Shown here: positions 1-39,560 of the stretch, one piece after another
Layout of the letters: each line of letters opens with the position of its first letter
Position numbering within the stretch: the stretch's first letter is position 1
Source of the DNA: a virus
DNA: 39,560 bases
Virus record (IMG/VR): IMGVR_UViG_3300031873_000012
Span: 1-39,560 of that record
Strand: one strand, 5' to 3'
Position numbers and translations under genes: made by a program
The notes under the pieces: model-generated
What the model saw: only the letters and a program-made list of their open reading frames with translations
The model's database searches: none
Told to the model about the DNA's origin: nothing

Positions 1-106
1 CTTTGAGCAGTCTGGCAATTTCAGCAGGGCTTTGCGTTTTTACAACGGGAGGCGCATAAATTTTATTTTCCACTTTTGTCTCCTCGACCATTCGAACCTT
101 GGCCAT
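1..106 (-). CDS. Partial gene, N-terminus only, function unknown
   Basis: An ATG at 106 is preceded on the minus strand by a GGAGG-type ribosome binding site about 6 bases away, and the frame stays open to the window edge (35 codons). The visible residues are charged and hydrophilic (MAKVRMVEETK at the start) with no membrane segment or recognisable motif. It follows the major capsid gene after a 500-base structured gap, so a virion or tail role is a guess from position only. The C-terminal part lies outside the window. Confidence 0.6.
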   Translation of the reverse strand, partial: MAKVRMVEETKVENKIYAPPVVKTQSPAEIARLLK

Positions 107-615
107 TTTGTGCCTCCGTCAAGAGTTAAAAAAGATGACAGGAGATACGATTCGCGATTTTTCATATCCGATCTTTGGTCCCCGATCGTGGGGGAAGAAT
201 CTGAAAAACAATCGAATCGTATCCCAGGAATTATGCCGAGAGGAATCACGCTCCGAAGAGTGAGAATCTTCTACGGCGCCCCATGAGCACTGACGAGGAG
301 TGACCGACTCCGCGTGCAAGTTCATCTGTCGATTGTTGCTCTTGCGGTTCCATGGCACGAAGCCAGGGTTTGCGAGAGCAACGGATGGGGCACGAAGCCC
401 CGAGTTCTCGATCTTTGCGTGAGCGTCTTGGTAGATGCTCGGATCGAGATAGGCGAACTGGCTCCTACGCGGGAGCACACAAGGGCCCGAAGGCCATCGC
501 CAGGAATGCTCAACACAATGGTTGAGCAAAGGTTTGTCGACCATCAGCATGCGAACTCATTATCCGCCCGCGCCGAATCAAACACAAAGTCGGCGCGGGC
601 TTAAAAGAGGGAAAT
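107..615. other. Hairpin-rich non-coding gap after the capsid gene
   Basis: No open frame here has a good start, and the longest one reads as low-grade sequence. The stretch holds many strong inverted repeats: an 11-bp stem at 335-345/372-382 with one wobble pair, GGGGC/GCCCC at 387-401, TCTCGATC/GATCGAGA at 406-413/442-449 enclosing a smaller GAGCGTC/GATGCTC stem, an 8-bp stem at 507-528 and an 11-bp stem at 566-600. The short motif GGCACGAAGCC occurs twice, near 354 and 389. This density suggests a structured RNA or processing/termination region. The active strand cannot be decided from stems alone. Confidence 0.5.
566..600 (-). terminator. Strong hairpin downstream of the capsid gene
   Basis: GCCCGCGCCGA (566-576) pairs perfectly with its complement at 590-600 around a 13-base loop, 15 bases after the capsid stop codon at 616. 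The stem is GC-rich enough for an intrinsic terminator, but no U-run follows on the minus strand. It could instead be a transcript-stabilising 3' hairpin, which is common behind highly expressed capsid genes. Confidence 0.5.
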
Positions 616-2028
616 TTATTCGCCGTGCTGAACAACGCAAGCTCGTTTGTAACGAGCATAGTCGCCGGTGGTGACGTCCGTGCGGACGGGCCAATCGCCG
701 ATGAACTTCCAGGCGGTAGAAACCTGATCTTGCAAACGGTTCAGAGGCGCTCTGAGAATCATCTGAATCCGCTCTGTGAAGACTTCGATTCCGTTGTTCG
801 TAATTCTTGGCTCTGCGGTTTTGCCCGTGATGCCTGCCTCGGTGATCAGCTCATCGAGGTTGGTGTAGTACTCACGAAGCATTCCCTGCCCGACAAACAG
901 AGCGCGGTGAACTTTGACACCCGAGGTCGCGCCGGTGTTGAAGAGCTCGCCGGCGAAGGCTTCGTCGGTCGAGTAGGTCGCCGTGAGGCCGCCGTCGACG
1001 GTTTCAGGAATCGGGTTTTCGGAGTTCTGGAAATACACGGTGCCGAGGAGTTGACCGATTGTGAAATCCTTATACATGTAGTAATCGGGCAAGGCGGTCA
1101 GCAAACGCTGCCATTCTGGATCCGAGAACACTTGGGCTTCAGAGGTCGGGTCGAGGTGGCAGTGATATTTCCCGTCGGGCATCGGGGGAACGTTGCTGGT
1201 TCGGAAACGCGAAATCGCGGCTCGGATATCTGAGAGGCGAAGGAGATCGGTACTGCTGATATCGTCAATCTTCATGCCGCCGCCGACGCGAACCAAGTAG
1301 GTTCGATCCTCGGAGACGATATATGCGCGATCGGCAACCGTGACAGCGCCGCCCGCGATTGTGATCGTGCCGGGACCAACTTCGTCACCAGCCGTAGCAG
1401 CGGAGAAGCCGACGATGGTTCGAGAGACTTCAACGCCGGCGCCAGTCGTATCCCAAATCCGAATCTTCAGCGGATTGTTTGCGCTGACCGCATCGTATCG
1501 AACGGGGCTTCCAAGCGCGAGATCGGGTCGACGTGCTTTGGTGAGTCCGTTGAGTCGCTTTACAGCGATGGTCGTAACAGCGCCCTGCGGGCCATCGGCA
1601 ACCGTGTGTCCCGATTCAGCCGCGTTGAAGAGCCGATTTCTCGGGAGGCGGTTGAGTGACTGACCGGCCGAGAGACCGAGTTGCTGGGCGTTGCGCAAAA
1701 ACAAATTGGCGATCGCGACCATCGAGGTCGGCATATTCGTATCGATCGCGTCCGCATAGAGATTCAGAGTCGAGGACCATTGCTCGCTCGTGAACGTGCT
1801 GGGGACGGGGTCGGATCCTGGAACGAGCGGCTTGGTTTTCGGCTTGATGAGCCCTGCGCCCGTGAACGTCATGCTGTCGCCGACCTGGCCTGCCCACAAC
1901 TCGGCAGTCGCCTCGCCGCGAAATAACAGCCGAGGGAAAAGCGCATCATGAAAGGCGCGCTCAAGGGTGTTCTCCTGAACGATTGCTCGGATTTCTGGTG
2001 ATTGAACGATAATTGAAAAATCAGTCAT
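616..2028 (-). CDS. Major capsid protein
   Basis: This 470-residue protein most resembles the N4 gp56-type major capsid family (HK97-like fold), which builds the icosahedral head. Supporting features are the length, the absence of signal or membrane segments, and a central stretch of the form KYHCHLDPTSEAQ (about residues 288-300) followed by a DPEWQRL segment, typical of these capsid proteins. The gene lies directly downstream of a coiled-coil scaffold-like gene, the usual head-gene order. The ATG at 2028 has a GAGGA site 8 bases upstream. A strong hairpin follows the stop. The family call rests on remembered similarity and context, without an alignment. Confidence 0.75.
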   Translation of the reverse strand: MTDFSIIVQSPEIRAIVQENTLERAFHDALFPRLLFRGEATAELWAGQVGDSMTFTGAGLIKPKTKPLVPGSDPVPSTFTSEQWSSTLNLYADAIDTNMPTSMVAIANLFLRNAQQLGLSAGQSLNRLPRNRLFNAAESGHTVADGPQGAVTTIAVKRLNGLTKARRPDLALGSPVRYDAVSANNPLKIRIWDTTGAGVEVSRTIVGFSAATAGDEVGPGTITIAGGAVTVADRAYIVSEDRTYLVRVGGGMKIDDISSTDLLRLSDIRAAISRFRTSNVPPMPDGKYHCHLDPTSEAQVFSDPEWQRLLTALPDYYMYKDFTIGQLLGTVYFQNSENPIPETVDGGLTATYSTDEAFAGELFNTGATSGVKVHRALFVGQGMLREYYTNLDELITEAGITGKTAEPRITNNGIEVFTERIQMILRAPLNRLQDQVSTAWKFIGDWPVRTDVTTGDYARYKRACVVQHGE

Positions 2029-2121
2029 GATTCGTCCTCGTCTTGTGGTTTGTTAAACTTCCCCGTTTGCCGTCATCGTTCCGGCGAACCCTTGTGTGAC
2101 CCGCAAGACGAAGACGTGCTC

Positions 2122-2979
2122 TCAAATATTAAGCTTCAAGCCCTGTGAAAGAAGATGCTCTCGATATTCTTGTGGGTTCATTTTTCGAGCATCTTTTTTC
2201 CCTAGTACCGCTGCGGTTTGTGTCAGCGTTCCGGGCTTGGGCGCATTGACATTGCTACTCCCATTTCCCGTTGTCGCCGGCCGAACCACTTCGCTAAACA
2301 AAACTGGGTGTGACTCTCTCAGACTCGAGAAGTATTTCCGTTCATCGAATTTCGCTTGGTCTTGTTCGCTCAAACTCTCGACGTGTTTGGTCAGCATCCG
2401 AATCGCGACTTCGACCGCGACATCGTCTCTGATACCAGCCGTGAACGCCGCCGCCATCAAGGCCATCTCAGCGTCTTTTGCCTCGAGGCGTTGCTCGAGA
2501 TCTTTTCGAGCTCGTGACTCTTGGCTCAATCTTTGATTCTGTGACTCGTAGGTCTTCTGCCACTTGCTGCGCTCTTTGAAGAGTTGACTCGCCTCTTTGT
2601 TGCTCTCGGGTTTGCTCTTATCCGAATCCACTTTCTGAACTTCTTGTCGTGGCGGTTGCGCTTTGACTTTGCCGCTCTTGACGCCTTGAATCAGCCCCTT
2701 GAATTCATCGACGCTCGATAAGCCGAGCTCTTTTACAATTGAATCGATTGCCTCTTTGCGGCCCTTTTCGCGTGCGTCATCTTTTGCTTTTTTGAATGCG
2801 TGTTGCGGAACGATAAAATTCTTTCCGTTCCCGGTCGTCGAGAATTCCGACTGTTGCCCGTTCCCATTTTGCTTTTCCGATTGCTCGGTCGGCATCGGTG
2901 GCTGAATAGGATCGATTGATACTGGTGCGCCGAGCGGTGGTGAACCGCTTGTCTGAACTTCCTGCGTCCCATCTAGCAT
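2122..2979 (-). CDS. Head scaffolding-like protein
   Basis: The 285-residue product has a proline/glutamine/asparagine-rich N-terminus (about 1-55), then a highly charged helical region (about 65-200) with many Lys, Glu and Gln residues and coiled-coil character, and a short C-terminal tail with a KKDARKMNPQEYREHL segment. This composition and the position immediately before the major capsid gene are classic for tailed-phage scaffolds, which guide procapsid assembly and are removed later. No protease domain is visible. The ATG at 2979 has an AAGGA site. Scaffold identity is inferred from composition and order. Confidence 0.65.
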   Translation of the reverse strand: MLDGTQEVQTSGSPPLGAPVSIDPIQPPMPTEQSEKQNGNGQQSEFSTTGNGKNFIVPQHAFKKAKDDAREKGRKEAIDSIVKELGLSSVDEFKGLIQGVKSGKVKAQPPRQEVQKVDSDKSKPESNKEASQLFKERSKWQKTYESQNQRLSQESRARKDLEQRLEAKDAEMALMAAAFTAGIRDDVAVEVAIRMLTKHVESLSEQDQAKFDERKYFSSLRESHPVLFSEVVRPATTGNGSSNVNAPKPGTLTQTAAVLGKKDARKMNPQEYREHLLSQGLKLNI

Positions 2980-3105
2980 GTCGTGTCCTTGTCTTGGGGT
3001 ATCCCGTCTGTATTCACCGACTGTTCACCGCCGTCGTCACGTATCTGCAACGACAGAATGACCGCCGACTATTTCAGAGCGCGATTCCGCCTTTTGGGGT
3101 GATTC

Positions 3106-3127
3106 GGCTCTCGATAGTTTGAGAGCC
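3106..3127 (-). terminator. Hairpin in the gap before the scaffold gene
   Basis: GGCTCTC (3106-3112) pairs with GAGAGCC (3121-3127) around an 8-base loop. There is no clear U-tract on the minus strand, so it may be a weak terminator or an mRNA processing hairpin. It lies in a 215-base gap (2980-3194) that holds no gene. Confidence 0.35.
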
Positions 3128-3142
3128 TACGGTTAAACAACT

Positions 3143-3173
3143 TTATACAAACTTAAACAAACGCATTGTATAA
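3143..3173 (-). promoter_or_regulatory. 8-bp inverted repeat with promoter-like hexamers
   Basis: TTATACAA (3143-3150) is repeated in inverted form as TTGTATAA (3166-3173). Read on the minus strand, TTATAC and TTGTAT are 17 bases apart, so the element could be an AT-rich promoter, an operator, or both, for scaffold and capsid transcription. Only the perfect dyad is directly visible. The promoter role is inferred from its place upstream of the scaffold gene. Confidence 0.35.
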
Positions 3174-3194
3174 GTGTGGATAAGCGAGCAACTC

Positions 3195-3614
3195 TTATAC
3201 GCTGGCGAATTTTTCGGTCAGTGCAACGACAGTGTTGGGCACGTAGCGAATGACTGCGCGGGTGACTGTATTCGGGAAGGTAATCGTCTTGCCGTCGACT
3301 GAGAGAGCCGCGATTCCAACTGCCGTCGAGGCGCCGCCGGGAGGAAGAAGAGGAGTCACAGCGGAGTCGCCCGCGAGATAGGTTCCGACGCTGGCGCCGG
3401 TTCCCGAGGTGACAACACGAGCACTCTGAACAAGCAGGGCGCCGTTGCCTGGAATCGTCACGCCTGCAACGCCTGTGATCGTGCCCGTGTCATATTCGAC
3501 GGCCGTGAACATCGTGCCGAGGTCGATCTTGGCGAGCGCGTCAGAGATCTTGTTGGGGTTGGCTTCGTTCAGAACATTCTTTAGGGTCTCGACAACGGTG
3601 GTTGTAGTTGGCAT
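3195..3614 (-). CDS. Putative virion protein (139 aa)
   Basis: The protein is rich in Thr, Val, Ala and Gly, has no membrane segment, and looks beta-rich after a short helical N-terminus. The composition resembles small head-decoration or head-completion proteins. The ATG at 3614 has an AAGGAG site, and the gene sits in the run of small genes between the minor head protein and the scaffold. I recognise no named family. A virion role is inferred from neighbours and composition. Confidence 0.65.
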   Translation of the reverse strand: MPTTTTVVETLKNVLNEANPNKISDALAKIDLGTMFTAVEYDTGTITGVAGVTIPGNGALLVQSARVVTSGTGASVGTYLAGDSAVTPLLPPGGASTAVGIAALSVDGKTITFPNTVTRAVIRYVPNTVVALTEKFASV

Positions 3615-3634
3615 TTTTGCTCCTTAAGGATTGG

Positions 3635-4012
3635 TTACGCTTTCTCGCCCAGAAAAACTTTTACGGTTGTTGCGGTCGCCAAAACACGAGTGAGATCGAT
3701 TGCCGTGATCGGAACCGTTTGCGACATCAGAATCAAAAATGAGTCGAATGGAATTGCCTGCGTCGTGCCATCCGCGCTTGTCAAACGCGCTTTAACTTTG
3801 CCGCCGAGCGCTTTCAAAATTACCACATGCGCATTGACAAGCGTTCCGAATGGAACCGCAACCGGCGTATCGACCGAGAGTGTTATGTCCGAGGGTTGTT
3901 TGCTCTTCAACGCAAGCGGCTCATCAATCGGCGTCGCCAACGAAGGGTCGAGCGACGTCAACGAGAGCGGCGTGACGGTATAGCTGCCGGATAAAACGAA
4001 TTGGTCGGCCAT
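3635..4012 (-). CDS. Putative virion protein (125 aa)
   Basis: This beta-rich protein alternates Ser/Thr/Val/Leu and ends in a VKVFLGEKA segment. It has no cysteines, signal peptide or membrane helix. Together with its downstream neighbour it looks like a pair of small structural proteins, perhaps head decoration or fibre attachment. The start at 4012 has only a weak GAG-type binding site, so the exact start is less sure. No homology is recognised. Confidence 0.6.
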   Translation of the reverse strand: MADQFVLSGSYTVTPLSLTSLDPSLATPIDEPLALKSKQPSDITLSVDTPVAVPFGTLVNAHVVILKALGGKVKARLTSADGTTQAIPFDSFLILMSQTVPITAIDLTRVLATATTVKVFLGEKA

Positions 4013-4041
4013 CTCAACTCACGAAAAAAGGTTCACAGCAA

Positions 4042-4239
4042 TCAGCCCGGGCCAATCTTAAAAGGCGAGGGGTCGGGGGCCTTCGGCAACGAAGCCTGTG
4101 GAAGTTTTGATTCGGTGTCTTTGTTGTCGGCAACTTCGTCTTTGTATTTTCCATATCGCTCATCGAAAAGTTCGGCTGCGCTTTTCTGAGAGGCGGCACC
4201 AGCGTTTGCGAATTCGACCCAGAGGGGTTGGTCAGGCAT
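4042..4239 (-). CDS. Small hydrophilic protein (65 aa)
   Basis: The ATG at 4239 is preceded by TAGGAGAACGCCA, a strong ribosome binding site. The product is charged, with an AAELFDERYGKYKDEV helix (about residues 21-36) and a proline-rich C-terminus (PKAPDPSPF). Its upstream neighbour also ends in a proline-rich tail, so both may be short linker or virion-associated proteins. The function is unknown. Confidence 0.6.
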   Translation of the reverse strand: MPDQPLWVEFANAGAASQKSAAELFDERYGKYKDEVADNKDTESKLPQASLPKAPDPSPFKIGPG

Positions 4240-4275
4240 TGGCGTTCTCCTATTGGTGTTTCGTGCGCCCGCTTA

Positions 4276-4443
4276 TTACTTTGTCGCGCCGAACGGTGAA
4301 GGCGGACTCGGCAAGGCTGGCGTTGTGGGGGGTGGTGGAGTTTTTACTTCCGAGTATGATCCCATCGCGGAATCGTAAACGTTGACGACTGATTTCTGAC
4401 TCGACTGCTCGGCCTGTTTTGCAAGCTCAATTGCACAAGGCAT
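4276..4443 (-). CDS. Small proline-tailed protein (55 aa)
   Basis: The ATG at 4443 follows a GGGGGAGGGACG leader, an excellent ribosome binding site, and opens a 55-codon frame to the TAA at 4276. The N-terminal half is helical and Gln/Ser-rich; the C-terminal half is strongly proline-rich (KTPPPPTTPALPSPP). No known family is recognised. The gene fills the space between two other small genes, fitting the continuous packing of this operon. Confidence 0.55.
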   Translation of the reverse strand: MPCAIELAKQAEQSSQKSVVNVYDSAMGSYSEVKTPPPPTTPALPSPPSPFGATK

Positions 4444-4463
4444 GCGTCCCTCCCCCGCTCAAA

Positions 4464-4682
4464 CTAAAAAGGCTTCTTCTGAAAACTGTTTTGCTTGTCG
4501 ACCATCGATGGAATGTTTTCGGCGTAGTGACCGTGCGGCGCGTGCGCCATTCCCGTCGTCAGCATCTCGCCGCATTGCGAACAAATGGGCGCATCCTGAC
4601 CGAAGCCTTCTCTGGCCGTTCCGAGTTCGAGTGCTCGTGTTCGCGGTGTCCTAATCGTTTTCACGCCGGGATGAATCGCCAT
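4464..4682 (-). CDS. Small putative zinc-binding protein (72 aa)
   Basis: A CSQCGEM motif (about residues 34-40) is followed by a His-rich segment (HAPHGHY, about 47-53), which together could hold one metal ion. The N-terminus is basic. The ATG at 4682 has a GAGGACGCA leader. It sits among small head-region genes. The function is unknown, and metal binding is inferred from Cys/His spacing alone. Confidence 0.55.
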   Translation of the reverse strand: MAIHPGVKTIRTPRTRALELGTAREGFGQDAPICSQCGEMLTTGMAHAPHGHYAENIPSMVDKQNSFQKKPF

Positions 4683-4690
4683 TGCGTCCT

Positions 4691-4903
4691 CTATTTCTTG
4701 ATCTCAAACGGCAGGTTACTGTGTGTCAGCGGTCGAGATTCAAAATCTTTCCACACGATCATTCCAGGTTCACCGGGGGCGAGTTCTTTCGATGGTTGCG
4801 ATACAGGATCTTTTAACGCCGGTCGCATTTGCGCATCAAAAGGAGATTCGACAGAAACTTTTTTTGAATCTCCCGCCCCTTTGAAATTGAATTCAATTCC
4901 CAT
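4691..4903 (-). CDS. Small hypothetical protein (70 aa, start uncertain)
   Basis: From the ATG at 4903 the product starts MGIEFNFKGAG and has a Pro-rich, hydrophilic body ending in FEIKK. A longer form could begin at the GTG at 4951, overlapping the upstream stop as GTGA and adding a hydrophobic 16-residue head. I favour the ATG because the N-terminus is more ordinary, but its binding site is weak. No function is recognised. Confidence 0.5.
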   Translation of the reverse strand: MGIEFNFKGAGDSKKVSVESPFDAQMRPALKDPVSQPSKELAPGEPGMIVWKDFESRPLTHSNLPFEIKK

Positions 4904-4947
4904 ATCGCTGACTCTATCCACAAATACAACCAGAGCGCAAGTACTCG

Positions 4948-5370
4948 TCACGCTACTTTGCCGCCGATACGTTTGTACACGTGGGCGATCAATAGATAAG
5001 GGTCATTGTGTTTCATGCCTTCGCCCTCTGGATCGACCGCGTCTTTAGCGTCGTTCCACTTGTCTTGATCTTCTTGTTCGGTAACCCATTCGGGGAAATC
5101 GTCGAGCGCGAAATCAAATCCCTGCATCTTCTCGACGAGCTCTTCGTCGGGATTTCCATCATCGATTTTCTTTGCTTCCTCTTCGACGATGGCCGAATAA
5201 TCTTTCTCTTCTTCCTGCTCGCCCTCTTCTTTTTCCTCGGGCTCATCGACCTTGGGATTCTCTTTCGCGTCCTCGTCGGCCTCAAACTTTTGTTTCGCCT
5301 TCATGGGGAATGGCGGCTTCTTTTTATTCTGCTGAATGAACGCGTTCATTTTCTTCGCAGGAATTGGCAT
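4948..5370 (-). CDS. Acidic low-complexity protein (140 aa)
   Basis: The N-terminus is Lys/Pro-rich (about 1-30). It is followed by a very acidic, Glu/Lys-repetitive helix (about 30-70) and a C-terminal globular part with DFPEWVTEQEDQ and a PYLLIAHVYKRIGG ending. The charge pattern suggests an assembly chaperone, decoration or scaffold-associated protein, but no family is recognised. A GGGGAAAAACAA leader precedes the ATG. It is the first gene after the inserted HNH gene. Confidence 0.6.
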   Translation of the reverse strand: MPIPAKKMNAFIQQNKKKPPFPMKAKQKFEADEDAKENPKVDEPEEKEEGEQEEEKDYSAIVEEEAKKIDDGNPDEELVEKMQGFDFALDDFPEWVTEQEDQDKWNDAKDAVDPEGEGMKHNDPYLLIAHVYKRIGGKVA

Positions 5371-5446
5371 TTGTTTTTCCCCTTTAACGGTCGGTCAAAA
5401 GATAACAGCGAAACGGTACACCAAAACAATCTGTCGAGACAAGAAG

Positions 5447-5788
5447 TCATACGGCGATCTTCTTTTTGAATCTGCCGAGCACATCGATTTGTCGCTCTCG
5501 ATAGTGCTCTTTCAGGTGTTGCGAGTGAGTCGTGACAATCAAATTCTCGAGACGGTTATCCCAACACCTGCCATTCTTATGATGCACGTCTTCTTCGGTT
5601 TTCAATTTGCGTCCGAGATGACACTCCATCATGAAACGATGCTCCAAAATATATCCGCGTCGGCCAACCAAAACCTCGACGTACCCATCGTCCCGAATTT
5701 TGTATTTCCGTTTCGGGTGCCGTTGTCGAATTGCGTGCCGCAAAACTTTTAGAAATGACGGCCCCAATTTCGCCGGGCGTTTCCTCAT
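5447..5788 (-). CDS. HNH homing endonuclease
   Basis: The 113-residue protein carries an HNH_3-type nuclease core: YILEHRFMMECHLGRKL (about residues 46-62), then a DVHHKNG motif with the paired histidines and a DNRLENL segment with the conserved Asn, about residues 67-82. Such enzymes nick or cut DNA at cognate sites and spread as free-standing mobile genes. The basic N-terminus fits DNA binding. The chosen ATG overlaps the minor head gene stop as ATGA; a longer frame to 5899 would overlap that gene by over 100 bases and is less likely. It interrupts the head operon, as homing genes often do. Confidence 0.75.
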   Translation of the reverse strand: MRKRPAKLGPSFLKVLRHAIRQRHPKRKYKIRDDGYVEVLVGRRGYILEHRFMMECHLGRKLKTEEDVHHKNGRCWDNRLENLIVTTHSQHLKEHYRERQIDVLGRFKKKIAV

Positions 5789-6723
5789 AGCGCGGTTGCA
5801 CGCTTTCCGTTTCGCCAAACCCAACCAGGAATTCCCCAGTCTCGTTTCCATGGCGACACAACCGCGCGGTCGTTCGGTCGATTGGGCGGGAATGCCCACT
5901 CTTTACCTTGCAATGATTCGGGTATCGCTTCGCCTTTCGGTGTCGCGGGCGGCATGTAAAACATTTCGCCGACGCCAGCGACCTGCCCGTGCATTGCGAG
6001 TGAATCGATTGCCACTCTATCGTCATACGGGTTCCCGTCCTCGTCGACCATTTCCTCCCACTGCATTTTCATTCCGGGAACTTCACGCGCTGTGTCTTCA
6101 ATAGCGTCTCGGTGCGAAGCATTGTATGCCCACGCTGTTTCTGTACGGACTATTCTTTCAGCCTGCCACCACTCGCTCTCGATGGCGGGGAGCACGCGCC
6201 CGATTGCTTCATCTTGAGTTTCTCCCGTGAGCAGTGACATGGCGAGTTCTCGCTCGACCGCCTTCACGGTCTCTGCGCCATGTTTTGCCATGCTGCTCTC
6301 GTGCATGCGAAGCAAAGAGATCTTTTTTTTGTCGATGATTCCGTAGAACCTCGACGCTTCCTCGAGGGGCAATTCAATCGTGGCGCCCGTGAACTTCTTC
6401 TCGAGTCGCCCAACGTCCTTCAAGAGCCCGCTCACCGCTTCTTTCTGCGCCTCTCGCGTGACCGACCCGAGCTCGGCCGCCATCTTCGCCGATAGCGTTG
6501 CCTGCCCGTCTTTGATTTGAGCGAGTGCGAACCGCATTTGATGCGTGGTGAAAGTGTCCGCGCCGCGACCTAGTTGAGCTCTGAGCTTCGCCTCTTGCTC
6601 TATCGCGGCCTCGTGATACATGCGGCTGAGAGGGAATACGCCTCGGCGCATAGAGAGACGGAGGAGTCGTTGCCGATGCTCCTCCATCACTTGCTGATAG
6701 TATTTTCTTTTCGCCGATGCCAC
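5785..6723 (-). CDS. Mu gpF / SPP1 gp7-like minor head protein
   Basis: The 312-residue protein has a charged helical N-terminal two-thirds, then a RTETAWAYNASHRDAIE segment (about residues 190-206). A WEEMVDEDGNPYDDR block, a conserved H in SLAMHGQ and a terminal FPPNRPNDR segment follow. This order (RTE, Asn/His, W..., DxR, H, PPxRPxxR) matches the Mu F / SPP1 gp7 head morphogenesis family, which sits at the portal vertex and can be ejected with the DNA. The start is a GTG at 6723 with an AGAGGGG site. It lies between the tail spike and an HNH gene, downstream of the portal. Confidence 0.75.
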   Translation of the reverse strand: MASAKRKYYQQVMEEHRQRLLRLSMRRGVFPLSRMYHEAAIEQEAKLRAQLGRGADTFTTHQMRFALAQIKDGQATLSAKMAAELGSVTREAQKEAVSGLLKDVGRLEKKFTGATIELPLEEASRFYGIIDKKKISLLRMHESSMAKHGAETVKAVERELAMSLLTGETQDEAIGRVLPAIESEWWQAERIVRTETAWAYNASHRDAIEDTAREVPGMKMQWEEMVDEDGNPYDDRVAIDSLAMHGQVAGVGEMFYMPPATPKGEAIPESLQGKEWAFPPNRPNDRAVVSPWKRDWGIPGWVWRNGKRATAL

Positions 6724-6732
6724 GTGCCCCTC

Positions 6733-8598
6733 TTACTCTGAGAAAAGACGATGGAAGAAGTTTGCATCGACCGCGAGTTTACCGGGAAGCAATCGCAATG
6801 CGGCGAGTGTCAAAGCTGCGCTTCCATCAATTGAGAAATCACCGAGTGTGTTAGTACCGGCAGTGAATGTTGACGAAACGTGAACCTGATTGAACGCGCT
6901 ATCGCCCATTCCCGCGCCAACCATATTGACTCCCCATCCGGCGTTTCCGCTCATATCTGTGGTGCCTAACATAGAGATATGGTTATGCGGCGTAGAGATA
7001 CGAATTGCGTCGGCGAGATTGTTAATAAGCTTTGAAGCACCTGCAACAGTAATTTTGTTTGCGCCTTTGCAACTAGAGCTTGTAATGTTGACGAAATAAG
7101 CCATATCAATTGCCGCCTGAACGCAAGCGGATATTTCAGAATCAACTAACCCTATACTATTAAACGCTTGATAAAGGGCAATTCCATAACGGCAATCTCT
7201 AATTATAATTCCAGAACTACCTGCAATTCCCCCCGTGACTATTGCGTTCTCGCAATAGACGCCACATCCTTGAACGCCTGTCGACGATTTCCACCCCTCA
7301 AGTATCGTATTCGTATGCGCTATTAAAGTTGCACCTTTTGTAATTTCAACTGCACGCACGCCCGTTAAAGATCCCGGCCATATAAAACAGCCAGCTAAAG
7401 TTAAATTACCCGTTCCCCTCAATTGAATTCCGTATGTTCCAGTAGCAGGTGCAACCGCGTCGACAACACACGAGGTGAAACTAGCGGCTCCGCTTATTGT
7501 CAATTGAATAACGTTCGAGTTGGTAGTTTTGCCGCGAAATAAACAACTGGTAGAAACAACCGCCAACAATCCTGTGCTATTTAACGCGCCAAAACTTCCA
7601 GTGTTGCTGGCAACAAACTTTAGATTTGTAAGAATGACCGCGCCGCCATTTGATGCCGCTCTTGATTCTGGAACACGAATTGTAATCGGCGTTCCGGGGG
7701 ATGGCTCAATGCTGACGGCCTGCGTGCAAAGCTCAAATGTCTGTCCATTAAATGCCGTGACAGTTGTATTTGAAGCGGTGATCTCCAAAGTGTCTATTGT
7801 GTTTGACGCAATCGGAAAATATTTTCCTGACTGCGCGCCGCTTGTGACTTTGACGAATTTCCCCTTTAGGTCGTTCACCGTCCAGCCGGCGGCGGCCATT
7901 GTTATGAAGCGCGTGCTAACGCTTGTGAACGTTCCAGATTGCACACCCGTTGCCGGGGTAATCAAACTCCAATCAAGACCGATGAGGCTCAACAAAACAC
8001 CGGGGGCCTGAATATGCGTTGTGATCTTGATTTCCTCAACATAGGTGCCCGCTTTGATATTGATTGTGAAATTGTGACTGAGCACGTGAGGTATGAGAGC
8101 GATCGCCGCGGCGATTGTTTTAAATGGCGCTAGAACCGTTCCTGCATTCGCATCGTTTCCGAGAACCGTATCGACCCAATATGTTGCGTCCGCCTGCGAC
8201 GCTATCTGTGAAGTGGTGAGAATCCCAGAAAGCTGTGTCGTCGGAAGTTGCCCCGAGACTCTCGACGTCGGAAGGTTACCATCTGTCTGTGAAATCGGTA
8301 ATTGTCCCGAGACTCGTGTCGTCGGTAGATTGCCCGACGTTTGCGTCAATGGAAGATTGCCCGATATCTGCGAGACGTTCACGGGTGGATTCTGTTGCGT
8401 CGAGATCGGATTGATTCCAACACCGGGAACGGCAGTGATTTTCAAAATGCTATCGACGACCTGCGCGCCGCCGAGATTGGCAACGATATTTGCTTCGGTA
8501 TCCTCGAATACAATTCCTTGTCCTGGGCGTAAAATTCCATAGTAGGGGTACGGAAGTGATATCGCGGCGCCGGAAATGTTCGTGATCATCATTGCCAT
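6733..8598 (-). CDS. Beta-helix tail spike / receptor-binding protein
   Basis: This 621-residue protein has a compact N-terminal domain (about 1-60) and a repetitive linker (about 73-135) of roughly 10-residue units of the type SGNLPTTRV/SGQLPTTQL. The large C-terminal part is full of short Val/Ile/Thr/Asn strands (YWVDTVLGNDANAG, then many repeats), as in right-handed parallel beta-helices of pectate-lyase-like spikes. Such proteins bind or degrade host surface glycans. No catalytic residues can be assigned without a structure. The GGAGACACTCAA leader fixes the ATG at 8598. AT content is visibly higher in the beta-helix part, suggesting exchange of host-range modules. Confidence 0.7.
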   Translation of the reverse strand: MAMMITNISGAAISLPYPYYGILRPGQGIVFEDTEANIVANLGGAQVVDSILKITAVPGVGINPISTQQNPPVNVSQISGNLPLTQTSGNLPTTRVSGQLPISQTDGNLPTSRVSGQLPTTQLSGILTTSQIASQADATYWVDTVLGNDANAGTVLAPFKTIAAAIALIPHVLSHNFTINIKAGTYVEEIKITTHIQAPGVLLSLIGLDWSLITPATGVQSGTFTSVSTRFITMAAAGWTVNDLKGKFVKVTSGAQSGKYFPIASNTIDTLEITASNTTVTAFNGQTFELCTQAVSIEPSPGTPITIRVPESRAASNGGAVILTNLKFVASNTGSFGALNSTGLLAVVSTSCLFRGKTTNSNVIQLTISGAASFTSCVVDAVAPATGTYGIQLRGTGNLTLAGCFIWPGSLTGVRAVEITKGATLIAHTNTILEGWKSSTGVQGCGVYCENAIVTGGIAGSSGIIIRDCRYGIALYQAFNSIGLVDSEISACVQAAIDMAYFVNITSSSCKGANKITVAGASKLINNLADAIRISTPHNHISMLGTTDMSGNAGWGVNMVGAGMGDSAFNQVHVSSTFTAGTNTLGDFSIDGSAALTLAALRLLPGKLAVDANFFHRLFSE

Positions 8599-8620
8599 TT
8601 GAGTGTCTCCTATCGTGAGT

Positions 8621-9421
8621 TTATGGAAGTGCGCCTATCCTGTTCTCAACCATCGCTCGTTTTTTGCGCATGCGGTCAACCAATAACGGGTTCAAATTCC
8701 AACAGCGCACGCTGGTTTTTAAATCGCGATTCCATCGTGGGAGTTGATCTTCTCGAAGCCAAAGACGCTCGGCCAAATATGTGCCATCTCGATTTTTAAA
8801 TCCTTGGTTTTTTACTTTATGCCAAACCTTCAACCATCCTGCGGGAGCACTACGCTCCGTTACCGCGATGAGCGATTCTTGTTTGCTCGCCCACTCCCAG
8901 AATTGTGCATGATTGAAATCGCTTTTACACCCGACGCTGTATGTGTCTTTGTACGGCGGGTCGCAGTAGATTAAATCTGCGCTTATACCGGCAGTTAAAT
9001 AATCAGAGAACTTGAAAATCACATCTCGAATCTTTGGCGCCAACTTGATTAACGTATTGCGCGCGCTCAACGCGAAGTTTTGTTTAGCTGATTTGTATGT
9101 ATATCCACACCATGCACTGCCTCTAAAACTACAACCAAATTTTGCAACCGCCGTGCATGGGTCGAGTGGATCATTTTTCTCTCGTAATTGACACCGCATT
9201 CGCTCTGTCACAAGAGGTGGCTTCCAACCTGTTTGAACTGCCTGTAATAAAATGATCATCGACTGCTCAAGATCTGACCCGTAGCGTATCCATGACGGCG
9301 GCATCTCTGCAATTACCGATGCCGCCCCGACAAATGGCTCCCAATAACTCCTCGTCGTTTGCGCGGCAAAGAATCTCGCAATCGGTTTTGCCACTGTCGC
9401 TTTGCCGCCAAGGTACATCAT
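8621..9421 (-). CDS. dam: DNA adenine methylase, D12/Dam class
   Basis: The 266-residue enzyme shows YLGGK at the N-terminus (residues 3-7), the S-adenosylmethionine-binding motif EPFVGAAS (28-35) and the catalytic DPPY (154-157). The order of motif I before DPPY defines the D12/Dam alpha class, which transfers a methyl group to N6 of adenine. No partner restriction enzyme is adjacent, so it is probably an orphan protecting phage DNA or marking it for packaging. It starts with ATG overlapping the HNH stop (ATGA) and has a GAGGGCGATAA leader. Target specificity cannot be read from sequence. Confidence 0.85.
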   Translation of the reverse strand: MMYLGGKATVAKPIARFFAAQTTRSYWEPFVGAASVIAEMPPSWIRYGSDLEQSMIILLQAVQTGWKPPLVTERMRCQLREKNDPLDPCTAVAKFGCSFRGSAWCGYTYKSAKQNFALSARNTLIKLAPKIRDVIFKFSDYLTAGISADLIYCDPPYKDTYSVGCKSDFNHAQFWEWASKQESLIAVTERSAPAGWLKVWHKVKNQGFKNRDGTYLAERLWLREDQLPRWNRDLKTSVRCWNLNPLLVDRMRKKRAMVENRIGALP

Positions 9422-9801
9422 TTATCGCCCTCGGGCGTGACCTGCGAAGAGTCGACGCCTTCCTCTCTCGCCTCTTCGTGAACGTTGTCATGACAGCTTG
9501 CACAGATAGTGACAAGGTTCTCGGGCGTGCTCTTGTGCCCCATCTGGCTGAGCCATTTCGATTTGACGATGCCGCCCTTATGGTGCACGCCGATGTTTTC
9601 TTTTCCGCCGCAAACCTTGCACGTATATTTGTCGCGCCGCATCACTCCCAGTACTAGCGACGAAGAGAGCCCGCCTTCGCCGTCCGACTCGAGAGTCGTT
9701 CCCGCTTTGGCTGCTTCTTTGCGAATGCTGGCGAGCGCCTTCTCTTCCTCGGGCGACGTTTTCTTTTTGCTCTTCACATACTGTGCAAGTTCTTTGCTCA
9801 T
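9418..9801 (-). CDS. HNH endonuclease
   Basis: A charged helical N-terminus (1-45) precedes a classic zinc-supported HNH core: RRDKYTCKVCGG (about 55-66), GVHHKGG, NLVTICASCHDNVHEE (about 94-109). Two CxxC pairs bind structural zinc, and the His pair and Asn form the nuclease site. In many phages such HNH proteins assist terminase cleavage during packaging, which fits its place in the packaging operon; a homing role is the alternative. Start and stop both overlap neighbours by four bases (ATGA), so translation is coupled. Confidence 0.8.
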   Translation of the reverse strand: MSKELAQYVKSKKKTSPEEEKALASIRKEAAKAGTTLESDGEGGLSSSLVLGVMRRDKYTCKVCGGKENIGVHHKGGIVKSKWLSQMGHKSTPENLVTICASCHDNVHEEAREEGVDSSQVTPEGDK

Positions 9802-10214
9802 GCGCCCTCGCTCAATTGTGTCGCGACCTGTTCGGTAATAGTTTCCTTCGGTCCTTTGTCGATCTCAACTAAACACCACGATGGCGCTTTCGCCGCTTCG
9901 ACTTCGAGCTCTTTCTCGCAACTCTTGCACGCGTAGGCGCGCCCCATCGCAACAAATTTGCCATAGGTGAAATCGACCATCGGCACTTGCCCATCATTCT
10001 CGCGGGCGAGTTGCAATAGGAATTGTGGCGAGCGGCGCGAGACCTCTTTGATATCGCCGAACGTTCGCACGCAGACCTCAGCGGGCGCCCCACATTTATC
10101 GCAGGCGCGACCACCGAAAGCGTATTTGATATGCGCTTCCTTTGGCGTCATCTGCCCGCCCATAAAAGTTTTGAGGTGATACGTCTTGCCCTGCCTCTGT
10201 CGTTTGACTGCCAT
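9798..10214 (-). CDS. Putative zinc-binding protein (138 aa)
   Basis: CDKCG (about residues 38-42) and CKSC (about 97-100) form two CxxC knuckles separated by a helical region, consistent with one zinc ribbon. The rest is mixed, with a Glu-rich C-terminal third. The ATG at 10214 has an AAGGGAG site; a longer frame to 10280 lacks one. It is translationally coupled to the following HNH gene (ATGA). I recognise no named family. A role near packaging or DNA modification is only positional. Confidence 0.65.
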   Translation of the reverse strand: MAVKRQRQGKTYHLKTFMGGQMTPKEAHIKYAFGGRACDKCGAPAEVCVRTFGDIKEVSRRSPQFLLQLARENDGQVPMVDFTYGKFVAMGRAYACKSCEKELEVEAAKAPSWCLVEIDKGPKETITEQVATQLSEGA

Positions 10215-10228
10215 GATTTTTTTCTCCC

Positions 10229-10690
10229 TTACGACTGGTGCACTACTCTCTCTCCGTACACATGACCGATATAATCCCACGCCACCGAGAATGGACCAAC
10301 CCCAAATCGAATCGCTCTGTCATCGATGAAGAGGTCGACGCTCGGCTTCCCGCCCGCGCCATCATCGATTGCGTCAAACACTCCTGGTAAATATCTCGAG
10401 ATGAAGTCGAGCATTTGTTTCGCGCGCGCTTGATGAATCGGCAGACTGCTATCGCGCCACCACTCGAGGTTGACTTTCTTTTTGCCGGCCTTGACGAGCG
10501 GGTCGAGCGAAGGGTCGACGAGCAACGCGCTGCTCAACCGACCCGACCACAAAATCAAAAGATGCCCCGCCGCTTTGAGCTCAAGCAACGCCTCTCGCGC
10601 GCCGGGATTGAATTGCAACGGCGACTCGAGATCGTCGTACGCGCGATCCTGATTGACGATGACGCCATCGAAGTCGACCGCAATGATCAT
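10229..10690 (-). CDS. HAD-superfamily phosphatase
   Basis: The 153-residue protein has the HAD motif I DFDGVIV (residues 6-12, nucleophile Asp followed by the acid/base Asp), motif II LWSGR (about 47-51) and a late acidic motif DLFIDDRAI (about 125-133). The small size matches stand-alone HAD phosphatases related to the phosphatase half of polynucleotide kinases and to small phage HAD proteins. The substrate could be a nucleotide or a DNA/RNA 3' phosphate, but cannot be decided here. The ATG overlaps the stop of the preceding gene (TGATG); a GTG three bases earlier is possible. Confidence 0.75.
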   Translation of the reverse strand: MIIAVDFDGVIVNQDRAYDDLESPLQFNPGAREALLELKAAGHLLILWSGRLSSALLVDPSLDPLVKAGKKKVNLEWWRDSSLPIHQARAKQMLDFISRYLPGVFDAIDDGAGGKPSVDLFIDDRAIRFGVGPFSVAWDYIGHVYGERVVHQS

Positions 10691-11088
10691 CACATCTCCT
10701 GAACGACTGGGATCTCAATCGATGATGGAATTCTAAAACTCTGAGGAACGCACGCGTGAACGACCGCGATGAATAGCGCATCTTTTCGTCGGTCGTTCTC
10801 AGTCAACATCGAGTACGGGAGAATCGACGGATGCTCTTTCTTTGCGGCGTTGCTGACGATGCCGTATTTCCAACCGTCCTTTTCTTTTCGATGCAGCCAA
10901 TTCTCATGCGCGCGCTCGGCAAGGGAAACACCGGGATTCTCGAGCAAGAAGATGACGCCTTCGATTGTCGCTTGTCTCAACCAATCGGGAGCGTCCTCCC
11001 ATCTCGGTAAGGTTGTCTCGCCGATCACCTCTCGATAGGCGCGATTCGTCTCGTGACAAATCTTTGCGATATGCTCGACGTTCATCAT
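10690..11088 (-). CDS. RyR-domain protein
   Basis: The 132-residue product fits the phage RyR-domain family named after a repeat in ryanodine receptors. Visible hallmarks are IAKICHETNRAY at the N-terminus (about 7-18), W-DAPDW (about 30-35), a conserved ENWL segment (about 62-65), DGWKYG (about 71-76), KKEHPSILPY (about 83-92) and KDALFIAVVHA near the C-terminus. The function in phages is unknown, but the family is frequent in structural and accessory operons. It starts with an ATG overlapping the portal stop and is coupled to the HAD gene. Confidence 0.8.
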   Translation of the reverse strand: MMNVEHIAKICHETNRAYREVIGETTLPRWEDAPDWLRQATIEGVIFLLENPGVSLAERAHENWLHRKEKDGWKYGIVSNAAKKEHPSILPYSMLTENDRRKDALFIAVVHACVPQSFRIPSSIEIPVVQEM

Positions 11089-13028
11089 GACATGTCTCCC
11101 GGCGGCGGCTCTTGTAGCTCTGAGGGTCGAATATCAATCGCGTTAATGATCTCACTGGCGGTGCTTTCTGAGAACGACATTGGGAACGCCCCGGTAATGA
11201 CGGAGACAGCGGCTTCTCTCGAGAGCAATCCTGATTGAACGGACATGAGAATCTGCAAGAGACTGGCGATCTGCGCGCCGTTGAGAGCGGTCGATTGAAT
11301 GTCCTTCTCGATCTCCGCTTCGTGTGTCTCTGGTTTTTGCGTTGACAATTCCTGAGTTCTCATGTTAGGCATTCTGCCTAACATCATGTTCTCGAGTTCG
11401 GCGTCTTTCTCGAACCGCTCCGACTTCAACTTCTTCAACATTCCCTGCGCATCTTCGATATGGAAATACTCGGCGACGAATTTCGTCGCGTGCTCATCGT
11501 CGATAAGCCCACTCATTTTGGCGTTGCCCGCTGCACTCGTCGCCGCTGTGACGTCCGTGAGAGTCGGGTCGAAGTATTGTGGCCATTGCAATTTGAGAGA
11601 GTAATTCGGACCGGCACCGAGCACGCGCGGCTTCTGAATCGAGACACCGTTCTCGTTTTTCGTCACGCTCGGCGGGAGATTGATGGTCTGTTTTAGGACC
11701 GACCCGTCCTCTTGCACGCTCCCCGCGCCGAGTTTCTGAATCGCTTTGATCATGTCGAGGATGAGAGGCTTCACGCCACGTTCTCCGTACTGCTCACGCA
11801 TGACGTCGGCCTTGGCGAGCATGCTCGAGAACGCTCTCTCGATCTCTGTCGCCGTGCGCTGTGACTGCTCGGGGTGCTCTAGCACGCACTGTGCGACCTC
11901 GAGAGCGTGCTTGCGAAGCATTTCGATCTTGCTCATTGCGATCTCGATGCCCTGCCCTGTGATCTCGAGATACTTCGCATCGCCGTTCGGAATGTGAAGC
12001 GCGTTATCGCTGCCCTTGATGATCTCGTCCATGCGAGCGGCCGAGGTGATCACGAGGGTAGGATCGCAGTTCGCCTGCGTACCTTTTAATCCGCTCGACA
12101 TGAGCGCATCGATTGCCTCGATGAGCGGATAGACGCCCTGACAATCGGGGTCGCCATCGATATCGTCTTGCACCGGGAGGTTTTGCACCCATCGCACCGG
12201 GCAGAAACCGAAACCGTGAACGACTTCTTTTCGCGCGAGGTTCTCCCAATCGGGCTCCTCGCCATCGTCGACGGGCACGGGCTCCCAGAGCACGTCCGAT
12301 GTTTTCGTGATGACGCGCCGATACCAGAAATCAATTGGCTGCCTGATTCCCGTTCTCGGGTCGAGAATCTCTTTCGTGAACATGTGTCGCTTCTCGATCG
12401 ATTTGAGCACGAGCTCGAGCTCGTCTTCAAAGTCCGGGATCATCCAACGCGGATCGTGAATCTCGATTCGAGGAAGCCCATCGATAAATTGAAACCCGAT
12501 GACGACCGTCCCCATCGCGCCCCCGTACTCGCGGGCGAGCATCATGAGCGGCCAAAGGCGCGCCTCTTCGACCAATGCGCCGACGAAGTCCTCGGTGAGC
12601 GGATCGCCCTCGATACGAATTTGAGGGTGATGACGCTCTGAGAAAAGCAATCCCGAGAATCTATCGACGATGACTTTTGGGAGAGCGTAGGGCGCGGTTG
12701 GCTTTCTGAACTTGTTCGGCATCGCGCTTGTCGACATCGATTGAAAGCCGGGCGGGAGAAATCCTTTTGTCGCTATCGCCTCGATCTCGATCGGGTCGAT
12801 GACCTCGTTGCCGTTCCAGTCGCATTTCCTCGTATCGTAATGCTGGCATCGATACCAGGCCCACAACCAATTCAATTCTTGCTGACGCGGCGTCAGACCG
12901 AGTCTCGCGATTCTCTGATTGGTGACTGCCTGCGCGGCGCGATCGCCGAGTCGCCCGCCGAGTTTTTGCGCGATCGCTCCCACTAGTCTGCTCACTCGGC
13001 CCATATCGACGCGGGTTGCGCTGCTCAT
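11085..13028 (-). CDS. Portal protein
   Basis: This 647-residue protein has the size, mixed alpha/beta composition and genomic place (between terminase and capsid genes) of a tailed-phage portal, the dodecameric ring through which DNA is pumped. A basic N-terminus is followed by a WLWAWYRC segment, a central wing-like region and a long helical stretch (about residues 360-470: MSKIEMLRKHALEVAQCV and neighbours). The C-terminal tail is acidic. Portals diverge strongly, so the call relies on size, order and the absence of another candidate. Start and stop overlap neighbours by ATGA, coupling it to the deformylase and RyR genes. Confidence 0.75.
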   Translation of the reverse strand: MSSATRVDMGRVSRLVGAIAQKLGGRLGDRAAQAVTNQRIARLGLTPRQQELNWLWAWYRCQHYDTRKCDWNGNEVIDPIEIEAIATKGFLPPGFQSMSTSAMPNKFRKPTAPYALPKVIVDRFSGLLFSERHHPQIRIEGDPLTEDFVGALVEEARLWPLMMLAREYGGAMGTVVIGFQFIDGLPRIEIHDPRWMIPDFEDELELVLKSIEKRHMFTKEILDPRTGIRQPIDFWYRRVITKTSDVLWEPVPVDDGEEPDWENLARKEVVHGFGFCPVRWVQNLPVQDDIDGDPDCQGVYPLIEAIDALMSSGLKGTQANCDPTLVITSAARMDEIIKGSDNALHIPNGDAKYLEITGQGIEIAMSKIEMLRKHALEVAQCVLEHPEQSQRTATEIERAFSSMLAKADVMREQYGERGVKPLILDMIKAIQKLGAGSVQEDGSVLKQTINLPPSVTKNENGVSIQKPRVLGAGPNYSLKLQWPQYFDPTLTDVTAATSAAGNAKMSGLIDDEHATKFVAEYFHIEDAQGMLKKLKSERFEKDAELENMMLGRMPNMRTQELSTQKPETHEAEIEKDIQSTALNGAQIASLLQILMSVQSGLLSREAAVSVITGAFPMSFSESTASEIINAIDIRPSELQEPPPGDMS

Positions 13029-13609
13029 GTCGGTTGCCTTTCTGTGGGCACTCGATACCGCAGGCCCTTGATTTTCAATTTCGCGAGTTTGACTCGAATG
13101 AGATCGCGTTTGAGTTGCGATTCGTAGTCCGTGAGCACGGTGCCTGAGAGATGATCCATTTCGTGCTGGATCGAGATCGCCAACGCCCCATCGCCCCCGA
13201 TCTCAATTGCGTGACCGTCTAGACCAACGCCGGATAACGCTACAACGCTCGCCCTTTTGATTTTTACGGCGTGCTTGGGGAAAGATAAGCACCGCTCCTC
13301 TGAAATCAACTGAGCCCCGTTTAGGAGCTTGAGCGAGGGATTGACGATCGGGATGATTTCCTCGATGTCTGCCTTGCCTTCTGGTTGGCTGTGCTTGACT
13401 CGGATCGCGATGACGTTCACGAGCTCGCCGAATTGCGGCGCCGACAATCCCGAGCCGCCGAAACAAGCGAGCGTCTCGACGAGATCGGCCATGAGCGCGC
13501 GCAACCAGCAAACGTTTCCCTTGCGCAATAGGTCGAGGTGAATCTCGTCGACGGGCTCGCACCTCGACTCAAGTTTAGTGGTCGGCCAAATGAGCACGGG
13601 TCGAATCAC
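13025..13609 (-). CDS. def: Peptide deformylase
   Basis: Peptide deformylases remove the formyl group from the initiator methionine of new bacterial proteins, using a metal held by Cys and two His. All three motifs are visible in this 194-residue protein: GSGLSAPQ (52-59, for GxGLxAPQ), EERCLS (105-109 region, metal ligand Cys107, with Arg where Gly is usual) and HEMDH (149-153). The start is a GTG at 13609 overlapping the upstream TAG by one base, with an AGAGG site. Phage deformylases are best known from marine phages, where they are thought to support maturation of phage-made proteins. The location inside the packaging operon is unusual. Confidence 0.88.
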   Translation of the reverse strand: MIRPVLIWPTTKLESRCEPVDEIHLDLLRKGNVCWLRALMADLVETLACFGGSGLSAPQFGELVNVIAIRVKHSQPEGKADIEEIIPIVNPSLKLLNGAQLISEERCLSFPKHAVKIKRASVVALSGVGLDGHAIEIGGDGALAISIQHEMDHLSGTVLTDYESQLKRDLIRVKLAKLKIKGLRYRVPTERQPT

Positions 13610-14019
13610 TACTCACCTCTCGCGATGATTTTATCGGCGACGAGGTCGAGTTTCTGCACGAGCTCGACGATGCGATCAACTTCGTCGAGCACCGCGAGTC
13701 GCCCGCCGACGTCTGATTTTGCCTGCGTATCGTACGCCTTCATCGAGATCGCTTGCGCGTGTCCGAGCAAGAGAATCGAGAGTTGACGCGCCGAGCATTT
13801 CATATCGAGCGCGAGCGGGTCGGGATGAAGTGCTTGATTCGAACGAGCGCGAGTGGCATTCAAGAGCTTATTCGCCATCGATATCACGGCGCTCGGCACA
13901 GGCGGAATGAGATCCATGGTTTTCAAGACGCAATTGAGACAGCGAATCTCGCCGAGCTTTTCGCAATATTGCCCCTCTTTGACGGGCGCTTCGCAGTCTA
14001 TACAAACTTTTTCTGACAT
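13609..14019 (-). CDS. Zinc-finger-like protein (136 aa)
   Basis: The N-terminus carries CIDC (6-9), C19 and CLNC (27-30), a likely four-cysteine zinc knuckle, followed by an all-helical, Asp/Leu-rich body ending in DEVDRIVELVQKLDLVADKI. The ATG at 14019 has a GGAGGGGG site, one of the strongest in the window. It lies between terminase and deformylase; a packaging accessory role is plausible but unsupported by homology. The C-terminal helix may mediate oligomerisation. Confidence 0.65.
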   Translation of the reverse strand: MSEKVCIDCEAPVKEGQYCEKLGEIRCLNCVLKTMDLIPPVPSAVISMANKLLNATRARSNQALHPDPLALDMKCSARQLSILLLGHAQAISMKAYDTQAKSDVGGRLAVLDEVDRIVELVQKLDLVADKIIARGE

Positions 14020-14038
14020 TGATTCCCCCTCCTGAAAA

Positions 14039-15586
14039 TCATCGCGACATCAAATCGATATAGCCTGATTTTACCTTCACGTCACCAATGCGAACGCCCT
14101 CGCGTGCGAACCACATCGCCATCAGACAATCGCCAGTATGAGCGTTCACGTCGTAATTGCATATTTCGTCCACAAGCGGTTCGAGTGAGGCGTGCACTCG
14201 GCCATTGCTGCTGGGTATCGACCACTTGCCCATTGCCATTTCGGTCGAGAGAGACTCGACACCAAAATCGGGATGGACTTTGTTTGCACCCGTTGTGAAA
14301 GGGATGATTGGAATAACTCCCAATTGAGCCTGACCGAGTTGACCCATCTCGTGGGCGAACTGCACAATGTAATCTTGCGCCGCGTTGTTCTCGACGACAC
14401 AGATTGATTGATAGCGCCGTTGAACATCGAACAAGCGTTTGAGAATATCGATGCCCTTCCACTTCCCTCGCTCGACGTTGATGATTTCCCGACACCCGTT
14501 TTGATAAACGAGAATCGTCACCATCGCGGTGAAGTCGTTCGCATCGCCTCTCTTGACGGCGAGGTCGACGCCCGTATAAACGCGGCATCCGTACGGGATG
14601 ATGTCGAGCTGGAACGTGAGCGCTCTGCCCTCGCCATTCTTGAGCGCGATATCGAGCCACTCCTTTTTGAACCTCGCCTCGGAATCGTCGCGCGCTATGC
14701 AGTCGAGTTTTCGCGGCGCTTGAATCGGGCCGAGCTCTTGACGCTTGAGTGCGATGCGCTCCTCGGACCATTGGTCGGGCCACCGAGGTTTCCCATTCTC
14801 GTCTGTGATTGGATATCGAAATGCTTTCCATGCCGGCGTCTTTGCCAGGCGGTGCATGAAATCATCGGGATGCCAGGCGGTGCCGACACAAATCACCCGA
14901 GCATTTTCTGTGAGGCGGTCGACGAGCGTTGACTCGTACCAATCCCAAAGGTCATCGCGCGCGCGTTTCGTTCTCGTGTTCTCGAAGTCGAGTAGGTCGT
15001 CGAGAATGAGGAGATCGATTCTCGCGCCCGTGATGTTTCCGTGAATGCCGCACGCGAAGACCGTCGGATCCTTTGAAAATACTTTGCGCTTCACCTGCAT
15101 TTCAGTGTTGTTCCACGGCTCGTCGGGCAAGAGATCGGGAAAGATCTCGTGAAGCGTTTCCGATTTCTCGATGTACTGCTGGATCGCATAACCGATTTTC
15201 ACTGCCTGCGCCGAGGTGTTGCTAACGATTGCTACTCGCAACGCGGGATCGCTACCGATGGCAAAGAGAGTTCGCCCTATCGAGAGTTGGTTTGTCTTGC
15301 CGCTCTCGACGTGACTCCAGATAAGCAATCGATTGTGTCGATTGGCGAGCGAGTGCCAATGATTCTGCGGGATACTCTGTTGGATACGCTCGCCCGTTCG
15401 CTCGTTGCGAAGCACCGCCTGATTGAAGACGGCGGGAACCGTTCGGGCGAGCTCTAACTCTACTTGTCTTGCCGCCCTCGTTGCTCCCTTGAATAGGTCC
15501 GACCGCGAGTCAGTGAACTGGGTTGCCGGCGCCATTGCGGCCCCCCGTTGATTCGATGATGACTGCGTCCGCACTTGATTCGGCAT
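14039..15586 (-). CDS. terL: Terminase large subunit
   Basis: The ATP-driven packaging motor and headful or site-specific nuclease. Walker A is SHVESGKT (91-98, a variant with Ser at the first position), Walker B LLILDD (192-197), then a GTAWHPDD coupling segment (235-242). The RNase H-like nuclease domain has GVDLAVKRGD (Asp341), VVEN (Glu399) and TGDCLMAMWFA (Asp486), the three acidic metal ligands. Length (515) is normal. The ATG at 15586 has an AGAGG site and overlaps the small subunit by 77 bases; an in-frame ATG at 15535 would cut the overlap to 26. Confidence 0.92.
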   Translation of the reverse strand: MPNQVRTQSSSNQRGAAMAPATQFTDSRSDLFKGATRAARQVELELARTVPAVFNQAVLRNERTGERIQQSIPQNHWHSLANRHNRLLIWSHVESGKTNQLSIGRTLFAIGSDPALRVAIVSNTSAQAVKIGYAIQQYIEKSETLHEIFPDLLPDEPWNNTEMQVKRKVFSKDPTVFACGIHGNITGARIDLLILDDLLDFENTRTKRARDDLWDWYESTLVDRLTENARVICVGTAWHPDDFMHRLAKTPAWKAFRYPITDENGKPRWPDQWSEERIALKRQELGPIQAPRKLDCIARDDSEARFKKEWLDIALKNGEGRALTFQLDIIPYGCRVYTGVDLAVKRGDANDFTAMVTILVYQNGCREIINVERGKWKGIDILKRLFDVQRRYQSICVVENNAAQDYIVQFAHEMGQLGQAQLGVIPIIPFTTGANKVHPDFGVESLSTEMAMGKWSIPSSNGRVHASLEPLVDEICNYDVNAHTGDCLMAMWFAREGVRIGDVKVKSGYIDLMSR

Positions 15587-16265
15587 TCACCTCTGAACTT
15601 GACTCGGTGAGCGCGGGATTCCAAACGGCGTCGGCGCCCATGCTTTTCGCCATCTCGATCGTGGCGAGCGCGCGTCGACATTCTGACTCTGCTTCCTCGA
15701 CGGTGATATTCGTCAGCCCAATGATCTCGGTCGGCGCTCCGACGAGCAGGCGCTCTAACACGAGCGAGAGTTTGGCGCTCTCATTGCCATCCTTGATGAG
15801 CTTGCCGATTGTCGCAACGACTGCGAGGCCATCCTTAACGCCTAGCTGCTCTGTCTTGAGTTGCTCGCCGAGCTTCGCCGCGAGTTGAAAGGCGCCGCCT
15901 AGAAGCTTTTGAGAGCAGGCCATGAGCGCGATGCAATTCTCTCGCGCTCCTCTGACCATCTTCGTCTCGTGGGTGCGGATCTCTATCGCGTCTTGTCGAA
16001 CGACCTCTGACTTGATGCTCGCTGTCTCGAGGTTGCGTTTTGCCTTCTCTGACGCCACTCTTGATCTCGCCTCGAGTTGCTCTTGCTCGACGACATCTTT
16101 CGCGGGGTCGAAGTACTTTGATTCCCAGCCGACCTTCCAGCACTTTGTGGCGGTGCGATACTCAACATTGCATTTTTGCGCCACGTAACTAATATTGCCG
16201 GGCTCTTCTCGAAACGCCTCTAGCATCTGCTCGTAGAGTTCACGACTGATCGCTTTTCTGCTCAC
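15510..16265 (-). CDS. terS: Terminase small subunit candidate
   Basis: The 251-residue protein starts with a helix-turn-helix-like segment (about 1-45: RELYEQMLEAFREEPGNISYVAQKC in two helices), a typical DNA-recognition start of small terminases. A long charged helical/coiled-coil region (about 55-175) and a low-complexity Ser/Glu tail follow. It lies directly upstream of, and overlaps, the large terminase. Small terminases form rings that select phage DNA for packaging. The call combines architecture and position; the sequence family is not recognised. Confidence 0.75.
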   Translation of the reverse strand: MSRKAISRELYEQMLEAFREEPGNISYVAQKCNVEYRTATKCWKVGWESKYFDPAKDVVEQEQLEARSRVASEKAKRNLETASIKSEVVRQDAIEIRTHETKMVRGARENCIALMACSQKLLGGAFQLAAKLGEQLKTEQLGVKDGLAVVATIGKLIKDGNESAKLSLVLERLLVGAPTEIIGLTNITVEEAESECRRALATIEMAKSMGADAVWNPALTESSSEVNAESSADAVIIESTGGRNGAGNPVH

Positions 16266-16319
16266 TCAAATTCCCCCCGCACTAGCAGTGATAAAATCAG
16301 GCTTATCCAATAAGACGAT

Positions 16320-16349
16320 ATCTTAGACCTAATTTATCCGGCAGTGCAA
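16320..16349 (-). promoter_or_regulatory. Sigma70-like promoter candidate for the packaging operon
   Basis: On the minus strand TTGCAC (16344-16349) and TAAGAT (16320-16325) are separated by 18 bases. Both hexamers are one or two changes from consensus. The element lies 55 bases before the small terminase ATG, in the only real gap (16266-16377) between the accessory and packaging blocks, so it could start late transcription. A host sigma70-type enzyme is assumed. Confidence 0.4.
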
Positions 16350-16377
16350 CCGCTGTTATTCTGGGGGATTCAATCTC

Positions 16378-16563
16378 TCATCGCAGTCGCCCGGTTTGGA
16401 AGCCAAGCAAATATGCGGAGCGAAGCGCTTGTCGGATTGTTTCTATACTTTCCTCTTGCTGGTCTTCTTTAATCGACGGCATCTCCTCCACCACACTCTT
16501 TGCGAGCGAAGTCATCGTCATGTCGTCCGCCATCGATCTCGCTAGAATTTCTTGTTGATTCAT
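16378..16563 (-). CDS. Small paralogous-family protein (61 aa)
   Basis: The ATG at 16563 has a GGAAGGGATGA leader and overlaps the previous stop (ATGA). The product shares EILARSMADD and TMTSLAK with the 92-aa protein at 17284-17562, and ends in ALRSAYLLGFQTGRLR, nearly the same as that protein's C-terminus and related to the one at 22930-23217. It lacks the usual MGITISQST leader. It is probably a truncated or recombined member of this local helical family. The function is unknown. Confidence 0.6.
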   Translation of the reverse strand: MNQQEILARSMADDMTMTSLAKSVVEEMPSIKEDQQEESIETIRQALRSAYLLGFQTGRLR

Positions 16564-16772
16564 TTCATCCCTTCCACTCCGCAAATACTGCAGACAAAGA
16601 TGGTCACCGAAGATCCTTCGACTTGTTTGGAATGTTCTGCGGCACGAAAATTATGTGTGCACCCATCTCGGAGCGTACCTAATTTTCTACGTTGGAGTTG
16701 AAGTCGATTCTGAAGTTTATCAATGTCTCGAGTCAGTTGTCGGCATTTAAATCTTCTGTCTTGAAGATTCAT
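16560..16772 (-). CDS. Small Cys-containing coiled-coil protein (70 aa)
   Basis: A helical, basic N-terminal half (LTRDIDKLQNRLQLQRRKL, about 14-32) is followed by CTHNF and a C-terminal VCSICGVEGMK. These cysteines and the histidine could hold one zinc ion in a C(x)nC...CxxC arrangement. Start and stop overlap neighbours as ATGA, so it is translationally coupled on both sides. The two-helix plus zinc-tail layout resembles small regulatory phage proteins, but no family is recognised. Confidence 0.6.
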   Translation of the reverse strand: MNLQDRRFKCRQLTRDIDKLQNRLQLQRRKLGTLRDGCTHNFRAAEHSKQVEGSSVTIFVCSICGVEGMK

Positions 16773-17071
16773 TTCATCCCTTCCCTTTGTTTGAGAGGTA
16801 GGTTCCAACCGACGTCAACGCCGAACCGATAGGCGACTCGCATCGCTGATAGGATCAATTCTATACTTTCCTCGCGATGATTGAGTTCATCGGTCGATAA
16901 CATCGACACCATCGATTCCACACTCTTTGCGTGTTCGCGCATCGATATTTCATACTCTCTCCGAATCTCGTACCGCTGCTTTATTGCCATTGCGGCGGCT
17001 TCCTTCATGTCGCTTTCATCGACTAAAGCCTTGGCTTCATCGATCGTGCTCTGTGAAATCGTGATTCCCAT
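16769..17071 (-). CDS. Small paralogous-family protein (100 aa)
   Basis: It begins MGITISQSTIDEAKALVDESD, a leader shared almost exactly with the proteins at 17284-17562 and 17080-17271. The helical middle has Glu/Arg repeats, and the C-terminus (ESIELILSAMRVAYRFGVDVG) is a diverged version of the family's ALRSAYLLG ending. A perfect AGGAGGT site stands 4 bases before the ATG. Likely a small helical protein of host takeover type; the function is unknown. Confidence 0.65.
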   Translation of the reverse strand: MGITISQSTIDEAKALVDESDMKEAAAMAIKQRYEIRREYEISMREHAKSVESMVSMLSTDELNHREESIELILSAMRVAYRFGVDVGWNLPLKQREGMK

Positions 17072-17079
17072 TTTACCTC

Positions 17080-17271
17080 CTAGCATCTCTTCCAATTTGA
17101 CCTGAATACAATAATTTCCTCGAGGAGTTGTTTACGTTCACTGTTTGAGTAACAGGAAGGATTGATGATGTATCCTTGAACTCTATCTAACAGACTCAAG
17201 ATCGCTTTACATTCCGCTTCTTTTCTTTCACGTCCTTCATCGGTCGTGCTCTGTGAAATCGTGATTCCCAT
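17080..17271 (-). CDS. Small protein with the shared MGITISQST leader (63 aa)
   Basis: The first 12 residues (MGITISQSTTDE) match the neighbouring paralogues, but the rest (CKAILSLLDRVQGYIINPSCYSNS...) is unrelated, so the leader has been joined to a different body. The body is helical with three cysteines. The stop lies inside the ribosome binding site of the next gene. The function is unknown. Confidence 0.6.
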   Translation of the reverse strand: MGITISQSTTDEGRERKEAECKAILSLLDRVQGYIINPSCYSNSERKQLLEEIIVFRSNWKRC

Positions 17272-17283
17272 TTTTTCATTCCC

Positions 17284-17562
17284 TCATCGCAGTCGCCCGG
17301 CCTGGACGCCGAGCAAATATGCGGATCGAAGTGCTTCTAGGATTGTTTCTATGCTTTCTATGCTTTCTCTTCGAGAAGATTGATGCTTGCGATTAAAGAA
17401 GTCTTCCACATCCTTTGCGAGCGAAGTCATTGTCTCATCGTCCGCCATCGATCTCGCTAGAATTTCTTGCCTCGCTGCCATTGCGGCGGCGTACTCTCTA
17501 TCGCGTTCATCGACCGAGGCCTTGGCTTCATCGATCGTGCTCTGTGAAATAGTGACACTCAT
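17284..17562 (-). CDS. Small paralogous-family protein (92 aa)
   Basis: The full-length member of the local family: leader MSVTISQSTIDEAKASVDERD, middle EILARSMADDETMTSLAKDV, C-terminus ESIETILEALRSAYLLGVQAGRLR. The ATG at 17562 has a GGAG site; a longer frame to 17592 does not. Predicted nearly all-helical and acidic-amphipathic. Related copies at 16378 and 16769 suggest recent tandem duplication. The function is unknown. Confidence 0.65.
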   Translation of the reverse strand: MSVTISQSTIDEAKASVDERDREYAAAMAARQEILARSMADDETMTSLAKDVEDFFNRKHQSSRRESIESIETILEALRSAYLLGVQAGRLR

Positions 17563-17575
17563 TTTTTCTCCGTTT

Positions 17576-18007
17576 CTATTGGTCAAAATCAAACACTATC
17601 CGCAATTCGTCCGTGGCTCTTCCCCCAAGCATAGCCTCCAAACTCGCTAAAATATAAAACCACGAAGGGTCGAGGACATTCAAAAGAGTCGTCTCGGAGT
17701 TTACTCGAAGATCCGTGAAGGTCTGCCCATAGTTCACAGCCAGCAACTCTTTCAAAGTTAAATAAGATGCGTTGTATCCCGCGTGGTTGTGCCAGGGACG
17801 ACGTCTGTTTCGGGGTGACGCTTCGTCTGTTGGATAACCTCGTGGCGTTGGAAGTATTGCCGGAACACCTGCATCGTTTATAACTTCACCACCCGTTAAG
17901 AAGGCGAAGCGAGCATAGTTGCGATCCGATAACGATTCGGGCGCGTTTAAACTAGCCCATACCCCATCGGTTTTGATCTCAACGTAAGGATTAATATCAC
18001 AGCCCAT
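17576..18007 (-). CDS. MGCDI-type conserved phage protein
   Basis: The N-terminus MGCDINPYVEIKTDG is the signature of a protein family widespread in phages and prophages (usually MGCDIHxYVE). The family also shows the internal RNYARFAFLTG and PTPRGYPTDEASP segments seen here (about residues 28-38 and 53-65), then HNHAGYNASYLTLKELL. The biochemical role has not been established to my knowledge. Here the usual His of the CDIH motif is Asn. Length 143 is within the normal range. Confidence 0.75.
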   Translation of the reverse strand: MGCDINPYVEIKTDGVWASLNAPESLSDRNYARFAFLTGGEVINDAGVPAILPTPRGYPTDEASPRNRRRPWHNHAGYNASYLTLKELLAVNYGQTFTDLRVNSETTLLNVLDPSWFYILASLEAMLGGRATDELRIVFDFDQ

Positions 18008-18037
18008 TTGTGTTTCTCCTTGTCATTTATTCCTTCG

Positions 18038-18430
18038 TCAGCGCACTACGAGGTTTCGATGTTCGCCATGAACCACGAGCTCGGCGTCGATGATTAAAAA
18101 ATGACAATGAGCTCTGAATGCCATGACCTGGCCCGACGACAAATTCACCGCGCATTCATCCAGAACATCGACCTCTTGCTCAACCTTCGCTTTATCCCAG
18201 TCGCCCTCGGGCAACCCATTGACCATCACTTGAGGAATATCTATCTTCGGCACGAGAAACTTTCCCAACTTCAGCCATATCGTGGTCGGCAAACCATCGT
18301 CGATCTTGAAGAGCGTTCCCGGCGGCATATGTTCAATGTGCCCCTTCCAATAGCGCGGCTGTTGCGGGTCGTATGCGAACTCGCCATTGATGTCGTGCGC
18401 GCGCGGCGTGTCTCTTATCGTGATTCCCAT
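18038..18430 (-). CDS. Hypothetical protein (130 aa)
   Basis: The start MGITIRDTP repeats the first five residues of the MGITISQST leader family, but the body is different and globular: a beta-rich region (GHIEHMPPGTLFKIDDGLPTT...), then an ending VVHGEHRNLVVR. The ATG at 18430 has an AAGGATGAG leader. No family is recognised. It probably acquired its leader by recombination between small genes. Confidence 0.6.
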   Translation of the reverse strand: MGITIRDTPRAHDINGEFAYDPQQPRYWKGHIEHMPPGTLFKIDDGLPTTIWLKLGKFLVPKIDIPQVMVNGLPEGDWDKAKVEQEVDVLDECAVNLSSGQVMAFRAHCHFLIIDAELVVHGEHRNLVVR

Positions 18431-18441
18431 TCTCTCATCCT

Positions 18442-18969
18442 TCAAGGCTCGAAGCCCGGTTTGTAGTTTGTAATCTCCCTCTCTAACTCTTTCGCGACAC
18501 GCTCTCTGATAATGCAATCGTCAGCGTGATTGGCGACCGCGGGCACTACTTCGAGCACTCCTTTGATCATCTTGATGGCAGTGATAATCGATTCGGCATC
18601 ATCGTCGCGGTAATCTTTATCCAATGTCACTACCAAACCTTTATATTTGTCGGTCATGTTTTCTTCCTTTATCCTCTCAAGCTTTTCCCCAAGCCACGCA
18701 GCGTATTTCATGTTTTCTTCCTTTATCCTCTCAAGCTTTTCCCCAAGCCACGCAGCGTATTTGATGTCATCGGCATGACAACGCGCGCAAACATCTTCGC
18801 TGTAGAATTCGACTTGGCCTTTATGATTATCGCATCCGTGGTACCTGCACTTCGTGTTGTCAATTTTAGTTATCCGAAATGGCCCGCACTTTTCCTCAAG
18901 CCACGCAGCGTATTGATCGCGATCTTCTTCTGGATCATCTTGATTGATCCAATCGGCCATTTCACCCAT
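18442..18969 (-). CDS. Fused small protein with internal repeat (175 aa)
   Basis: Residues 1-65 carry CxxxxC and CxxC motifs (KCRYHGC, VCARCHADD), a possible zinc knuckle. Residues about 69-104 are two exact copies of an 18-residue helix beginning KYAAWLGEKLERIKEEN; a third, diverged copy (QYAAWLEEKCG) lies near residue 19. The last 71 residues (MTDKYKGLVVTLDKDYRDDDAE...) match a small phage protein normally free-standing. An AAGGAAGAAAAC site before its ATG at 18657 could still start it independently. So this frame looks like two genes merged in frame by a repeat. The functions are unknown. Confidence 0.65.
   Translation of the reverse strand: MGEMADWINQDDPEEDRDQYAAWLEEKCGPFRITKIDNTKCRYHGCDNHKGQVEFYSEDVCARCHADDIKYAAWLGEKLERIKEENMKYAAWLGEKLERIKEENMTDKYKGLVVTLDKDYRDDDAESIITAIKMIKGVLEVVPAVANHADDCIIRERVAKELEREITNYKPGFEP
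18655..18762 (-). repeat. 54-bp perfect tandem repeat carrying a start site
   Basis: Positions 18655-18708 and 18709-18762 are identical 54-base units. On the minus strand each unit ends with AAGGAAGAAAAC just before an ATG, so each copy duplicates a ribosome binding site as well as 18 codons. A partial third copy (about 24 bases with small changes) lies near 18892-18915. Confidence 0.9.
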
Positions 18970-19033
18970 GGTTCACCCGCCGAAAAGAAATCGTAGTAAG
19001 TTCGCCACTTGCTAACTTCTTCGCAAAACTCAT
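18962..19033 (-). CDS. Short leader peptide MSFAKKLASGELT... (23 aa)
   Basis: An ATG at 19033 with a GAGGGAGAATAAA site opens a 23-codon frame ending in TGA, overlapping the next gene's start. Its first 13 residues equal those of the 139-aa protein just upstream except for one Ala/Ser change. It is either a real micro-protein coupled to translation of the next gene or the stub of a duplicated gene start. Confidence 0.45.
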   Translation of the reverse strand: MSFAKKLASGELTTISFRRVNHG

Positions 19034-19045
19034 TTTATTCTCCCT

Positions 19046-19465
19046 CTATTTATATCCTTCTAAAGCATTAAGGTAATGCGCCATGACGTAAGCCTCTTTA
19101 CAAGAGCCTACTAAAAACGGTCCCTTACGAACGTAGTGATTATGGACTAACCATTTCCCGTAATAGAACCGAGTGTAAAATTCATTCAACTCCCCAACTT
19201 GAGGTCTTAGTCCCCACGGTCCTCGCATTCGCCAATGCAAATCTCGTTCAGCATCGACTACGGATTCTGGTATTGGTCGCCCGCGAGACCACTCGATTTG
19301 ATCAGATAACTCGATAGCGAGTTTGTAATAAACACTCTCACCGTCAAATACGGCATTTAGAAAATCGCAAATATCTTTGTTCATTCTCATACTCTCTGTC
19401 GATAGGGTTTGCCGATGGGTCGCCGCCGTGAGTTCGCCACTTGCTAGCTTCTTAGAAAAACTCAT
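19046..19465 (-). CDS. Hypothetical protein with mosaic N-terminus (139 aa)
   Basis: The N-terminus is built of two segments found elsewhere nearby: MSFSKKLASGELT (also at 18962-19033) and THRQTLSTES, encoded by a 30-base sequence repeated exactly at 20088-20117 in another frame. From about residue 28 (MNKDICDFLNAV...) comes a compact helical, Trp/Tyr-rich domain without known motif. An internal start at that Met is possible. The function is unknown. Confidence 0.6.
   Translation of the reverse strand: MSFSKKLASGELTAATHRQTLSTESMRMNKDICDFLNAVFDGESVYYKLAIELSDQIEWSRGRPIPESVVDAERDLHWRMRGPWGLRPQVGELNEFYTRFYYGKWLVHNHYVRKGPFLVGSCKEAYVMAHYLNALEGYK
19391..19420 (-). repeat. 30-bp exact repeat, copy 1 (copy 2 at 20088-20117)
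   Basis: The 30 bases at 19391-19420 reappear without change at 20088-20117. In copy 1 they are read as THRQTLSTES, in copy 2 as part of a different frame (PSANPIDRE). Different frames rule out protein-level homology and point to DNA-level duplication or a shared nucleic-acid signal. Confidence 0.85.
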
Positions 19466-19466
19466 T

Positions 19467-19838
19467 TCACCCCTCTCTTATTCTCTTGCCGTCGGCACTG
19501 AATAGATAACGCTCACTGTCAACGTTGACGACGGTGTTCAAGCGCTTGGCGATGCCCATCCCATGATTCTTTTCCAGCCCGAGACTGACCGCCGCGTCGA
19601 GGTGCTCGTGAATCTCCTTTTCTATCTCCTGCAATAATCTCTGAAACCCACCCTTTTTGATCGCGTCGATGAACTCCAACTTTTCCGTCGCCGCTCTCAA
19701 CTCCGAGATGACCAACGTCGCACGCGCCGCGCGATACTTTTGATCATCTGTGAAACCCTCGAATGCCTCCTTGAACAGCGGGCAATTATTCGATGCAGCC
19801 TTCACCATTTCGGTTGTATATTTCACTGTGTGTGCCAT
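19467..19838 (-). CDS. Hypothetical helical protein (123 aa)
   Basis: A mostly helical protein with conserved-looking charged faces (DDQKYRAARATLVISELRAATEKLEF, spread over about residues 31-56) and a short C-terminal strand region. There are no metal-binding or membrane motifs. Its leader, AAATAGGGAGAAAAACACATG, is repeated exactly before the next gene at 20048, implying the same translational control. No family is recognised. Confidence 0.65.
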   Translation of the reverse strand: MAHTVKYTTEMVKAASNNCPLFKEAFEGFTDDQKYRAARATLVISELRAATEKLEFIDAIKKGGFQRLLQEIEKEIHEHLDAAVSLGLEKNHGMGIAKRLNTVVNVDSERYLFSADGKRIREG

Positions 19839-19850
19839 GTGTTTTTCTCC

Positions 19851-20048
19851 CTATTTCATATCAGAATTAGCAAGCCTTATCGCTATTGCGCAAGCACAAA
19901 ATCCAGGGTTATCCTTATCTAATTGGAATTCGACTTTTGTACCATATTGAAACGTCACATCGGGATCTGCAACAACATAATATCTGTCTGCAGTCTTAAT
20001 CATATTGTACGTTTTCAATTTCGTGTGATTCAAAAAATATCCAAGCAT
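19851..20048 (-). CDS. Hypothetical small protein (65 aa)
   Basis: The product is beta-rich with aromatic residues (DRYYVVADPDVTFQYGTKVEF) and a Cys-containing segment FCACAIAIRLANS near the end. It could be a small SH3-like or OB-like fold, but this is not testable here. The leader is identical over about 20 bases to that of the preceding gene. The function is unknown. Confidence 0.6.
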   Translation of the reverse strand: MLGYFLNHTKLKTYNMIKTADRYYVVADPDVTFQYGTKVEFQLDKDNPGFCACAIAIRLANSDMK

Positions 20049-20079
20049 GTGTTTTTCTCCCTATTTGTACTGCGAACGC

Positions 20080-20169
20080 CTAGTCACACTCTCTGTCGAT
20101 AGGGTTTGCCGATGGGTTCATGCGCTCGACCGAAGCCACGAGGTAGAGTTGCTCGCCCGCGATTTTCAT
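20080..20169 (-). CDS. Micro-protein MKIAGEQLYLVAS... (29 aa)
   Basis: The ATG at 20169 has a GAGAGGAAAGTGAA leader, a strong ribosome binding site for so short a frame. The last 10 codons coincide with the 30-base repeat shared with 19391-19420. The frame ends in TAG at 20080. Either a genuine micro-protein or the stub left by recombination at the repeat. Confidence 0.45.
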   Translation of the reverse strand: MKIAGEQLYLVASVERMNPSANPIDRECD

Positions 20170-20182
20170 TTCACTTTCCTCT

Positions 20183-20344
20183 CTAGTCTTCAGATATTTT
20201 TATTTCCCATCTAGTCAAAGAAGCGCGCAGGATTTTCCGACACTTCGCACAGATTGTATAACGCACAGTCTTAGTGCAACACATACAGCGGCACTGGCTT
20301 ATGACCTCGTCACATTCGGAACACTTCGCAATGAAATGGCTCAT
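20183..20344 (-). CDS. Small zinc-ribbon protein (53 aa)
   Basis: Seven cysteines in CSEC, CRCMCC and CAKC within the first 37 residues indicate a compact zinc ribbon or a two-zinc knuckle, followed by a basic tail (RKILRASLTRWEIK). The ATG overlaps the upstream stop (ATGA) and has a GGGAG site. Such proteins often bind nucleic acid or host RNA polymerase, but no target is visible. Confidence 0.65.
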   Translation of the reverse strand: MSHFIAKCSECDEVISQCRCMCCTKTVRYTICAKCRKILRASLTRWEIKISED

Positions 20345-20658
20345 GGTTCTCCCTTTACCTTCATCGTCGACTTGTACGCCCTCTTCCTTCTCAGCAAATG
20401 CCCACGCACGGCTTCCTTTTCCGTCGCGTAGCGCACGCATTCGCCATCATCCGGTCCGCCAAAAACCATCGTCTCAAAAATAAGTGGCGCACCTTTGTCA
20501 TTCTGACCGTGACTACTTCCAAGCCAAACGGTCGACACACGAATCTTGCCGCCCGTCAAACCAATTACACGGTAAGTGTTATCGTTCAACAACTCGATCC
20601 ACTTCTCAAAACTGATTGACTCTCCATGTTTGTCGCGCCAGTCGATTTCGGTTTTCAT
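20341..20658 (-). CDS. Hypothetical protein (105 aa)
   Basis: A soluble protein with an N-terminal MKTEIDWRDKHGESISFEK, a beta-rich middle (YRVIGLTGGKIRVSTVWLGS) and a C-terminal basic helix. The segment IFETMVFGGPDDGECVRYAT with the GGPDDGE pattern is reminiscent of many small phage proteins, but I cannot name a family. Coupled to the zinc-ribbon gene (ATGA overlap). The start at 20658 follows GAAGGAG. Confidence 0.65.
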   Translation of the reverse strand: MKTEIDWRDKHGESISFEKWIELLNDNTYRVIGLTGGKIRVSTVWLGSSHGQNDKGAPLIFETMVFGGPDDGECVRYATEKEAVRGHLLRRKRAYKSTMKVKGEP

Positions 20659-20927
20659 CGTCCGCACTCCTTCAGGCACTTGTAAAAATAACAGGACGCT
20701 TCGGCGTTCTTGATCCCGATGAGGCGCCTCTCAACATCGGGCGCTTCGCCGGCGTCCTCTATCCAAACATTTCCGTTCGCCGCCTTCGCCACCTGCTCGT
20801 CTTGCTCTATGACGAGACCTCCATCGCTCGAGATCTTGCACTCAAAACAGAGCGCGTCCTCGCGGCATATGACCGCCTCGATTCCACAGCCCGTGAATAT
20901 GAGCATCGCCAACGCTAGGCTTTTCAT
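20655..20927 (-). CDS. Small lipoprotein (90 aa)
   Basis: A short signal peptide (MKSLALAMLIF) leads to a lipobox-like LIFTGC, so Cys14 would be lipidated and the protein anchored in a membrane facing the periplasm or outside. The mature part has six more cysteines (CREDALCFEC..., CYFYKCLKEC), suggesting disulfides. Possible roles are superinfection exclusion or an Rz1-like spanin; Rz1 would usually be embedded in Rz and proline-rich, which this is not. It is the first gene after the 500-base non-coding region. Confidence 0.7.
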   Translation of the reverse strand: MKSLALAMLIFTGCGIEAVICREDALCFECKISSDGGLVIEQDEQVAKAANGNVWIEDAGEAPDVERRLIGIKNAEASCYFYKCLKECGR

Positions 20928-20942
20928 TTTTGCTACCCCCGA

Positions 20943-21082
20943 ATTGCGTAGTTTTACCTCTAACTATTTTAACAGCAACCTGCCGATTTCTAACGATTTT
21001 TGTAGGAACCTAAACATTTCAATTGCGTCGCAGCTTGCGTACGATTGCGTTGTTACGTATTCTTGAGTCCTCCGAATTGCGT
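20943..21082. repeat. Five iteron-like ATTGCGT copies
   Basis: ATTGCGT (or CTTGCGT once) occurs at 20943-20949, 21022-21028, 21034-21040, 21044-21050 and 21076-21082, all in the same orientation, inside a gene-free stretch. The outer copies share a longer CCGAATTGCGT. Clustering of a 7-mer like this suggests binding sites for a regulator or replication initiator. No protein partner can be assigned. Confidence 0.5.
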
Positions 21083-21120
21083 GCCGCTCGATCTTTTCTG
21101 AGGAGGTCGGGCGGCATTTT

Positions 21121-21208
21121 CTTTTGCCCCGCGCGTGCGGGGAATGCTGAGATAAGTCAACAGACAGATCAATGGGCACGGTTCAGCCCCGCGTGTGCGG
21201 GGAAACAA
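21121..21208. CRISPR. Mini-array candidate: two type I-E-like repeat cores
   Basis: GCCCCGCGCGTGCGGGGAA (21126-21144) and GCCCCGCGTGTGCGGGGAA (21186-21204) are exactly 60 bases apart. Each core is the palindromic CCCCGC-N4-GCGGGG stem of type I-E CRISPR repeats, and the second is flanked by CGGTTCA, matching the full I-E repeat on that side. The first copy is degenerate at that flank, as terminal repeats often are. About 33 bases separate the repeats, the length of one I-E spacer. No cas gene is present. Two unrelated hairpins are the alternative. Confidence 0.5.
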
Positions 21209-21210
21209 AA

Positions 21211-21424
21211 TGAGGAAGCCAGGCGGGAGTCGAACCCGCTTGAGCGGTACGGCCCGGAATCGAACCGGGACATCCGGGTTGTCCAGGATCCTGCTAAATC
21301 GTGATGCCGCCCTTGTCGGCCACGTTCGGGCTTCCTGTATCCCCCAGTCGCCTAGGGTCCCCGACTTTGAATTTCGCTCACGCCTGGTCGCGTGCGTGTC
21401 ACCGTCCACGCCGCTGGCTTCCTC
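21211..21424 (-). other. tRNA-like region with two T-arm hairpins
   Basis: On the minus strand two perfect T-arm-like hairpins stand in tandem: CCCGG-TTCGATT-CCGGG (about 21242-21258) and GCGGG-TTCGACT-CCCGC (about 21221-21237). Both have canonical TTCRANN loops. The region is bounded by an inverted repeat, GAGGAAGCCAG (5' end, near 21424) with CTGGCTTCCTC (3' end, near 21211). An alternative 7-bp acceptor-like pair GGAAGCC/GGCTTCC encloses 122 bases. I could not fold a normal cloverleaf with D-arm and anticodon. It may be a degenerate tRNA pair, an attachment site with tRNA ends, or an unusual structured RNA. Confidence 0.45.
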
Positions 21425-21432
21425 GCGCTTCA

Positions 21433-22053
21433 TCATCGACATGACTCGATGTCGTTCAAAATTTTTCCGCCTCTCACCATCATCGTGGGAGCCCATCCAT
21501 GCTCGACGAAATTCAACGCCGCCTCTCTCGAGTAACCTTGCGTGACGAGATAGTCGACAAACGTTTCCTTCGTCGGAAATACCGGCGAGATGGGCGAGCC
21601 TTCGCTTACCGTTTCCCAGAGCTGATACCCCTCACCCTCGGGCGGTAACTCTTCCTCCCACGCTTCGTACTTTGCTTTGACCGCGGCATCGATGCCTGTA
21701 CTATCACAGATAGTGCACCTTCCCCAACCGGGGAGACCTGCTATCTCGAGGAGTTTTTGTTTGAGACTGAACGTCTGTCCCCATTCTAGAAGCACCACTC
21801 CTTTGGGCTCGCCCGATAACGCGACGAATAACTCATGGAGTTCTTTTGCGCGTGCGTTTCTATTGGCATCCGTGGGGTTGGTCGCCGATATCTGAAACTC
21901 TTCCAACCATTTATTGAACCAGCGGTCACCCGCCGTTGCGCCTGTGCCGCCACAATGCGCGCATTGCTTCCAGTACGGATTCAGAAAACCTTGCCACACC
22001 TTGCGCAAAGGCCAATTGAAATCAAGAGGCACCCGATAGATTTCTCTTCCCAT
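21433..22053 (-). CDS. Conserved phage protein with CxxCxGTG motif (206 aa)
   Basis: The N-terminus MGREIYRVPLDFNWPL followed by VWQGFLNPYW and CAHCGGTG (about 31-38) is typical of a conserved phage family of unknown role. A second CTICDSTG (about 113-120) completes a DnaJ-like zinc site. The C-terminal half has the TKETFVDYLVTQGYSREAAL segment often seen in this family. Length 206 is normal. The ATG at 22053 has a GGGAG site, preceded by a small hairpin. The function is unknown; it may bind zinc as a scaffold or antitermination-type factor. Confidence 0.75.
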   Translation of the reverse strand: MGREIYRVPLDFNWPLRKVWQGFLNPYWKQCAHCGGTGATAGDRWFNKWLEEFQISATNPTDANRNARAKELHELFVALSGEPKGVVLLEWGQTFSLKQKLLEIAGLPGWGRCTICDSTGIDAAVKAKYEAWEEELPPEGEGYQLWETVSEGSPISPVFPTKETFVDYLVTQGYSREAALNFVEHGWAPTMMVRGGKILNDIESCR

Positions 22054-22068
22054 AATTTTTCTCCCTTG

Positions 22069-22081
22069 AGCGCCATGCGCT
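22069..22081 (-). repeat. Short hairpin before SD, family of five
   Basis: AGCGC-ATG-GCGCT sits just upstream of the SD of the 206-aa gene. Similar hairpins precede four other starts: GGCGCATGGCGCC (24697-24709), GGCGCATGACGCC (25210-25222) and GAGCGTGTGACGCTC twice (25686-25700, 26023-26037). In each case the SD follows within about 8 bases. All share a GCG-CATG/GTG-CGC form. Confidence 0.7.
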
Positions 22082-22098
22082 ATTAACTACCTGTGAAA

Positions 22099-22617
22099 CT
22101 ATCGCTTTGAGAACTTTTTCTTTCCATACTGCTCTGAGATAGGCTCTCCCTGTCGGCAGAGTTTATTCGATATTTTCGAGATCGTCACCTCGTAATGGTA
22201 GACCTCGACGCCGATTCTCATTCCTATCGTACACGTGACGATTCGTCGACGGGCACCGCATCGCTGGCACCTTCCGACGTGCGCGCGAAGAGTCGCCGAC
22301 CAACCCTCAGGGAGTTTCTCTTTGATCTCCTCGTAGATCTCGAATTGCTCGGGCGTGCACGAGATGTTGCCATGCTCGCTCGCGAACTTGACGTCCTTGT
22401 CCTCGCAGTATTCCGAATCGCAAACGTCGACGGGGCGCATCGAACACCACCTCGGATACGTGTCGAGACCGTATCGAGTAAGCATGATCTTCTTGAGCTC
22501 GGCGAGCGCCTGCTCATGACCGAGGTGTCCTTCTCGCCATTGACGCAAGAGCGCTTCCTCTTTTTGCGCGTCGGCGTGTGAAATCAAATTCTCAATCCGT
22601 TCGTTCTCTCTGCTCAT
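22099..22617 (-). CDS. Hypothetical protein with CxxC motif (172 aa)
   Basis: A helical N-terminus (about 1-45) precedes a Cys-rich middle: WCSMRPVDVCDSEYCED (about 57-73) and CQRCGARRR (about 116-124), which may hold zinc. The final part is basic (GKKKFSKR). The ATG at 22617 has a GAGGTGAAAG leader and overlaps the preceding gene by 26 bases. No family is recognised. Confidence 0.65.
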   Translation of the reverse strand: MSRENERIENLISHADAQKEEALLRQWREGHLGHEQALAELKKIMLTRYGLDTYPRWCSMRPVDVCDSEYCEDKDVKFASEHGNISCTPEQFEIYEEIKEKLPEGWSATLRAHVGRCQRCGARRRIVTCTIGMRIGVEVYHYEVTISKISNKLCRQGEPISEQYGKKKFSKR

Positions 22618-22804
22618 CTTTCACCTCTTGCAAAGTCACCCGTGAGAGCGACCTACGATATATTTCTGCTAGTACTCTGACCTCCTTCACGTGCTGTGAA
22701 ATGATGGCGCACTCGTCTTCGAGGTCTTGCACGGCCTTTCTCACGAGCGCAAACTGTTGTTCGAGTACACCCGTCGCCGCGCTGAAATCCGTTGCGGTAT
22801 CCAT
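22592..22804 (-). CDS. Small helical protein (70 aa)
   Basis: From the ATG at 22804 (leader GGGGAGGGCTCATC) the product is one long amphipathic helix (TGVLEQQFALVRKAVQDLEDECAI..., then LAEIYRRSLSRVTLQEVKDEQ), probably a coiled coil. A longer open frame to 23002 has no good start and reads through a basic, low-quality stretch. The function is unknown. Confidence 0.6.
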   Translation of the reverse strand: MDTATDFSAATGVLEQQFALVRKAVQDLEDECAIISQHVKEVRVLAEIYRRSLSRVTLQEVKDEQRERTD

Positions 22805-22929
22805 GATGAGCCCTCCCCGCATCCTCGATATCACCCCTCTTCGAAATTCCGTATAAAAATAATTCGAGGCCTTGAATTTCGAGGCTCTCTCGTATTTCAT
22901 GCTAAAAAATTCCAGCGTTGCCAAAATTA

Positions 22930-23217
22930 CTACTTTCTTCCTTCCCCCGGCAAAGACCCGCCGGGCACGTACCACTTTGGTTTTGGCTCTTCTTTCACGC
23001 AAAGCAAAGGGTCACGAAAAACCGTTTCCGGCGGGTTTTCTGCGACCAATCCGCCCGCAGCCTGGAAGCCATGCAAGTATGCGGATCGAAGTGCTAGACG
23101 AATATCAACTGCTAGCACCACGTGTGAATCGAGCTGGTCCTGCAAGTGACTTTCCATGTTATGCGAGCGCAAATATTTTTCAACTAAACCTGCCAATGCT
23201 TTATCTAGGTCGTCCAT
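22930..23217 (-). CDS. Paralogous-family protein with LRSAYLHGF motif (95 aa)
   Basis: The N-terminus MDDLDKALAGLVEKYLRSHNMESH is duplicated at 24371-24448. The middle RLALRSAYLHGFQAAGG matches the C-terminal module of the small family at 16.4-17.6 kb, but here it is followed by a 45-residue Pro/Gly/Lys-rich tail. The ATG at 23217 has a GGAG site. It links the two duplicated clusters of the accessory region. The function is unknown. Confidence 0.6.
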   Translation of the reverse strand: MDDLDKALAGLVEKYLRSHNMESHLQDQLDSHVVLAVDIRLALRSAYLHGFQAAGGLVAENPPETVFRDPLLCVKEEPKPKWYVPGGSLPGEGRK

Positions 23218-23222
23218 GTTTT
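23147..23222 (-). repeat. 76-bp direct repeat, copy 1 (copy 2 at 24378-24453)
   Basis: The two copies agree at about 72 of 76 bases and share boundaries TGACTTTCC and CATGTTTT. Each contains the start codon and first 23 codons of a gene, but upstream sequences differ. The intact gene is at copy 1; copy 2 is cut off by a stop soon after the repeat. This is a segmental duplication with later divergence. Confidence 0.85.
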
Positions 23223-23236
23223 ATCTCCGAAAGAAA

Positions 23237-23259
23237 CGCCCGGCAAGATACACCGGGCG
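23237..23259 (-). terminator. Rho-independent terminator
   Basis: CGCCCGG (23253-23259 read on the minus strand) pairs with CCGGGCG (23237-23243) around a 9-base loop and is followed by TTTCTTT. It lies 14 bases after the stop of the 331-aa gene and before the next gene's SD, so it may end or attenuate transcription there. Confidence 0.6.
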
Positions 23260-23272
23260 TGAAAGTTATTAT

Positions 23273-24268
23273 CTAAGTCCACAAAGCAAACTCGCGAGAA
23301 AGCGTCATGCCTTCCCATACCAAAGAGACGAGAACGGCGTATCGTGAATAGATGCCGTTATCACAATTCCCACAGGTCACATGATGATGGCGTGGTGTAC
23401 ACTTAGAGGGCAATAGAACGCTAACACGAGCAGTGAGATCGACATACGCGGGATACAAATCGACTGGAAGAAGCGTCGCATCCTCGGCAGAATACTCGAC
23501 CGACCGCTCAAAGCAATCGTCCGCACATCGCGGGCAATCGTCCTTATCAAGCTGTTTGTATCTAGGAATTTCCTTCATCGAATCGAAGAGAATGTTTCGC
23601 GCAAACTTACGCAAGTCATCCTCCGCTAATAGACCAGCGCGATATTGATCGGCAAGTGAATTCGCCGCATCGTGTTTGCGAAGAAACTTTTCAATGCGTT
23701 CTTTTTGATTGACAAGCCTTTGACGGCGCTCGGCCTCCTCGCAGTCTTCCCTTTCTTTCTCGCGCTCCCGCGCATCAAGGATTTTCGCGGACAGATCGCT
23801 AATTCTCACGCTCAACGTCGGAGCGCTATCACGGATTTTCTCCGCACGATCAATATCTACAGTGCATGGAAGTCTGCTAAACAATTTGCAATGCCGAATC
23901 TCGGTTTCAAGATAATCGATCTCAGCATCAATCAATCGCGCTTCCGAAAAATCTCGCGAGTACGCCACGAGCTTTTCAAACTCCTCGAGAGGCATCTCGA
24001 CCTCGGGCGAAACCGCATCGCCCTTGGCGAACAAATGCCAGAGCATATACAGCGTTTGATGATTCGTGTTATCGACGACCTCACCCGTCGTGAGATCGAT
24101 GCGCCCGTAGGCACTCAATTGGGTCGCGGTCCCTTTAACCGTAACGAATATTTTTTGAGGGGGCACACCGAATTTGTCGGCATATGCAGCGAGATCGGGC
24201 GTCGCCCAATTGAGGAAAAAATGGTTAACTTCTACTTCGTGACACCGAACTACCATTTTCGTTTCCAT
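23273..24268 (-). CDS. Large hypothetical protein with zinc-like motifs (331 aa)
   Basis: Residues 1-100 are mixed alpha/beta. Residues about 165-200 form a Glu/Arg-rich coiled coil (DAREREKEREDCEEAERRQ). The C-terminal third holds CPRC (245-248), then C290, HHH (294-296) and CGNC (299-302), a likely zinc ribbon with treble-clef character. The ATG at 24268 has a GGGAGCACAA leader. The frame extends 34 codons upstream without a better start. No family is recognised. A nucleic-acid or protein-scaffold role is possible. It sits between the two copies of the 76-bp repeat. Confidence 0.6.
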   Translation of the reverse strand: METKMVVRCHEVEVNHFFLNWATPDLAAYADKFGVPPQKIFVTVKGTATQLSAYGRIDLTTGEVVDNTNHQTLYMLWHLFAKGDAVSPEVEMPLEEFEKLVAYSRDFSEARLIDAEIDYLETEIRHCKLFSRLPCTVDIDRAEKIRDSAPTLSVRISDLSAKILDAREREKEREDCEEAERRQRLVNQKERIEKFLRKHDAANSLADQYRAGLLAEDDLRKFARNILFDSMKEIPRYKQLDKDDCPRCADDCFERSVEYSAEDATLLPVDLYPAYVDLTARVSVLLPSKCTPRHHHVTCGNCDNGIYSRYAVLVSLVWEGMTLSREFALWT

Positions 24269-24370
24269 TTGTGCTCCCATACCCAGACAATTCCGGGCGC
24301 CCTGCAATATCGAGCGAGACAATTCTCGCCCGAGTGCTTCACCAGCAGTGCTACGCTCTCTTCCTCTCAA

Positions 24371-24448
24371 TCATCGATGACTTTCCATGTTATGCGAGCG
24401 CAAATATTTTTCAACTAAACCCGTCAATGTTTTGTCTAGGTCGTCCAT
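24371..24448 (-). pseudogene. Truncated copy of the MDDLDK gene (25 codons)
   Basis: This frame begins MDDLDKTLTGLVEKYL, matches the first 24 residues of the 95-aa protein at 22930-23217 with three changes, and then stops at a TGA at 24371. The missing rest of the gene indicates a broken duplicate. A short coupled leader peptide is the alternative, since its start region and SD remain intact. Confidence 0.6.
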
Positions 24449-24460
24449 GTTTTTATTCCT

Positions 24461-24682
24461 CTAATATGGATCATCATTGACCCATCGACGACAATCTGCC
24501 GCCGAAGTTAAAAAAGGTCCTTGTCCAACAGGCTTTACTACACGAAGATCGGCTAAAGAAGAGATCTCCCATAGATTCTCTATTTTCTCTGTGGTTCCAA
24601 GCCGCCCAAAATAATGAACTAGCGTGGAGGTGGTGATTCTCGTTTTCTGGAACATGAATCCTTTGTACGTAATAGTTTTCAT
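24461..24682 (-). CDS. Small hypothetical protein (73 aa)
   Basis: A beta-rich basic protein (MKTITYKGFMFQKTRITTSTLVHYF) with a helical C-terminus ending in DCRRWVNDDPY. The ATG at 24682 follows an AAAGGAAACGAAA leader and the GGCGCATGGCGCC hairpin. No known motif. The C-terminal RRWVNDD segment resembles small phage proteins that bind nucleic acids, but this is weak. Confidence 0.55.
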   Translation of the reverse strand: MKTITYKGFMFQKTRITTSTLVHYFGRLGTTEKIENLWEISSLADLRVVKPVGQGPFLTSAADCRRWVNDDPY

Positions 24683-24720
24683 TTTCGTTTCCTTTTGGCG
24701 CCATGCGCCATGCGCCAGGT

Positions 24721-25194
24721 TCACTTGGAGGATATTTTCGCCAGAGCGGCCGCGAAGGCCGCGTTGAAGGGCGGCGCCGTAACTACTGGTACCGGCGCGA
24801 CCGCCGGCTGAACTATGCCCGCGTCGAGCAAAAATGCGGGGGAGACCTCGAGAGTCGTGCCGTTAACGATCTGTCGATACTCGGCAGACCGGCGCTTGTA
24901 TTCATATTTCTTATAAATTCCACCTTCCTGCACCGTGAGCACGGTGCAGAATGAGTTGCCCTGCAAATCCTCTCTAGCAATTTGAGACGACCCCGCGCCT
25001 TCGACTGGCGCGATATCTTCCCCGACGACTACCCAGTCATTCCCGGCTTCGAGCCGGTAACACGAAATACCGGCCGACCGGCCGAGGGGAACAAGCGTCC
25101 CCTTAAAAATTTTCCGCCCCTGCAGCTCTTCCGACCCGATTATCTCGAGGCCGGTACGCCCATTGATGCTGTGGTGTTTAATCAATGTTTCCAT
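24721..25194 (-). CDS. Hypothetical protein with Pro/Val/Ala-rich tail (157 aa)
   Basis: A beta-rich N-terminal part (about 1-120) is followed by a low-complexity linker (QPAVAPVPVVTAPP) and a short C-terminal helix (NAAFAAALAKISSK). Such tails often serve as flexible tethers. The ATG at 25194 has an AAAGGGAGAACG leader behind a GGCGCATGACGCC hairpin. The function is unknown. Confidence 0.6.
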   Translation of the reverse strand: METLIKHHSINGRTGLEIIGSEELQGRKIFKGTLVPLGRSAGISCYRLEAGNDWVVVGEDIAPVEGAGSSQIAREDLQGNSFCTVLTVQEGGIYKKYEYKRRSAEYRQIVNGTTLEVSPAFLLDAGIVQPAVAPVPVVTAPPFNAAFAAALAKISSK

Positions 25195-25259
25195 TTTCGT
25201 TCTCCCTTTGGCGTCATGCGCCATTAACTGCCAGTGAATTACCACTCTCTACTCGTTAG

Positions 25260-25574
25260 TCAAATCTGGTCATCGTGTCGACGCAAAAACGACACGAAAC
25301 GGTTAATGTAAGCTAATGCGTTTCCGCAGTAGTCGTCCCAGGCCTCTTCCTTCTCATCGACCTCACCCACAGTAACAGATGCGATATCCGCTTTATCCCA
25401 GTCTACAACCTTCCCCATCGCTATCGCGGTAGGGACATCATCCTCTTGGACTGTTTCGCCAAACTCCGTCGTAATGACGGTACAGAAACCCTCACGGGTT
25501 TCTATAATTTCTCGCCATCTGCAAACTTCGTCACCACTCGAGTCAATCGAGTGGTTGGTGAATTTCAGGGCCAT
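25260..25574 (-). CDS. Hypothetical acidic protein (104 aa)
   Basis: Contains a beta-rich start (MALKFTNHSIDSSGDEVCRW), an acidic middle (EVDEKEEAWDDYCGNA) and a basic end (FLRRHDDQI). No metal or membrane motif. Its start at 25574 lies in the operon of small genes with hairpin-SD leaders, although its own leader lacks the hairpin. The function is unknown. Confidence 0.55.
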   Translation of the reverse strand: MALKFTNHSIDSSGDEVCRWREIIETREGFCTVITTEFGETVQEDDVPTAIAMGKVVDWDKADIASVTVGEVDEKEEAWDDYCGNALAYINRFVSFLRRHDDQI

Positions 25575-25610
25575 GGTTTAGCTCGCTTTGTTAGGTTGTT
25601 TACGCTGATC

Positions 25611-25673
25611 TCATCGGTCGAACAGATCGACAAGACTGCTGGCATCATTGACTTCAACATTCGGGGTTTCCAT
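25611..25673 (-). CDS. Micro-ORF METPNVEV... (20 aa)
   Basis: The ATG at 25673 follows the GAGCGTGTGACGCTC hairpin and an AAGAAG site, the same arrangement that precedes neighbouring real genes, and ends in TGA after 20 codons. The leader conservation is the only argument for translation. It could be a leader peptide for the next gene, 37 bases downstream. Confidence 0.4.
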   Translation of the reverse strand: METPNVEVNDASSLVDLFDR

Positions 25674-25703
25674 TTTGATTCTTCTTGAGCGTCACACGCT
25701 CAA

Positions 25704-26009
25704 CTATTTAATTTTCGCAGGGAGATTTCCTAAGCGAGTTGCCGTCGAATTCGACAATCTCAAAGCTTGAATCCGCTTCATGTCTTGAATCTGATATTCC
25801 TCTATCAGCAACCGTTGCGCGTTCGCCAGTTTCACAAGGTTTTTTATCTGACGCGCTGTCAGGTAGTGATGAAGCGTGAAGGTGTCACTAATTGGATCAA
25901 GAGCGCGAACAATCACGCTTCCCCCGCCAAGCCATTCAATCTTGAAAGATTTGCAAGTCCGACCGTCGCTCCAAGTTTTAACCGGCTTAACGATAATTTT
26001 GCTTTCCAT
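25704..26009 (-). CDS. Hypothetical protein (101 aa)
   Basis: The first half is beta-rich (KSFKIEWLGGGSVIVRALDPISDTF); the second half is a long helix (RQIKNLVKLANAQRLLIEEY...QALRLSNSTATRLG), giving a compact alpha/beta layout. The ATG at 26009 has a TTAAAGGAG-type leader behind the GAGCGTGTGACGCTC hairpin. No recognised family. First gene behind the consensus-like promoter at 26063. Confidence 0.6.
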   Translation of the reverse strand: MESKIIVKPVKTWSDGRTCKSFKIEWLGGGSVIVRALDPISDTFTLHHYLTARQIKNLVKLANAQRLLIEEYQIQDMKRIQALRLSNSTATRLGNLPAKIK

Positions 26010-26062
26010 TTTGATCTCCTTTGAGCGTCACACGCTCTCTTGTTTCTCTACTCTATTTAATA

Positions 26063-26091
26063 AGTATAAGCGAAGTGAGCGAGATATGCAA
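26063..26091 (-). promoter_or_regulatory. Sigma70-like promoter for the small-gene cluster
   Basis: On the minus strand TTGCAT (26086-26091) and TATACT (26063-26068) are separated by exactly 17 bases, close to consensus TTGACA/TATAAT. It overlaps a short AGCGAAG/CTTCGCT inverted repeat (within 26069-26099) that could be an operator. It would drive the genes at 26009 and below. Confidence 0.6.
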
Positions 26092-26100
26092 GCGCTTCGC

Positions 26101-26409
26101 TCAACTATTTTTTTCGTCTAGCAATTTCAATCGCTTAGCCTCTTTTTCGAGTAAGAGTCGCTTTGACAATATCTCGCTCGTCCTCGCCATAATCGCGGCA
26201 ATCTCTGCCTCGCAGGTGTCGCACCCGTGGGCTCCTCTATCGCCCGCGAGATGCGCTTTTGCGGTCGCGCAAAGATCGTGGGGTGGATATCGCGGGCATT
26301 TCACTGGTTGTGTACGCTGAAGATTATCACCGCAATTAAAATCGTCGCAGTTATGGCACGCTTGAACGTGCGTTTCGCGACACACCTCGGATGGCGTCTT
26401 CTTATTCAC
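26101..26409 (-). CDS. Cys-rich hypothetical protein (102 aa)
   Basis: Eight cysteines (10, 18, 21, 26, 38, 47, 63, 66) with CxxC pairs CHNC and CDTC, plus histidines, indicate zinc or disulfide-based folding. A long charged helix (about 70-100, LSKRLLLEKEAKRLKLL) follows. The GTG start at 26409 has an AGGAG site 11 bases upstream, and the 13-base motif TCACTGGTTGTGT occurs twice near it. The function is unknown. Confidence 0.6.
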   Translation of the reverse strand: MNKKTPSEVCRETHVQACHNCDDFNCGDNLQRTQPVKCPRYPPHDLCATAKAHLAGDRGAHGCDTCEAEIAAIMARTSEILSKRLLLEKEAKRLKLLDEKNS

Positions 26410-26463
26410 TGGTTGTGTGACTCCTGATTCTCACTGGCAGTGTCCAAACTTCCCGCGAAAAAA

Positions 26464-26544
26464 TCACTCCATCGTCGACAAAACATAAACCACGAGTGTC
26501 AGCACTATCGCGCCGATAACCGCATCGAACAGATCGCAACACAC
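26464..26544 (-). CDS. Possible membrane micro-peptide (26 aa)
   Basis: A GTG-started frame gives CCDLFDAVIGAIVLTLVVYVL plus a few residues, one membrane helix. It directly follows the FHA gene stop. It has no clear SD, so translation would have to be coupled to the FHA gene. The gap 26410-26546 otherwise holds nothing visible. Weakly supported. Confidence 0.25.
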   Translation of the reverse strand: MCCDLFDAVIGAIVLTLVVYVLSTME

Positions 26545-26546
26545 GG

Positions 26547-27290
26547 TCAGAGTCGCACGAGCTTGAGCCACACTCGCCCGCCGAGCACTATCACCGACCC
26601 GAGCTCGACAGCGATCCTGTGCCCGTACAATCGAGGGTCGATGACGTCGGCTCCGAGTTGCGTTCCCGTGGACCCCTTGAAAATGAAAAGCTTATAAACG
26701 ACTTTGTCGCCCTCGGTCGTTCTTAGCAAGCGCAAGTGCTGACGTGACACTCCCTGTGAAAATACACCGGGAACTTTTCCGAGGTCGAGGTCGGGAAAAA
26801 TATCTCGTTGCGGGTCCTCTCGACCGATGAGCGTCACGTCACTCTCGATCCAGTGCGTTACAATGGTCTCTCGACCGTTCGAGTCGAGCACGAGGAGCGC
26901 ATCGCCATGACGTTCGATCTCATCGTTGGAAATGTCACCGTCACTCTGCTTATTTTTTTCATCGCGTTTCTGCTCGGCAGTGTCGACGACCTGCGAGGAT
27001 GGCGCGCCGGCGTTCTCTTTGTCGTCTACGCTGCTCTCGCATTGCTGTTTCTCGGGCTCTGGCTGCCCCGCTGTTGGTTTTTCCCCCTCGGTGGGGGTGC
27101 TCACTAGATCGGGCGCCTTTGCGTTGACGGTGAGGGCCTCTGAGCCTTCGAGCGCTTCGGCGGGAATGAGCGGGAAGAGATCGGGCGGGGGCGGCAAATT
27201 ACCCGAGAGCAAGTCGCCGCCACAAGAATCGCATTTGATCGCCTCGGAGTTCTCGGTCACGCAAGAGCAAGTCGGGCATCTCTTTGCCAT
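26547..27290 (-). CDS. Zinc-ribbon plus FHA-domain protein
   Basis: FHA domains bind phosphothreonine peptides. The N-terminus has CPTC (5-8) and CDSC (20-23), a short zinc ribbon, followed by a Pro/Glu/Ser-rich disordered linker (about 30-125). The FHA domain (about 130-247) shows GR (156-157), SRQH (182-185) and KGSTGTQLG (about 205-213), the phosphopeptide-binding loops, then a GHRIAVELGSVIVLGG stretch. The ATG has a GAAGGAG site right after the VWA stop, so the two are one transcription unit. Zinc ribbon + FHA beside a VWA protein matches bacterial signalling or stress operons rather than phage replication genes. Confidence 0.8.
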   Translation of the reverse strand: MAKRCPTCSCVTENSEAIKCDSCGGDLLSGNLPPPPDLFPLIPAEALEGSEALTVNAKAPDLVSTPTEGEKPTAGQPEPEKQQCESSVDDKENAGAPSSQVVDTAEQKRDEKNKQSDGDISNDEIERHGDALLVLDSNGRETIVTHWIESDVTLIGREDPQRDIFPDLDLGKVPGVFSQGVSRQHLRLLRTTEGDKVVYKLFIFKGSTGTQLGADVIDPRLYGHRIAVELGSVIVLGGRVWLKLVRL

Positions 27291-27291
27291 T

Positions 27292-28608
27292 TTAGTTCTC
27301 CTTCTTCTCGACCTGCAAACCGGGTTTCAAGAACGCGGGGCGCGCGGCGACAACCGTGCTCTCGACGACCGCGCGATTGACGGCGTCCATCGAGGTCAAT
27401 CCCTCTGCGATAATCTCATCGAGTATCGCCTCGTAACGCTGTCTCATTTTTTCGTCGTGCAACTCTGCGCACCGCTTCACTAACACTCTGAGATATTTTG
27501 TCACCTCGTTGATACTGCCCTCGCCCTTTTTAAATTTCTCGTGCGCGGTCGTGAAATAGGAAGTGAGTTGAGTGATCGTCACTCGACGATAGACCTCGGA
27601 GACCTCTGCGTTTGCTAGCTGTGTCAGTTTTCTATCTGACACGAGCTCGACCGAGAAGAGTTTCTTCTCCGTTTGGTCGACCAAGTTCATCGCGGGAACG
27701 TCATAAAAAACGGTCGCTTCACACACAGTCTGTGTACCAGCGAGAGCGCTCTCCACGTCCACCACAACCAAAAACGAATATTCTTTTTCTGATTCGACAT
27801 TCCCGACAATAAATTTTGCGGTCCGCTTGCTGTCAAGTTTTAGGTTGCCGAGGAACGCCTGCTCGGGCGCGGCCTTGTACGCGAGACTTGCCTCGACGGT
27901 CGAAGAGAATTTGAGCTCAAGGCGCACGTTCGCCACGACGAAATTCTCGACGCGCCCGACGATTCCCATCAGCGTCTCTTTGATTTTCTCGCTCTCGTTT
28001 GCAGCGAAGACCACGCCGTTGGAGCTCGTGACCATTTGCAAAAGATGATCGGCTTTATAGTCGGCTCCCATGCCGACCGCGAAGAGTTGCACCTTTGACT
28101 CGGCGGCGGCGAGCGCAACCGCGCTTGCCGTTTCCGGGAAATCGGCGACGCCATCGGTCAAGAGGATGACGACCGAAACGGGCTTTTGCCCTCGCTCGCA
28201 GGCGCGCGTTGCCTCTGTGATCGCGCCGGTCATATTCGTTGAGCCGCCGGCGAGATCACGAATGGCGTCTATCTGAGCGAGAATCTCGGAGCGGTTCGCA
28301 TCGGTGACCGTTTCGTTGTCGAGCAGAATATGAATGCGCGATTGAAACGCGATGAGCGAAAACTTTTGATTCTCGCTGACCGATGACGCGATCATCTTTG
28401 CCGCATCGATGGCGGCGTCAAGCTTGCCATTCACGAGCATCGATGCACTACAATCGAAAAGCAAACAGAGCGACGCGTCGACTGGGAGCGAGACCTTCTG
28501 GTCGATGTCGACACCCGGCTTTATTTTCACAAGCAGTTTAAGCTCGTGCTCGACACCCGTCATCAACTTCTCGTGGTCACCCACCAACTGTAGATCTAAC
28601 AAGTTCAT
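27292..28608 (-). CDS. VWA-domain protein with intact MIDAS
   Basis: The first half is a von Willebrand factor A domain. MIDAS residues are DCSAS (64-68 in the longer frame, DxSxS), T136 in STNM and D164 in LLTDGVAD, all present, so a metal ion can be bound. The second half is beta-rich (about 230-345) and then helical. This arrangement matches bacterial VWA proteins that scaffold ATPases, chaperones or phospho-signalling. The ATG at 28608 has a GAGGCAGCAA leader; an upstream ATG at 28644 lacks one. It is followed at once by the FHA gene, suggesting a functional pair. Confidence 0.82.
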   Translation of the reverse strand: MNLLDLQLVGDHEKLMTGVEHELKLLVKIKPGVDIDQKVSLPVDASLCLLFDCSASMLVNGKLDAAIDAAKMIASSVSENQKFSLIAFQSRIHILLDNETVTDANRSEILAQIDAIRDLAGGSTNMTGAITEATRACERGQKPVSVVILLTDGVADFPETASAVALAAAESKVQLFAVGMGADYKADHLLQMVTSSNGVVFAANESEKIKETLMGIVGRVENFVVANVRLELKFSSTVEASLAYKAAPEQAFLGNLKLDSKRTAKFIVGNVESEKEYSFLVVVDVESALAGTQTVCEATVFYDVPAMNLVDQTEKKLFSVELVSDRKLTQLANAEVSEVYRRVTITQLTSYFTTAHEKFKKGEGSINEVTKYLRVLVKRCAELHDEKMRQRYEAILDEIIAEGLTSMDAVNRAVVESTVVAARPAFLKPGLQVEKKEN

Positions 28609-28655
28609 TTGCTGCCTCGCTCTTGTCATTGGTCCAAATGACATCTAATGTCGAT

Positions 28656-29939
28656 TTATCTGGCATCCGTCAAAAGATTTGGCTCCTTTCCCGTTGCGTC
28701 CTTGAACCGTTGCAGAGCCACAGCAACGTATCCTGGGTTAATCTCGATAGCACGGCACTTCCTGCCAAGCTGTTCGCAGGCGATCAGCGAGGTGCCACTT
28801 CCGCAAAATGGCTCTGCGACAACGTCGCCAGCCTTCGAACTGTTCGAGAGCGCGCGTAGATACAACTCGACTGGCTTCATGGTCGGATGAAGGTCGCTCT
28901 TATGTGGCTTGTCGATCTCCCACGTCGAGAACTGGCTGGCATCTCCGTAAAACTTGTGTGACCCGTCAACCCATCCGTAAAGGATCGGCTCGTGCTTGTA
29001 GTGATAATCACAGCGCCCCAAGACGTGATTGTTTTTGACCCACACTAGCATGTGGCGCAGTGGAAAACCGCTTTGGCGCAAAGCTAGGAGGAGGAGGAGG
29101 AGGTCGCCTCCCTGCGGCCCGGTCACATAGTAGGAGGCGCCAGGCGAAAGCGATTCGCGGATGGCTGTGAATGCGGCGACCCAGAACGCGCTCATCTCAT
29201 CCGGTGTCTGATGATCACCATCGATAGGTGTCTGAATGCAATTGCCCCGGTGACCTGCATTCAAAAACTTGTTCTTCGACGCATAAGACACACCGTACGG
29301 CGGATCGGTGACGATGATGCTCGCGAGGTCTTTTCCGAATAACCGCTGCACGTCCTCTGCCTTCGTGGTGTCTCCGCACAAAAGCCGGTGCTCACCAAAT
29401 TCCCATAATTGCCCCGTCTCGACCTTCCACTCCTTCCGCAACTCATCTGCTCGATCGATCTGTGGCTCGGCATCACTTAATTCAACATCAGACACATTCA
29501 ACGATAACATTTCAGTTATGTCTGATTGTGTATAACCAACACCACTCAACAAATCTTCGCTTTGAAAACTACTCATCATCGCAACGAGTTCTTTTTCATC
29601 CCAACCGCCGAGCTCAACCAATCGATTGCTTGCAATCAAATACGCTTCGGCCTCTTTGTCGTTCTTACTCCACCAGCCACGAATAACCGGGATGATCCAA
29701 TCGCCATTTTCATTGACGACAACACCATCAGGCGGCGTTCCTCCCGATGATTTCAATTTTAACAGCGCGGCTTTTCGCCCGTGCCCCGCTACAATTCGAT
29801 TCGTTCGCTCATCTAAAACAATCGGCTCAACATAACCAAAACGACCGATGCTGTTTTCAATTTGATCGCTGTGCAATTTTGGATTTTTAAGAGCGTCTTG
29901 CAACGCATCAATGGGCAAGCCTTCTATTCGCAAACTCAT
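28656..29939 (-). CDS. ParB-like domain / N4-N6 DNA methyltransferase fusion
   Basis: Residues 1-145 have ParB/Srx-type features (FGYVEPIVLDERTNRIVAGHGR, about 34-55, in two pieces). The rest is a beta-class methyltransferase with DPPY (212-215) before FCGSGTS (378-384), typical of N4-cytosine/N6-adenine enzymes. This fusion occurs in many phages and probably couples a nuclease-like or DNA-binding ParB fold to methylation. A CTC-repeat codes for six leucines at about residue 280. The ATG at 29939 has a GGGGG site; the longer frame starts are weak. No restriction partner is seen. Confidence 0.85.
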   Translation of the reverse strand: MSLRIEGLPIDALQDALKNPKLHSDQIENSIGRFGYVEPIVLDERTNRIVAGHGRKAALLKLKSSGGTPPDGVVVNENGDWIIPVIRGWWSKNDKEAEAYLIASNRLVELGGWDEKELVAMMSSFQSEDLLSGVGYTQSDITEMLSLNVSDVELSDAEPQIDRADELRKEWKVETGQLWEFGEHRLLCGDTTKAEDVQRLFGKDLASIIVTDPPYGVSYASKNKFLNAGHRGNCIQTPIDGDHQTPDEMSAFWVAAFTAIRESLSPGASYYVTGPQGGDLLLLLLALRQSGFPLRHMLVWVKNNHVLGRCDYHYKHEPILYGWVDGSHKFYGDASQFSTWEIDKPHKSDLHPTMKPVELYLRALSNSSKAGDVVAEPFCGSGTSLIACEQLGRKCRAIEINPGYVAVALQRFKDATGKEPNLLTDAR

Positions 29940-29950
29940 TTTATCCCCCA

Positions 29951-31621
29951 TCAACTCATTAGTTTTCCATCTTCGATTTTTAAATGTAACGCTGGATCAA
30001 GCAAGTCTTTTAAATCTTCGTCATGCGAAATCACCACGACCGCGCGACGATTGGCGAGTTCTCGAACCGCTTCAACCACCCTCGGAACGCCGACCGAATC
30101 GAGACCGTCGAAGCACTCGTCGACGAACAGCGTTCCCGCCATTGTTCCGTGCGCCGCACTCGAGATCTCAGAGAGAGCAAAGAGCAACGCCACATCGATT
30201 CGACGTCGCTCCCCCGCGCTCGCCGCCTTGTAGCCATACCCGCCGCCGGCTCCCTCGATCTCGAGGCTGATTGAGTCGGTCACGCCGCCCGATTTCTTTT
30301 CCTGGTAGGGCGACAAACGCAAGCGCAACCCCTCGCCGGCGATACGCTGAAGCCAGGTATTAGACATTTCCGAGATGGCGTTCAGCGTCGCCCCGAGCAC
30401 ATGCGCGCGGACGCCTTTTGTGCCGAGTACCTTTTCAGTAACGCCAAGCTCTTTGAAATCAACTGTCACAGCCTGTAAAATATCAGCCCATTTTTTCTCG
30501 AACTCGATTGCCGCCTTCTCGTCTATTGCCGCTTTCTCTTTGCGCTCCAATGCGCCCGCTCTCTGTGAGTCGTATCGAACTTTCTCCTCGGTGAGAGATT
30601 TCGCTTTCGAGATTCGTTCTCTGATTTCCTGTAGCGCTTCTTTGATGTCCTTCGACTCTGACTCGAACTCGTGCCGCTGCTCTTCGTTCTCGATGACACT
30701 GGCGGCGGTTGCGGCCTTTGCTTTCTGCAATTCAGTTCGTTTTGATTCGACCTCTGCTTGAGCCTTCGCCCGAGATTGTGGCGGAATCTTTTGATCACAC
30801 GTCGGGCAAACGGTGGTGTTGAGGTGCACGTCAAAACATTTCATGGTGCTCTTGAGCTCGAGCTCGGCGAGCGCCACGTTCTCATCGATCTCTTTCCGCT
30901 CCGCTCTCAATTTTGATATCAACTCGACATTGACTCGCTCTGCCTGTGTGAGTCGAATGAGCCGCGCGTTTAACTCTGTCAGATCTTCAATCTCGAACGT
31001 CTTCTCAAACGACTTCAGCACGTCCTCTGAAAGCGCCAATAACTTTTGAGCAGACTCTTTTCTCGCCGTTCCCATCACGAGACCGTTCTCGGCTTTATGA
31101 ATTGAGACCTCTGTGTTTCTCAAATCCCCTCGACACTCCTCGAGAGCCGCATCAAACTTTTCTATTCCGATGAACGCTTCGAGCAATCGCTTCCGCTCGG
31201 AGTCGGTCGACTGCGTGAAGCACGCGATATCGGTGGCGCTCAAGACATGCGTTCTCTGCCAAACCCAATGAGAGCCTATCTCTGATTCGAGCGCTTCTTG
31301 TGCCTTGGTCGTCGAGGCGAAGTTGATCTCTTTAGCGTTTTCACTGCGTGTGTCATACCAAAGCAAGTTTATCTTTGCGCCAAGCTTCCCACGAATTGCG
31401 GCCACAGTATTGGTGAATACCTTGACTTCGCCGTCCTCGGGGGTCCATGGCGTTGTACCTCTGAGAGTCTTCCCCCAAAGCCCAACCGACACCGCCTCGA
31501 CGAGACTTGACTTGCCCGAGCCATTCGGACCCGTAACGAGAACGATTCCTTTCTCTGGCAGTGTGACTTCACTCTCTCTGTGCTTCATGAAATTCTTGAG
31601 CACTACTTTTTGAATCTGCAT
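29951..31621 (-). CDS. sbcC: SbcC/Rad50/gp46-like ATPase subunit
   Basis: An SMC-like ATPase that, with SbcD, processes DNA ends for recombination-dependent replication. Walker A GPNGSGKS is at 31-38, a zinc hook CPTC at 272-275 flanked by coiled coils, the ABC signature SAGERRR begins at 468, Walker B LFVDE ends at 502, and an H-loop His is near 533. At 556 residues it is short, as T4 gp46 relatives are. The ATG at 31621 has an AAGGA site and overlaps the preceding small gene by about 50 bases. Follows sbcD, the usual order. Confidence 0.92.
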   Translation of the reverse strand: MQIQKVVLKNFMKHRESEVTLPEKGIVLVTGPNGSGKSSLVEAVSVGLWGKTLRGTTPWTPEDGEVKVFTNTVAAIRGKLGAKINLLWYDTRSENAKEINFASTTKAQEALESEIGSHWVWQRTHVLSATDIACFTQSTDSERKRLLEAFIGIEKFDAALEECRGDLRNTEVSIHKAENGLVMGTARKESAQKLLALSEDVLKSFEKTFEIEDLTELNARLIRLTQAERVNVELISKLRAERKEIDENVALAELELKSTMKCFDVHLNTTVCPTCDQKIPPQSRAKAQAEVESKRTELQKAKAATAASVIENEEQRHEFESESKDIKEALQEIRERISKAKSLTEEKVRYDSQRAGALERKEKAAIDEKAAIEFEKKWADILQAVTVDFKELGVTEKVLGTKGVRAHVLGATLNAISEMSNTWLQRIAGEGLRLRLSPYQEKKSGGVTDSISLEIEGAGGGYGYKAASAGERRRIDVALLFALSEISSAAHGTMAGTLFVDECFDGLDSVGVPRVVEAVRELANRRAVVVISHDEDLKDLLDPALHLKIEDGKLMS

Positions 31622-31802
31622 TGTCGATCCTTAACCAGGTGCCACAAGGTTGAAGCCATACAACTTTCTCCGATTGCACTAACCGCTTTTGCGATTCGTC
31701 CATCTCAAAACACGCTTCCACTCGATGTCGCTCTCCCACGATATTCTGAAGGCAAACAGCAACGAGCCCGCACTTATTACATTTCACAAAATGAAAAGGC
31801 AT
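31569..31802 (-). CDS. Small Cys-containing protein between sbcD and sbcC (77 aa)
   Basis: CNKCGLVAVC near the N-terminus (residues 8-17) and a later C and CGTW suggest one zinc site in a small ribbon. Its ATG at 31802 has a GAGGATGAA leader right behind the sbcD stop, and its last 17 codons overlap the start of sbcC in a different frame. A cofactor of the nuclease complex is possible only by position. Confidence 0.6.
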   Translation of the reverse strand: MPFHFVKCNKCGLVAVCLQNIVGERHRVEACFEMDESQKRLVQSEKVVWLQPCGTWLRIDNADSKSSAQEFHEAQRE

Positions 31803-31809
31803 TTCATCC

Positions 31810-32955
31810 TCACAACCTCAAATATTTTTTCGAGAGAGCGAGCACCTTATCGCGATTCACTCCCTCCTCTATCGGCATATTTTTCACAAATGCCGCGAGA
31901 GACTCCGCCAATCCAGTTTCACAGCGAGCCAAAGTCGCAGCGGTGCGAGCCTGAATTTTATTCGTTTGATCATCGGGGAGCACCTCATAGCCAAGAATCG
32001 CATTCTCTTCTTTCTGTTTGCCGAGCCACTCTGATGCTGCCTGCATTCCGACCTCATCTGTGCTTCTCATGCGCGCGAAAACAAAATTCCCTTCCTCACT
32101 CAACCCGCGAAAGCGTTTCAATTCCGAGGCGTCGGGTTTCTCGCATGAAATAAATCTCGGACCTGCTATCTCAATGGTCTCTGTTTTTAGCTGCTTGTTT
32201 TTTATTCCTTCAACGATTGTCACTTTCCCAACCGCATCGTCGAACGCATCTCGCCAATCGGTCGGGCAGAGACAGCCCAATTGCACAATGTGAATTCCAT
32301 TGAACGGTTGCCACTCGACGTGCCGATGCCAATGCCCCGCCATCACCGCGTCAATTTGATACTCTTTACAGAGCGTCAAGAGGCGCTCGATTGATATCGA
32401 ATCGGTTCCCGCCTGCCCCCATGCTGGCGTAGCAGAATCCCAGATCCCTAAATGACAGCCTAAAATTCTAAACGACTTTTCCTTAGCCGCACCGCTAGTG
32501 AATAATCCCGCCAAAGATGCCTCGAAAGAAGCCGCAGATCTGAAGGGGATATGCCACACATCGCAGCCGGCCATCCGAGTACTGCAACACGTGGTGACAA
32601 TGCGAACGTTTTTCACAAACGCCAATGGCCCGAGAGCGTGATTGCCTGTGTCGAGAACAACCTGCTCATGATTGCCGAGTAAGATATTTATTGTAAGGTT
32701 TTTGTATGACTCTAGAATTCGCATGACGTGCGCAAGGACAGGCGGCTCGGGGCGTGCGCCATCGAACAAATCCCCCTCGATAAAAACCTCTGAGCACCGC
32801 GCATCATCCGCGGCCTTCAAGGCACGCTCTAAAACACCGCATGCAACCGCACAGCGGACGTTGATTCCCGAGACTCCGGCGTCCTTAAAAAAGGGAATAT
32901 CGTTTAGAGTTTTGTGATTAGCGATATGCACATCCGAGAAAAAAGCAATTTTCAT
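31810..32955 (-). CDS. sbcD: SbcD/Mre11/gp47-like nuclease subunit
   Basis: The calcineurin-like phosphoesterase fold is marked by DVH (8-10), GDLFD (61-65), GNHE (94-97), GCHLG (166-170) and GHWHRH (207-212), the metal-binding residues of Mre11-type exo/endonucleases. The remaining C-terminal part (about 220-381) is a capping or SbcC-contact domain. The ATG overlaps the recombinase stop as ATGA and has a GGAGG site. Works with sbcC to resect and open DNA ends. Length 381 is normal for SbcD. Confidence 0.92.
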   Translation of the reverse strand: MKIAFFSDVHIANHKTLNDIPFFKDAGVSGINVRCAVACGVLERALKAADDARCSEVFIEGDLFDGARPEPPVLAHVMRILESYKNLTINILLGNHEQVVLDTGNHALGPLAFVKNVRIVTTCCSTRMAGCDVWHIPFRSAASFEASLAGLFTSGAAKEKSFRILGCHLGIWDSATPAWGQAGTDSISIERLLTLCKEYQIDAVMAGHWHRHVEWQPFNGIHIVQLGCLCPTDWRDAFDDAVGKVTIVEGIKNKQLKTETIEIAGPRFISCEKPDASELKRFRGLSEEGNFVFARMRSTDEVGMQAASEWLGKQKEENAILGYEVLPDDQTNKIQARTAATLARCETGLAESLAAFVKNMPIEEGVNRDKVLALSKKYLRL

Positions 32956-33995
32956 TCTGCAACCTCCGCCAAATCCGTCTCTTCATTCTCAGACTCTTCC
33001 GTATCGATTGCCGGTTCACTCTCTGCACGACACCAACCGCAAGCGTCGAGTTTTATTTTTGCTTCTTCGGCAAAAGGCTTCAACGCTTCGCCTCTCAATC
33101 CTCGAACGTCCGCCGGCTTCACGAGCCCCAATAACTTTGCTCTCTCGAGTGTCGACCAAGCGTTATCCCAACCAGTCGCGAAGTTCAGACGTACTACCGC
33201 TTTTCGATAGGGTGACGCCATTCGATTCTTGGTTGCCAAGAAAGTGATAGACTTTGCGATTTTCTCTTCATGTTTATTCTCGACGTGCTTACCTGGGTAA
33301 AGCTGAAGTCGAATCGATGCCGCAAACTTCACGGCTTTGCCGCCCGGTGTCGTCGATGAGTCGCCAAACATAACGCCGATTTTCTGCCGAGTCTGATTAA
33401 CAAATAGTAAACTACACTTCTTCTCGATGGCGAGCTTCGATAAAACTCTGCATGCCTGACTCAATATTTTCGCTCTGCTGTCCCAAATAGCTTTGCCCTG
33501 TAGTCCCTTCAAAACCTCAGCTTTGGTAGCGCATGAGGCAATGCTATCCCAAACCCCGAGCGTGGGCACATTGCCCGGTAGCTGCTCAAGTGTGAACGCC
33601 ATTTTTTCAATCGCGTCTTCCATGTGGTCGGGCTCAAGCAGAATCACACGTTTCAAATCAACGCCGAAAACACTCGCGCGTTCGAGATTCAAAGCGTTCT
33701 CTGTCTCGCATAAAAAAACAATTGCGTTCTGTTCGAGAGCGCCCTTGATGCAACTCCAAGTGAAACTCGTTTTCCCACCTGCCTCTTCGCTATAGAGCTC
33801 GACGATGCGCCCGACAGGCAAGCCTTTGCATCCGAGCACGTATTGATCAATCACATCGATTCCTGTCGAGAGAACCTCGACAACATCGCTCTGACCGCCC
33901 TCGCCCAACACGCCCGCGCTATCACTGCCAAACTGTTTTCTAATTGCGGCGATGATCATTTTCTGTAAGTCTTCCATCTTCTTTTTCTTCGCCAT
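32952..33995 (-). CDS. recA: RecA/UvsX-like recombinase
   Basis: Catalyses strand exchange for recombination-dependent replication. The P-loop is SEEAGGKT (69-76, with Ser at the first Gly), the catalytic Glu is in CETEN (about 97-99), Walker B is VWD (148-150), and the L2-like segment NQTRQKIGVMFGDSSTTPGG (200-219) has the RecA pattern. The ATG at 33995 (leader GGAGAAAAA) gives 347 aa; a longer frame lacks an SD. The C-terminus is acidic (ESENEETDLAEVAE), as in many RecA proteins. Coupled to sbcD. Confidence 0.93.
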   Translation of the reverse strand: MAKKKKMEDLQKMIIAAIRKQFGSDSAGVLGEGGQSDVVEVLSTGIDVIDQYVLGCKGLPVGRIVELYSEEAGGKTSFTWSCIKGALEQNAIVFLCETENALNLERASVFGVDLKRVILLEPDHMEDAIEKMAFTLEQLPGNVPTLGVWDSIASCATKAEVLKGLQGKAIWDSRAKILSQACRVLSKLAIEKKCSLLFVNQTRQKIGVMFGDSSTTPGGKAVKFAASIRLQLYPGKHVENKHEEKIAKSITFLATKNRMASPYRKAVVRLNFATGWDNAWSTLERAKLLGLVKPADVRGLRGEALKPFAEEAKIKLDACGWCRAESEPAIDTEESENEETDLAEVAE

Positions 33996-34272
33996 TTTTT
34001 CTCCGTTGCGAGATAAACCTCTTTTCACATTCTGTATGGGAAAAGAGGAGAGCGCCCAGGCCATCCGAGCTTAAGCGCTCTTTTTCTAAAATTGGCTGGG
34101 GGTTGGAATTGCACCAACACGGAGTCATCGGCCCAACTTGATGACTTGCCCCGTCTATGGCTCGGGCTCTGGTGCGCGAGCATCTCCCAGCGGTTCGGCA
34201 CGACTAGCACTATGAGTATTCGATAGAACGATATGGGGGAAAGCGCTATCGAGCTCAGAGTTCTATTCGCGC
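33996..34272 (-). other. Structured non-coding gap between ssb and recA
   Basis: No gene with a good start fits here. Stems are visible at 34018-34025/34041-34048 (CCTCTTTT with AAAAGAGG), 34049-34055/34075-34081 (AGAGCGC with GCGCTCT, followed by a T-run on the plus strand) and CGATAG/CTATCG near 34220-34250, together with the tRNA-like fold listed separately. This is probably a 5' leader for recA or a processed RNA. Compare with the hairpin-rich gap at 107-615. Confidence 0.5.
34095..34191 (-). ncRNA. tRNA-like fold, 97 nt, degenerate
   Basis: On the minus strand GCTGGGA (34185-34191) pairs at 6 of 7 positions with CCCCAGC (34095-34101). Next come a D-arm-like GCTC/GAGC with an 8-base loop, a weak anticodon-like stem with loop CCATAGA, a strong 7-bp variable-arm stem (AGTCATC/GATGACT) and a T-arm-like GTTGG-TGCAATT-CCAAC. 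Anticodon would read ATA at the usual place, and U33 is missing, so function as a tRNA is doubtful. A type II-like pseudo-tRNA or tRNA mimic is my best reading. Confidence 0.35.
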
Positions 34273-35055
34273 CTACAGCGGAATGTCTTCCTCATAATCG
34301 GCATCGGCAATGTCCTCTTGGATATTTCTCGACCGAGGTTTCGCCTTCAACGCGTGCGCTTCTTTTTCTGTGCGACGCATGGGCGCTTTAGATTCCTTTG
34401 CCTCGAAGCCTCCACTCTCAACCTCGGCAACGAGGTCTTCGATCTCATCAATCGTTTTGGTGAGGATGAACTCGTCGAGGTCAACCTGCGTATCAATCCA
34501 CGTCATGTCGCCAAGCGGCGTTCGATTTCGCGCGGGGAGAATTACGTACTTGGTATCATTGCGAGTCATACCCTTGCGTTTAACAATCAGATCGAAACCG
34601 TCCACGGGGTCTGTGAAATCGCCGCCGCTCTCGGGATCGTTCCGAATCGATATCATGCTTGAGAAAATATTCTTCCCGAAATTCCAAACTCGTGGCCCCT
34701 TCTCGGGGTCGCCTCGGTCAATCGCATTTGTGTAGGCGCTCTGTCGAGGTGCGAAAGTCTCCCTCGCAAACTCTCGCTCTTCATCGCTTCTGCTTTTCCG
34801 AAGCACTTCCCATTGTGCGCATGCCGGACAAACTGCCGCACCGGGGCACAGAAAAACGATGACTTTATCGCCCACCACAATGCGATGCTGGTTCACGAGT
34901 TTAATCGGAGTTTTTTTCCCCGCTTTAGGAGGAAGAACTCGCACCACTGTTCGCCCCTCTGGGATCTTAAAAAAGGTTGAACCAGAATCAAATTCCTTCA
35001 ATTGTTTTTCGGCTTCTGTCGCGTCAAAACTTCCGTATTTTACGATGTTCGGCAT
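34273..35055 (-). CDS. ssb: gp32-like single-strand DNA-binding protein
   Basis: Coats single-stranded DNA during replication and recombination. H57, C70, C76 and C79 repeat the spacing of the zinc site in T4 gp32 (H-x12-C...C-x2-C). The core (about 30-210) is beta-rich with basic patches, and the C-terminus is acidic (DIADADYEEDIPL), the usual partner-binding tail. The ATG at 35055 has a GAGGGG site. It lies beside recA and polA genes, as expected. 260 residues is close to gp32-type length. Confidence 0.82.
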   Translation of the reverse strand: MPNIVKYGSFDATEAEKQLKEFDSGSTFFKIPEGRTVVRVLPPKAGKKTPIKLVNQHRIVVGDKVIVFLCPGAAVCPACAQWEVLRKSRSDEEREFARETFAPRQSAYTNAIDRGDPEKGPRVWNFGKNIFSSMISIRNDPESGGDFTDPVDGFDLIVKRKGMTRNDTKYVILPARNRTPLGDMTWIDTQVDLDEFILTKTIDEIEDLVAEVESGGFEAKESKAPMRRTEKEAHALKAKPRSRNIQEDIADADYEEDIPL

Positions 35056-35103
35056 TGTGTTTTCCCCTCGAGATTAGGTTTACTATTCGTGAATCGTTTA
35101 CGC

Positions 35104-35490
35104 TCAGTGTAATTTTGCGGAACGTATCTGGTCAATGCACTTTTTCATATCTCCTTTCAGATCAACCTTCTCTTCTCGAACCTCTATATCTTTGAGCGCC
35201 ACTGAAATATCGCTCGCTATTTTTTTGACGCAATCTTCGAGCGTGCTGCCCGGCATGTCGTGCTCCAAAGTCACAAAATAGCGAAGCGTAAAATTCAGAG
35301 CAGAAAATAACAAAACTTGCGCTTGCGGCGTACCGACTTTTATTCTCGGGTCGCCTTGGTCTTTGCCGATGTAAAGTTCTGACGTCTCGCCTTTCGGAAT
35401 GCTATAGGCGAAATCGCCAGCGGATTTAAACAGCATCACTATCGACGTCATCAAATCGCGCGAATCCTGCATCTCATCAGGAGAAGACAT
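35104..35490 (-). CDS. Hypothetical protein in the replication block (128 aa)
   Basis: A mixed alpha/beta protein (PKGETSELYIGKDQGDPRIK in the middle, then a hydrophobic LLFSALNFTLRYFV segment that is probably a buried helix, not a membrane span). The ATG at 35490 with a GAGGTTAAA leader is preferred over one at 35508. Placed between polA-side genes and ssb, it may be a replication or recombination accessory. No family recognised. Confidence 0.65.
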   Translation of the reverse strand: MSSPDEMQDSRDLMTSIVMLFKSAGDFAYSIPKGETSELYIGKDQGDPRIKVGTPQAQVLLFSALNFTLRYFVTLEHDMPGSTLEDCVKKIASDISVALKDIEVREEKVDLKGDMKKCIDQIRSAKLH

Positions 35491-35491
35491 T

Positions 35492-35956
35492 TTAACCTCG
35501 CTCGACATCTGAATCGTGCTGATTTCTCATATGCGTTTTCAGCATCGGGTCGCCCGCCATCTCTTCTCGAAGGTGCGCCCCCAGTGAAACGAGCATGTCC
35601 TTTTTGTCTCTCAGGCTCTCGAGAATTCCAATGAGCTTGACTCGCTCGCAGTCTGCCTCGACCAATTCAAGGCGCAGTTTGATCCAATCTTGAGACTGCC
35701 CCTTCATTGTCGACTCGATCAATGCCTCGGTGACCCGGCCTTTTAACTCGGCTGTCTCAAGCATTGTTCTTGTCTCGAGACTCAAGCGTTTCTCGAACCA
35801 CTCAAACTCGACTTTCTTAATCCAATACGCTCGATAAACTTTTCGATACTCCTCATTCCAAAAGGCAACATCCGACGCCATTCGACAAAACTCTGCCTGA
35901 ATGGCAACCGGCGAAAGCTCCAAACACTCCTTCAAGTAATCCGCTTCGAGATTCAC
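35492..35956 (-). CDS. Helical phage protein in the replication block (154 aa)
   Basis: Almost entirely helical with coiled-coil periodicity (EYRKVYRAYWIKKVEFEWFE and CERVKLIGILESLRDKKDM). The C-terminal LRDKKDMLVSLGAHLREEM is a motif I associate with a small phage protein often found near ssb and recombination genes. Its role is unknown to me. The start is GTG at 35956 with an AAGGGGG site. It overlaps the next gene by 0-17 bases depending on start choice. Confidence 0.7.
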   Translation of the reverse strand: MNLEADYLKECLELSPVAIQAEFCRMASDVAFWNEEYRKVYRAYWIKKVEFEWFEKRLSLETRTMLETAELKGRVTEALIESTMKGQSQDWIKLRLELVEADCERVKLIGILESLRDKKDMLVSLGAHLREEMAGDPMLKTHMRNQHDSDVERG

Positions 35957-36011
35957 GTGACCCCCTTTTCTATATACTTGTCCGGTCGATGATTTTTTTT
36001 ACCAACTATTT

Positions 36012-38657
36012 TTAATTTATTTTTTTCAGGCTTCCCCACGACTCGCCGACCTCAACATCGACCACGAGCGGAACATTGAACGGGGTCTCCCAGCCTTGCA
36101 TCACTTGCTTCACCTTTTCGATTGTCGACGGCACGAGGTCCTCTCGCACGTCGAGCATGATACTGTCGTGCACCGACAGAATCACCCTGACATCGGGCGC
36201 CAGTTTTTCTTCATCGACCCAATTGATCAATCTGACAAGCGACTGAACACAAAACTCGCTCGCGGTTCCCTGCACGGGCGTGTTCCACGAGGAACGCTCG
36301 GCGCTCCCGCGCGCCCAATCATCCGCTTGGTCTCCTATCTTCGAGAGAGGTCGCCAGCGAGCTCTTCGCCCCTCCCACATCGTGTACGCGCCGCCGTATT
36401 TCTGCGCGTTCAAGAGACAGTTTTTGATCCACGCCGCCAGAACCTTGAAGCGTCCGAGAACCGCCGCTCGAATTCTCGCAGCCATTTTTGCGTCGCACCC
36501 AATTTTCTCAGCGAGTTGTTTGTCGTGTTGCCCATAGAGCAATCCGAAGTTGACGGCCTTGCACGCTTTGCGATGCGACTTCTCGACCTGCTCGGGTTTG
36601 ATTCCCCATACAAGCTCGGCGAGCATTTGCGCTGTGCGAAGATGATAGTCAACGCCCTCGTCGAAGATCGCTCGCATCTCGGGGTCCCCTGACAGCATCG
36701 CTGCCACTCTCAATTCGAGTTGCGAATAGTCGGCCGAGATCATCAAATTACCGGGCGACGCCACAAAGACGTTGCGCGACATACTCGCCAAACTCGGGTC
36801 GTAGGTTTCTTTTTCGCCGCTCGGGATGTTCTGAAGATTCGGGTCCGCCGAGCTCGTGCGACCCGTTCTTGCGCCGTCTGTGTGAAGCGTCGTGTGAATC
36901 CTATTATCACCTCGAACGTGCGCAAGCATTCCTTCGCAGCCAGTTTTACCAGCAGCATAGGTGTTTCTCTGTTTATCCCAGTGACGCCACTCGAGTAGAC
37001 TCTCGATGATTTCTTTCTTACCGTCCGCCGCGACCTTGAGCAATTCTTCAAGCGCCTCGTGATCTGTGCTAGCCGCACCGCCTTTAGTTGTGTACGGCAC
37101 TTTCAATTTCATCTTTTTATAGAGCAACTCTGAAACGTGATGCGACGAGGCGGGATTGAAATCGGGCCCAGTATGAGCAATCAATTTTCTGTGCGCGTCG
37201 GTCAGTTTGAGAATCAGCATCTCTTGGTACGAGAGGATGGCGTCTTTACTGACAGCGATTCCCCATTTTTCTAACTCTATGATTGGCTCAATTGTCGGAC
37301 GAATAAGCCGATTCCAAACATAAAAATTCTCCTCGGAGTCGGCGATATCTGTCTCGAACAAGTCGACTAGACGGTCCGTTGCGATTGCATCCGCCGCATT
37401 GTATCGCAGCAACACAGTCTGTGGAATCAATGCGAACGCAAAACTCTTCGGGTCATCCGTTGACCTGATATCCTCCGCGACTGCCTTGTCGAGAATCAAC
37501 ATCGCTTTGTCGTAGCGCGGGGTCGCTTGTTTTGTGAGCTTGCATGTCTCGCCGTGAAAAGTCGCGTGCGCCACCTTGAGGCAAACATTGATATTCTTTT
37601 CAGCGTCGTCCAAATACTGTTCGGCTTCTTCTTTGTGACCGCCCATTCCGACGAGCTCGGCCATCGTTTTCAATCGTGTCTGTGCCTCGGGGTCCAGAAT
37701 TTTTCGCATGAGACGAGCATCATAAACAACACCTCGCAGACGAATTCCCAAACCGCACCACAACGCGTGCGCATCGCTCTTGATGTTTTGACCCACCTTG
37801 CGCGCGCAATCGTCTTCCAACAATTTCGCCAACTCTGCACATATCTCGGCATTTTTTAGAGACTCTCGATCCCAAACGTACGCGTAACTTTTTCCTCGAG
37901 GAACGCACGCGATGCTTAGCAATTCCAATTTTCGATACGGCACGCCCGACCATTCAGCATCTATCGACAGCCAGACAGCCGACCTCAAATCGTCCGCCGC
38001 TTCTTTCGATTCACTGACAGTTTGTATGACTCGCGCTTCCGCATCGTAGGGCGGCAACTCGAATCGATGAGTCAATGCCCATTGCAAATCACTCTCAAAA
38101 ACCTGAGAGATGAACCGATTTGAAAAAATCAACGAGGGGTCGAAGAACATCACGACGGGCGTTCTCGTCGACAAAAAAGCGAAGCCTCGCCGAACGCTCA
38201 TCGTATCGACCGACCGACCGAGCAGAGAATAAATTGCATTCGCGCCCATCGCCAAAATCAAAGTCGGTTTAATCTCAGCGATGCTTGTCTGCATATATGC
38301 TCTGCACGCGTCAACATTCGTCGGAGAGATATCATTCAAAACCGAGGCACACCGCACAGCGAAATCAAAATAAATAGGGCCTTTCCAAATCTTACTTATC
38401 GTCGAGTAAAGAAAGGATATGGTTTTGTTGTTCGCGTTCACAGTCTGACTAAGCACTACCAGTAAAGCCTTCCCCGCTTTCTTTTCGTCGTAAGAAAAAG
38501 GTCGCTTAATCGGTGCGGTGTTTCTCTTACCGAGCGCGCATCTTTCGCAGCCTTCCTCTGTTGGAAAGGCAAACGTTGCAAATGGTAAGGCTACTACCTC
38601 GACGGCAGACTTGGGAATTTCTCCCGGCGAGGTATCGTACACCCTCAAGATTTTCAT
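36012..38657 (-). CDS. polA: Family A DNA polymerase with UDG-like N-terminus
   Basis: The replicative polymerase. Residues 30-195 look like a family 4 uracil-DNA glycosylase: cysteines 37, 40, 103 and 118 have near-canonical 4Fe-4S spacing, but the catalytic GE-PG motif and the HPS motif (here DPS, 173-175) are altered. The 3'-5' exonuclease has DAE (233-235), NIKSD (291-295) and YNAAD (419-423). The polymerase has TGRTSS (598-603), motif A DYSQLELR (643-650), motif B R696...K700...F704...YG (708-709) and motif C VHDS (829-832; Ser replaces the usual Glu). Length 881. ATGA overlap with the upstream gene. Confidence 0.92.
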   Translation of the reverse strand: MKILRVYDTSPGEIPKSAVEVVALPFATFAFPTEEGCERCALGKRNTAPIKRPFSYDEKKAGKALLVVLSQTVNANNKTISFLYSTISKIWKGPIYFDFAVRCASVLNDISPTNVDACRAYMQTSIAEIKPTLILAMGANAIYSLLGRSVDTMSVRRGFAFLSTRTPVVMFFDPSLIFSNRFISQVFESDLQWALTHRFELPPYDAEARVIQTVSESKEAADDLRSAVWLSIDAEWSGVPYRKLELLSIACVPRGKSYAYVWDRESLKNAEICAELAKLLEDDCARKVGQNIKSDAHALWCGLGIRLRGVVYDARLMRKILDPEAQTRLKTMAELVGMGGHKEEAEQYLDDAEKNINVCLKVAHATFHGETCKLTKQATPRYDKAMLILDKAVAEDIRSTDDPKSFAFALIPQTVLLRYNAADAIATDRLVDLFETDIADSEENFYVWNRLIRPTIEPIIELEKWGIAVSKDAILSYQEMLILKLTDAHRKLIAHTGPDFNPASSHHVSELLYKKMKLKVPYTTKGGAASTDHEALEELLKVAADGKKEIIESLLEWRHWDKQRNTYAAGKTGCEGMLAHVRGDNRIHTTLHTDGARTGRTSSADPNLQNIPSGEKETYDPSLASMSRNVFVASPGNLMISADYSQLELRVAAMLSGDPEMRAIFDEGVDYHLRTAQMLAELVWGIKPEQVEKSHRKACKAVNFGLLYGQHDKQLAEKIGCDAKMAARIRAAVLGRFKVLAAWIKNCLLNAQKYGGAYTMWEGRRARWRPLSKIGDQADDWARGSAERSSWNTPVQGTASEFCVQSLVRLINWVDEEKLAPDVRVILSVHDSIMLDVREDLVPSTIEKVKQVMQGWETPFNVPLVVDVEVGESWGSLKKIN

Positions 38658-39268
38658 TTTGTTCCCGCAGGAATTACCGCCATAATCGCCATCGCTCTCG
38701 TGCGAACTGTCTCTTCAAAACTCATACTGGGAGTTCTATTCAGAATTGGGATCTGCTCTCGATATTCTTTGCAGAGATCATAGATGTCATCCTCTCGATT
38801 GATGCCTAACGCGACGAGGTGTTTTATCAGGTGTCCGATTGACGAGAAAGCCGAAAGCTCGTCGACTGTTGGTTTTCGTTTTGCATTCGCGCCGAAGTCG
38901 AAATCGGTAATGTCTGGTTGCGGTTTCGTGTTGATGGCCGGCGCTTCGATGGGCTCCTCGATTTTTCTAGGCGCGGGTTCTTCGTTTTCTTCAAAGTCAT
39001 CATCGACGGGCTCTTCGTCTTCATGGTCGTAGTTACAAACATCTTTTTTAGGGGCTACTTTCACAGCAGGTGCAACGGGCGCAACCTTTGGTTTCTCGGT
39101 AGGCTTCTGAACCGGCGCGGCCTTCACAACCGCTTTCACTTCTTCTTTAACAGGCGGTGAATTACCATAGCGAGACATCACCGTGTCGATGAATTTCAAT
39201 GCTTCTTCGCTCGTGTTGATTCCACTCACTTTGATTTCAATATCTCGAATCTTCACTGTTACGATCAT
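38654..39268 (-). CDS. Hypothetical protein with Pro/Lys/Glu linker (204 aa)
   Basis: A short beta-rich N-terminus (MIVTVKIRDIEIKVSG) is followed by a helix, then a long disordered linker with P, K, E and V (about 45-135), and a helical C-terminal domain (AFSSIGHLIKHLVALGINREDDIYDLC). The layout suggests a tethered two-domain adaptor, possibly for the polymerase, to which it is translationally coupled. Family not recognised. ATG leader GGGAGAATAAC. Confidence 0.65.
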   Translation of the reverse strand: MIVTVKIRDIEIKVSGINTSEEALKFIDTVMSRYGNSPPVKEEVKAVVKAAPVQKPTEKPKVAPVAPAVKVAPKKDVCNYDHEDEEPVDDDFEENEEPAPRKIEEPIEAPAINTKPQPDITDFDFGANAKRKPTVDELSAFSSIGHLIKHLVALGINREDDIYDLCKEYREQIPILNRTPSMSFEETVRTRAMAIMAVIPAGTK

Positions 39269-39270
39269 TG

Positions 39271-39486
39271 TTATTCTCCCTTTTCGTACAATCCGATTTT
39301 AATGGCCCACCATTCTGTCACTCTTAAAACTCCCTGGTCGCCGTGCCCCTGCACTTCAGAATCAGCCAGAATCTGACTCTTGGGCACCCAGTGATCCTCG
39401 CCGGCGATATTGCAAAGCACCGCCTTCTCGGTCTCATGCAAAGTCAACACGTCCTCGAACTCGACACCAACGATTTCGTCTGTCAT
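39271..39486 (-). CDS. Small conserved-type protein (71 aa)
   Basis: An SH3-like or OB-like small beta protein is suggested by alternating strands (EFEDVLTLHETEKAVLCNI, HWVPKSQILADSEV) and the ending LRVTEWWAIKIGLYEKGE. I have seen this ending in small phage proteins near polymerase genes but cannot name a family. The ATG has a GGGGTCA leader. The function is unknown. Confidence 0.65.
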   Translation of the reverse strand: MTDEIVGVEFEDVLTLHETEKAVLCNIAGEDHWVPKSQILADSEVQGHGDQGVLRVTEWWAIKIGLYEKGE

Positions 39487-39492
39487 TGACCC

Positions 39493-39560
39493 CTACTTTC
39501 GCCGAATCCGCTCAAGAGCGAACCCGCCCGTTCTGCCCGAGACTTTCACGACGGGTTGGT
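39493..39560 (-). CDS. Partial gene, C-terminus only
   Basis: The last 21 codons (QPVVKVSGRTGGFALERIRRK) of a frame entering from the right edge end in TAG at 39493, six bases before the next ATG. The basic C-terminus with RTGGFAL is too short to classify. The spacing fits the tightly packed operon. Confidence 0.45.
   Translation of the reverse strand, partial: QPVVKVSGRTGGFALERIRRK

Follow-up and report, generated by a model that had tools for sequence, protein, structure and literature searches.

The 39,560-nucleotide window corresponds to a complete IMG/VR virus record (class linear) from an uncultivated bacteriophage. It contains a pair of repeats flanking a single spacer, and comparison with closely related genomes strongly supports its identification as a type I-E mini-CRISPR array without cas genes. 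Our fuller reading, to which we assign a probability of roughly 0.7, is that this leaderless, single-spacer array is read through to give a precursor that would be used by the host Cas6e, Cascade, and Cas3, and that its spacers would be gained through recombination. Most likely, the array steers host CRISPR against other invaders.

Organization of the array and its flanks

Two perfect copies of CCCCGC-N4-GCGGGG, CCCCGCGCGTGCGGGG (21127 to 21142) and CCCCGCGTGTGCGGGG (21187 to 21202), are the only ones in the window, and they are exactly 60 nt apart, as the first-pass annotation had reported; a first-order Markov model built on the window predicts ∼0.002 perfect copies, and the pair at CRISPR spacing is therefore not there by chance. 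The right copy belongs to R1 (21179 to 21207, minus strand; TGTTTCCCCGCACACGCGGGGCTGAACCG), a complete type I-E-like repeat that is leader-proximal on the minus strand and is the same in all four related genomes, and the left copy belongs to the terminal repeat R2 (21119 to 21147, minus strand; GCATTCCCCGCACGCGCGGGGCAAAAGAA), which has an intact stem-loop and a degenerate 3′ end that reads CAAAAGAA where CTGAACCG is expected. The full CGGTTCA flank on the right and degenerate flank on the left, also described at first pass, are present as such, the left copy having TTCTTTT at the same place. A 33-base spacer had been proposed as well, and there is indeed a single spacer (TGCCCATTGATCTGTCTGTTGACTTATCTCA; 21148 to 21178, minus strand), but in the register of the host repeats it is 31 nt long (32 nt in the relatives). 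The layout is that of a mini-array, with two repeats around one spacer of canonical length and a period of 60 nt (61 nt in the relatives), rather than that of a solitary-repeat RNA anti-CRISPR, since a second repeat lies 60 nt away, with a common block of 19 nt at 95% identity.

The array is oriented on the minus strand, as is every phage gene with an assignable function, including those for the terminase, portal, major head protein, a PolA-type polymerase, a UvsX-like recombinase, and SbcC/SbcD. The claimed absence of cas genes from the window holds within the reach of the family scans: 48 window proteins match 23 Pfam families, none of which is Cas, ten large window proteins match no Cas family in PHROGs, and there is no Cas among the best 25 of the 104 matching PADLOC families (methyltransferase, Lmu, mad, and Ptu models). 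Elsewhere on the minus strand, the gene at 28656 to 29954 codes for a protein with a ParB-like N-terminal part and a C-terminal DNA methyltransferase, three adjacent small open reading frames (ORFs) at 16769 to 17592 have an MGITISQST-like stretch near their starts and form a local paralogous family, and the ORF at 18442 to 18969 contains an internal tandem repeat, KYAAWLGEKLERIKEENM.

Upstream of the array is a conserved phage gene coding for a 206-aa protein (21433 to 22053, minus strand), whose stop codon adjoins R1 in two relatives (L014 and L040) and so leaves no room for a leader; no leader or promoter was recognized for the array. These features do not fit a leader-driven array that is supplied by Cas1-Cas2, as R1 is at the stop codon in those two genomes and the R2 5′ bases are never TGT. 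In the window, a variable insert of 225 bp (21208 to 21432, minus strand) separates the stop codon from R1. It is missing in L014 and L040, and a different ORF is in its place in L016/L032; because the content differs in this way (nothing, 225 bp, or another ORF), the upstream edge of the array is another exchange site. Close to its two ends, the insert carries the arms of an 11-bp inverted repeat (21212 to 21222 and 21414 to 21424), and it also has two tRNA T-arm-like hairpins (CGGTTCGATTCCG and GCGGGTTCGACTCCCGC), with good folding predicted, and it has no match among plasmids. A tRNA was considered and rejected, as ARAGORN finds none and the Rfam tRNA-Sec score of 20.7 bits falls short of the gathering score, which is 47.

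Beside R2 is a 17-pair hairpin with T-rich sequence after it on the plus strand (21081 to 21117), identical in the relatives, which is terminator-like for plus-strand transcription but not for the array strand. A conserved phage ORF of 90 aa (20655 to 20927, minus strand) lies downstream of the array, and upstream of this ORF is a direct repeat with CCGAATTGCGT (20926 to 20949 and 21059 to 21082), with more TACGCAAT-like motifs in between; these are possible operator sites.

Spacer exchange among close relatives

Two relatives, 3300032516 (L014 and L015) and 3300031746 (L016/L026/L032), come from an IMG/VR scan for the R1-type repeat, and a third, L040, comes from a scan of GTDB species genomes. 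R1, R2, and the neighboring hairpin are at the same position in all four genomes (the window and three relatives), and the flanks, spanning the 206-aa upstream gene and 500 nt downstream, are 97 to 99% identical to those of the window. Within this frame there are three spacers in the four genomes, namely, the window spacer, S14 (L014/L015 and L040), and S16 (L032); those of the relatives are 32 nt long and wholly different from that of the window, with 6 to 8 of 31 positions matching in pairwise comparisons, which is the chance level. S14 is common to two genomes of different source. Only the stretch between invariant repeats is exchanged, and the exchanged sequences are therefore CRISPR spacers rather than terminators, operators, or other binding sites. 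The distance between the hairpins, variation of which had been proposed as evidence against a CRISPR array, differs by just 1 nt (60 or 61 nt), in keeping with the length of the spacer. With the same repeats, unrelated spacers in the relatives, and a core like that of host I-E repeats, the cas-less I-E pair described at first pass is upheld. In more distant relatives identified by the 206-aa gene (L027 to L031), no such repeats are present in the stretches fetched.

The L014 end and the L015 start, both contigs of 3300032516, stop in or beside the array, where they overlap. Assembly was therefore interrupted at the array, which is what a mixed strain population at this position would produce. 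L040 (1 to 6411) belongs to this phage family but has been assigned to a Candidatus Sigynarchaeota MAG, probably as a result of misbinning, and its right end has a nonmatching stretch.

The edges of R2 are informative as to how spacers may be renewed. R2 is invariant in the relatives from TTCCCC onward, and the three preceding bases are GCA, GTA, or ATG, varying with the spacer and never TGT as in R1. In acquisition by Cas1-Cas2, the second repeat would copy R1 and so begin TGT-TTCCCC. Because the R2 bases beside the spacers differ from the TGT of R1, recombination is favored, and new spacers would arrive by recombination with another array inside the repeats. If the crossover fell in the repeat core, a donor array whose repeats start differently would contribute the repeat edge along with the spacer; repeats in IMG/VR contig L008 begin ATG-TTCCCC, as at the S16 edge. 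A tentative and more specific proposal, which may well prove wrong, is that a fixed two-repeat frame undergoes whole-spacer swaps by homologous recombination with arrays of hosts or coinfecting phages, without Cas1-Cas2, and that the spacers are turned on competitors. If so, the phage would sample the immune memory of its hosts and deploy it against its competitors.

The covarying spacer and R2-edge bases, together with a like design in L023, would be signs of such a route. L023 is a contig that carries the terminase, portal, scaffold, and capsid genes of an unrelated phage. Its two-repeat array (3704 to 3795) is located among the structural genes and has a period of 60 nt, one repeat with the core of R1, and a terminal repeat, GCATTCCCCGCACGCGCGAGGCCGAACCT, that is degenerate and starts GCATTCCCCGCACGCGCG. 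I-E-like two-repeat units at 58 to 62 nt are also present on virus contigs L003, L010, L011, L017, L021, and L024 (one pair), in which viral DNA and flanking host DNA are both possible.

Bacterial counterparts and target searches

The 26-nt core of R1 (TTCCCCGCACACGCGGGGCTGAACCG) is found exactly in 15 stretches in the scan of GTDB species genomes, and the long arrays bearing it are in Hyphomicrobium (with >100 copies), Hyphomicrobiaceae, Rhodospirillales, Hankyongella, and Acidobacteriota. Four of the five genomes with the core that were tested code for the I-E Cas7 family (Cas_CT1975, PF09344), and Rhodospirillales MAG L035 has both of the phage loop variants, CACACG and CACGCG. The assignment of the repeats to type I-E at first pass is thereby strongly supported, the core being the same as that of host I-E repeats, and the other condition proposed against a CRISPR array, a lack of any match to host I-E repeats, does not apply. 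Long I-E arrays of Hyphomicrobium and Rhodospirillales MAGs (L034, L035, L041, and L042) are like the phage array in their identical 26-nt core and period of ∼61 nt, but they have many spacers and are in genomes with I-E Cas7, whereas the phage array has one spacer. Because the repeat core and loop variants occur in these bacterial arrays, the phage host is likely an alphaproteobacterium. Comparison of 263 spacers from the fetched arrays with the phage genomes gives a best match of 24/32, with no clear excess over the shuffled-control maximum of 23/32. The annotated phages closest by terminase are ∼25% identical, with no consistent host among them, and the window has no match to annotated phages by megablast.

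The window spacer has no credible protospacer in INPHARED phages or PLSDB plasmids, so the search against phage and plasmid sequences proposed in the first-pass annotation yields no credible target, and 594 genomes from two orders of alphaproteobacteria likewise contain none at ≤3 mismatches. S14 similarly has none with ≤3 mismatches in 297 alphaproteobacterial genomes, and neither S14 nor S16 has a credible protospacer in phages. Seed scans of IMG/VR with all three spacers, masking the flipped-out positions, return only matches that are poor outside the scanned seed, and a codon-degenerate scan with S14 gives one match (23/32) and no credible target. An S16 match to T4-like SbcD genes (E = 3, gapped; 23/32 ungapped) was judged to be chance. 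In the genomes at hand, no spacer matches its own carrier phage. The missing protospacer is a weak negative because the metagenomes of origin are outside the search and the mini-arrays published so far mostly carry spacers against related viruses (PMC11656645).

Proposed function and comparison with known systems

What is observed is R1, one spacer, and R2 at a fixed place, with the spacer swapped among close relatives; from this we infer transcription, Cas6e cutting, crRNA use, and recombinational spacer entry. Minus-strand read-through from the upstream phage genes would give a short precursor RNA, in which, by the established biochemistry of type I-E systems, host Cas6e would cleave each of the repeat hairpins at its 3′ base. 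The crRNA would thus receive an 8-nt 5′ handle, CUGAACCG, from R1 and its 3′ hairpin from R2, and one complete crRNA only would be made, since the R2 3′ part is lost. The decay of R2 need not disable this crRNA because the degenerate part is the 8-nt segment beyond the cut, and the single crRNA can do without it. Host Cascade and Cas3 would then direct the crRNA at DNA matching the spacer, most likely that of a rival phage or a mobile element sharing the cell. Of the first-pass proposal that a mini-array redirects host CRISPR at competitors, the array itself stands, and the role is an extrapolation from it, with no protospacer found for the three spacers in the databases and genomes covered.

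The main rival is a decoy role like that of RNA anti-CRISPRs (Racr), in which the transcript ties up host Cas6e or Cas7 and protects the carrier phage, the spacer sequence being immaterial. Solitary phage repeats inhibit I-E systems through repeat mimicry (PMC10651486), and a degenerate R2 and the lack of a protospacer fit a role in which guiding by the spacer is not required. Such a role is nevertheless unlikely here, as a canonical 31- to 32-nt spacer lies between two repeats so that both crRNA ends are encoded, spacers are replaced wholesale without drift, and the search method of PMC10651486 itself separates mini-arrays from solitary repeats.

Alternatively, the repeats could be a landing site, providing homology for exchange or integration with host CRISPR arrays, with the spacer as a passenger. 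Covariation of the spacer and R2-edge bases and the insertions on the upstream side are in keeping with this, and provirus insertion into arrays is among the reports cited in PMC7099407, but no integrated copy was seen, hosts share only short repeats, and the degenerate R2 is unchanged in all relatives, making it a very improbable explanation. A shade less credible again is an inactive relic of a former host-array capture, for which the degenerate R2, absent leader, and lack of a target could be cited; because the repeats are identical at up to ∼3% genome divergence and yet three different spacers have been installed, the spacer locus appears to be in use or to have been so very recently. Ordinary tandem hairpins resembling CRISPR repeats, whether terminators or protein-binding sites, are the least credible of all despite the GC-richness of the repeats and the adjoining terminator-like hairpin, as the 26-nt identity with bacterial CRISPR repeats extends beyond the palindrome and neither repeat is followed by a T-run in the orientation of the array; the complete exchange of only the intervening 31 to 32 nt among relatives refutes this reading.

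Cas-less phage mini-arrays are already known (PMC6858448, PMC11656645, and PMC7099407), and the addition here is base-level evidence that whole spacers are exchanged in the leaderless array of a tailed phage. In this phage of a probable alphaproteobacterial host, comparison of almost identical genomes shows spacer exchange base by base, and the renewal of spacers in such arrays is therefore directly testable; easily missed two-repeat arrays can likewise be validated through comparison of close relatives. The array is like Racr in being a cas-less I-E-type CRISPR repeat on a phage, but Racr loci are single repeats (PMC10651486), whereas the present array has a second repeat and, between the two, a spacer that is exchanged. 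Leaders containing promoters and spacers matching a rival virus are features of the mini-arrays of the Saccharolobus portogloboviruses SPV1 and SPV2 (Medvedeva et al. 2019; PMC6858448). They too have one or two spacers, no cas genes, host-like repeats, and the same site with different spacers in related viruses, but their hosts are archaeal, and their leaders and matched rival contrast with a tailed phage that has no recognizable leader and no target found. Bacteriophage mini-arrays are described as leaderless (PMC6858448 and PMC11656645), and recombination with host arrays has been suggested for the renewal of their spacers (PMC6858448). Most spacers in the survey of phage and prophage mini-arrays by Faure et al. 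2019 are reported to be directed at related viruses, according to the descriptions in PMC6858448 and PMC11656645. By those descriptions, the array reported here is like the surveyed ones in being cas-less and leaderless with one spacer and thought to gain it by recombination, and it differs in that no spacer is matched and in that the boundaries of exchange are visible at base level.

Follow-up and report, generated by a model that had tools for sequence, protein, structure and literature searches.

A VWA and zinc ribbon-FHA gene pair in a probable tailed-phage fragment is related to a bacterial kinase cassette and resembles archaeal ArnB-ArnA

Introduction

If a phage encodes a phosphothreonine reader together with a partner protein, which kinase would write the mark, and what would the phage gain from reading it? 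The question is raised by IMG/VR record IMGVR_UViG_3300031873_000012, a 39,560-bp contig from an uncultured tailed phage that we analysed over its full length (the window). In it, a gene for a VWA protein, P0001, directly precedes a gene for a zinc ribbon-FHA protein, P0002. The initial annotation of this DNA read the two as a signalling pair, pointed out that a kinase is implied, and linked the pair to Ter triads and conflict systems. It did not name the archaeal ArnB/ArnA pair, which is a closer parallel than the Ter triads.

ArnB and ArnA (Saci_1211/Saci_1210) act in Sulfolobus motility repression and, like the phage pair, consist of a three-domain VWA protein adjoining a zinc finger-linker-FHA protein. 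In the unphosphorylated ArnA-ArnB pair the zinc finger of ArnA makes a loose contact; the C-terminal bundle of ArnB is phosphorylated and the ArnA FHA domain, part of a zinc finger-linker-FHA chain, then binds it (PMC6509490, PMC12852372). The phosphate site of ArnA is formed by R132, S146 and R147 (PMC6509490).

Results

Both genes are complete ORFs on the minus strand: the VWA gene (27292..28644) encodes 450 amino acids, and the zinc ribbon-FHA gene (26547..27290) encodes 247 and begins 1 bp past the P0001 stop, with a good Shine-Dalgarno sequence. For the VWA gene, the start codon could be M1, M6 or M13, and the end at 28608 given earlier corresponds to the last of these. Compared with the sister contig L002, the VWA gene has a dN/dS of 0.12 and the FHA gene one of 0.08, values that mark purifying selection on both and show that the pair does not consist of chance ORFs. 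In a second sister contig (L007:15845-16666), an in-frame deletion has removed the VWA domain together with the first CxxC: some 33 codons of the VWA gene run directly into the FHA gene at its codon 14, and the resulting FHA protein keeps only half of its zinc ribbon. This deletion is either a natural loss or a misassembly; if it is real, the VWA protein is dispensable in some phages, whereas a misassembly would have no bearing on the matter.

The window comes from a tailed phage, as confirmed by genes for a terminase large subunit, portal, capsid, a Mu-F-like head protein, a peptide deformylase, family-A polymerase, a gp32-like SSB, RecA/UvsX and SbcCD. Because no end repeats were found in the contig and a tail module is apparently missing from the part seen, the contig is probably a linear fragment of the genome. 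The best terminase relative in Myxococcota has 32% identity, a weak basis for assigning a host. Elsewhere in the window, the family-A DNA polymerase (36012-38657) has a uracil-DNA-glycosylase-like N-terminal region (E 5e-9) ahead of its 3′-5′ exonuclease, the ORF at 10690-11088 encodes a small protein containing a RyR domain (E 8e-12), and a row of small ORFs at 16378-17592 with near-identical starts (MGITISQSTIDEAKA...) resembles a locally duplicated gene family.

The minus-strand gene order is RecA, SbcD, SbcC, a ParB-like/methyltransferase gene, the VWA gene and the zinc ribbon-FHA gene. Specifically, the SbcC, SbcD and RecA/UvsX-like genes occupy 29951..34064 in the same gene run, and the ParB-like/DNA methyltransferase gene (28656..29954, minus strand) lies directly upstream of the VWA gene. 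Its first ~150 codons are common to the sister contigs (L002:6279-7990; L007:14165-15876), in which the remainder is swapped for a shorter ParB ORF and a 374-aa ATPase/GNAT-like gene, the latter identified by eye and not from a profile. The locus right upstream of the VWA gene is swappable and probably serves DNA modification.

P0001 comprises a split β-sandwich, a VWA domain with an intact MIDAS, a C-terminal helix bundle and a tail with a conserved S429-T430. The VWA domain matches Pfam VWA (E=2e-18) and the MIDAS residues D64, S66, S68, T136 and D164 are invariant across 19 aligned rows; the metal site is therefore complete, as had been read from the sequence before. In an AlphaFold2 model built from a 21-sequence alignment (pLDDT 80.6, pTM 0.77), strands flank the VWA domain on both sides and the helix bundle comes afterwards. 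Modelled P0001 has the three-domain architecture of ArnB: Foldseek against the PDB returned full-length matches to a Catenulispora vWA protein (4fx5, E 4e-25), ArnB (8s05, 2e-23) and ArnE (5a8j, 6e-21), and in a phmmer search of PDB sequences ArnB and ArnE were the sole matches with E < 0.001. The best fold match, 4fx5 from Catenulispora acidiphila, also has three domains; we know of no FHA partner or function for it. Sequence similarity between P0001 and ArnB is low (44 bits, mostly in the VWA part), and the Pfam family ArnB_C (IPR040929) has no match in P0001; we would therefore say that P0001 works like ArnB, not that it is ArnB. In a viral structure library, giant viruses supplied most of the full-length matches to P0001, and the matches from phages were for the most part confined to the ~200-residue VWA core.

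The tail holds a predicted phospho-acceptor for FHA docking, T430 (codon at 27355..27357, minus strand), which would be the counterpart of the C-terminal phospho-threonines of ArnB. Position 430 is Thr in 15 of the 19 aligned rows and Ser in 3. The Ser-Thr pair recurs in the VWA tail of most relatives, and the region around it is poorly conserved between subgroups: the phage reads VVESTVV, whereas the cellular context, conserved in Myxococcota, is of the RHKSTQKR type, and the two may therefore not answer to one kinase motif.

P0002 begins with a zinc ribbon (residues 5-23; cysteines C5/C8/C20/C23), continues with an acidic linker (about 30-130) and ends with the FHA domain (about 130-247). 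Pfam FHA stays below threshold (17.9 bits against a cut-off of 20.7); a profile built from nine cellular relatives, with no phage sequences, recovers the FHA part at 69 bits (E=3e-21), with P0002 as its sole match among the 220 ORFs of the window. Five FHA columns (G156, R157, S182, R183 and H185) are invariant in 10 sequences, and R157, S182, R183 and H185 form a candidate phosphate pocket. Its Arg, Ser and Arg are the residue types of the ArnA phosphate site, and ArnA and P0002 share an Arg at the second pocket position. Of the ArnA-type series Arg, Ser, Arg, Thr, P0002 thus has R157, S182 and R183; the Thr/Asn loop reads STGT, a tentative equivalence given the poor structure model (pLDDT 41).

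Most cellular relatives of the pair lie in a cassette with a kinase. Scanning genomes with P0001 as the sole query gave no match; a broad VWA alignment as query led to a Polyangiaceae operon (L033, Polyangiaceae bacterium Prado144) encoding a PP2C, a VWA protein and a zinc ribbon-FHA protein. There the VWA gene precedes the FHA gene at a 2-bp gap, in the phage order, but a PP2C gene stands upstream and the sequences are distant (about 20% identity, very long branch). Searching 237 myxococcotal genomes with a profile of P0001 and the L033 VWA protein then added 11 full-length relatives, spread over 10 genomes. At nine of these 11 loci, genes for a zinc ribbon-FHA protein and a Ser/Thr kinase follow the VWA gene, in that order and on the same strand. 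Among 246 planctomycetal genomes, five carry a VWA match at E <= 1e-30, all five with FHA and kinase genes in the same order. Because E-value cut-offs with the broad VWA profile (A6) are not specific, relatives were judged by full-length coverage, by the tail and by FHA adjacency. The resulting cassette loci (L112-L120 and L146-L150) vary in detail: the FHA domain was assigned by motif and not by profile in L147-L150, the CxxC pairs are absent from the L116 FHA ORF as called, and one additional gene separates VWA and FHA in L119 and L120. At L121 and L122, no FHA gene was found nearby. A Chloroflexi protein (L018:303-1976) joins a VWA domain and a C-terminal FHA domain (a motif match) in one chain, an observation that independently supports joint working of the two.

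A VWA profile made from myxococcotal sequences alone recovers P0001 at 271 bits over residues 29-432, through the helix bundle and the tail. The earlier reading of the two genes as a VWA and zinc ribbon-FHA signalling pair holds. The nearest cellular locus, L112, has a VWA protein 35% identical over 416 residues, an FHA protein 40% identical over 99 residues, and gene gaps of 0 and 1 bp; in a tree to which a long-branch warning applies, the phage VWA protein groups with L112 at 96/95 support. The phage and the cellular cassettes share both proteins (the VWA at full length), the gene order, tight spacing, the FHA pocket and, in most, the tail Ser-Thr. Their surroundings differ: the phage pair lies within a run of recombination and modification genes, whereas cellular cassettes stand beside ftsK (L114, and L119 by C-terminal sequence), ruvB (L117, L118) or NADH dehydrogenase (nuo) genes (L119, L120). 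That several adjoin housekeeping genes suggests that the cellular relatives serve as a housekeeping signalling module, and disfavours a conflict or Ter reading. The cassette of Myxococcota and Planctomycetota is apparently undescribed; no name or paper for it was found in the literature searched, an absence that is no proof.

The phage also differs from the cassettes in having no kinase in the part seen. Where the cellular kinase gene would stand next, the phage has a 102-aa Cys-rich ORF with a GTG start (26101..26409, minus strand) and no family match, and we therefore class the pair as a kinase-less relative and not as a full cassette. The earlier remark that a kinase is implied and missing from the window holds, with the addition that in cells it is the third gene; a search extended to all three phage contigs found neither a Pkinase nor a PP2C domain. 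The Arn kinases ArnC and ArnD are encoded by separate genes, a difference from the phage contig, which has none. A kinase elsewhere in the phage genome is conceivable, as the contig probably covers that genome only in part.

Searches of phage, plasmid and viral-contig collections with the pair turned up only near-identical contigs or else VWA proteins lacking FHA. At scan sensitivity, this one phage population alone carries the pair in IMG/VR; the viral-contig scans rely on short peptide patterns, by which distant relatives would be missed. The literature searched yielded no paper on such a pair in a phage, which again is no proof of absence. PADLOC gave no match for the pair. Nor did profile searches assign either protein to a virion or replication family; neither falls in a PHROG of known function, and that possibility was dropped.

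Discussion

On balance, and by a slim preference, we read the pair as a kinase-less, phage-borne phospho-switch of the ArnAB type, related to the bacterial VWA/zinc ribbon-FHA/Ser-Thr kinase cassette and using a host kinase. This reading is supported by architecture, homology, gene order, conservation of the pocket and the tail, selection, and the lack of kinase and PP2C genes in the contigs; from these we infer phosphorylation, docking, host-kinase use and an output. At rest, P0002 would be in loose contact, through its zinc ribbon, with the β-sandwich and helix bundle of P0001. A Ser/Thr kinase of the host, whichever bacterium that is, would then phosphorylate the C-terminal tail of P0001, with T430 as the best candidate and its neighbours perhaps included, and would so take the part that the third gene plays in cells. 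The FHA pocket (R157, S182, R183) would dock at the phosphorylated tail to form a tight complex; we propose these two steps because the tail Ser-Thr is conserved and the FHA Arg, Ser and Arg are of the ArnA type. Once docked, the pair would offer its freed or exposed MIDAS and zinc-ribbon surfaces to a downstream partner, which probably has a link to DNA metabolism or early gene expression of the phage. Such an output is plausible because the pair follows recombination and DNA-modification genes and because ArnA has a DNA-damage role in S. islandicus, where the ArnA-ArnB pair represses DNA-damage-response genes (PMC10470591). It would be unlike that of ArnAB in its archaeal host, which is archaellum control. 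Against the phospho-switch stand the fragmentary contig, in whose missing part a kinase may lie, the L007 deletion of the VWA gene (natural loss or misassembly), the VVESTVV tail context set against the cellular RHKSTQKR, and the poor FHA model.

A less probable reading is that the pair is a decoy or dominant negative, which imitates the host VWA and FHA proteins and soaks up the cassette kinase or enters the complex, jamming the host circuit during infection. Membership in the same family as the cellular cassettes, the lack of a phage kinase and the 35% identity to L112 fit this idea. However, a decoy would need neither both partners nor an intact MIDAS and FHA pocket, yet all of these are conserved; the housekeeping neighbours of several cellular cassettes and the PADLOC result give no sign of phage defence; and the idea presupposes that the host has the cassette.

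We consider it rather unlikely that the pair is a phosphorylation-independent scaffold, in which SbcCD, the recombinase or modification proteins are held together at DNA through MIDAS adhesion and the zinc ribbon, with the FHA domain as a mere protein contact. Such a role would suit a pair that directly follows recombination and DNA-modification genes, and it would fit the weak DNA binding seen for S. islandicus ArnA and ArnB together (PMC10470591), but later structural work gave no hint that ArnA or ArnB binds DNA directly (PMC12852372), and a scaffold does not account for a conserved FHA phosphate pocket and tail Thr. That the genes are passengers with no present function, as the VWA deletion in L007 could suggest, is very improbable given their dN/dS values and intact key residues.

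Least probable of all is a phage-carried defence or stress triad of the TerY-P kind, to which the initial annotation had linked the pair: VWA, zinc ribbon and phospho-signalling are common parts, but that triad combines a TerY VWA protein with a PP2C and a kinase-zinc ribbon protein in a defence or tellurite context and has no FHA gene (PMC11090510), whereas the phage has an FHA gene and a VWA protein of the three-domain ArnB type; with the PADLOC, kinase and PP2C results and the ftsK, ruvB and NADH dehydrogenase neighbours of the cellular cassettes, this link was rejected as a way to file the pair.

Returning to the phospho-switch, the case links the archaeal ArnAB switch, a bacterial VWA-FHA-kinase cassette and a phage that has the readers without the writer; a phage-encoded FHA phosphothreonine reader with a VWA partner was not found elsewhere in the phage, viral-contig and literature collections searched. 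We hold it an evenly balanced proposition that a tailed phage acquired the reader half of an ArnAB-like cassette of bacteria and that omission of the kinase places the pair under host-kinase control, in which case a viral phosphothreonine reader would couple infection to the state of the host or override a host circuit. The pair thereby offers a small, concrete and testable system for how a phage may read or override host Ser/Thr phosphorylation.
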